Below, piece after piece: positions 1-32,449 of a stretch of 32,449 nt of DNA (within the stretch, counting starts at the first letter, position 1; every line of letters starts with the position of its first letter). Below the pieces are notes generated by a model. It was given only the letters and a program-made list of their open reading frames with translations, searched no databases and was not told the DNA's origin. This stretch comes from Peptococcaceae bacterium (GTDB lineage: Bacteria; Bacillota; UBA994): contig JAGXSS010000021.1 of assembly GCA_018334055.1 (NCBI GenBank), positions 1-32,449 on the forward strand, in the 5' to 3' direction. Made by a program: the position numbers and the translations under genes.

Positions 1-2
1 CC

Positions 3-539
3 GGTGAAGGCGGCGTAGCCGGCACTCAGCAGTTTATTATGGAAGACGTTCCGCGGCAAGTTGCCAGACTGGGCAGAGACACCGCCTTCTTTGGAACCAA
101 CTGCGGCATGATGGAACCACTGATTAGGCAAGTCATTGCCACGGGAGCTATCTTCCCCGAGCAATGTTGTCCTTCCCCCTACCATGCCCTCCCAGGCGCT
201 TTGGGAATTTCTATCCCGAGGGAAAGACAAGGCGACCTTCCTTTCGCCATTAACGCCATCCGCGAGGCTTTGGTGCGTGCCGGTGCAGCTAACAGAGTGT
301 CGACTTGGCCGGTGCCGGTCAATATGCTTTTCGTTGAAGCCGGTGTCGAGTATGCTATGGCGGTGCTTAGTGGTCAAACCACCGGACGCGTGGACTTAAT
401 TACCCTCGAAGGTATGCTCATGGACCTGGCCGGTGGTCCGGTAACTCTCTCGAACCTGACTACCGCTCGTGGCACTTACAACCATTTCTTCCTGTTCCTA
501 TCTAGCTCCATTGATTTTTCTGCCCCACCCGCACGGTAA
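3..539 (+). CDS. DUF3798 family substrate-binding-like protein (3' part)
   Basis: Partial gene whose 5' end lies outside the window. The frame is open from base 3 to the TAA at 537-539, and the methionine at 39 is internal, since homologous-looking sequence precedes it. About 178 residues remain. The pattern AGTQQFI...GRDTAFFGTN...PSPYHALPGALGI...GDLPFAINAI resembles the C-terminal half of DUF3798 proteins. These are predicted extracytoplasmic binding proteins encoded next to sugar/nucleoside-type ABC transporters in Clostridia. The next three genes are exactly such a transporter (ATPase plus two permeases), so this is probably its ligand-binding component. The ligand is unknown. The family assignment comes from remembered sequence pattern and was not searched. 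Confidence 0.72.
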   Translation, partial: GEGGVAGTQQFIMEDVPRQVARLGRDTAFFGTNCGMMEPLIRQVIATGAIFPEQCCPSPYHALPGALGISIPRERQGDLPFAINAIREALVRAGAANRVSTWPVPVNMLFVEAGVEYAMAVLSGQTTGRVDLITLEGMLMDLAGGPVTLSNLTTARGTYNHFFLFLSSSIDFSAPPAR

Positions 540-553
540 GTAGGCGCTAACCG

Positions 554-586
554 GCGCAGGGTTACCGGTTTAAGGTAGCCCTGCGC
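554..586 (+). other. Intercistronic hairpin between binding-protein and ATPase genes
   Basis: A 13-bp stem pairs 554-566 with 574-586 (one G-U pair) around a 7-nt loop. The following TTTCACTTT is not a proper U-run, so this is probably not a full terminator. Hairpins at this place commonly stabilise the upstream binding-protein mRNA or partly attenuate readthrough, giving more binding protein than transporter. That role is inference. Confidence 0.6.
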
Positions 587-617
587 TTTCACTTTGACAG
601 TCAAGGAGGTTTGTTCA

Positions 618-2219
618 ATGGAACATGACAACTATGTATTAGAGATGAAAAACATCGGTAAGCTCTACTCCGGCAACCGCGTCCTAAAAGACGTCACATT
701 GAGGTTAAGGCCCGGAGAAATCCACGCCGTCCTTGGCGAAAATGGCGCCGGCAAGTCCACCTTGATGAATATACTTTTCGGCATGCCGGTCATTCATACC
801 ACCGGTGGTCACGAGGGCGAGATTCTTATCGATGGCAAAGTGGTCGCTATCGACTCCCCCTTTGAATCTATGAAATTAGGCATCGGCATGGTCCACCAAG
901 AATTCATGCTTATTCCTGGCTTTACAATTACGGAGAATATCAAGATTAACCGCGAGATTACCCGGCCGAATATTGCCAGCCGCATCTTTGGACCGGCACT
1001 TAAAAGTCTCGACATGGAAGCCATGGACTCTGACGCCCGCAAAGCACTCGACACCATCGGTTTAAATATTGAGGAATGGACTAAGATTGCTGGGATGCCG
1101 GTTGGCTATATGCAATTCGTGGAGATCGCGCGCGAAATAGACAAGGCCGACATGAAGATTATTGTCTTTGATGAGCCGACGGCTGTGCTTACCGAAAGTG
1201 AGGCTGACGCGCTACTTAAGGCCATGAAAGTGATCGCCGATTCAGGCATTGCTATTCTCTTTATCACCCATCGCCTCGATGAGGTCATGACCATAGCCGA
1301 CAATATCACTGTGCTGCGTGACGGTGAGTTGGTGCGCACGCTCGCCAAAACAGAAACCAACGCCTTTCAATTAGCCGAGCTAATGGTGGGTCGCAAGGTC
1401 GAAAAAATAGTCCAAGACAGCAGTAGCATGACAAAATCTGAGATTGCAGTCTCTATCAGGGGACTTAAGGTGCTCATGCCCGGTGAAAACGTGCGCCAAG
1501 TTGACCTCGATGTTTTTGCCGGCGAAATTATCGGCATCGGTGGTCTAGGTGGGCAGGGGAAGATAGGTATAGCCAATGGCATTATGGGTCTTTATCCTGC
1601 CGCTGGGCAGGTGAGCATCTTCGGCAAACCACTGGCGTTAAGTGACACGAAGGCGGCCTATGAGGCTGGTCTCGCCTTTGTTTCTGAGGATCGCCGGGGG
1701 GTGGGCCTGTTGCTGGATTCTTCTATTGAAATCAACATCGCGTTTACCGCCATGCAGATGCGCAACAGTTTCTTGCATCGTTTGGGGCCATTTTCTCAAT
1801 TGGCCTATGGTAAAATTCGAAAGCATGCCTTAAAGAAGATTGCCGACCTAGACATTAGATGTACCGGCCCCATGCAACTCACGCGGCGTCTTAGCGGTGG
1901 CAATCAACAAAAAGTGTGCATTGCCCGGGCCTTGGCGCTCGACCCTAAGATTCTCTTTGTTTCTGAGCCGACGCGGGGTATTGATGTCGGGGCCAAAAAA
2001 ATTGTTCTGGAGACCTTGGTCAAACTCAATCGCGAATTGGGGATGACCATTATTATGACCTCTAGTGAGCTTGCGGAACTACGGTCTATCTGTCAGCGGA
2101 TTGCCATTATCTGTGGGGGTCGCGTTGAGGGAATCCTCTCGCCTGACGCGAGTGATGTCGATTTCGGCTTGATGATGGCTGGGGATTACCACAAATTCCG
2201 CGGCAAGGAGGTCGTCTAA
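618..2219 (+). CDS. RbsA/MglA-like double ABC ATPase
   Basis: Encodes a 533-residue protein with two fused nucleotide-binding domains, the arrangement of importers for sugars and nucleosides (RbsA, MglA, YufO type). The first domain has Walker A GENGAGKST at about residues 40-48, a degenerate signature VGYMQFVEIAR and Walker B IIVFDEPTAVL. The second has a degenerate P-loop (GLGGQGK), the typical VSEDRRGVGLLL stretch, a full signature LSGGNQQKVCIARAL and the VSEPTRGIDVGAK block. The ATG at 618 is preferred to an in-frame TTG at 594 because AAGGAGG at 603-609 is correctly spaced from it. It stands between a DUF3798 gene and two permease genes and should power that importer. The substrate is not deducible. 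Confidence 0.93.
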   Translation: MEHDNYVLEMKNIGKLYSGNRVLKDVTLRLRPGEIHAVLGENGAGKSTLMNILFGMPVIHTTGGHEGEILIDGKVVAIDSPFESMKLGIGMVHQEFMLIPGFTITENIKINREITRPNIASRIFGPALKSLDMEAMDSDARKALDTIGLNIEEWTKIAGMPVGYMQFVEIAREIDKADMKIIVFDEPTAVLTESEADALLKAMKVIADSGIAILFITHRLDEVMTIADNITVLRDGELVRTLAKTETNAFQLAELMVGRKVEKIVQDSSSMTKSEIAVSIRGLKVLMPGENVRQVDLDVFAGEIIGIGGLGGQGKIGIANGIMGLYPAAGQVSIFGKPLALSDTKAAYEAGLAFVSEDRRGVGLLLDSSIEINIAFTAMQMRNSFLHRLGPFSQLAYGKIRKHALKKIADLDIRCTGPMQLTRRLSGGNQQKVCIARALALDPKILFVSEPTRGIDVGAKKIVLETLVKLNRELGMTIIMTSSELAELRSICQRIAIICGGRVEGILSPDASDVDFGLMMAGDYHKFRGKEVV

Positions 2220-2220
2220 A

Positions 2221-3261
2221 GTGAAGAAACTACTGTCATCTGCGCTGGCCAGTTTTGGGTTTGCGCGGCTCATCATTGTCGCCTTTCTTATTGTGCTGGT
2301 TATCGGCGCCGCGGTTCTCGGCATACCTCTAGGGCCGCTTCTGTCGAATGCCTTAGTGCGCACAGGGATGAATGGTATCTTTGTCCTGGCCATGCTTCCG
2401 ACTATAATTTCTGGCATTGGACCCAATTTTGGTCTTCCGCTAGGCATTCTCTGCGGCTTGGTCGGCGGACTTTTAGCCATCGAACTCGATATGCGCGGTT
2501 TCCCGGCGTTTTTTCTCGCCGTTACGGTTGGTATCCCTCTTTCTGCGACTGTCGGAGCTATCTATGGGTGGTTGCTGAACAAAGTCAAAGGCTCAGAGAT
2601 GATGGTGAGCACCTATGTGGGGTTCTCATTCGTCTCACTTATGAACATCGGGTGGATAATTATGCCTTTTGCCAGCCCCGAAATGGTCTGGCCAATTGGG
2701 CGCGGGCTAAGGGTAACTATTTCTCTTGCCGATCGCTTTGCCAGCGTCCTTGACCAGTTCTGGGCTTTTCAAATCTTCGGTGTAGTCGTCCCCACCGGGC
2801 TTCTCTTGGCATTTTCTCTGATGTGTGTTCTGATGTGGCTCTTTGTGCGGAGCAAGGCCGGCATGGCGATGAAAGCAGTCGGTGATAGCAGGCAGTTCGC
2901 CTTGGCCAGCGGCATCAATGTCGACAAATACCGTCTCTTGAGCGCAGTCCTCTCTACAGTGCTCGGGGCAGTCGGAATTGTGGTTTTTTCACAGAGCTTT
3001 ACCTTTTTACAACTTTATGAGGCCCCCATGGGCATGGGTTTCCCGGCAGCCGCGGCCATACTCATCGGTGGCGCTACCGTGCGCCGAGCGAATATCTTAA
3101 ACGTCATCTTGGGAGTATTCCTCTTTCAGAGCCTGTTGGTAGTTTCCTTGCCGGTAATCAATAAGGTGATTATGGTCGGAGGCGTGGCCGAGATTGCGCG
3201 AATCATTGTCTCTAACGGCATCATCCTTTACGCCTTAGCACAAGTCAGCAGGGGTGATTAA
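2221..3261 (+). CDS. ABC transporter permease (BPD_transp_2 type), first
   Basis: A 346-residue, very hydrophobic protein with roughly eight to ten membrane segments. It has the glycine-rich LPLGILCGLVGGLLAIEL region and the late AAAILIGGATVRRANI segment typical of RbsC/YufP-like permeases, the partners of RbsA-like ATPases. A GTG start lies one base after the ATPase stop, and the ATPase gene ends in GGCAAGGAGG, which serves as its ribosome site. Together with the next gene it probably forms a heterodimeric channel. The conserved loop RSKAGMAMKAVGDSRQFALASGI matches the cytoplasmic coupling region contacting the ATPase. Confidence 0.9.
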   Translation: MKKLLSSALASFGFARLIIVAFLIVLVIGAAVLGIPLGPLLSNALVRTGMNGIFVLAMLPTIISGIGPNFGLPLGILCGLVGGLLAIELDMRGFPAFFLAVTVGIPLSATVGAIYGWLLNKVKGSEMMVSTYVGFSFVSLMNIGWIIMPFASPEMVWPIGRGLRVTISLADRFASVLDQFWAFQIFGVVVPTGLLLAFSLMCVLMWLFVRSKAGMAMKAVGDSRQFALASGINVDKYRLLSAVLSTVLGAVGIVVFSQSFTFLQLYEAPMGMGFPAAAAILIGGATVRRANILNVILGVFLFQSLLVVSLPVINKVIMVGGVAEIARIIVSNGIILYALAQVSRGD

Positions 3262-3262
3262 C

Positions 3263-4495
3263 ATGAAGAGAAACTTTTTGTTTGACAACATGGTGGTGCT
3301 GTTGTTTGTCGCCATAACCGGTATTGGGATATGGTTTTCTGGGTTGTCGCTGGGCTTTGTGGTGATGGACCTAGTGACGCGCATCGCTCGTAACGGACTC
3401 ATGGTTGTGGCCCTCCTTATCCCGGTCACGGCGGGTATGGGGCTCAATTTTGCCGTTATTCTCGGGGCCATGGCCGCGCAAATTGCCATCATTGCCGTGA
3501 TACACTGGCAAATTGCCGGCATAAGCGGCATTTTGCTGGCGACGCTCTTGTCCACACCGCTCGCCATACTCTTTGGCATTTTTATCGGGCGACTATTAAA
3601 TAAGACCCGTGGGCAAGAGATGATTACCAGTATGATTGCCGGTTTTTTTGCTGATGGGCTGTACATGTTGCTGCTAATGGTCATCGTCGGTACGCTCATT
3701 CCGTTGCGTAATCCACAAATAATGCTGCCCCATGGCATCGGGATACTGAATACGGTAGACCTAGCCATCCTAAGGGGGGCGGTGGATGACTTGTACCGCC
3801 TGTCTTTCCCTCATTTTATGGTTTTAGTTGCCGTTATTTTCCTGTCCATCGGCGCATGGTTTCAGTACAGCACCCGTGGTAGCAGGCAGCCGAGTGCGAA
3901 AAAGGCCCTCCCGTTCTTTTTAATCGCCGGCGCGGCGGCAATTAGCTTTGTTCTGACGCGGTCGCCCGATTCTTCGTTCGTTATCGTGAGCGTGCCTGTA
4001 GTGACCTTTGCGATTATCGGCCTAGCTTGTGCGTTCTTGGGCTTTATTGCCACCACCAAGCTAGGGCAGGATTTTCGTACGGTTGGGCAGGATCAACATG
4101 TAGCCAAAATTTCGGGCATTGATGTTGATAAAACCAGAATTATCGCCATCACCATTTCTACGGTGATGGCTGCCTGGGGACAGATACTCCTGCTCTCGAA
4201 TTTAGGCAACTTAAGCACCTATGGCAGCCATATTTCGGTTGGTGTCTTTGCCATCGCCGCCTTGCTCATTGGTGGAGCCACGGTGACCAAGGCCACTGTT
4301 GGGCAGGCCCTAACCGGGTTGGTGCTCTTTCACACCCTGTTCTTGGTTTCGCCGATGGCGGGTCGCAATTTGCTCGGCGATGCCCAATTAGGCGAATTTT
4401 TCCGTGTGTTTATCGCCTACGGGGTTATTGCCGTCTCGCTCGCGATGTATGCCTGGAAGCGAGCGTACGCCGGAAAGAGGCAGTTGCGCTCTTAA
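3263..4495 (+). CDS. ABC transporter permease (BPD_transp_2 type), second
   Basis: A 410-residue multi-pass permease paralogous in layout to the preceding one: NFAVILGAMAAQIAI near the N-terminus, the coupling loop KLGQDFRTVGQDQHVAKISGIDVDK, and AALLIGGATVTKATV near the C-terminus. It is longer than its partner because of an extra hydrophilic segment plus hydrophobic stretch at about residues 205-270. The ATG at 3263 is preferred over a GTG at 3254 because AGGGG at 3250-3254 is a well-placed ribosome site for the ATG. The upstream gene ends at 3261, so translation is probably coupled. It is the last gene of the transporter operon, followed by a strong terminator. Confidence 0.9.
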   Translation: MKRNFLFDNMVVLLFVAITGIGIWFSGLSLGFVVMDLVTRIARNGLMVVALLIPVTAGMGLNFAVILGAMAAQIAIIAVIHWQIAGISGILLATLLSTPLAILFGIFIGRLLNKTRGQEMITSMIAGFFADGLYMLLLMVIVGTLIPLRNPQIMLPHGIGILNTVDLAILRGAVDDLYRLSFPHFMVLVAVIFLSIGAWFQYSTRGSRQPSAKKALPFFLIAGAAAISFVLTRSPDSSFVIVSVPVVTFAIIGLACAFLGFIATTKLGQDFRTVGQDQHVAKISGIDVDKTRIIAITISTVMAAWGQILLLSNLGNLSTYGSHISVGVFAIAALLIGGATVTKATVGQALTGLVLFHTLFLVSPMAGRNLLGDAQLGEFFRVFIAYGVIAVSLAMYAWKRAYAGKRQLRS

Positions 4496-4513
4496 TCGGC
4501 CACTACCGGTACA

Positions 4514-4552
4514 GAGAAAAGCGTTCCACCGCAAGGGTGGAACGCTTTTCTC
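4514..4552. terminator. Bidirectional terminator, 17-bp perfect stem
   Basis: 4514-4530 pairs perfectly with 4536-4552 around a 5-nt loop. The arms begin with GAGAAAA and end with TTTTCTC, so a U-rich 3' arm is present on both strands. It separates the convergent transporter operon (plus) and the DUF362 gene (minus) and can serve both. Confidence 0.9.
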
Positions 4553-4559
4553 ATAAGTA

Positions 4560-5720
4560 TCAGTACTTTATCAGCAAGCGGGCCAGCCAGCTCCTCTGCA
4601 CATCAATGGCATGCTCGGGGCAGAGCTCCTGGCAGCAAAAGCAGCGGATGCAATCTTTAAGCGCAAGCCCGGGTACTTCGCCTTTATTCATGCGCAGAGC
4701 CTTAGGAGGGCAGCTTTGCACGCAGATATGGCAATGAGTGCACAGCTGAGGGGAAAAGCGTGGCCTAGGCTGGAGGTAGAGGGCTACTTTGTCGGCCAGC
4801 CGGCGCGGCAGAAAGCCGTCCAGCAGGTAAGCACGGGATTCAGCTTGGGGACGTTGCAGCCTATGTTGAGCGGGGGAGATACCCCTTATCTCAATTTCGC
4901 CGTAGCTTGCCCAAGTCAAAGAGCCGCCAGCGGCCTGCTCCGCCGCCACAATAGTGGGCACCTCGGCCGATTCCAAGCCCATTATCTTAGCCGCGACCAT
5001 GTCCAGCGCATGCATGTTGCGGCTGGCCAAGATGTAGCCAAGATGCTTCGGCCGGCCTCCCGAAGGGCCCTCGCCCTCCATGGCCTCTATCGCATCCACT
5101 ATGGTCAGTTCGGGCGCGGCCAACTCGGCGATACCCACCAGAGCCGAGCAAAAGTCCTCTATCTTGGGTGTGCGCATATGGTATTCAATCTTGGTTAAAC
5201 CGGGTATTAAACCAAACATATTCTTTACCGCACAAGTCATGGTCGTTAGGCCGTGGGTCTTTAGCTTAGGTAGGTTAATGAGCACATCTGCCTTCATCGC
5301 CGGCGCGAGCAGCTCGGCGCTATTGACGGGCGTACCGGTAGCGAACGACACCTTCTCTAGGCCTAGGTCATAGTTTAGAGTGGCACCGGTCTCTTTAGCT
5401 ACCGCCGCAAACCCGCACTTTTCGTAGGCCGCTTTAAGGAAGTTTGCCGTGTAGGGGCCACCGGGGCTGTCAATGATGAGCGGTCTTCCACCACAGCGCA
5501 TGACCTCGAGGCACACTGCTCTGACCAGCGCCGGGTGGGTGGTGATGGCCCGACCGGGGTCCTTACCCATCAACATATTAACCTTCAAAGCCACGGTAAA
5601 GCCCGGTCGAACTAAATCGGCAAGTCCGCCGGGGAAGATAAAAGATAACGCTTCTCTTACCGCGCCAACAACAGCATCGTTCTCATAGTCAGGAGCATGG
5701 GTAATGGCAACAATAGGCAC
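4560..5720 (-). CDS. DUF362 protein with C-terminal 2x[4Fe-4S] ferredoxin domain
   Basis: A 386-residue protein. Residues 1 to about 300 form a DUF362 domain (VALKVNMLMGKDPGRAITTHPALVRAV, IDSPGGP, LINLPKLKTHGLTTMTCAVKNMFG). The last 65 residues hold two CX2CX2CX3C clusters, CTHCHICVQSCP and CIRCFCCQELCP, giving two predicted [4Fe-4S] centres. The GTG at 5720 is preferred over an ATG at 5744 because GGAGGAGG at about 5727-5734 is well spaced for the GTG and would lie inside the longer version. It sits 45 bp downstream of the 2-oxoacid oxidoreductase genes on the same strand, so it may exchange electrons with that enzyme. The DUF362 reaction is not established. Confidence 0.88.
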   Translation of the reverse strand: MPIVAITHAPDYENDAVVGAVREALSFIFPGGLADLVRPGFTVALKVNMLMGKDPGRAITTHPALVRAVCLEVMRCGGRPLIIDSPGGPYTANFLKAAYEKCGFAAVAKETGATLNYDLGLEKVSFATGTPVNSAELLAPAMKADVLINLPKLKTHGLTTMTCAVKNMFGLIPGLTKIEYHMRTPKIEDFCSALVGIAELAAPELTIVDAIEAMEGEGPSGGRPKHLGYILASRNMHALDMVAAKIMGLESAEVPTIVAAEQAAGGSLTWASYGEIEIRGISPAQHRLQRPQAESRAYLLDGFLPRRLADKVALYLQPRPRFSPQLCTHCHICVQSCPPKALRMNKGEVPGLALKDCIRCFCCQELCPEHAIDVQRSWLARLLIKY

Positions 5721-5765
5721 GCAGCACCTCCTCCCGCCAAACATCTTGATGGTGCTGCTACCCCT

Positions 5766-6614
5766 TCAGCGAAACTCATCTTGCGCACCTACTACCTCGC
5801 TGGGCGAGAAGGGCCTTCCGTTGAGTGGGGAGCCCGCTAGGACGGGGAAGTGCGATTCGAAAGTTGGGCGTGGCACATTGTAGAGAATGCCTAAGGGGAT
5901 GTGGTCGCCCCATTGTCTGGCCAAAGTAAGTGCGGCCTGCCAATCGCTCGTCTCATGCCCTTCGGGGAAGTAGCATCGCTCTTTGTACCAAGCATAGGTG
6001 TTGATTTTGTTAAAGGTTGTACAGGGCTGCAAAATATCCACCAAGGCATAGCCCGGAAAGGCAATCGCCGCCATCATAGTTTCTTTAAGGTGCTTTCTCT
6101 CGCCGGCAAAACAGCGTGCCACAAAGCCCGCGCCCATGGTTAAGGCCACTGCCAAAGGCTGAAAGGGGGGTAGCACTACTCCGGTTGTCTGCACATTAGT
6201 CTGCATGCCGAGCTCGCTGGTGGGGCTGGCCTGCCCCTTGGTTAAGCCATAGACTTGATTATTGTGCACAAAGTGGGCGAGGTGGGGGTTGCGACGGATA
6301 GTATGGATGAAGTGGTTGCCACCCTCGCCGTAGCTGTCGCCATCGCCCGACTCCACGATGACCGTCAGTGCAGTGTTCGCCACCCTCGCCCCCACCGCCG
6401 GCGGCAGAGCGCGGCCATGGAGTCCATTGAAGCCGTTCAAACGAAGGTAGTGAGGCATCTTCGCGGCTTGCCCGATGCCGGAGCACATCAGCACCCGGTG
6501 TGGGGCGAGGTCGAGTTCGGCGAGAGCCTCCGCCAAGGCCTGCCTGATGGGGAAGTTCCCGCAGCCCGGGCACCAAGCGGTGTCCTTAGTTAAGTAGTCT
6601 GCGGCTTTAGACAT
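5766..6614 (-). CDS. korB: 2-oxoacid:ferredoxin oxidoreductase, beta subunit
   Basis: A 282-residue thiamin-diphosphate-binding subunit of the 2-oxoacid:ferredoxin oxidoreductase family. WCPGCGN near residue 14 supplies two cluster cysteines, and VLMCSGIGQ and ILQPCTTFN supply the likely third and fourth for one [4Fe-4S]. The TPP/Mg motif is ESGDGDSYGEGGNHFIHTIRRN. This set fits KorB/OorB-like enzymes that oxidatively decarboxylate 2-oxoglutarate or a related 2-oxoacid to acyl-CoA and reduce ferredoxin. It overlaps the alpha gene by 8 bp, indicating coupled translation. The exact substrate (2-oxoglutarate, branched-chain oxoacid or pyruvate) cannot be settled from sequence. Confidence 0.92.
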   Translation of the reverse strand: MSKAADYLTKDTAWCPGCGNFPIRQALAEALAELDLAPHRVLMCSGIGQAAKMPHYLRLNGFNGLHGRALPPAVGARVANTALTVIVESGDGDSYGEGGNHFIHTIRRNPHLAHFVHNNQVYGLTKGQASPTSELGMQTNVQTTGVVLPPFQPLAVALTMGAGFVARCFAGERKHLKETMMAAIAFPGYALVDILQPCTTFNKINTYAWYKERCYFPEGHETSDWQAALTLARQWGDHIPLGILYNVPRPTFESHFPVLAGSPLNGRPFSPSEVVGAQDEFR

Positions 6615-8295
6615 TCTTTTCTACCTCCCGTGCGATTTCTTCTCCGCTCCAAGGGCGTCCATCATACTTTAGCAGGAGGTAAGTGGTCTGTAGGCCGCTT
6701 TCGCGGCGCAGGAGGGCGGCAAATTGTCCGGTGGCGTTGCCCTCAATGCAGAAACTATGCCGCGCCTGGGGCAAAAGGGTGGTCACGTTGTTGAGTGGCA
6801 AGGGCCAGAGGTCGCTGAAGTGGAGCATGGCGGCATTTTTGCCCCTAACGTTGAGAGTGTCGACAGCTTCGCGCATCGCCCCATAGGTGGAACCCCAACC
6901 GATGAGAAGTATCTCGGCGCGGGTGCTGCCATACAGTTCGGGCTCGCTCATCTCCGTGGCTAGGGCATTTTGCTTAAGCATGCGCTTGTCCATCATCCGC
7001 TTCCGCATGGCACCGTCCTCGATGATATGACCATCTTCGTCATGCTCATCGCTGTCAGAAAGCACCACCTCGCCGATGAATTGTCCGGGATAGGCGCGGG
7101 GTGAAAGGCCATCCTCGGTCAGGCGATAACGTTGGTAGGGGAAGGTCGCCGTTTCTTCCGTGGCCAGATGCCGCTCGTAGACTAAGCGAGAAAAGTCATA
7201 GGGCCGTATTGAGCGCGCGGTATCGGCAAAGTTTTGGTCGGTGAGAAATATCACGGGCACTTGGTACTTGTCAGCTAGGTTGAAGGCCTTGTTCAGCCGA
7301 TAAAATGCGTCTTCTAAGTTGGTGGCCGAGAGCACCGCTCGGGGGAACTCGCCATGGCCGCCAAAGATGGCAAAGTTCAAGTCGCCCTGCTCAGTCCGCG
7401 TGGGCAGACCGGTAGCGGGACCGGGTCGCATGGCGAGAACCACGACAATGGGGGTCTCGGTCATGCCTGCGAGGGATAAACCTTCGACCATAAGGGCAAA
7501 ACCACCCCCTGAGGTGCAGGTCATCGAGCGCAACCCGGCGTAGCTTGCCCCCAGTACCATGTTGATGGCGGCGATTTCGTCCTCGGCCTGTTCCACTACG
7601 AGGCCATGCTGTTGCTGCCGGGCGGCGAGATAGGTCATGACTCCCGTTGCCGGGGTCATGGGATAGGCCGCCAGAAAACGGCAGCCACTGGCGAGGGCGG
7701 CCATGCCAAGGGCCTGGTTGCCGTCGATAAAAATCTGTGGCGGCAGAGGCGTAGCCTTAGGCAAGGCGCAAGTCACCGGCCGAGCGGGGAGTAGGGCCGC
7801 GTAACCGGCACGGAGAGCGGCAATGTTTTGTTCGACCAGGCCCTCGGCAAACATTTCTCGAATTAAGCCTTCGGCAGTAGGCAGAGCCAGCCCAAGGAGC
7901 GACAGAACCGCCCCTGTGGCCACGGTGCTGGCTAGAATGGCTCCGCCCGCGGCGCGGGCTAGGGAACCAAAAGGAGTAGGAAGCCCACGGGGTTCCTGTG
8001 CGGGCAGGGCGAATAAAGCATTGTCGAAAATGACGCTCGCACCGGACCGTAATTTTTGGTGGTGCACGGCGTATGTTTCTTCGTTTAGGGCTACTAAGAT
8101 ATCGATATCCGTGGCCTGTGCCCATGGGGTAGTGCTGCCAATTCGCAGCAAGGAAAAGTTGTGGCCGCCGCGCACCCGGGACATATAGTCTTTAGACAGG
8201 AGGACGCCGTAGCCAAGGCGGGTTAGGGTCTTGCCGAGCAAGTGCGCGATGGTATCCATGCCCTGGCCGGCGGCCCCCCCGATAACAATGTTCAT
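6607..8295 (-). CDS. korA: 2-oxoacid:ferredoxin oxidoreductase, fused gamma-alpha subunit
   Basis: A 562-residue protein. Residues 1 to about 180 are a gamma domain (GGAAGQGMDTIAHLL, YMSRVRGGHNFSLLRIG). From about residue 188 the alpha domain follows (DGNQALGMAALASGCRFLAAYPMTPATGVMTYLA, CTSGGGFALMVEGLSLAGMTETPIVV, TRTEQGDLNFAIFGGHGEFPRAVL). This gamma-alpha fusion is the usual two-subunit KorA architecture. It is the first gene of a minus-strand operon with korB and the DUF362-ferredoxin gene. The ATG at 8295 follows an AAGAAGGGGTGG ribosome site. A promoter and a palindrome lie upstream, described separately. The enzyme works in the cytoplasm with ferredoxin as acceptor. Confidence 0.93.
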   Translation of the reverse strand: MNIVIGGAAGQGMDTIAHLLGKTLTRLGYGVLLSKDYMSRVRGGHNFSLLRIGSTTPWAQATDIDILVALNEETYAVHHQKLRSGASVIFDNALFALPAQEPRGLPTPFGSLARAAGGAILASTVATGAVLSLLGLALPTAEGLIREMFAEGLVEQNIAALRAGYAALLPARPVTCALPKATPLPPQIFIDGNQALGMAALASGCRFLAAYPMTPATGVMTYLAARQQQHGLVVEQAEDEIAAINMVLGASYAGLRSMTCTSGGGFALMVEGLSLAGMTETPIVVVLAMRPGPATGLPTRTEQGDLNFAIFGGHGEFPRAVLSATNLEDAFYRLNKAFNLADKYQVPVIFLTDQNFADTARSIRPYDFSRLVYERHLATEETATFPYQRYRLTEDGLSPRAYPGQFIGEVVLSDSDEHDEDGHIIEDGAMRKRMMDKRMLKQNALATEMSEPELYGSTRAEILLIGWGSTYGAMREAVDTLNVRGKNAAMLHFSDLWPLPLNNVTTLLPQARHSFCIEGNATGQFAALLRRESGLQTTYLLLKYDGRPWSGEEIAREVEKNV

Positions 8296-8341
8296 CTAAC
8301 CACCCCTTCTTTCTCCATCTGTTCCGTTCTCCCTCTGGGAC

Positions 8342-8357
8342 GTTGCTCCCGAGCAAC
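8342..8357 (-). promoter_or_regulatory. Perfect 16-bp palindrome in korA leader
   Basis: 7-bp arms GTTGCTC/GAGCAAC at 8342-8348 and 8351-8357 flank CC. It lies between the -10 box and the ribosome site of the kor operon, a position suited to an operator or a small RNA hairpin. No known regulator motif is recognised. Confidence 0.4.
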
Positions 8358-8379
8358 ATGCTCAGAAGGGCGTAGTTCT

Positions 8380-8408
8380 ATTTTAGCACCGATTACATTT
8401 TGCGACAA
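8380..8408 (-). promoter_or_regulatory. Sigma-A promoter of the kor operon
   Basis: On the minus strand: TTGTCG (8408-8403), a 17-bp spacer, then TAAAAT (8385-8380) preceded by TGC, an extended -10. It is about 85 bp before the korA start. Confidence 0.72.
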
Positions 8409-8468
8409 TTCGCTCCGATTTGGCTTTCGGTTTGAGGGGAAACTGCGCTTTCCCAGATTTAACGGGCA

Positions 8469-8477
8469 TGGTATAGT
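8469..8477 (+). promoter_or_regulatory. Extended -10 promoter before rnfD-like gene
   Basis: TGGTATAGT is a TGn-extended -10 with no good -35. It is about 80 bp before the ATG at 8558, and it is divergent from the kor promoter 70 bp away. Confidence 0.45.
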
Positions 8478-8557
8478 GATGTTGTGGCAGGATGCAGGAA
8501 GCGTTTGATATTATGTCCAGCAAGAGTAAGCATTACTATAGCAATGGAGGCATTTAC

Positions 8558-9460
8558 ATGAAAATGATGCGTGTTGTTCTCATCGCCCTTATTCCCGTAA
8601 CACTGGCCGCTCTGTGGTTCTTTAGGCTACCGGCTCTGCTCTTATTAGTGGTGAGTGTGGCGTCGGCGGTCGGCAGTGAGGCCCTGTGGCAATATGTGCA
8701 GAAGAAGCCCCTGAAGATTAAGGACCTCAGCGCAGTAGTGACGGGGCTTTTGTTTGGCCTGGGTCTTTCTCCTTCCTTGCCCCTCTACATTGCGGCCATT
8801 GGCGCGGCCTTTGCCATCATCGTCGGCAAGCAGCTCTTTGGCGGCTACGGTAAGAATATCTTTAACCCGGCCATTCTCGGGCGTCTGTTTATCGTCCTCG
8901 CCTTCCCCGGTACCATGCGCCCGTGGCTTATGCCGGTGGATTTAACCACAGCCGCCACCCCACTTCAGATATTTCGGGCCGAAGGTACTATGGCCCCACT
9001 CCTCGACCTCTTCACCGGGCTGGTGCCGGGTTCGGTGGGTGAGACTTCGGTGCTCGCCCTTCTCATCGGTTTTGCTTGGTTGGTGTATAAAAATATAGCC
9101 AACTGGCGCATACCCGCGGCCATTGCTGCAGCGGTGACCGCCATCGCCATCATCGCTGGGCAGGACCCACTCTTTCATCTCTTTTCGGGAAGCCTGCTGC
9201 TAGGGGCCCTCTTCATGGCCACCGACCCCATCACCGCACCGCGCAGTCAAATTGGGAGATGGATTTTTGGGGCGGGTATCGGCGTTGGCATCATGCTCAT
9301 GCGTTTCTATAGCCCCCTGCCCGAGGGCACGAGTTTCGCCATCTTGGGGTTAAATGCCGCCGTTCCGCTCATCAATCGCTACACCATGCCGAAGAAAAAG
9401 CCCACCCCTGCTAAGCCCAAGGCCGTTCAACCGACGAAGGAAGGAGGGGCACAGAGTTGA
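8558..9460 (+). CDS. RnfD/NqrB-family membrane flavoprotein (orphan)
   Basis: A 300-residue integral membrane protein with about eight to ten predicted helices. It shows RnfD/NqrB hallmarks: DLSAVVTGLLFGLGLSP near residue 56, GGYGKNIFNPAILGR near 95, and VDLTTAATPLQ near 127, where Thr134 is in the position of the covalent-FMN threonine (S/TGAT-like, here TAAT). Rnf and Nqr complexes couple ferredoxin or NADH oxidation to ion pumping, but no other Rnf subunit is encoded here, so this copy stands alone. The ATG at 8558 is chosen because ATGGAGG at 8544-8550 precedes it; the reading frame extends further upstream without a ribosome site. The C-terminus is lysine/proline rich. Confidence 0.85.
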   Translation: MKMMRVVLIALIPVTLAALWFFRLPALLLLVVSVASAVGSEALWQYVQKKPLKIKDLSAVVTGLLFGLGLSPSLPLYIAAIGAAFAIIVGKQLFGGYGKNIFNPAILGRLFIVLAFPGTMRPWLMPVDLTTAATPLQIFRAEGTMAPLLDLFTGLVPGSVGETSVLALLIGFAWLVYKNIANWRIPAAIAAAVTAIAIIAGQDPLFHLFSGSLLLGALFMATDPITAPRSQIGRWIFGAGIGVGIMLMRFYSPLPEGTSFAILGLNAAVPLINRYTMPKKKPTPAKPKAVQPTKEGGAQS

Positions 9461-9618
9461 GCATCAGTAAGACGCGTGGTATTTTGTACAAACTGGCGCG
9501 CATTCTAGGCGACGTGCAGGCAGTCAGCAGCGGCAGTCCTAAAAAAATGGCCAAACGTGTTGGCCGACGCATCGTTGGTCGGGCCGCGGGCCGGGCCATG
9601 GGCAAGTTGTTTAAATAA
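9457..9618 (+). CDS. Small basic protein of 53 residues, unknown function
   Basis: TTG start overlapping the stop of the rnfD-like gene (TTGA), with AAGGAGG at 9441-9447 as ribosome site. It ends at the TAA at 9616-9618. The product is strongly basic: an N-terminal SISKTRGILYKLARILGD helix-like segment followed by an Arg/Gly/Ala-rich tail (KRVGRRIVGRAAGRAMGKL). I have an impression of similar short proteins in Firmicutes but no function is known to me. Translational coupling suggests it is made together with the RnfD-like protein. The positive charge suggests nucleic-acid or membrane-surface contact; that is inference. Confidence 0.68.
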   Translation: MSISKTRGILYKLARILGDVQAVSSGSPKKMAKRVGRRIVGRAAGRAMGKLFK

Positions 9619-9709
9619 CTTGCCTGCCTGAAACACTGTACCAATGAATCGATTGAGCCATGCAACATGAAAGCTTGATTCCACTGAAAGGAACACCCCC
9701 TTTGTCGGG

Positions 9710-9752
9710 GGTCGGCGTGCCATGTCACGCCGCTACAAAAAGCCGGCGACTG
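9710..9752. repeat. Dispersed palindromic repeat, copy A
   Basis: Bases 9710-9736 match 21470-21496 in 26 of 27 positions and contain GGCGTG...CACGCC inverted arms. The adjoining bases up to 9750 include AAAAGCCGGCGAC, shared with copies at 14703 and 21409. Confidence 0.7.
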
Positions 9753-9847
9753 CCACAAGTGATATTCCCCTTTGTCCACATAGGACCTGCCCGAGGCGTG
9801 CACGAATTTATAAGCCCAAGGATTTCGCGATTTAGGAGGTATGCTAG

Positions 9848-10234
9848 ATGCCACATCGGTGGGTTGACCTCTCCGGCGGCGACAGGCTGCAGCTTAAAGC
9901 ATCGCTGCTCACCGGTTCCCTCAGTGTGTACTTGGTGGAAAGTGGGCGAGAGAGACTCAAGATGGCCGAGATTCTGCCAACTGGACAAATAGCGGGCAAG
10001 GAGCTTAAAGAGCACCTAGCGGAGCTGGCCCCTATTATCTCCATGCCCCCCAATGCGGTGGTCGGAGAGGCCCGGTTCATGCACAACAGGCAGCAAGTGG
10101 TCGTACGCAATCAGTTGGTCGGTCGGGAAGGGGCCGAGAACTTTCGGCATCGAATGTACCTAGCTTTGGGTTTTGGGCTGACGAGGATTACCGTGTACCG
10201 CGACGGCATCGAAATCTTTGACTGGACCGGATAA
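9848..10234 (+). CDS. Hypothetical protein, 128 residues
   Basis: The ATG at 9848 follows TTAGGAGGT at 9832-9840, an ideal ribosome site, so this is a real gene. The product is soluble looking with no signal peptide or membrane helix. It begins WVDLSGGDRLQLKASLLTGSLSVYLVESG, has a central MPPNAVVGEARF segment and ends LGFGLTRITVYRDGIEIFDWTG. The alternating hydrophobic pattern suggests a mostly beta fold. I do not recognise the family. It stands between the RnfD pair and the thiamin riboswitch and is flanked on both sides by repeat copies, so it is probably its own transcription unit. Confidence 0.72.
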   Translation: MPHRWVDLSGGDRLQLKASLLTGSLSVYLVESGRERLKMAEILPTGQIAGKELKEHLAELAPIISMPPNAVVGEARFMHNRQQVVVRNQLVGREGAENFRHRMYLALGFGLTRITVYRDGIEIFDWTG

Positions 10235-10278
10235 CACGCCTTGCTCTTGTTCGCAAGCTGGCATAGGGTGCTGCCCTT

Positions 10279-10295
10279 GTAGCGCCGGCACAAAG
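10279..10295. repeat. Dispersed palindromic repeat, fragment B
   Basis: Seventeen bases (TGTAGCGCCGGCACAAA) match 21394-21410 in 16 positions. This is the left part of the hairpin unit seen in full at 21394-21430. Confidence 0.5.
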
Positions 10296-10316
10296 TGGAC
10301 ATGCCCGCTTTCACCC

Positions 10317-10345
10317 TTGCAATTGTCCGCGGTCTGGCATAGAAT
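10317..10345 (+). promoter_or_regulatory. Sigma-A promoter of the thi operon
   Basis: TTGCAA (10317-10322), a 17-bp spacer, then TAGAAT (10340-10345), about 25 bp upstream of the riboswitch aptamer. Spacing and position are ideal. Confidence 0.78.
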
Positions 10346-10368
10346 AAATATAGAGTGCAATTAAATAG

Positions 10369-10466
10369 CGAGCGGGGGAGCTGGAGAGGCCGGCTGAGAT
10401 AGAGAACCTAGGAGTTCTTTGACCCTTTACCTGATCTGGGTAATGCCAGCGGAGGGAAGTGCCATA
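10369..10466 (+). promoter_or_regulatory. TPP riboswitch (THI element)
   Basis: The conserved blocks are all present in order: GCGGGGGAGC, GGCTGAGA near 10391, GACCCTTTACCTGATCTGGG near 10421-10440 and TAATGCCAGCGGAGGGAAG at 10441-10459. It precedes a terminator and five thiamin genes. TPP binding is expected to favour the terminator and shut off thiW-thiD-thiM-thiE-thiC. Confidence 0.97.
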
Positions 10467-10475
10467 GTTTATTTT

Positions 10476-10510
10476 GACGAGCACGCCCAGCGCGGTGCTC
10501 GTCTTTATTT
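10476..10510 (+). terminator. Riboswitch expression-platform terminator
   Basis: The stem GACGAGCAC (10476-10484) pairs with GTGCTCGTC (10495-10503) and is followed by TTTATTT. It lies between the TPP aptamer and the thiW ribosome site, the expected place for transcriptional attenuation. Confidence 0.9.
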
Positions 10511-10532
10511 GCTAAAAAAAGGAGGCTAGCAG

Positions 10533-11033
10533 ATGAATTTAAAAAAACTTACCATTGCTGCCCTGCTCATCGCCCTGGGCACAATGGCCGCCTCAACGAT
10601 TGTCTTCCCCTTCGCGGGGGCGAGGCTGTTTCCCGTGCAGCATGCCATCAACGTGGTGGCGGCAGTCTTGCTTGGGCCGCTCTACAGCGTGCTCACCGCC
10701 TTTGGTATTTCTCTCCTGCGCAACTTACTTGGCACCGGTTCGCTTTTGGCTTTTCCCGGCAGTATGATTGGGGCCTTTCTCGCTGCTTGGGTCTACCAAA
10801 AAACACATTGCAAGTTAAAGGCCGTCCTCGGTGAGGTAATGGGCACGGGGGTATTAGGCGCGGCCCTGGCCTTCCCGGTCGCCCGCTTTCTCTTAGGGCG
10901 TGATGTAGCCGCCTATGCCTTTGTCATCCCCTTCATTCTGAGCAGTCTGGCTGGGTCTGTGGTCGCCTATGTTGTGGTGATTAGCTTAAGCGACCGACTC
11001 CTAGCCCAGATGGGCCTCCGGGAGAAAGCTTGA
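10533..11033 (+). CDS. thiW: ThiW, ECF transporter S component for thiazole precursor
   Basis: A 166-residue membrane protein with about five to six helices. It begins KKLTIAALLIALGTMAASTIVFPFAGARLFPVQHAINVVAAVLLGP, the pattern of ThiW, the substrate-specific component of energy-coupling-factor importers thought to bring in hydroxyethylthiazole. The ATG at 10533 follows AAAAAAAGGAGG. It is the first gene after the TPP riboswitch, and the next genes include thiM, the kinase for that substrate, which supports the assignment. The shared ECF ATPases and T component must be encoded elsewhere. Confidence 0.92.
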   Translation: MNLKKLTIAALLIALGTMAASTIVFPFAGARLFPVQHAINVVAAVLLGPLYSVLTAFGISLLRNLLGTGSLLAFPGSMIGAFLAAWVYQKTHCKLKAVLGEVMGTGVLGAALAFPVARFLLGRDVAAYAFVIPFILSSLAGSVVAYVVVISLSDRLLAQMGLREKA

Positions 11034-11845
11034 TGCAGACCGCCCTCACTATCGCCGGTTCAGACTCTAGCGGCGGGGCCGGTCTTCAGGCCGACCTTAA
11101 GACTTTTGCCGCTCACGGGGTCTTTGGCCTCTGTGTGGTTACGGCGGTGACCGCGCAAAACACGGTCGGGGTCTTTGCGGTGGAGGACATTTCGTGCGCC
11201 TGCATTTTGGCGCAGCTTGCGGCCGTCTATGCCGACATACCGGTGCATGCCGTAAAAATCGGCATGGTGTCGCGGCGGGAGACTATTATCGCCTTAGCCG
11301 AGTCGCTCCCTAGCTACCGGCCCCTCCATGTCGTGCTCGACCCAGTCATGATCTCCAAGAGCGGGTTCTATCTTTTGCAGGCGGACGCCATCGAGGTGCT
11401 TAAAGCGCTGCTTCTGCCGCTGGCCGACCTCGTGACCCCCAATATCCCCGAGGCCGCAGAGCTTACGGGGCAGAGCATTCATTCCCTCGCCGACATGGAG
11501 CAAGCCGCCAGGCAGATAGTTGCGCTTGGTGCCAAGGCGGCTCTTATCAAGGGCGGCCATCTGTCCGGCGAGGCCGTGGATGTCCTTTATGATGGGCAGA
11601 GCTTCCGCCACTTTGTTAGTCCTCGCATCAATACCCCGCACACTCATGGCACAGGCTGCACTTTGTCGGCGGCCATCGCCGCTAATTTAGCGCAGGGACT
11701 ACCCTTGGGGCGGGCGGTGGAATTGGCGAAGACGTACACAAGCGGGGCCATCGCCCACGGGTTCGCCCTAGGGCGGGGGGTGGGGCCGACCCATCATTTC
11801 TATGACCTCTATAAAAGAGCCGGCATAAAGGATAGCAGCAACTAG
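11033..11845 (+). CDS. thiD: ThiD, HMP/HMP-phosphate kinase
   Basis: A 270-residue ribokinase-fold enzyme that phosphorylates hydroxymethylpyrimidine and its monophosphate to the diphosphate used by ThiE. Motifs: AGSDSSGGAGLQADLKTFAAHG at the N-terminus, DPVMISKSG near residue 102, TPNIPEAAELTG, ALIKGGH and the C-terminal anion-hole HGTGCTLSAAIAANLA. The ATG at 11033 overlaps the thiW stop (TGATG), so it is translationally coupled. Length is typical of the family. Confidence 0.96.
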   Translation: MQTALTIAGSDSSGGAGLQADLKTFAAHGVFGLCVVTAVTAQNTVGVFAVEDISCACILAQLAAVYADIPVHAVKIGMVSRRETIIALAESLPSYRPLHVVLDPVMISKSGFYLLQADAIEVLKALLLPLADLVTPNIPEAAELTGQSIHSLADMEQAARQIVALGAKAALIKGGHLSGEAVDVLYDGQSFRHFVSPRINTPHTHGTGCTLSAAIAANLAQGLPLGRAVELAKTYTSGAIAHGFALGRGVGPTHHFYDLYKRAGIKDSSN

Positions 11846-11857
11846 GGAGGTAGCGGC

Positions 11858-12670
11858 ATGGAATTTATTGACCAATTGTCGGGAGTTTTAAGCCAAGTGC
11901 GGGCCAAGCGGCCGCTAGTACATCAAATTACCAACTACGTGAGTGTCAACGATTGCGCCAATATCGTCCTCGCCTATGGCGGGGCCCCCGTGATGGCCGA
12001 TGATGCCGAAGAGGTGGTGGAGATGGTGTCCATCGCCTCGGTTTTGGTTTTAAACATCGGCACCCTCAATTCGCGCACCATCCAGGCCATGCTTCTCGCG
12101 GGGCAAGAGGCCAATGCCAGGGGTATTCCCGTGGTGCTCGACCCGGTTGGTGTCGGAGCGACCAGGTTGCGCACTGACACCGCCCAGCGGATTATGACCG
12201 AAATTAAGCTGGCCGTCATTCGGGGCAATGCCAGCGAAATCGCCGTGCTGGCGGGCGAAATAGCGGCTACGCGCGGGGTTGACGCCGGCAGTACCGCGGG
12301 CAACACCATGCTGCTCGGGCAGGAGTTGGCCACGAGGCTCGGTGCTGTGGTCGCCATAACCGGGGCGCAGGACATCATCACCGACGGTTGTCGCACCATC
12401 CTCTGCGACAACGGCCATCCTCTGCTCACGCGGGTTACCGGGACGGGATGCATGGTCTCGGCCTTGGTCGGTGCCGGCGTGGGAGTTACCGAGGACTACT
12501 TACTGGCGGCGGCCGCCGGCCTTGTCAGCATGGGTTTGGCCGGCGAGTATGCAGCCGAGGCCAGCAGTTACGGCAACTTGGGGGCCTTTAGGAGCCATAT
12601 TATTGACTTTATAGGTAATATTGCCCCCTCGCACATCTTGGCTGGAGCCAGGATCCATGTTCATGCCTAG
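11858..12670 (+). CDS. thiM: ThiM, hydroxyethylthiazole kinase
   Basis: A 270-residue kinase that phosphorylates the thiazole alcohol, supplying the second substrate for ThiE. Motifs: RPLVHQITNYVSVNDCANIVLAYGGAPVM, the VLDPVGVGATRLR loop, RGNASEIAVLAG and the catalytic GTGCMVSALVGA. The ATG at 11858 has GGGAGG at 11845-11850 as ribosome site. No thiazole synthesis genes (thiG, thiS, thiF, thiH) occur in the window, so this locus salvages imported thiazole together with ThiW. Confidence 0.96.
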   Translation: MEFIDQLSGVLSQVRAKRPLVHQITNYVSVNDCANIVLAYGGAPVMADDAEEVVEMVSIASVLVLNIGTLNSRTIQAMLLAGQEANARGIPVVLDPVGVGATRLRTDTAQRIMTEIKLAVIRGNASEIAVLAGEIAATRGVDAGSTAGNTMLLGQELATRLGAVVAITGAQDIITDGCRTILCDNGHPLLTRVTGTGCMVSALVGAGVGVTEDYLLAAAAGLVSMGLAGEYAAEASSYGNLGAFRSHIIDFIGNIAPSHILAGARIHVHA

Positions 12671-13304
12671 AACAGGGGATTATTCTCTGTACTTGGTCAC
12701 CGATGCCGAGCTCATCGGCACGCGGGACTTGTTGTCCTGTGTGCGCGCGGCCATCGCCGGGGGTGTGAGCATGGTGCAGCTGCGCGAGAAAAACCGAACG
12801 GCGCGAGAGTTCTACCACTTGGCGCAAACCGTGCGGGAAACTACCTCGGCGCTAGATGTGCCTCTCATCATCAATGACCGCCTGGACATCGCCCTGGCCA
12901 TGAACGCCGACGGGGTGCACCTAGGGCAAAATGATCTGCCGGCGGGGGTGGCTCGCCACCTTCTTGGTGCCGGCAAAATTATGGGCATCTCTGCGGCGAC
13001 CATGCCGGAGGCCGTAGCCGCGGCAAGGCAAGGGGCGAGTTATGTCGGAGTGGGGGCGGTGTTTCCCACCACCACAAAAGGTAATGTGCGTGCTGTCACC
13101 CTAGCCCAGCTTGCGGCCATCAAACAAGTGTTGGCCATACCGGTGCTGGCCATTGGGGGCATCACCGTGCATAATGCCCCGGAAGTGCTCCGTACCGGCG
13201 TCGACGGCATCTGTGTGGCGAAGGCCATCTTAGGAGAAGAAAACATTATACAGGCGGCAAGCCAACTTAGGAAGCTACTGCCGCACAAGGAGGAATTGAT
13301 ATGA
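12657..13304 (+). CDS. thiE: ThiE, thiamin-phosphate synthase
   Basis: A 215-residue TIM-barrel enzyme joining HMP diphosphate and thiazole phosphate into thiamin phosphate. Motifs: YLVTDAELIG, GVSMVQLREKNRTAREF, LIINDRLDIALAMNADGVHLGQNDLP, GASYVGVGAVFPTTTKGN and a final AIGGIT block. The start is uncertain: ATG 12657 and ATG 12663 are both possible, either one inside the end of thiM (stop at 12670). An upstream TTG at 12621 would overlap thiM more and has no ribosome site. Overlap points to coupled translation. Confidence 0.95.
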   Translation: MFMPRTGDYSLYLVTDAELIGTRDLLSCVRAAIAGGVSMVQLREKNRTAREFYHLAQTVRETTSALDVPLIINDRLDIALAMNADGVHLGQNDLPAGVARHLLGAGKIMGISAATMPEAVAAARQGASYVGVGAVFPTTTKGNVRAVTLAQLAAIKQVLAIPVLAIGGITVHNAPEVLRTGVDGICVAKAILGEENIIQAASQLRKLLPHKEELI

Positions 13305-14560
13305 CGCAGCTAGAATGGGCCCGTCAGGGCATAGTGACCCCCCAGATGGAGGCGGCCGCCCAGCGCGAAGGCCTTGCCGCCGAAGATTTACGCATCAAAA
13401 TTGCCGCGGGGACGGTGGTCTTGCCGGCGAACAAAAACCATCCCCACCTTACACCCATAGCGGTGGGGAAGGGGCTTACCACCAAGGTGAACGCCAACAT
13501 CGGCACCTCAGAAGCGTATCCTCATCTGGCACCGGAGCTGGCCAAATTAGAGGCGGCTCTAAAAGCGGGCGCGCATGCCATCATGGACCTCAGCACCGGA
13601 GGGGACATCGACCGCATCCGGCAAGAAATTATCGAGAGCTGCGCGGTAATGGTCGGTACCGTACCGCTGTACCAAGTGATGGTGGAAGCCCAAAGGCAAA
13701 ACCGGAACATGGGGGAGATAACCAGCGACGATTTTTTTGCCGGCGTCCGCAAGCATTGTCAGGACGGCGCCGATTTTATCACTGTGCACTGCGGCGTCAC
13801 CAGAGAGGTCGTGGCCCTCCTCCGGGCAGAGGGCCGACTGATGGACATTGTTTCGCGCGGGGGAGCCTTTTTGGCGCGGTGGATGCTGCACAATAACCGG
13901 CAAAACCCCCTCTTTGCCGAGTTTGACCGTCTGCTCGAAATTGCGCGCGAATATGATGTGGTGCTCAGCCTCGGCGATGGCCTGCGCCCAGGGTGTCTGG
14001 CCGATGCCACCGATGCCGCCCAATTGGCCGAGCTCGTAAACTTAGGAGCGTTAGTCAAGCGAGCGAGGGCAGCAGGGGTGCAAGTAATGGTCGAAGGACC
14101 GGGGCATGTGCCGCTCGACCAAGTCGAGAGCAATGTCAAGCTGGCCAAGACAATTTGTCACGACGCCCCATTCTATGTGCTAGGGCCCCTCGTCACCGAC
14201 ATCGCGCCCGGGTACGACCACATTACGGCGGCTATCGGGGGTGCGCTGGCCGCTTTTCATGGCGCCGACTTTCTTTGCTACGTGACTCCCGCCGAGCATT
14301 TGGGTCTACCTGACATAGATGATGTGCGTACCGGGGTGATGTCCTCGCGCATTGCCGCCCATGCCGCCGATGTCGCCAAGGGCATCAAGGGGGCGCGAGC
14401 GTGGGATGACAAAATGGCCAAGGCGCGAAAAGCCCTAGACTGGGAGGCGCAACTCTCCCTAGCCATAGATTCAGAAACCGCCACCCGCTTTAGGCATGAG
14501 AAAAACGAGCGCCAGGAAGAATGCTGCACCATGTGCGGTCAGTTCTGCGCCTACAAGTAG
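13301..14560 (+). CDS. thiC: ThiC, phosphomethylpyrimidine synthase (short form)
   Basis: A 419-residue radical SAM enzyme converting aminoimidazole ribotide to HMP phosphate. Motifs: KVNANIGTSEAYPHLAPELAKLEAALKAGAHAIMDLSTGGD, FITVHCGVTREV, SLGDGLRPGCLADATDAAQLAEL, QVMVEGPGHVPLDQVESNVKLAK and FLCYVTPAEHLGLP. It lacks the N-terminal extension of long ThiC, like many anaerobe enzymes. The C-terminal cluster reads ECCTMCGQFCAYK, i.e. CX2CX3C if the second cysteine is counted, not the textbook CX2CX4C. ATG 13301 overlaps the thiE stop by 4 bp (ATGA). Riboswitch control argues for ThiC and against the benzimidazole-forming paralog BzaF. Confidence 0.95.
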   Translation: MTQLEWARQGIVTPQMEAAAQREGLAAEDLRIKIAAGTVVLPANKNHPHLTPIAVGKGLTTKVNANIGTSEAYPHLAPELAKLEAALKAGAHAIMDLSTGGDIDRIRQEIIESCAVMVGTVPLYQVMVEAQRQNRNMGEITSDDFFAGVRKHCQDGADFITVHCGVTREVVALLRAEGRLMDIVSRGGAFLARWMLHNNRQNPLFAEFDRLLEIAREYDVVLSLGDGLRPGCLADATDAAQLAELVNLGALVKRARAAGVQVMVEGPGHVPLDQVESNVKLAKTICHDAPFYVLGPLVTDIAPGYDHITAAIGGALAAFHGADFLCYVTPAEHLGLPDIDDVRTGVMSSRIAAHAADVAKGIKGARAWDDKMAKARKALDWEAQLSLAIDSETATRFRHEKNERQEECCTMCGQFCAYK

Positions 14561-14698
14561 AGACGTATGTTTACTGGGGTATGTTTTCTGCAATAGGGAA
14601 TTCCTCAGTTTTGCAAAGTTATTTCCCAGGCACTCATGTGGAGTTTCGCATCCCGCAGCTGGGGCCGTCGAAGATCACCAAGTAGCCGTGGTTGATAC

Positions 14699-14731
14699 CT
14701 GCAAAAGCCGGCGACCTCGTCGGTCCTTGGG
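14699..14731. repeat. Dispersed repeat, copy C
   Basis: Shares GCAAAAGCCGGCGACCTCGT and the following CGG-CC-TGGG pattern with 21404-21435 (few mismatches), and AAAAGCCGGCGAC with copy A. In an intergenic gap, as are the others. Confidence 0.6.
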
Positions 14732-14745
14732 TTACAGCAAGTCGT

Positions 14746-14797
14746 CTGCCGCCTAAGAGGGTGCTTCCGGCCCGACTAGACGGCAGTTTTATTTTTG
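14746..14797 (+). terminator. Possible terminator downstream of thiC
   Basis: CTGCCG (14746-14751) can pair with CGGCAG (14781-14786), with GGG/CCC pairing possible inside the long loop. TTTTATTTTT follows. The stem is short and the loop long, so this is tentative. Confidence 0.4.
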
Positions 14798-14800
14798 GTA

Positions 14801-14829
14801 TTGACAATCGTTATCAGTTGTACTAACAT
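14801..14829 (+). promoter_or_regulatory. Promoter of the nitrogenase-like/importer operon
   Basis: TTGACA (14801-14806, perfect consensus), a 17-bp spacer and TAACAT (14824-14829). A Fur-type operator covers the -35 and spacer. The first gene starts about 90 bp downstream. Confidence 0.82.
14802..14816. promoter_or_regulatory. Fur box overlapping the promoter
   Basis: TGACAATCGTTATCA matches the 7-1-7 Fur consensus TGATAATnATTATCA at 12 of 14 informative bases. It overlaps the -35 element and spacer, so bound Fur would block RNA polymerase when iron is plentiful. It resembles the Zur (TCGTAATnATTACGA) and PerR (TTATAATnATTATAA) consensus less well. Confidence 0.8.
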
Positions 14830-14867
14830 AAAAAGCGCTGGATGCGAATATTTTTTTACATGTGCAT

Positions 14868-14882
14868 TGAGAACGACTATCT
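14868..14882. promoter_or_regulatory. Second, weaker Fur-box-like site in the leader
   Basis: TGAGAACGACTATCT matches the 7-1-7 consensus at 10 of 14 bases and runs on into TTATCATT, about 40 bp after the -10 box. It could be a secondary Fur site. Confidence 0.45.
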
Positions 14883-14926
14883 TTATCATTACAGGGCAGG
14901 GCCCAAATTCTTCGGGGAGGTATGGC

Positions 14927-15694
14927 ATGAGAAAAATTGCGATCTACGGCAAGGGCGGTATAGGCAAGTCGACAACTACATCAAATTTGGCGGCGGCGCT
15001 GGCGGTGCAGGGCGTGCGAGTTATGCAAGTGGGCTGTGACCCCAAGGCCGATTCCACCAAAATTCTTATGGGAGGGAAGAACATACCCACAGTCCTCGAC
15101 AGTATTAAGGCCAAGAAAGACGCCTTGAGTTTGCAGGACATTGTCTTTGCCGGATATGGCGGAGTAATGTGCGTAGAATCCGGCGGACCTCCGCCGGGGG
15201 TGGGGTGTGCCGGGCGCGGCATCATCTCGGCTTTTGAGAAGCTGGCCGAACTGAAGGCCTTTGAAACTCTGCAGCCGGACATAGTCCTGTACGACGTCTT
15301 GGGTGATGTGGTGTGCGGTGGCTTTGCCATGCCGCTGCGCGAAGGGTATGCCCGAGAAGTATACATAGTCACTTCCGGTGAGATGATGTCGCTTTATGCT
15401 GCCAGCAATATCAGCAGCGCGGTCAAGCGGCTCTCGGGCATAGGCTACGCCAGGCTTGGCGGTCTCATCCTCAACGCCAAGGGAGTGGCCGACGAGGTCG
15501 GCCTAGTCGAAAAAGCGGCGACAGAAATAGGCACCTCCATCGTGACCTACATACCGCGTGATGCGCGCGTTCAGTCGGCCGAAAACATGGGCCAGACAGT
15601 AATAGAGGCCTATGGAGTAGGGGGCATGGGGGAGATTTATATGGATTTAGCCAATAAAATCCTCGCTCAGACGCACATAAAGAAAGCAATCTGA
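14927..15694 (+). CDS. NifH-like ATP-dependent reductase (uncharacterised nitrogenase-like family)
   Basis: A 255-residue homodimer-type FeS ATPase of the NifH/BchL/CfbC superfamily. It has Walker A GKGGIGKSTTTSN at residues 9-20, switch region GCDPKADSTK at 36-45, the two dimer-bridging cluster cysteines Cys94 (GVGCAGRG) and Cys130 (DVVCGGFAMP), and Arg97 at the position of the ADP-ribosylated arginine of NifH. It should use ATP to drive electrons into the NifDK-like partner encoded 3 kb downstream. ATG 14927 is preferred to upstream in-frame starts because GGGGAGG at 14915-14921 precedes it and the sequence starts directly with the beta strand MRKIAIYGKGG. It is the first gene of a Fur-box operon with an ABC importer. 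A real nitrogenase is unlikely (see partner genes). Confidence 0.93.
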   Translation: MRKIAIYGKGGIGKSTTTSNLAAALAVQGVRVMQVGCDPKADSTKILMGGKNIPTVLDSIKAKKDALSLQDIVFAGYGGVMCVESGGPPPGVGCAGRGIISAFEKLAELKAFETLQPDIVLYDVLGDVVCGGFAMPLREGYAREVYIVTSGEMMSLYAASNISSAVKRLSGIGYARLGGLILNAKGVADEVGLVEKAATEIGTSIVTYIPRDARVQSAENMGQTVIEAYGVGGMGEIYMDLANKILAQTHIKKAI

Positions 15695-15710
15695 AAGGTG
15701 GTAAGGTGAA

Positions 15711-16910
15711 GTGAAGAAGTATCAGCAGTTTTTAGCCTTTGTCCTCGTGGTAGTCTTTAGTATCGGCATGATGGGTTGCACCGCGCAGCAGGAGGTGGCT
15801 ACCCCCAAGCAGCCGCCCGCGGCTGTGTCCCCAGCACCCGTATCTCCCGCTACGCCCGTTGCCCCCGCTGTGCCGGTTGCGCCAACTGCGCCGCTTGCTC
15901 CCAGCACTATAGCGGCAGTGACCCCTCCCGTAACGCCTGCCCCACCGGTCGTGGTCCCACCGGCGCCCCGACCAATCGCCCAAGCTGCGCCGGCTCCAAC
16001 CGCCACACCGGCAGTCCAGCCTGCAGCTCCCGTGGGGGGCGCCCCAGTCACGGCAGAACCGTGGCGCCCACGTGAATTCACCTTGCGTGAAGCGGACGGT
16101 ACGGTGCTTACCTTTCCCAAGGCTCCCGAGCGCGTGGTCATCTTATCGAGAAGTATCATCTTTATTCTGCACGGTCTTGGCATAACCCCGGTGGGCATTC
16201 ATACCACGGCTTTGCCCTTGCCCGCGGGCCTGGAGGCGGTACCTCGCCTGGGCATGCCAATGAACCCCAACATTGAACAACTGGTGGCTTTACGGCCGGA
16301 ACTCATCATCCTGAGCTCACGCTTCAAGCCTACCTTGGGTCCCATCTTCACTCGGCACAATCTGCCCGCCTTTTTCGTGGAAAACCAAAGCTATGAAGAC
16401 ACCATCAGAGCCATCGAGATGTTTGGGCGGGCTTTTGACCGCGTGCCCGCTGCAACCCGCATTATTCTCGACATGCGCGCGCGCGAGCATCGCTTAGATG
16501 CAACCCTTCGCGGCAAGACTCCACCTCGCGTCATGGTGCTTTTTGGCTCCGGCGGCAATTTCTTTTTTGCCACCAACAATTCCTTTGTGGGTGACTTGGT
16601 AAGAGAGGTGGGCGCGATCAATGTGGTCGAAGGAGCACGCCTCGCCGAGCAAATGCCAGGGTATGTGCCGCTCAGTATAGAGATGGCAGTCGCCTTAAAT
16701 CCTGATGTAATTTTGCGCATTTCCCATGGCAACAGAGCGGAAACGCGTACTCAATTTGAACGGGAGTTCCGCGAAAATCCTATTTGGCAGAATACCACCG
16801 CCGTGCGCCGGGGGCGCCTCTATGACCTCGACAGCAATCTATTCGACCCCAATCCCGGGCTGGCCGTCATCGATGCCCTCGAAGAAGTAGCGCGTATTTT
16901 ATACAAGTAA
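15711..16910 (+). CDS. Metal-chelate-type ABC substrate-binding lipoprotein
   Basis: A 399-residue lipoprotein. A KKYQQFLAFVLVVVFSIGMMGC signal ends in a lipobox with Cys23. About 90 residues of Pro/Ala/Val/Thr-rich, low-complexity linker follow (roughly 27-115). The rest is a FepB/BtuF-type (TroA-like) binding domain: EFTLREADGTVLTFPKAPERVVILS, LGITPVGI, NIEQLVALRPELIILSS and the C-terminal NPGLAVIDALEEVARIL. Such proteins bind ferric siderophores, heme or cobalamin. The GTG at 15711 follows GGTGGTAAGGTG. It lies 16 bp after the NifH-like gene and before the matching permease. The ligand is undetermined; operon control points to an iron compound. Confidence 0.92.
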   Translation: MKKYQQFLAFVLVVVFSIGMMGCTAQQEVATPKQPPAAVSPAPVSPATPVAPAVPVAPTAPLAPSTIAAVTPPVTPAPPVVVPPAPRPIAQAAPAPTATPAVQPAAPVGGAPVTAEPWRPREFTLREADGTVLTFPKAPERVVILSRSIIFILHGLGITPVGIHTTALPLPAGLEAVPRLGMPMNPNIEQLVALRPELIILSSRFKPTLGPIFTRHNLPAFFVENQSYEDTIRAIEMFGRAFDRVPAATRIILDMRAREHRLDATLRGKTPPRVMVLFGSGGNFFFATNNSFVGDLVREVGAINVVEGARLAEQMPGYVPLSIEMAVALNPDVILRISHGNRAETRTQFEREFRENPIWQNTTAVRRGRLYDLDSNLFDPNPGLAVIDALEEVARILYK

Positions 16911-16953
16911 GTAGGTAGAAGTTTTGAGGCAGGGTGGTAAAGGGTTGGCCTAC

Positions 16954-17958
16954 ATGAAAAAAGACAAAAAATTGCAGCGTATCATCCTGTTCCCCGTATT
17001 GCTCATGGCATTAGGCCTGTCCTTTATGATTGCGGTGCGCTGGGGGAGCGTGGAGTTTTCGAACCAGCAAATTATCGGCCTGTTCTTTGGTTACGGCGAG
17101 GAAGATGCGGTCTTGCGCACCATAATCTACAATATCCGTCTTCCCCGCACCCTGACCGCCCTCATGGTTGGTGCGAACTTGGCCATGTCAGGTGCCCTGC
17201 TCCAAGCGGTGATGCGCAATGAGTTGGCTGACCCAGGCCTTACGGGCATCTCCACTGGGGCAGCTTTGGGGGCGGTGACGGTCATGCTGGTGTTTCCGGC
17301 TTACGGCGCCTTGGTGCCTGTGGTAGCATTTTCGGGGGCTGCCATCGCTTGCGCGATAGTGTTCGCCCTGTCCTGGAAACGCGGGGTTGACCCCATCAGG
17401 ATTGTGTTGGCGGGGGTGGCAGTCAACGCGGTGCTTGGAGGAGGCACCGGCCTCCTCTCTATTCTGTACAGTGATCGCATTCAAGGCGTGCTGATGTGGC
17501 TCAACGGCACTCTGTCAGGCCGCAGCTGGCAGCATGTTGAAGTGTTGTTCCCCTATTCGGTGCTCGGCCTGGTTGCTGCGGGGCTGTGCATCAAGGCGGC
17601 CAACCTCCTGCAGCTTGGGGATGAGATGGCGAAGAATCTGGGCCTTAAGGTGCACTTAGCGCGCATCGCCCTCTCCGCCGTAGCCGCCTTCATTGCCGCC
17701 ATTTCTGTTTCTATGGTCGGGCTAATCGGCTTCGTAGGGCTCATCATTCCCCATATCACGCGGCTCTTGGTGGGTTCTGATTATCGGTACCTCTTGCCCG
17801 GCTCAGCGCTGCTTGGAGCGGTGTTCCTACTCTCCGCCGATACTGCCGCACGCATGGTTTTTTCTCCCATCGAATTGCCGGTGGGTATTATCATGGCCAT
17901 TATCGGCGGACCATTCTTTTTGTACCTGCTAAGAAAAGGGGGTAAGTACAAAGTATGA
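16954..17958 (+). CDS. FecCD/BtuC-type ABC permease
   Basis: A 334-residue permease with about ten membrane helices. Family hallmarks: IIYNIRLPRTLTALMVGANLAMSGALLQAVMRNELADPGLTGISTGAALGAV, WLNGTLSGRSWQHV, LGDEMAKNLGLKVHLARI and VGLIGFVGLIIPHITRLLVGSDYRYLLPGSALLGAVFLLSAD. This is the channel of importers for ferric siderophores, heme or B12. ATG 16954 is chosen; an in-frame TTG at 16924 would add ten polar residues without a better ribosome site. The end overlaps the ATPase start by 4 bp (ATGA). Confidence 0.94.
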   Translation: MKKDKKLQRIILFPVLLMALGLSFMIAVRWGSVEFSNQQIIGLFFGYGEEDAVLRTIIYNIRLPRTLTALMVGANLAMSGALLQAVMRNELADPGLTGISTGAALGAVTVMLVFPAYGALVPVVAFSGAAIACAIVFALSWKRGVDPIRIVLAGVAVNAVLGGGTGLLSILYSDRIQGVLMWLNGTLSGRSWQHVEVLFPYSVLGLVAAGLCIKAANLLQLGDEMAKNLGLKVHLARIALSAVAAFIAAISVSMVGLIGFVGLIIPHITRLLVGSDYRYLLPGSALLGAVFLLSADTAARMVFSPIELPVGIIMAIIGGPFFLYLLRKGGKYKV

Positions 17959-18743
17959 TGCTCTGTGGCTGCAATTTACGAGTAGGTTATGACGGGCGCA
18001 TAGTTATTGACAATATGGACATTAGCATTAACCGTGGTGAGATTGTGACCTTGATTGGCCCTAATGGTTCCGGCAAGACCACGGCGTTAAAAGCAATATC
18101 CCGCCTTCTCGACTGCGCCGGAGGGGTCGTCCTTTTAGATGGCAAAAACATACATCGCATGAGCACGCGCGAGGTGGCCAAAAAAATGGCTGTGCTACCG
18201 CAAAGTCAAATAATGCCTCCTGACTTTTCAGTGCTAGAGCTAGTGCGCCATGGGCGCATGCCCCATCTCAAGTGGTATGAAGTCAGTGGTAAAGAAGACG
18301 AGGACATTGTCGAGTGGGCTATTCAAGCGGCGAAGCTAGAGCACTTAGCGCACCGACCGGTCTGCACTCTGTCGGGTGGCGAGAGGCAAAAGGCCTGGAT
18401 TGCCCTAGCCTTAGCGCAAAAGCCGGAAGTACTGCTGCTTGACGAGCCGACCACGTTCTTAGATATTTGCCACCAAATAGAGGTCATGGAGATGGTGCAG
18501 AGTCTCAACAAAAAACTCGGCATCACCGTAGTCATGGTCCTGCACGACCTTAACCAGGCGGCCAGCCATAGCAACCGCATTGTGGTTATTAAAGGGGGGC
18601 GCGTTGTGAAAGAGGGTGCGCCGCAAGAAGTAATTACACCGGAGCTGTTGCGTGATGTCTACCGGATAGAAGCCGAGGTCTATATCAACAAGACCAATGG
18701 TTGCCCGGCGATTATGCCGCTTGGGCTGGCCAAGTTCGCATGA
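17955..18743 (+). CDS. FecE/BtuD-type ABC ATPase
   Basis: A 262-residue ATPase with Walker A GPNGSGKTT, Q-loop VLPQSQ, signature LSGGERQKAWIALALAQ, Walker B VLLLDEPTTFLDI and H-loop VLHDLNQA. It is the energiser for the FecCD-type permease. Its gene is wedged between the permease and the NifD-like gene with ATGA overlaps on both sides, so importer and enzyme are translationally tied. A second ATG at 17958 is an equally possible start. Confidence 0.95.
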   Translation: MMLCGCNLRVGYDGRIVIDNMDISINRGEIVTLIGPNGSGKTTALKAISRLLDCAGGVVLLDGKNIHRMSTREVAKKMAVLPQSQIMPPDFSVLELVRHGRMPHLKWYEVSGKEDEDIVEWAIQAAKLEHLAHRPVCTLSGGERQKAWIALALAQKPEVLLLDEPTTFLDICHQIEVMEMVQSLNKKLGITVVMVLHDLNQAASHSNRIVVIKGGRVVKEGAPQEVITPELLRDVYRIEAEVYINKTNGCPAIMPLGLAKFA

Positions 18744-20074
18744 AAGAAGGGATAAGTAGGTTGGAACGCTTACCAGAACTAGCGCGCCTAAAAAAGTTGT
18801 CGCAAATCAGCACAAAAAAAGACCTCTTGCAGTTGTCGCACGCCCTCTTCCCGGGCACGCACTGCCCACTCTTTGGGGTGGCATTAACTGCCTCGCTCAT
18901 TGATGACTTAATCATGCTCATTGTGGGGACTGATGAGTGTGCCTACTACACCAAGCGCTTCACGATGAATAGAGAGGCTCAAGGGGAAGGGCGTGACAAT
19001 GTCTTTTCGTTTGCCATGAGTCAGCACGATATCGTTTTCGGCGCAGGAGAGAAAGTGCGGGATGCCATCTTGCACCTAGACCGCACCTACCATCCCCAAG
19101 CCATTCTCATCGTCACCACCTGTGTCCCCGAAATTACCGGCGAAGATTTCGTGTCGTTTGCCGCTACTCTTAAAGACAGCGTAGAGGCCGCAGTAGCGGT
19201 AGTGCGCACCGAGCATTTTCGCTGTAACAACCACATGCCCGGCATTGAGCGCACGCTGCTCGCCCTCAGTGAATTCATGCAACCGCAGCAGACTGTCGCT
19301 AATTCGGTCAATATACTGGGGCATCGCCAGCACGGCATAGAGAAGACAGAGCTTTTTAGGCTTTTGTCGGCCAGGGGTGTATCGATCAACCTTTCTCTAC
19401 CCTCAAAATCCAATATAGATTCTATTCGCCGAGCACCCCAAGCCGCACTGAATATTGTCACCGATTTTACCGCCCTGCCACTCGCCCAAAGAATGCAAAA
19501 AGCCTTTGGGATAGATTATGTATACTTTGAAAAGTACGCTTCACCCCATAGAATCTCGGCCGCCTATCGCGAGTTGGGGCAAAAACTTGAACTAGATATT
19601 GAGAGCACGGTGGCCGAGTGGCACCGGCAAGCCGAAGAAGCCATCGCCACATCGGCCCAAGACCTCGTCGGCAAAAGCTTCATCTACGGCAATTCTCCGC
19701 TTATGGCCTTCGAGGGCGCCGCGTTTTTTACAGCTCTGGGCATGAAGCCAATAATAATTTCGGCGCGCGATGTCTACGAGGGCGACCGAGCGCATATTGA
19801 TGAAATTCTGGCGCGGGGCGAGGACCCGTGGGTCTCGATGGTGGCCAATATCGCGCCTCTACAGCGACTGTACCCGGTGCTCAAGCCAGACATCTATATC
19901 GGTCACGAAAACCCTCACACTCTCGCCCGCCTTGGTGTCGCCCACCTCGTTCTCGATTCCGTAGCGTTTAAGCTTGGGTTTGAGCTTCCGGTAGCAATTG
20001 TTAAGATGGCGGCCGAGGCTCTGCAGACCACGAGTAAGACTAAGACCGAGGGGGTGCGCCATGTCGCTCTATAA
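18740..20074 (+). CDS. NifD-like subunit of nitrogenase-like reductase
   Basis: A 444-residue member of the nitrogenase component 1 superfamily. It keeps three cysteines in the P-cluster positions: Cys42 (GTHCPLFG), Cys67 (GTDECAYY) and Cys128 (VTTCVPEITGEDF). DIVFGAGEKVRDAI also matches NifD/BchN-type proteins. The regions holding the FeMo-cofactor ligands of NifD lack them: IVTDFTALPLAQRM has no cysteine and the LVLDSVAFKLGFELP end has no histidine. It therefore resembles chlorophyll/F430-type reductases in lacking FeMo-co. ATG 18740 overlaps the ATPase stop (ATGA); the frame upstream is only the antecedent gene out of phase. It is probably a heterotetramer with the next gene product, reduced by the NifH-like protein. 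The substrate is unknown. Confidence 0.9.
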   Translation: MKEGISRLERLPELARLKKLSQISTKKDLLQLSHALFPGTHCPLFGVALTASLIDDLIMLIVGTDECAYYTKRFTMNREAQGEGRDNVFSFAMSQHDIVFGAGEKVRDAILHLDRTYHPQAILIVTTCVPEITGEDFVSFAATLKDSVEAAVAVVRTEHFRCNNHMPGIERTLLALSEFMQPQQTVANSVNILGHRQHGIEKTELFRLLSARGVSINLSLPSKSNIDSIRRAPQAALNIVTDFTALPLAQRMQKAFGIDYVYFEKYASPHRISAAYRELGQKLELDIESTVAEWHRQAEEAIATSAQDLVGKSFIYGNSPLMAFEGAAFFTALGMKPIIISARDVYEGDRAHIDEILARGEDPWVSMVANIAPLQRLYPVLKPDIYIGHENPHTLARLGVAHLVLDSVAFKLGFELPVAIVKMAAEALQTTSKTKTEGVRHVAL

Positions 20075-21296
20075 ATTCTTACCGCTACCTTCTGACCGCA
20101 TGGGTGTTCTCTGGGCGCTCTCGTCCCTCAAGGGCGCTTGCATTCTCGAGTACGGCCCGGCTGGCACAACTCATTATGGTATCGAGTCGTATGGCAAGCT
20201 AAATATGGATTTGGCGGCGTCACTTTTTACGACCGGCATTGATGAAGAAGATGTCATCATGGGTGACTCCGGACGCCTTGCCGCCACCTTGCTGGAGATA
20301 GACCAAAGAGGCGAGTTTGCTCACATTTTTGTGGTGGCCTCATCGGTCTCCTCAATCATTGGCACAGACATCGTGGCTATCTGCAAAGAAGTGCAGCCGA
20401 GCTGCCGGGCAAAGCTACACTGTTTTGCCGGTGGGGGTCTAAAGGGCAGCTACAATTTGGGTGTGCGCGAAGTATTGACCACCTTGGCCCGGGATGTTGT
20501 CGCCCCCGGCGAGGTGCGGGATTCGATGCTTTACAACATAATTGGCAGCAACGCCGATTGCTATAATTTTGCTTCGGACATTGCCGAAATAGAACGATTA
20601 ATGCAAAGTTGCTTCGGATTGAAGTCTCACGCCGTCTTTACGACAGGCTCCTCTATCGACCAGATCTCCGGCGCCGCCACCAGTGGCTTCAATCTTGTGG
20701 TCAGGGCCGAAGGGCTAGAGGCAGCCAAGATTCTCAAAGAAAAATATGGGCAGGACTACTACTATGGGCTACCCTATGGGTATCAAGGAACGCAGCAGTG
20801 GCTGAGAGGGATTGCCAGTAAGTTTGGGCTGCAAATTATGGCCCCTTACCTAGATAGCGAAACCCAAAACCAAAAAAACCATCTTCTCAGGTGGCGATTT
20901 CTGCGGCGGGGGAGCAAGCCATTGACGGCGGCTATTGCCGGCAACTTTGACTTGGTTCTCAACCTGAGCCGATTTTTAGAGCAAGAACTAGACATCAAGA
21001 CCGTAGCCGCCTTTGTCAATCATGAGCGGAGCAGTGAGCACATTGTTCTCGACGAGGCGCAAAAAGACTTAATTAAATTTAATCCCAGTGAGCAAGCAAA
21101 ATTAGACGCCCTGACAGCGGCCGACCCAGACATCATTTTAGCGGATGCAGTATTGCTTAAGATGTACCAGAAAGGAAAAGTGCGACTGCAAGTGTCGCAC
21201 CCCAATCTACAGCGGATACTACTGACGCGCCACCAGCCCTTGGTCGGGTTTAACGGCGCCGGCTCCATTCTAGAAGAAATTGTAAACAGATTGTAG
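20061..21296 (+). CDS. NifK-like subunit of nitrogenase-like reductase
   Basis: A 411-residue component 1 superfamily protein, shorter than NifK (about 520). The positions of the three NifK P-cluster cysteines are not cysteine: the first falls near SDRMG, the second is Thr36 in YGPAGTTHYG (the place of the BchB aspartate ligand), and the third is Ser95 in VVASSVSSIIGTD. Cys27 is close in sequence but aligns elsewhere. Other superfamily features are present: CFAGGGLKGSYNLGV, IIGSNADCYNFASDI, YGLPYGYQGTQQWL and the C-terminal HQPLVGFNGAGSILEEI. ATG 20061 overlaps the NifD-like gene by 14 bp. An earlier in-frame start at 19998 gives a 21-residue arginine-rich leader that looks like shadow coding. 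It ends the operon; no clear terminator follows. Confidence 0.88.
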   Translation: MSLYKFLPLPSDRMGVLWALSSLKGACILEYGPAGTTHYGIESYGKLNMDLAASLFTTGIDEEDVIMGDSGRLAATLLEIDQRGEFAHIFVVASSVSSIIGTDIVAICKEVQPSCRAKLHCFAGGGLKGSYNLGVREVLTTLARDVVAPGEVRDSMLYNIIGSNADCYNFASDIAEIERLMQSCFGLKSHAVFTTGSSIDQISGAATSGFNLVVRAEGLEAAKILKEKYGQDYYYGLPYGYQGTQQWLRGIASKFGLQIMAPYLDSETQNQKNHLLRWRFLRRGSKPLTAAIAGNFDLVLNLSRFLEQELDIKTVAAFVNHERSSEHIVLDEAQKDLIKFNPSEQAKLDALTAADPDIILADAVLLKMYQKGKVRLQVSHPNLQRILLTRHQPLVGFNGAGSILEEIVNRL

Positions 21297-21522
21297 CAGT
21301 CGCGCAGACATTCGAGCTGTACCGCATTGCAAGGGTGTCTAACGTAGCATGCGCTGACTATAGTAACAAACAATTGTGCCTGTAGGCGTACATTGTAGCG
21401 CCAGCACAAAAGCTGGCGACCTCGTCGACCCTGGGCGCTATCACACACCGGGGGAGTGGCGGCGTACCAGGTCGGCGTGTCATGTCACGCCGCTACTTAG
21501 AATGTGCTTGGTTTTTGAGTGG
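21297..21522. repeat. Intergenic region with the longest dispersed-repeat copy (D)
   Basis: Contains GCCAGC-ACAAAA-GCTGGC (21400-21417), the 21404-21435 block shared with copy C, and 21470-21496 shared with copy A. Nested inverted arms GCGGCGT...ACGCCGC and GGCGTG...CACGCC surround the last block. No gene seen. Confidence 0.7.
21404..21435. repeat. Dispersed repeat, copy D core (matches copy C)
   Basis: Core of the repeat family with hairpin arms GCCAGC/GCTGGC and the following GACCTCGTCG, also seen at 14699-14731. Bases 21394-21410 match fragment B. Confidence 0.65.
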
Positions 21523-22596
21523 TTAGGCTTGCTCTTTGGGCTTTAGGGGCCAGTGCTTACTTTGTAGCGCTAAAATCTCGTCCAAGCGGCGCAGTGATGC
21601 GGCAGAAGGTGGGGCGGGCGGCGTTTCTTTCGGCGCGCTAGGGGCGCTACCCGCGAGGATGTTTAAAACATAGGTGACGGCTCGCGCCTGTCCCTCGAGG
21701 TGGTAGCCGCCTTCTAGGCAAAAAAGCATGCGCCCACCGGACCAACTTTTGGCAACACTTTTCAAGGCCTGAGTCATGCGCTCAAAGCCCCGATAGGTCA
21801 ACTTCATCCCGCCCAGCGGGTCGTTGCGGTAGGCGTCCTGCCCTGCTGAAACCAAAATTAGCTCCGGCTGATAAGAGTCGAGGATAGGAATGATAACTCG
21901 GTCAAACATGAGGGCGTACTCGGCATCGCCGGAACCTGTAGGCAGGGGGATATTGACAGTGAAGCCCTCCCCGCGGCCACGCCCCGTTTCCCGGGCCGAA
22001 CCGGTGCCCGGATAGGCCGGGGTTGCATGGATAGAGATAAACAACACTTCTGGGTCGGTGTAGAAGAAGTTTTGAGTTCCGTTGCCGTGGTGGACGTCCC
22101 AATCCACTATGGCCACCCGCCGCAGGCCATATGCTCGTCGCGCCTCCTGGGCGGCGATAGCAATATTGTTAAAGAGGCAGAAGCCCATGGCTCTGTCTTT
22201 TTCGGCGTGGTGACCGGGCGGGCGACAGAGAACAAAGGCATGGCGGTACTCGCCCGCCATTATCGCCCGCAGCCCGGTGAGCGCGCCGCCGGCTGCGTAA
22301 AGCGCGGCTTGGTAAGACTCGGGCACGAGGTAGGTGTCGGCATCGAGGTAGGGCCGGCCGCTAAGGCAAGCCTCGGCCACGCTGTGGATATAGGCCAAGT
22401 CGTGGACTTGGCTCACCTCCTCCACCGTGGCCGGTGGCGGGGTGATGATGGGCAGGCCAGAGAGAGCATCATCCGCGCGGAGTCGGTCTAAGATATGAAT
22501 AAGGCGTTCCTTTGATTCGGGGTGGAGCGGCTGGCTGTGGTCGAGGTAGATAGGGTGATAGATGAGGGCAGTGCTGCGGTCGTCTTTAATTGTCAT
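21523..22596 (-). CDS. Histone-deacetylase-family amidohydrolase
   Basis: A 357-residue zinc-dependent deacetylase of the HDAC/AcuC/acetylpolyamine amidohydrolase superfamily. Motifs: VHDLAYI, CRPPGHHAEKDRAMGFCLFNNIAIAA (catalytic His129-His130), VAIVDWDVHHGNGTQ (zinc ligands Asp167 and His169), LVSAGQDAYRNDPLGGMKLT (third zinc ligand Asp) and the catalytic-tyrosine block LEGGYHLEG. The ATG at 22596 follows AAAGGAAGG. The frame extends upstream by 72 codons, but that part is low in family similarity and overlaps the intergenic region and the start of the divergent gene. In bacteria such enzymes deacetylate proteins, polyamines or small amides. The substrate is not evident. Confidence 0.92.
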   Translation of the reverse strand: MTIKDDRSTALIYHPIYLDHSQPLHPESKERLIHILDRLRADDALSGLPIITPPPATVEEVSQVHDLAYIHSVAEACLSGRPYLDADTYLVPESYQAALYAAGGALTGLRAIMAGEYRHAFVLCRPPGHHAEKDRAMGFCLFNNIAIAAQEARRAYGLRRVAIVDWDVHHGNGTQNFFYTDPEVLFISIHATPAYPGTGSARETGRGRGEGFTVNIPLPTGSGDAEYALMFDRVIIPILDSYQPELILVSAGQDAYRNDPLGGMKLTYRGFERMTQALKSVAKSWSGGRMLFCLEGGYHLEGQARAVTYVLNILAGSAPSAPKETPPAPPSAASLRRLDEILALQSKHWPLKPKEQA

Positions 22597-22718
22597 GGAG
22601 AGCCTTCCTTTCGCCCATTTTTGCAGGCATCGGTAGACTTGCGGGCTGGCTTCTGCAGGAGCTGCCTGCCTAAATGTAGAAATGTAACCGCCAGAGAGTA
22701 TCTTGAGGAGGCGAGTCG

Positions 22719-23171
22719 GTGCAGTACACTGTGCGGAAAGTGGCTTTGGGCGATTTTTTTGGTCTACTAGAGGTTGAGCAGGAAGCCTTTTTAGGCGATG
22801 GCTACAGCCCATACTTCATCAAGATGATTCCCCACCTGTATCCGGATACCTGCTTTGTGGCCGAAGCCGAAGGGCATATTATTGCCTACAGCCTCGGCGC
22901 CCGCGATGGGCATGACAGAGAGGTGGGCTGGATATTGACGGCAGCGGTAAAGCGTGGCTACCAGGGGCATGGTATCGGGACTGCCGTAGCGACGGCCTTG
23001 GTGGACGCCATGGGACAACAACAAATTAAGAGGCTAATCTTGACCGTCGAACCAAGTAACCCCGCCCGTGAGCTGTATCGACGGCACGGGTTTGTCGAGA
23101 CCAAGTTCGAAGAGGACTGCTACGGCTTGGGGAAGGCCCGCTACTATATGGAAAGGAGACTCGCGCCGTGA
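22719..23171 (+). CDS. GNAT-family N-acetyltransferase
   Basis: A 150-residue GNAT acetyltransferase: VRKVALGDFFGLLEVEQEAF, DTCFVAEAEGHIIAYSLG, the acetyl-CoA motif RGYQGHGIGTAVATALVD, and TVEPSNPARELYRRHGFVE near the C-terminus. This resembles RimI-like or small-molecule acetyltransferases. GTG start at 22719 after TTGAGGAGG. Its stop overlaps the epimerase start by 4 bp (GTGA), so the two work in one unit. It is divergent from the HDAC-family deacetylase, which raises the possibility of an acetylation/deacetylation pair; that is inference. Confidence 0.92.
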   Translation: MQYTVRKVALGDFFGLLEVEQEAFLGDGYSPYFIKMIPHLYPDTCFVAEAEGHIIAYSLGARDGHDREVGWILTAAVKRGYQGHGIGTAVATALVDAMGQQQIKRLILTVEPSNPARELYRRHGFVETKFEEDCYGLGKARYYMERRLAP

Positions 23172-24298
23172 AGATAGCCGCGGCAGAACTGCGCCGCATA
23201 CACTTACCGCTAAGAGAGCCGTTTAAGATTGCCTACAACACCTGGACCAGCATGCCCTCCCTCATTTTGCGCCTCGAGACGGACACAGATTTAGTGGGTT
23301 GGGGGGAGAGTGTGCCGGACGAAGGCGTGACCGGGGAGACCATCGAGGGCGTCTATGCCACTTTGGCCGAGCGGCTTTTGCCGGAACTCATCGGGCATGA
23401 TGCTTTCGCCATCGAGGAGTTTCACGAAAGGGCCGGTAAGGCCATCAATGGCGGCTACGCCGCTAAGGCGGCCATCGACCTGGCCTTGTTCGACCTCAAA
23501 GGCCAATCTTGCAATCAACCCCTGTACCAAATGCTCGGGGGAAATACCAATGTGGTGACTGCCCCCGCCGTCCTCGGCATGACCGCGCCGCAAGCCCTAA
23601 AGGACAGTCTATTAGAGTACATGGCCGCGGGCTACACCCACTACAAGCTAAAATTGGGTGGGGGTTGGGCGGAGGATTGTCGGCGGGTTGCCCTAGCGCG
23701 GGAGACTCTGGGAGATGGCGCGACCATTAAGGTCGATGCCAACCAGGGCTGGGGCACTTGGGATATGGCGTTGAAGGTTATTAGGAGCATCGAGCCCTAC
23801 AATATAGAACTGGTCGAACAGCCCGTCCGGCACTGGGACTTTGCGGGCCTGCAAAGGGTGCGCCAGAACTCGCCCATTCCCATTATGGTGGACGAGGGCG
23901 TGTGTGATGCGCGCGACCTTTTAAGACTAATATTGGCCGGTGGGATTGACTGGGTCAATATTAAGCTCATGAAGTGTGGCGGCATTTTACCGGCGACCAA
24001 GATGGCGGCTTTAGCCGAGGCCGCCGGCATCAAGGTACAAGTGGGCTCGATGCTAGAGTCAAGTATCGGTAGTCTTGCCGGCGCCCATCTCCACCGCGCC
24101 CAGAGTTGTATTAAGTCGAGTGAGATGGTAGGGCCAAGGTGGTTCTCGCAGGACATCGGTGACTTCCGTTACCAAGGTTGCCAGGTCGTGTTTAGTGATC
24201 GGCCGGGCCTCGGGGTGGAAATTGATGAGGATATGCTAAAACGTCTCACGGTGAGCGGTGTGCGTATAGAGCAGAGTGGAGCGCGGCCTCTTCCCTAG
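23168..24298 (+). CDS. Enolase-superfamily enzyme, dipeptide-epimerase-like
   Basis: A 376-residue member of the muconate-lactonizing-enzyme subgroup. Catalytic residues are visible: KLK (Lys160, Lys162), metal ligands Asp190 (VDANQGW), Glu217 (VEQP) and Asp242 (MVDEGV), and Lys266 (NIKLMKCGGI). The GSMLESSIGSLAGAHL region is typical of L-Ala-D/L-Glu and related dipeptide epimerases. Closely related folds include o-succinylbenzoate synthase and N-succinylamino-acid racemase, which cannot be excluded. GTG at 23168 overlaps the GNAT stop. Pairing with an acetyltransferase would fit peptide or amino-acid-derivative recycling. Confidence 0.88.
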   Translation: MKIAAAELRRIHLPLREPFKIAYNTWTSMPSLILRLETDTDLVGWGESVPDEGVTGETIEGVYATLAERLLPELIGHDAFAIEEFHERAGKAINGGYAAKAAIDLALFDLKGQSCNQPLYQMLGGNTNVVTAPAVLGMTAPQALKDSLLEYMAAGYTHYKLKLGGGWAEDCRRVALARETLGDGATIKVDANQGWGTWDMALKVIRSIEPYNIELVEQPVRHWDFAGLQRVRQNSPIPIMVDEGVCDARDLLRLILAGGIDWVNIKLMKCGGILPATKMAALAEAAGIKVQVGSMLESSIGSLAGAHLHRAQSCIKSSEMVGPRWFSQDIGDFRYQGCQVVFSDRPGLGVEIDEDMLKRLTVSGVRIEQSGARPLP

Positions 24299-24334
24299 TA
24301 GGGAGAGGGTGTTCGTGAAGGGCAGTGTTAAAAA

Positions 24335-25468
24335 GTGATTCTTTTTGTGGGGATTTTCTTGCTTGGCTATATCTCGGCTACATACTATGTAGGGTCGCGT
24401 TTGCTCAGTGTGTTGCCCATGCTCACTGGGCAGGGTCCCTACAGTTGGTTGGCCATCTCACTGCTTGCGGCGACCCCTTTCTTCGTGCGCATCTATGGCC
24501 GTAAAATCTCTTCCCGGTGGCTGGCCACGCTGACCCTACTCGGCGACTACTGGTTGGCCGTGCTCTACTACCTGACGCTACTCTGGCTGGCGACTGATGC
24601 GGTGGCATTTTTCATGGTTCTTTTTACTGGCGCCCCACCGTTCTCCATGCCGGCGATCGACCTAATCGTGCCCGCAGTTACAGTGGCAATGCTCATTCGT
24701 GGCACGATGAACGCTAGGACAGCGAGAGTAAATAGTTACCAGGTAGCGGTGGCTAAAGACCTCCCCGCACGCCGCGAGTTACGCGCAGTCTTAGTTTCCG
24801 ACATCCATTTGGGTACTACTGTCAACCGCCGCCGCTTAGAACAAATGGTGCAAGAGATTAACCGGCTAGCGCCCGACATTGTATTTTTGGCGGGTGATGT
24901 CATTGACGGGAACGTGGAACCCTTTGCCGCCCAAGGTATGGCCGCAGTCTTGCGGCAGCTGCAATCGCCGCTTGGAGTTTACGCAGTGATGGGCAATCAC
25001 GAATACATGAGTGGCCAAGGCGAGCTGGCCGTAGAGCACCTGCAAGAAGGGGGGGTGACGGTTCTTCGCGATGCTTGGGTAGAGGTGGCCGGAGAATTTT
25101 ATGTCGTCGGGCGGGATGACCGTGCCAGGCATCGTCTGACCGGCAAGGCGCGGCTAAGCCTTGAGGACGTTATGCAGGGCCTTGATGCTACAAAGCCAAT
25201 TATCTTGCTTGATCATCAGCCCTGGGTTTTGGCCGAGGCGCAAAGTGCCGGCGTAGATTTACAGCTTTCAGGCCACACGCATCACGGTCAGTTCTTCCCA
25301 AACAACCTAGTTACCCAAAGGCTCTTCGAGCTTGACTGGGGCTACCTGCAAAAGGGCGCGCTCCAGGTTGTGGTTTCCTGTGGCTACGCTACTTGGGGGC
25401 CACCCATTAGAATAGGCAGTTACTCGGAAATTGTGGAGCTCGGCATCACCTTCGGCTCCAAAAGCTAA
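24335..25468 (+). CDS. Membrane-anchored metallophosphoesterase (YkuE-like)
   Basis: A 377-residue protein. Residues 1 to about 125 hold four or so hydrophobic helices. Then follows a calcineurin-type phosphoesterase domain with all metal motifs: SDIHLG (Asp156, His158), GDVIDG (Asp188), GNHEY (Asn221, His222), LLDHQPW and GHTHHGQ near the C-terminus. The layout matches bacterial YkuE/YaeI-type enzymes, some of which act on lipids or UDP-diacylglucosamine at the membrane. GTG 24335 is the likely start after GAAGGGCAG. It lies 36 bp after the epimerase and could be in its operon. Confidence 0.9.
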   Translation: MILFVGIFLLGYISATYYVGSRLLSVLPMLTGQGPYSWLAISLLAATPFFVRIYGRKISSRWLATLTLLGDYWLAVLYYLTLLWLATDAVAFFMVLFTGAPPFSMPAIDLIVPAVTVAMLIRGTMNARTARVNSYQVAVAKDLPARRELRAVLVSDIHLGTTVNRRRLEQMVQEINRLAPDIVFLAGDVIDGNVEPFAAQGMAAVLRQLQSPLGVYAVMGNHEYMSGQGELAVEHLQEGGVTVLRDAWVEVAGEFYVVGRDDRARHRLTGKARLSLEDVMQGLDATKPIILLDHQPWVLAEAQSAGVDLQLSGHTHHGQFFPNNLVTQRLFELDWGYLQKGALQVVVSCGYATWGPPIRIGSYSEIVELGITFGSKS

Positions 25469-25626
25469 GATTTCTCTGTAGTCTAAAATTATGGCAAAGG
25501 AGGCCACCAAGAGCTCGTAGCCGTCATCGCCATAGGTTATGCCGGCGAAGAGCCACCAGCTCGCCCCCGCAAGAGTTGGCGAGAAATGACCAAGTGGGAA
25601 GGGAATGAAGCCGCAACTTTCTGTTT

Positions 25627-25635
25627 GTGGTACAA
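25627..25635 (+). promoter_or_regulatory. Extended -10 promoter
   Basis: TGGTACAAT, a TGn-extended -10 about 115 bp upstream of the TTG start. No good -35 is seen. Confidence 0.45.
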
Positions 25636-25671
25636 TTAGGCTGGCTGTGAGGCAGGATTCATGCGAGCCGG

Positions 25672-25699
25672 ACTGGGCAGTGGGGCCTTATTGCCCAGT
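25672..25699 (+). other. Leader hairpin upstream of the phosphatase gene
   Basis: ACTGGGCA pairs with TGCCCAGT around a 12-nt loop in the 5' leader. No U-run follows. It may stabilise the mRNA or be a binding site; function unknown. Confidence 0.45.
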
Positions 25700-25748
25700 G
25701 GCGAAGCAGCACATGGCATAGGACCAAAAAATAAAGGAGGTAAAACTA

Positions 25749-27500
25749 TTGTTCACTAAAAAACAACTGTCCCGTCTACTTGCGGCCCTCATCACCTGCG
25801 GTTTAGTGCTGTCCATCTTGTTGGTCGGCCCTATGGCGCAAGCCCGGCTCATAACCCTGACCATCGACGGTCGACCCCTTGACGCCGGAATTGAGGCCGT
25901 GCTAGTTAATCGCACCCCCATGGTTCCCATGCGCGCGGTCTTTGAGGCCCTCGGCGCCGATGTTGCTTGGGACAATGCCCTGGGTGCAGTAGTAGCACGC
26001 AATGGTGACCATCTCGCTAGGGTTCACATCGGAGCGTCATTTGCCGTCGTCAACGACAAGATTGTTCCCCTGCCCGAGGCGGCGCGCATGGAGCGCGGGC
26101 GCACTATGGTGCCCTTTGCTTTGGTAGGCCTGTTCTTTGGGGTAGACACTCATTGGGACAGCACCACCAACATAGCGCGCATCCTCACCGCCAAGGGACC
26201 GCGCAACGTTATTTTTATTCATCCCGACGGCACTACACCCGAGTTCTTCGCCGCGGCCCGCATGCTTCACTATGGGCCGGACGGCGAGCTTAATTGGGAC
26301 AGGATGCCCGCTGCAGCTGTCTACAAAGGGCATATGAGGAACAACTTGGTTGGTACCTCTAATGCCGGCGCGGTCACTCATGCCTATGGCGTCAAGGTGC
26401 ACGATGCCTCCTTCGGAATGGACGAAACAGGCAATCCCGTCGTCGCCCGTTCCGGCCAACCCATCACTATCCTCGAAGAGGCCAAGGCCGCCGGATTCTC
26501 GGTGGGGATGATTAACACCGGAACAATCACCGAGCCCGGCACAGGTGTGTGGGCTGCCAGAGTGGTCAACCGCAATGATCATGCCGGCATCGCCCGAGAA
26601 ATAATTATGCGCCCGCATGACCAGTTGATTGACGTCATCTTTGGTGGCGGCGAAGTGTGGTTTTTGCCAAATACCGTAGTCGGCCGCCACGGTTTCCGCG
26701 GCAGAAGGACGGACGGACTAAACTTAATTACCGTGGCCCGTGAAAGAGGCTACACCGTAATTTTCACCAGAGAAGAACTGCTGAATTTGCCGGCGGGGAC
26801 AACCAGAGTGCTGGGTATTTTTGCTGGTTTTGATACTTACAATGACAATAATGAAGAGGCCATGCCGCAACCCTTTGGCTATCCATATACTGAGGAGCAG
26901 CTTCGGGCGGAAGGCCTTCAGGACTATGACCCCAATGCCCCTACTTTTGCCCAAATGATGGCCGCCGCGATTAAGATACTTTCCAGAAACCAGACTAGGG
27001 GCTTCTACTTAGTTGCAGAAGAAGAGGGCACCGATAACCTTTCCAACTTTGCCCTTAACGCGCGTGGGACTATCGAGGCCACCAAGCGGGCCGACGATGC
27101 CATCGGCGTAGCCATTGATTTTGCCGCCAAGAATCCCAACACCCTAGTCATCACCGCTGCGGACAGTGAGGCCAGCGGGTTTAGCATTATCGGCAATCCG
27201 GCCCTCACCGCCGGCAACGTCACGCCCACGGTTACCTTGCGCGCTCTTGACGGCTCGATTCGCTTCGTGGAATACCTCGATGGTCGGGACGGCACCAATA
27301 CCCCACCCTTTATGTCCGCCCCAGACCGCAATGGGCAGAGGTGGCCCTTTGCCATTGCTTGGTCCAGCAGGGCCGACCACTCCGGCAGTATAGTGGCGCG
27401 TGCTTTCGGGCGCTACTCTGAAATGCTCAGCGGCACCATTGACAACACCGACATCTACCGCATCAAGTATCGCGTCCTGTTTGGGAGAGTCCTTCCATAA
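25749..27500 (+). CDS. Secreted alkaline-phosphatase-like protein with copper-amine-oxidase-N domain
   Basis: A 583-residue exported protein. A signal peptide (KKQLSRLLAALITCGLVLSILLVGPMAQA, cleavage about residue 32) is followed by a Cu_amine_oxidN1 stalk domain (VNRTPMVPMRAVFEALGADVAWD ... RTMVPFALVGLFFG, about 35-145). An alkaline phosphatase superfamily domain runs to the end. Its metal/nucleophile positions include Asp160 (HPDGTTPEF), Ser204 (GTSNAGAVTHAYG), Glu426 (AEEEGTDN), Asp472 (TAADSEASG) and His544 (SRADHSG). The block that reads ADHxH in E. coli PhoA is ADSEA here, so one metal site differs. TTG start at 25749 after AAAGGAGG. Phosphate-monoester or -diester hydrolysis outside the cell is likely; substrate unknown. 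Confidence 0.88.
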   Translation: MFTKKQLSRLLAALITCGLVLSILLVGPMAQARLITLTIDGRPLDAGIEAVLVNRTPMVPMRAVFEALGADVAWDNALGAVVARNGDHLARVHIGASFAVVNDKIVPLPEAARMERGRTMVPFALVGLFFGVDTHWDSTTNIARILTAKGPRNVIFIHPDGTTPEFFAAARMLHYGPDGELNWDRMPAAAVYKGHMRNNLVGTSNAGAVTHAYGVKVHDASFGMDETGNPVVARSGQPITILEEAKAAGFSVGMINTGTITEPGTGVWAARVVNRNDHAGIAREIIMRPHDQLIDVIFGGGEVWFLPNTVVGRHGFRGRRTDGLNLITVARERGYTVIFTREELLNLPAGTTRVLGIFAGFDTYNDNNEEAMPQPFGYPYTEEQLRAEGLQDYDPNAPTFAQMMAAAIKILSRNQTRGFYLVAEEEGTDNLSNFALNARGTIEATKRADDAIGVAIDFAAKNPNTLVITAADSEASGFSIIGNPALTAGNVTPTVTLRALDGSIRFVEYLDGRDGTNTPPFMSAPDRNGQRWPFAIAWSSRADHSGSIVARAFGRYSEMLSGTIDNTDIYRIKYRVLFGRVLP

Positions 27501-27542
27501 ACAGAACATGGCATGGTGGCCCTCTCTATCTCCATGAAACAA

Positions 27543-27570
27543 AAAAACCCCCGCGCGTGCGGGGGTTTTT
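27543..27570. terminator. Bidirectional terminator
   Basis: CCCCCGC (27548-27554) pairs with GCGGGGG (27559-27565), flanked by A5 and T5, so it works on both strands. It lies between the convergent phosphatase and Lon-like genes. Confidence 0.93.
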
Positions 27571-27595
27571 GCTGGTGAGGCTACTTCTTTTGCGG

Positions 27596-29920
27596 CTACT
27601 TCTGTCGCTCTTTCAGGGACTCGATATAGTAATCCTCCAGGCGTGCGGCCACCTTATCGTAGACTTGGCGGTAGGGCAGGCCGGTCAAAAGCTCGATGCC
27701 CTCTTCGATGGTCGTTACCGACCAGACATTAAACTGCCCCGACTCCACCGCATCCCCCACCTCATTGTCTAACATGAGATTCTTGACATTGGTATGGGGG
27801 ATGAGCACACCCTGCTTGCCGGTCAAACCCTTGCGCTCTGCCACCCGGAAGAAGCCCTCGATCTTTTCGTTGACCCCGCCGATGGGTTGAATCTCCCCCT
27901 TTTGGTTGACCGAGCCCGTCACTGCTATGCCTTGGTTGAGGGGTATGTCGGCTAGGCTGGAGAGCAAGGCGTAGAGCTCGGTGCTCGAAGCGCTGTCGCC
28001 ATCGATGCCGTCGTAGCTTTGCTCGAAACAGAGGGTGGCCGTGAGCGTGAGGGGGAATTTTTGGGCAAAGAGCTGTCCGAGGTAGCCGCTCAAAATGTGC
28101 ACGCCCTTGTTGTGCAAGCGTCCACTCATCTGTGCCTCTTTCTCGATGTTTACCACGCCGCTCTTGCCGGCAAAGGTGTTGACGGTGATGCGCGAAGGGC
28201 GCCCAAAGGAGTAATCACCCATGCTGTAGACCGCCAGGCCATTGATTTGCCCGACTTCAAGTCCGTCGGTGGAGATAAGGTAGGTGCCTTCCTCGATGAG
28301 CTCGTGGATCTTCTGCTCGTACTTGTCGGAGCGGTAACGCTTTTGTTCTAAGGCCTTGATAATATGCCCCTCCGCGATTATTTCTGCCCCGTCGATATCC
28401 GCCCAGACATTGGCCTCCGACAAGAGCTCCACGATATCGTTAAAGCGCGTGCTCAGTTTCTGCTGGTTGTCGGCGAGGCGTGAGCTATAGTCGATTACGG
28501 CTCGCACCGCTTCGCGCGAGAAATGGCGCAGATCCCTGTCCCGGCAGTGCTTGGAGATAAACGCGGCCATCTTGTAGATATAGTCGTCCTTGCGGGCCAT
28601 TTCGGTTTCGAAATCCACCTTGACCTTAAAAAGCTTTTTAAAATCTTCTTCGTACTGAAAGAGCATGCGGTAGATTTCGTAGCTGCCAATGATAAGTACC
28701 TTGACCTGCAGGGGTATGCCGGCCGGCTTCAACCCGGTGATAACGGAACTGGTAGAGGGGATATTCTCAATGCGGCTGATGCGGTGTTTGAGCGCGCGTT
28801 TCAGCGCCTTCCAAGACATGGCATTGCTAAAGAGATCCTCCGCTTCCAAGACGAGGAATCCGCCATTGGCTTTATGCACTGCCCCGGCCTTAATCTTGGT
28901 GAAGTCCGTGGTCAGCATTCCCATGTTGTGCTGCATTTCGATCATGCCCATGAGATTGTAGTAGGCGGCGTTAGGCTCGCGGATAACCGGGGCTCCCTTG
29001 GTGTCTTTGTTGTCGACAAAAAGATTGACCTTGTAGCGGATATCCCATGCCTCTTTGGGCGCGGCACCTTCTTCTTCGGGCCAAAAGTTTTTGAGGTTCT
29101 TTAGAATATCCCCCTGCAGGGCCTCGAGATATGCTAAGGCCTCTTTGTTATCGCTAAGACTGTTTTGCAGGACCTTAATGAGTGGCCCGAGCACCGCGAG
29201 GGCGGTGTTGGTCTCTAGACTGACCATTTTTGCTCGCGCCTCTTCCTCGCGCGCCCGTACCTCATCAAAAATGTCCTCGGCCTCGGTATTGAACCGGTTG
29301 ACCTTTTCTGCAATTTCGCGCATGGCGGCGGCGTCAAGGCCTTGTATTACCGCCTCGGTGGCTGGCTGCCCATTGATTATCGGTATGGTTACATAGCCCT
29401 TCCCGGTGGGCTTGAACAGTAACTCATTTTTTTGCGCCACTTGTTCAACTTTCGTCATGAGGGTGATGCTCTGTTGCTGAAAAGCCTGGTAGGCCTCGTT
29501 GCGCAGGTTTTTAAATTCATCGCTGGCAAAGGCGCTGGGTAGTTCGCGTTTTAGTTGCTCAATCAAAGTTTCTAGGTTATCGCGAAAAACACTGCCCTGG
29601 CCGGCTCGAAATGATAGGGCCACAGGTTGGTCGGCGTGGTTAAAGTCGTAGACATAGCACCAGTCATCGGGGGTCGATTGCTTTTCGGCCGCCTCCTTGA
29701 CGATGGACATGGTGTAGCTGTTGCGCCCGGTGCCCGTGAGGCCCATAATGTAGATATTGTAGCCCTCGTCCTTGATGCGCAGGCCAAAGGCCAGAGATTG
29801 CACGGCGCGGTCCTGTCCCATGAGCCCCTCAAGCGGCGGAACCTCCTTGGTGGTGGTAAAGGTGAGCTTATCTAGACAGCAGTGGGATTGTAGTTGGTCG
29901 CGGGTTAATTTTTCTAACAC
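27596..29920 (-). CDS. Lon-like ATP-dependent protease, AAA_32 type
   Basis: A 774-residue protein with an N-terminal AAA_32-type ATPase region and a C-terminal Lon protease domain; it lacks the substrate-binding N-domain of LonA. The P-loop reads MGLTGTGRNS, with Arg in place of the usual Lys. The middle has a long alpha-helical insertion. LEAEDLFSNAMSWKALKRAL and a Walker-like region follow. The protease dyad is Ser in GDSASSTELYALLS and Lys in GGVNEKIEGFF. GTG 29920 is preferred to GTG 29938 because GAAGGGGG between them is its ribosome site. A TATAAT-like -10 is present on the minus strand at 29967-29962 without a good -35. It probably degrades damaged or regulatory proteins in the cytoplasm. 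Confidence 0.92.
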   Translation of the reverse strand: MLEKLTRDQLQSHCCLDKLTFTTTKEVPPLEGLMGQDRAVQSLAFGLRIKDEGYNIYIMGLTGTGRNSYTMSIVKEAAEKQSTPDDWCYVYDFNHADQPVALSFRAGQGSVFRDNLETLIEQLKRELPSAFASDEFKNLRNEAYQAFQQQSITLMTKVEQVAQKNELLFKPTGKGYVTIPIINGQPATEAVIQGLDAAAMREIAEKVNRFNTEAEDIFDEVRAREEEARAKMVSLETNTALAVLGPLIKVLQNSLSDNKEALAYLEALQGDILKNLKNFWPEEEGAAPKEAWDIRYKVNLFVDNKDTKGAPVIREPNAAYYNLMGMIEMQHNMGMLTTDFTKIKAGAVHKANGGFLVLEAEDLFSNAMSWKALKRALKHRISRIENIPSTSSVITGLKPAGIPLQVKVLIIGSYEIYRMLFQYEEDFKKLFKVKVDFETEMARKDDYIYKMAAFISKHCRDRDLRHFSREAVRAVIDYSSRLADNQQKLSTRFNDIVELLSEANVWADIDGAEIIAEGHIIKALEQKRYRSDKYEQKIHELIEEGTYLISTDGLEVGQINGLAVYSMGDYSFGRPSRITVNTFAGKSGVVNIEKEAQMSGRLHNKGVHILSGYLGQLFAQKFPLTLTATLCFEQSYDGIDGDSASSTELYALLSSLADIPLNQGIAVTGSVNQKGEIQPIGGVNEKIEGFFRVAERKGLTGKQGVLIPHTNVKNLMLDNEVGDAVESGQFNVWSVTTIEEGIELLTGLPYRQVYDKVAARLEDYYIESLKERQK

Positions 29921-29988
29921 TCTTTTTCCCCCTTCCACGTTTTAGAAGTCGACACAAGAAGATTATACCGCATGCAAGTTGTACTGTG

Positions 29989-31423
<1,435 letters not shown>

Positions 31424-31443
31424 ACTCTGCCACCGTCTTACTC

Positions 31444-31469
31444 AAAGGTCGCCTGGGGGCGGCCTTTTT
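31444..31469 (+). terminator. Terminator of tpl
   Basis: AAAGGTCGCC (31444-31453) pairs with GGCGGCCTTT (31458-31467, one G-U pair) around TGGG, followed by more T. Confidence 0.9.
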
Positions 31470-31584
31470 GCTGTGATAGAGGACTACAGGGAAAGTCTAT
31501 CGAATATTTTAGCAGAGAGCAAATCCGTGGATGCTACCCAGTAACAGATGGCCTGCTTCTAGGCAAGAAAGAGGAACTAGGGCT

Positions 31585-32220
31585 ATGAGATGCGTGATTA
31601 TCGCCAATGGCAGCATGGACAATTATGTTTGGGGACGTCATGAAGTAACTAGTTATGATTTACGCATTTGTGCCGACGGGGGAGCCAGGCATTTTTTGGG
31701 CATGGAGCTTGTGCCTGACGCAATCATCGGTGATTTAGACTCGCTTGACCCCGTAATAGAGGAGTTTTTTATTGCCAAGGGGGTCAAATTTGTTAAATTC
31801 CCACCCCAAAAGGACAGCACGGACATGGAATTGGCCGTGGAGTATGCCCTTGCCCAGGGAGCCAAGGAAATTGCCCTGCTGGGTGCACTCGGGCGGCGCT
31901 TAGACCATTCCTTAGCTAATATTTTGCTCTTAGTTGCCTTAGCCAAAAGGGGAGTGCTCGCGAGGATTATCGATGAGCACAATGAAGTCAGGGTCTGCCA
32001 TGAGTCGACCACCATCGAGGGGCGGGCGGGTGAGCTCCTGTCAGTTATCCCTCTCAGTGAAAAGGTGGAACAAATCAGCCTAGAGGGAGTAAAGTACCAG
32101 CTAAAGGACGCCACCATGCGTCTTGGTTCATCTCTTGGGGTCAGCAATGAATTTATAGCGAGTACCGCCACAATTACTTTTGCCGCCGGGATCTTGCTCC
32201 TCATAAAGTCGAAAGATTGA
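31585..32220 (+). CDS. thiN: Thiamin pyrophosphokinase
   Basis: A 211-residue enzyme converting thiamin to TPP. Motifs: MRCVIIANGSMDNY, ICADGGARHFLGMELVPDAIIGDLDSLDP, FPPQKDSTDMELAVEYALAQGAKEIALLGALGRRLDHSLANILLL and a C-terminal SNEFIASTATITFAAGILLLI. ATG 31585 is chosen because the protein begins there by family pattern; an in-frame ATG at 31531 adds 18 unlike residues. No riboswitch precedes it. It complements the thi operon, whose product is thiamin phosphate, but it acts on thiamin, while ThiL (not in the window) would act on the phosphate. Confidence 0.94.
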   Translation: MRCVIIANGSMDNYVWGRHEVTSYDLRICADGGARHFLGMELVPDAIIGDLDSLDPVIEEFFIAKGVKFVKFPPQKDSTDMELAVEYALAQGAKEIALLGALGRRLDHSLANILLLVALAKRGVLARIIDEHNEVRVCHESTTIEGRAGELLSVIPLSEKVEQISLEGVKYQLKDATMRLGSSLGVSNEFIASTATITFAAGILLLIKSKD

Positions 32221-32250
32221 GGGTTGCACCGCGAGGCTTGTTCAATTGGA

Positions 32251-32271
32251 CAACGCACCAGTGGTGCGTTG
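32251..32271. other. Inverted repeat downstream of thiN
   Basis: CAACGCACC pairs with GGTGCGTTG around AGT. No U-run follows, so terminator activity is uncertain. It could be near the end of the adjacent insertion sequence. Confidence 0.45.
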
Positions 32272-32348
32272 GGTCTGAGCCCCGAAAAGGAGACATAGAG
32301 GTAACAGCGCAGTAGACGGCGAAAACATCTACGAGGGAGGTGCGAATC

Positions 32349-32449
32349 ATGGGACAAGCAAAAAAGACTAAGCAGCGTGTGTTTGCAAAAGATTTCAAGA
32401 TTCAAGTCGTAGGGGAGTATCTAGCTGGTGAAGTCGGCGCCACCACCAT
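32349..32449 (+). mobile_element. IS3-type transposase OrfA, 5' fragment at the window edge
   Basis: ATG 32349 follows GGGAGG at 32335-32340 and the frame is open to the window end (33 codons). The product starts QAKKTKQRVFAKDFKIQVVGEYLAGE, resembling the N-terminal helix-turn-helix of IS3/IS911-type OrfA proteins. Only the start is visible, so the IS ends, target duplication and integrity cannot be judged. Confidence 0.62.

Follow-up and report, generated by a model that had tools for sequence, protein, structure and literature searches.

A 32,449-nucleotide stretch of DNA from a Peptococcaceae bacterium (contig JAGXSS010000021.1, analyzed as a whole and called the window here) contains an operon in which the genes of an ABC importer lie between the gene of a NifH-like protein and those of two NifD/NifK-like subunits, and it raises the question of which regulator controls such an operon and which compound its nitrogenase-like enzyme acts upon. 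A sequence-only reading of this DNA had placed a 12/14 Fur-like site over the -35 element and spacer of a TTGACA-17-TAACAT promoter and a weaker 10/14 site in the leader. Mismatches were counted against the 7-1-7 consensus TGATAATNATTATCA, the form in which Baichoo and Helmann reportedly described the Fur operator in 2002. Both sites were reproduced with their scores: the first, TGACAATCGTTATCA, at its original coordinates and with two mismatches, and the second, TGAGAACGACTATCT, as shown in Table 1. The description of the latter as a single site was incomplete, as a further 7-1-7 match, CGACTATCTTTATCA, had been overlooked, which overlaps TGAGAACGACTATCT at an offset of 6 bp. An overlap with this offset is the layout typical of classic double Fur operators, and the leader element would be better described as a weak double box.

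Table 1. Predicted features of the promoter region and operon in the window
Feature	Position	Strand	Basis
Promoter P1: -35 TTGACA 14801-14806, 17-nt spacer, -10 TAACAT 14824-14829	14801..14829	+	10/12
Fur box 1 (predicted), TGACAATCGTTATCA	14802..14816	.	12/14 to 7-1-7; covers -35 and spacer of P1
Possible second promoter, TTTACA-17-TATCTT	14855..14883	+	9/12, weak; -10 inside Fur box 2
Fur box 2 (predicted), double: TGAGAACGACTATCT 14868-14882 and CGACTATCTTTATCA 14874-14888	14868..14888	.	10/14 each
NifH-like ATPase/[4Fe-4S] reductase (H)	14927..15694	+	Pfam Fer4_NifH 318.9 bits; start ATG at 14927, preceded by GGGGAGG
IsdE-like heme-binding lipoprotein (predicted)	15711..16910	+	TIGR03659 IsdE 203.7 bits, next best 57
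FecCD-type permease (IsdF/HmuU-like)	16954..17958	+	Pfam FecCD 319.9 bits
ABC ATPase (FecE/HmuV/FhuC type)	17955..18743	+	profile matches
NifD/NifE-like subunit (D)	18737..20074	+	Oxidored_nitro 208.3 bits; Cys C43, C68, C129
NifK/NifN-like subunit (K)	20058..21296	+	best TM-scores of the fold to DPOR subunit B

At up to three mismatches, 0.59 matches are expected in the whole 32-kb window and two were observed, and site 1 is the only window site with two mismatches. Within the 200 nt before the NifH-like gene, an equally good site arose in 1 of 1000 dinucleotide shuffles. Further, the window was scored with a matrix to which each orthologous operon, the window excepted, contributed its best box; such a matrix depends circularly on the consensus, but not on the window. 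Over ~32,400 window positions, this matrix ranked site 1 first (16.6), site 2 second (9.65), and the overlapping match at 14874 fourth (7.8). The score of site 1 was reached in 1 of 20 shuffled windows; that of site 2 was often reached somewhere in the shuffled windows, and taken alone site 2 is at chance level in 32 kb. It is nevertheless credible because it lies near site 1 and because a genome of the same genus (L027) has a matching two-site layout, with the sites 71 bp apart.

Conservation upstream of orthologous operons, which the sequence-only reading had suggested as a check and whose absence it had named as a refutation, was assessed in 53 loci obtained by scanning the named genomes with a six-member NifD-like alignment; the gene block conserved across the loci is H-E-F-V-D-K. 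Clade A, which includes the window, comprises loci with a NifD-like identity of 43-75%, and its larger sister clade B, mostly from gut Clostridia and Phascolarctobacterium, those with about 37-45%. In clade A, a Fur-type box was found before every operon with readable upstream DNA. Of the 16 operon 5' regions counted, which include that of the window and to which some loci contribute two, 13 had a box with two mismatches or fewer and the other 3 one with three mismatches, compared with 3 of 85 among the control genes of these loci (Fisher P about 3e-11, a value that overstates independence because the clade-A species are related). Two of the three control genes with a box have their promoter region in common with the operon. 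Where the operon starts further upstream, with a DUF2325 gene (L065, L066, and L108) or the IsdE gene (L063), the box is likewise found ahead of that first gene. Several clade-A members have a TTGACA-type promoter that ends a few bases before the box, and in the window the promoter lies under it; both arrangements fit repression. Relative to the best promoter of the region, the box of several relatives is positioned over it or just downstream. That an AT-rich promoter should have produced the motif by chance is therefore hardly conceivable; the bare 10/14 of site 2 lends something to this reading, but the ortholog conservation and the shuffle controls have already largely refuted it. In clade B, on the other hand, just 2 of 32 upstream regions had a box with two mismatches or fewer, and we therefore rejected clade B as part of the same Fur regulon; an AraC-type regulator is often encoded divergently upstream. 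As separate observations, a small DUF2325-type protein is encoded by the first gene behind the Fur box at L065:6034-6342, L066:5521-5799, and L108:5740-6015, and also in L049, and a YgbA_NO family gene (L063:6935-7237) lies immediately upstream of the NifH-like gene of this relative.

The host genome encodes two Fur-family proteins, one with Fur as its best model (C68) and one PerR-like (L002; C53). For the former (L001:1453-1917), the best NCBIfam match is the model "ferric iron uptake transcriptional regulator", and its score of 170.6 bits does not reach the Bacillus-type cut-off of 220. A third Fur-family protein was not found in the host genome, and we conclude from this pair that there is no separate Zur. 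A pattern search of the genome for Fur-type boxes returned 20 sites with two mismatches or fewer, against 4 for the reversed pattern. The top-scoring box of the genome is overlapped by a second one just ahead of an Fbp-type Fe(III) ABC operon, and another overlapping pair precedes feo, the Fe(II) transporter genes (the Fbp, Feo, and NitT/TauT names used here come partly from reading translations). Because of these Fbp- and Feo-type targets, the host Fur would be expected to read this motif.

The sequence-only reading had itself named binding by Zur or PerR only as the outcome that would speak against it. In such a case the operon would answer a signal other than iron, peroxide for PerR or zinc for Zur, and the host does encode a PerR, whose boxes are similar in kind: Fur and PerR boxes have six of seven bases per half in common, and PerR boxes are not bound by Fur (PMC3293774). 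However, the ortholog boxes keep a TG start and a CA end, their matrix has a strong preference for G at position 2 and for C at position 14 and does not agree with the TTATAAT half-sites of PerR type, a separate Zur is lacking beside the one Fur and one PerR, and the same motif precedes iron transporters. Binding of the sites by PerR or Zur is thus very improbable, and control of the operon by Fur is, on these sequence features, highly probable. The sites resemble the 7-1-7 Fur operator (reviewed in PMC11353095) in their two half-sites, their TG...CA ends, the 6-bp-offset overlap, and their position at or beside a promoter and before iron-uptake genes; they differ in being weaker (12/14 and 10/14) than the strongest boxes known from E. 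coli or B. subtilis. Elsewhere in the host genome, clustered boxes precede two NitT/TauT-type ABC operons, at 4747-4828 of L117 (G000:C66) and 6822-6842 of L118 (G000:C109); one includes a 222-aa protein like part of an Fe-hydrogenase and the other a CobW-like GTPase, and both operons are candidates for unusual iron importers.

With regard to the imported compound, the predicted binding lipoprotein of the window is IsdE-like; its score with the IsdE model lies below the equivalog cut-off of 298.65, which the Hathewaya protein (L067) passes at 357.7 bits. Its best PDB matches are 5joq (Listeria Lmo2184) and 2q8p (S. aureus IsdE). The heme ligands of IsdE are Met78 and His229, and both predicted ligands are present in the window protein, as Met (codon at 16260) and His (codon at 16725). 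In HtsA, the ligands are Met79 and His229 (PMC4684392). Among the clade-A binding proteins, a His occupies the IsdE/HtsA His229 position in 14 of 14 and the Met ligand is found in 9 of 13, with K, R, or A in its place in the remaining 4, whereas the clade-B binding protein is of a different type with neither heme ligand. NEAT and sortase genes adjoin the operon in L049, L063, L064 (the cultured Alkaliphilus transvaalensis), and L065, and NEAT genes do so in L066 and L067. Overall, these results make it probable, from the predicted proteins, that heme is the compound imported. The sequence-only reading had regarded the Fur sites as the main evidence for a role in iron homeostasis; the link to iron stands, but the sites are not alone in supporting it, as the IsdE-type protein and the NEAT/sortase genes of relatives are equally strong and, moreover, narrow the link to heme iron.

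The operon thus invites comparison with the Fur-regulated IsdC-IsdE-IsdF-FhuC-SrtB system of Staphylococcus and Listeria (PMC12670364). Common to both are an IsdE-like protein with the heme His and mostly the Met, a FecCD permease, an ATPase, and Fur boxes, as well as, in relatives of the window, NEAT and sortase genes. In contrast, neither IsdG nor IsdI was recognized in the block, which has the nitrogenase-like H and DK genes in that place. A NEAT protein was not detected in the genome or family of the window, in a search whose control genomes also gave no signal; this gap in heme capture outside the membrane counts against the heme reading in this genome. We rejected a HutW-type or CobN/HmuS-type heme degrader in the host, where HutW matches lay far below the cut-off and CobN/HmuS was not found. 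Cobalamin transport was likewise rejected: the leader had no match to a cobalamin riboswitch or any other RNA in an Rfam search, even at an E of 1, and BtuF is a poor match to the binding protein (30.6 bits). Two observations are added here: a TPP riboswitch (62.6 bits) precedes the thiamine genes of the window at 10364-10475 (+), and the IsdE-like protein of one relative (L106/L029:953-2239) carries an extra N-terminal domain of copper-amine-oxidase-N type, likely a cell-surface module.

The permease and the ATPase do not discriminate between siderophore, B12, and heme models, and the ligand of a Fur-controlled iron importer could in principle be a ferric siderophore, which the enzyme would reduce or break to free its iron. 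In line with this, the locus of a more distant homolog (L051, G348), whose NifD identity is 30%, carries siderophore-type ABC importer genes, an AraC-like gene, and HDK, and a Fur-type box that matches TGATAATGATTATCA perfectly lies at its position 1172, in reversed orientation, at the start of the AraC-like gene; L051 is possibly a siderophore version of the same arrangement. For the window operon, however, a siderophore is improbable: the clade-A binding protein is by far most like IsdE and keeps the heme His, NEAT and sortase genes adjoin the operon in relatives, and the fold of the K subunit is like that of DPOR.

Heme thus remains the preferred ligand, and the next question is what the enzyme encoded beside the importer would act upon. 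The best NCBIfam match of the NifH-like protein is CfbC (339, below the CfbC cut-off). The three Cys of the D subunit are invariant in 48 homologs; a cluster-type set of Cys ligands matching that of D was not found in K. AlphaFold models of both subunits are confident (pLDDT 88.5 for D and 84.8 for K). That of D has a general likeness to nitrogenase subunits, and that of K is like NifN and DPOR BchB, with its best TM-scores (0.84-0.85) to the latter. By sequence, D and K score highest among the named families with NifE, and with the BchB, BchN, and CfbD models the window subunits fall far below the curated cut-offs. The ligands of the FeMo-cofactor are absent from the nitrogenase-like subunits; the NifD model gives 77 bits against a cut-off of 653, and in a motif comparison the LNLVQC of NifD corresponds to LNIVTD in the D subunit. 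Nitrogen fixation was rejected on these grounds, the cofactor Cys motif of NifD being absent and the NifD/NifK scores far below cut-off. Sulfur assimilation of the Mar/Isr type was rejected as well, as nothing sulfur-related recurs in the neighborhoods of the loci; the Isr system, as described, includes a radical-SAM gene and importers of the SsuABC type. The original assignment of the system to iron homeostasis and not to nitrogen or sulfur metabolism is supported.

DPOR, COR, and CfbCD are known enzymes that all reduce tetrapyrroles, and for that reason heme is a natural guess for the substrate, although still a guess. The window enzyme shares with them a NifH-like ATPase with D and K subunits, three Cys on D, a K subunit nearest to BchB, and the lack of FeMo-cofactor ligands. 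It differs in full-length scores far below the family cut-offs, in that the Asp ligand of BchB is not recognizable, and in an operon tied to an importer and not to pigment or F430 synthesis.

Genes of this kind have been noted before. NifE/NifN-like pairs in which the E-like subunit has three Cys and the N-like subunit has none, encoded downstream of a NifH and an ABC ATPase gene, were reported from C. botulinum (CLM_0808) and Alkaliphilus oremlandii (Clos_0313) by Dos Santos et al. in 2012 (PMC3464626), who gave no function but proposed a coupling of metal transport to cofactor assembly; their text mentions neither siderophore nor iron transport and makes no link to Fur or heme. These genes and the window enzyme very likely belong to the same family. 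Following that proposal, heme import could be Fur-controlled while the enzyme leaves heme alone and serves to assemble or repair a metal cofactor or to recycle the imported metal; that the subunits score highest with NifE among the named families points the same way. This alternative survives better than that of a siderophore but is still unlikely: no partner enzyme that uses a cofactor recurs in the neighborhoods of the 53 loci, a cofactor Cys ligand is lacking, and conservation is limited to the H-E-F-V-D-K block.

The computed results are the Fur-type sites with their conservation, a Fur in the host, the heme-ligand residues, and the gene content; from these we infer Fur binding, repression, heme as the ligand, and, above all, a reaction on heme. 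In iron-sufficient cells, Fe(II)-Fur would occupy the box over the -35 element and spacer, and more weakly also the leader double box, so that RNA polymerase is blocked; under iron shortage, the operon would be switched on to give an Isd-type importer (IsdE-like protein, FecCD permease, and ATPase) and a two-component reductase made of H plus DK. This reductase may then act on imported heme in the cytoplasm with ATP-driven low-potential electrons and a [4Fe-4S] DK protein, like DPOR, COR, and CfbCD, and would release the iron from heme without oxygen, taking the place of the heme oxygenases IsdG and IsdI. Overall, a Fur operator pair, an Isd-type heme importer, and a nitrogenase-like reductase acting on heme are together a likely description of the locus. 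For the enzymatic step, we put the chance that the enzyme reductively processes heme at about even, and give the same even weight to the fuller proposal that the Fur-regulated H and DK proteins break down or demetallate imported heme anaerobically, replacing heme oxygenase in an Isd-type system. Because clade B has the same HDK, a binding protein without the heme ligands, and often an AraC-type regulator, the enzyme might also have another substrate or a shared role that does not concern heme.

Oxygen-independent release of heme iron alongside heme importers, as proposed for the window, is also the task of the anaerobilin synthases ChuW/HutW/HmuW and the de-chelatase HmuS, and a flavodoxin-type gene occurs in both kinds of locus. 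These enzymes (radical SAM and CobN-type, respectively), in contrast, are unrelated to the window enzyme, and neither kind exceeds its cut-off in the host. If the proposal is correct, the operon would provide a further, unrelated anaerobic route to heme iron beside them, explain how strict anaerobes could draw iron from heme without oxygen, and add a new class of substrate to the nitrogenase superfamily, extending nitrogenase-type chemistry to heme breakdown. Many members of this superfamily lack an assigned function, and for this one there are now a predicted regulator (Fur), a partner importer whose heme ligands are predicted, and a substrate that can be tested. In the literature outside subscription papers, we found no description joining nitrogenase-like enzymes to heme, siderophore, Isd, or NEAT and no paper linking this nitrogenase-like family to Fur or heme, and the word "nitrogenase" is absent from the text of a 2025 review of bacterial heme use. 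The family itself is not new, its linkage to an ABC transporter having been noted in 2012; its assignment to Fur and heme appears to be.

Two further groups of loci deserve mention. In the clade-A relative L049 (G311), two large CobN-type proteins (G311:C1:2737103-2744125) are encoded ~12 kb from the NEAT/sortase/nitrogenase-like locus, a point against the main reading; they could be B12 enzymes or, like HmuS, de-chelatases. In Phascolarctobacterium, the clade-B operon lies beside TonB receptors (L074:12732-15510, L084:13659-15683, and L089:603-2906); the L089 receptor best matches a heme/hemoglobin receptor model, and L074 also has a ChaN-type heme-binding protein. Because of these neighbors, heme or a related ligand may be involved in clade B as well.
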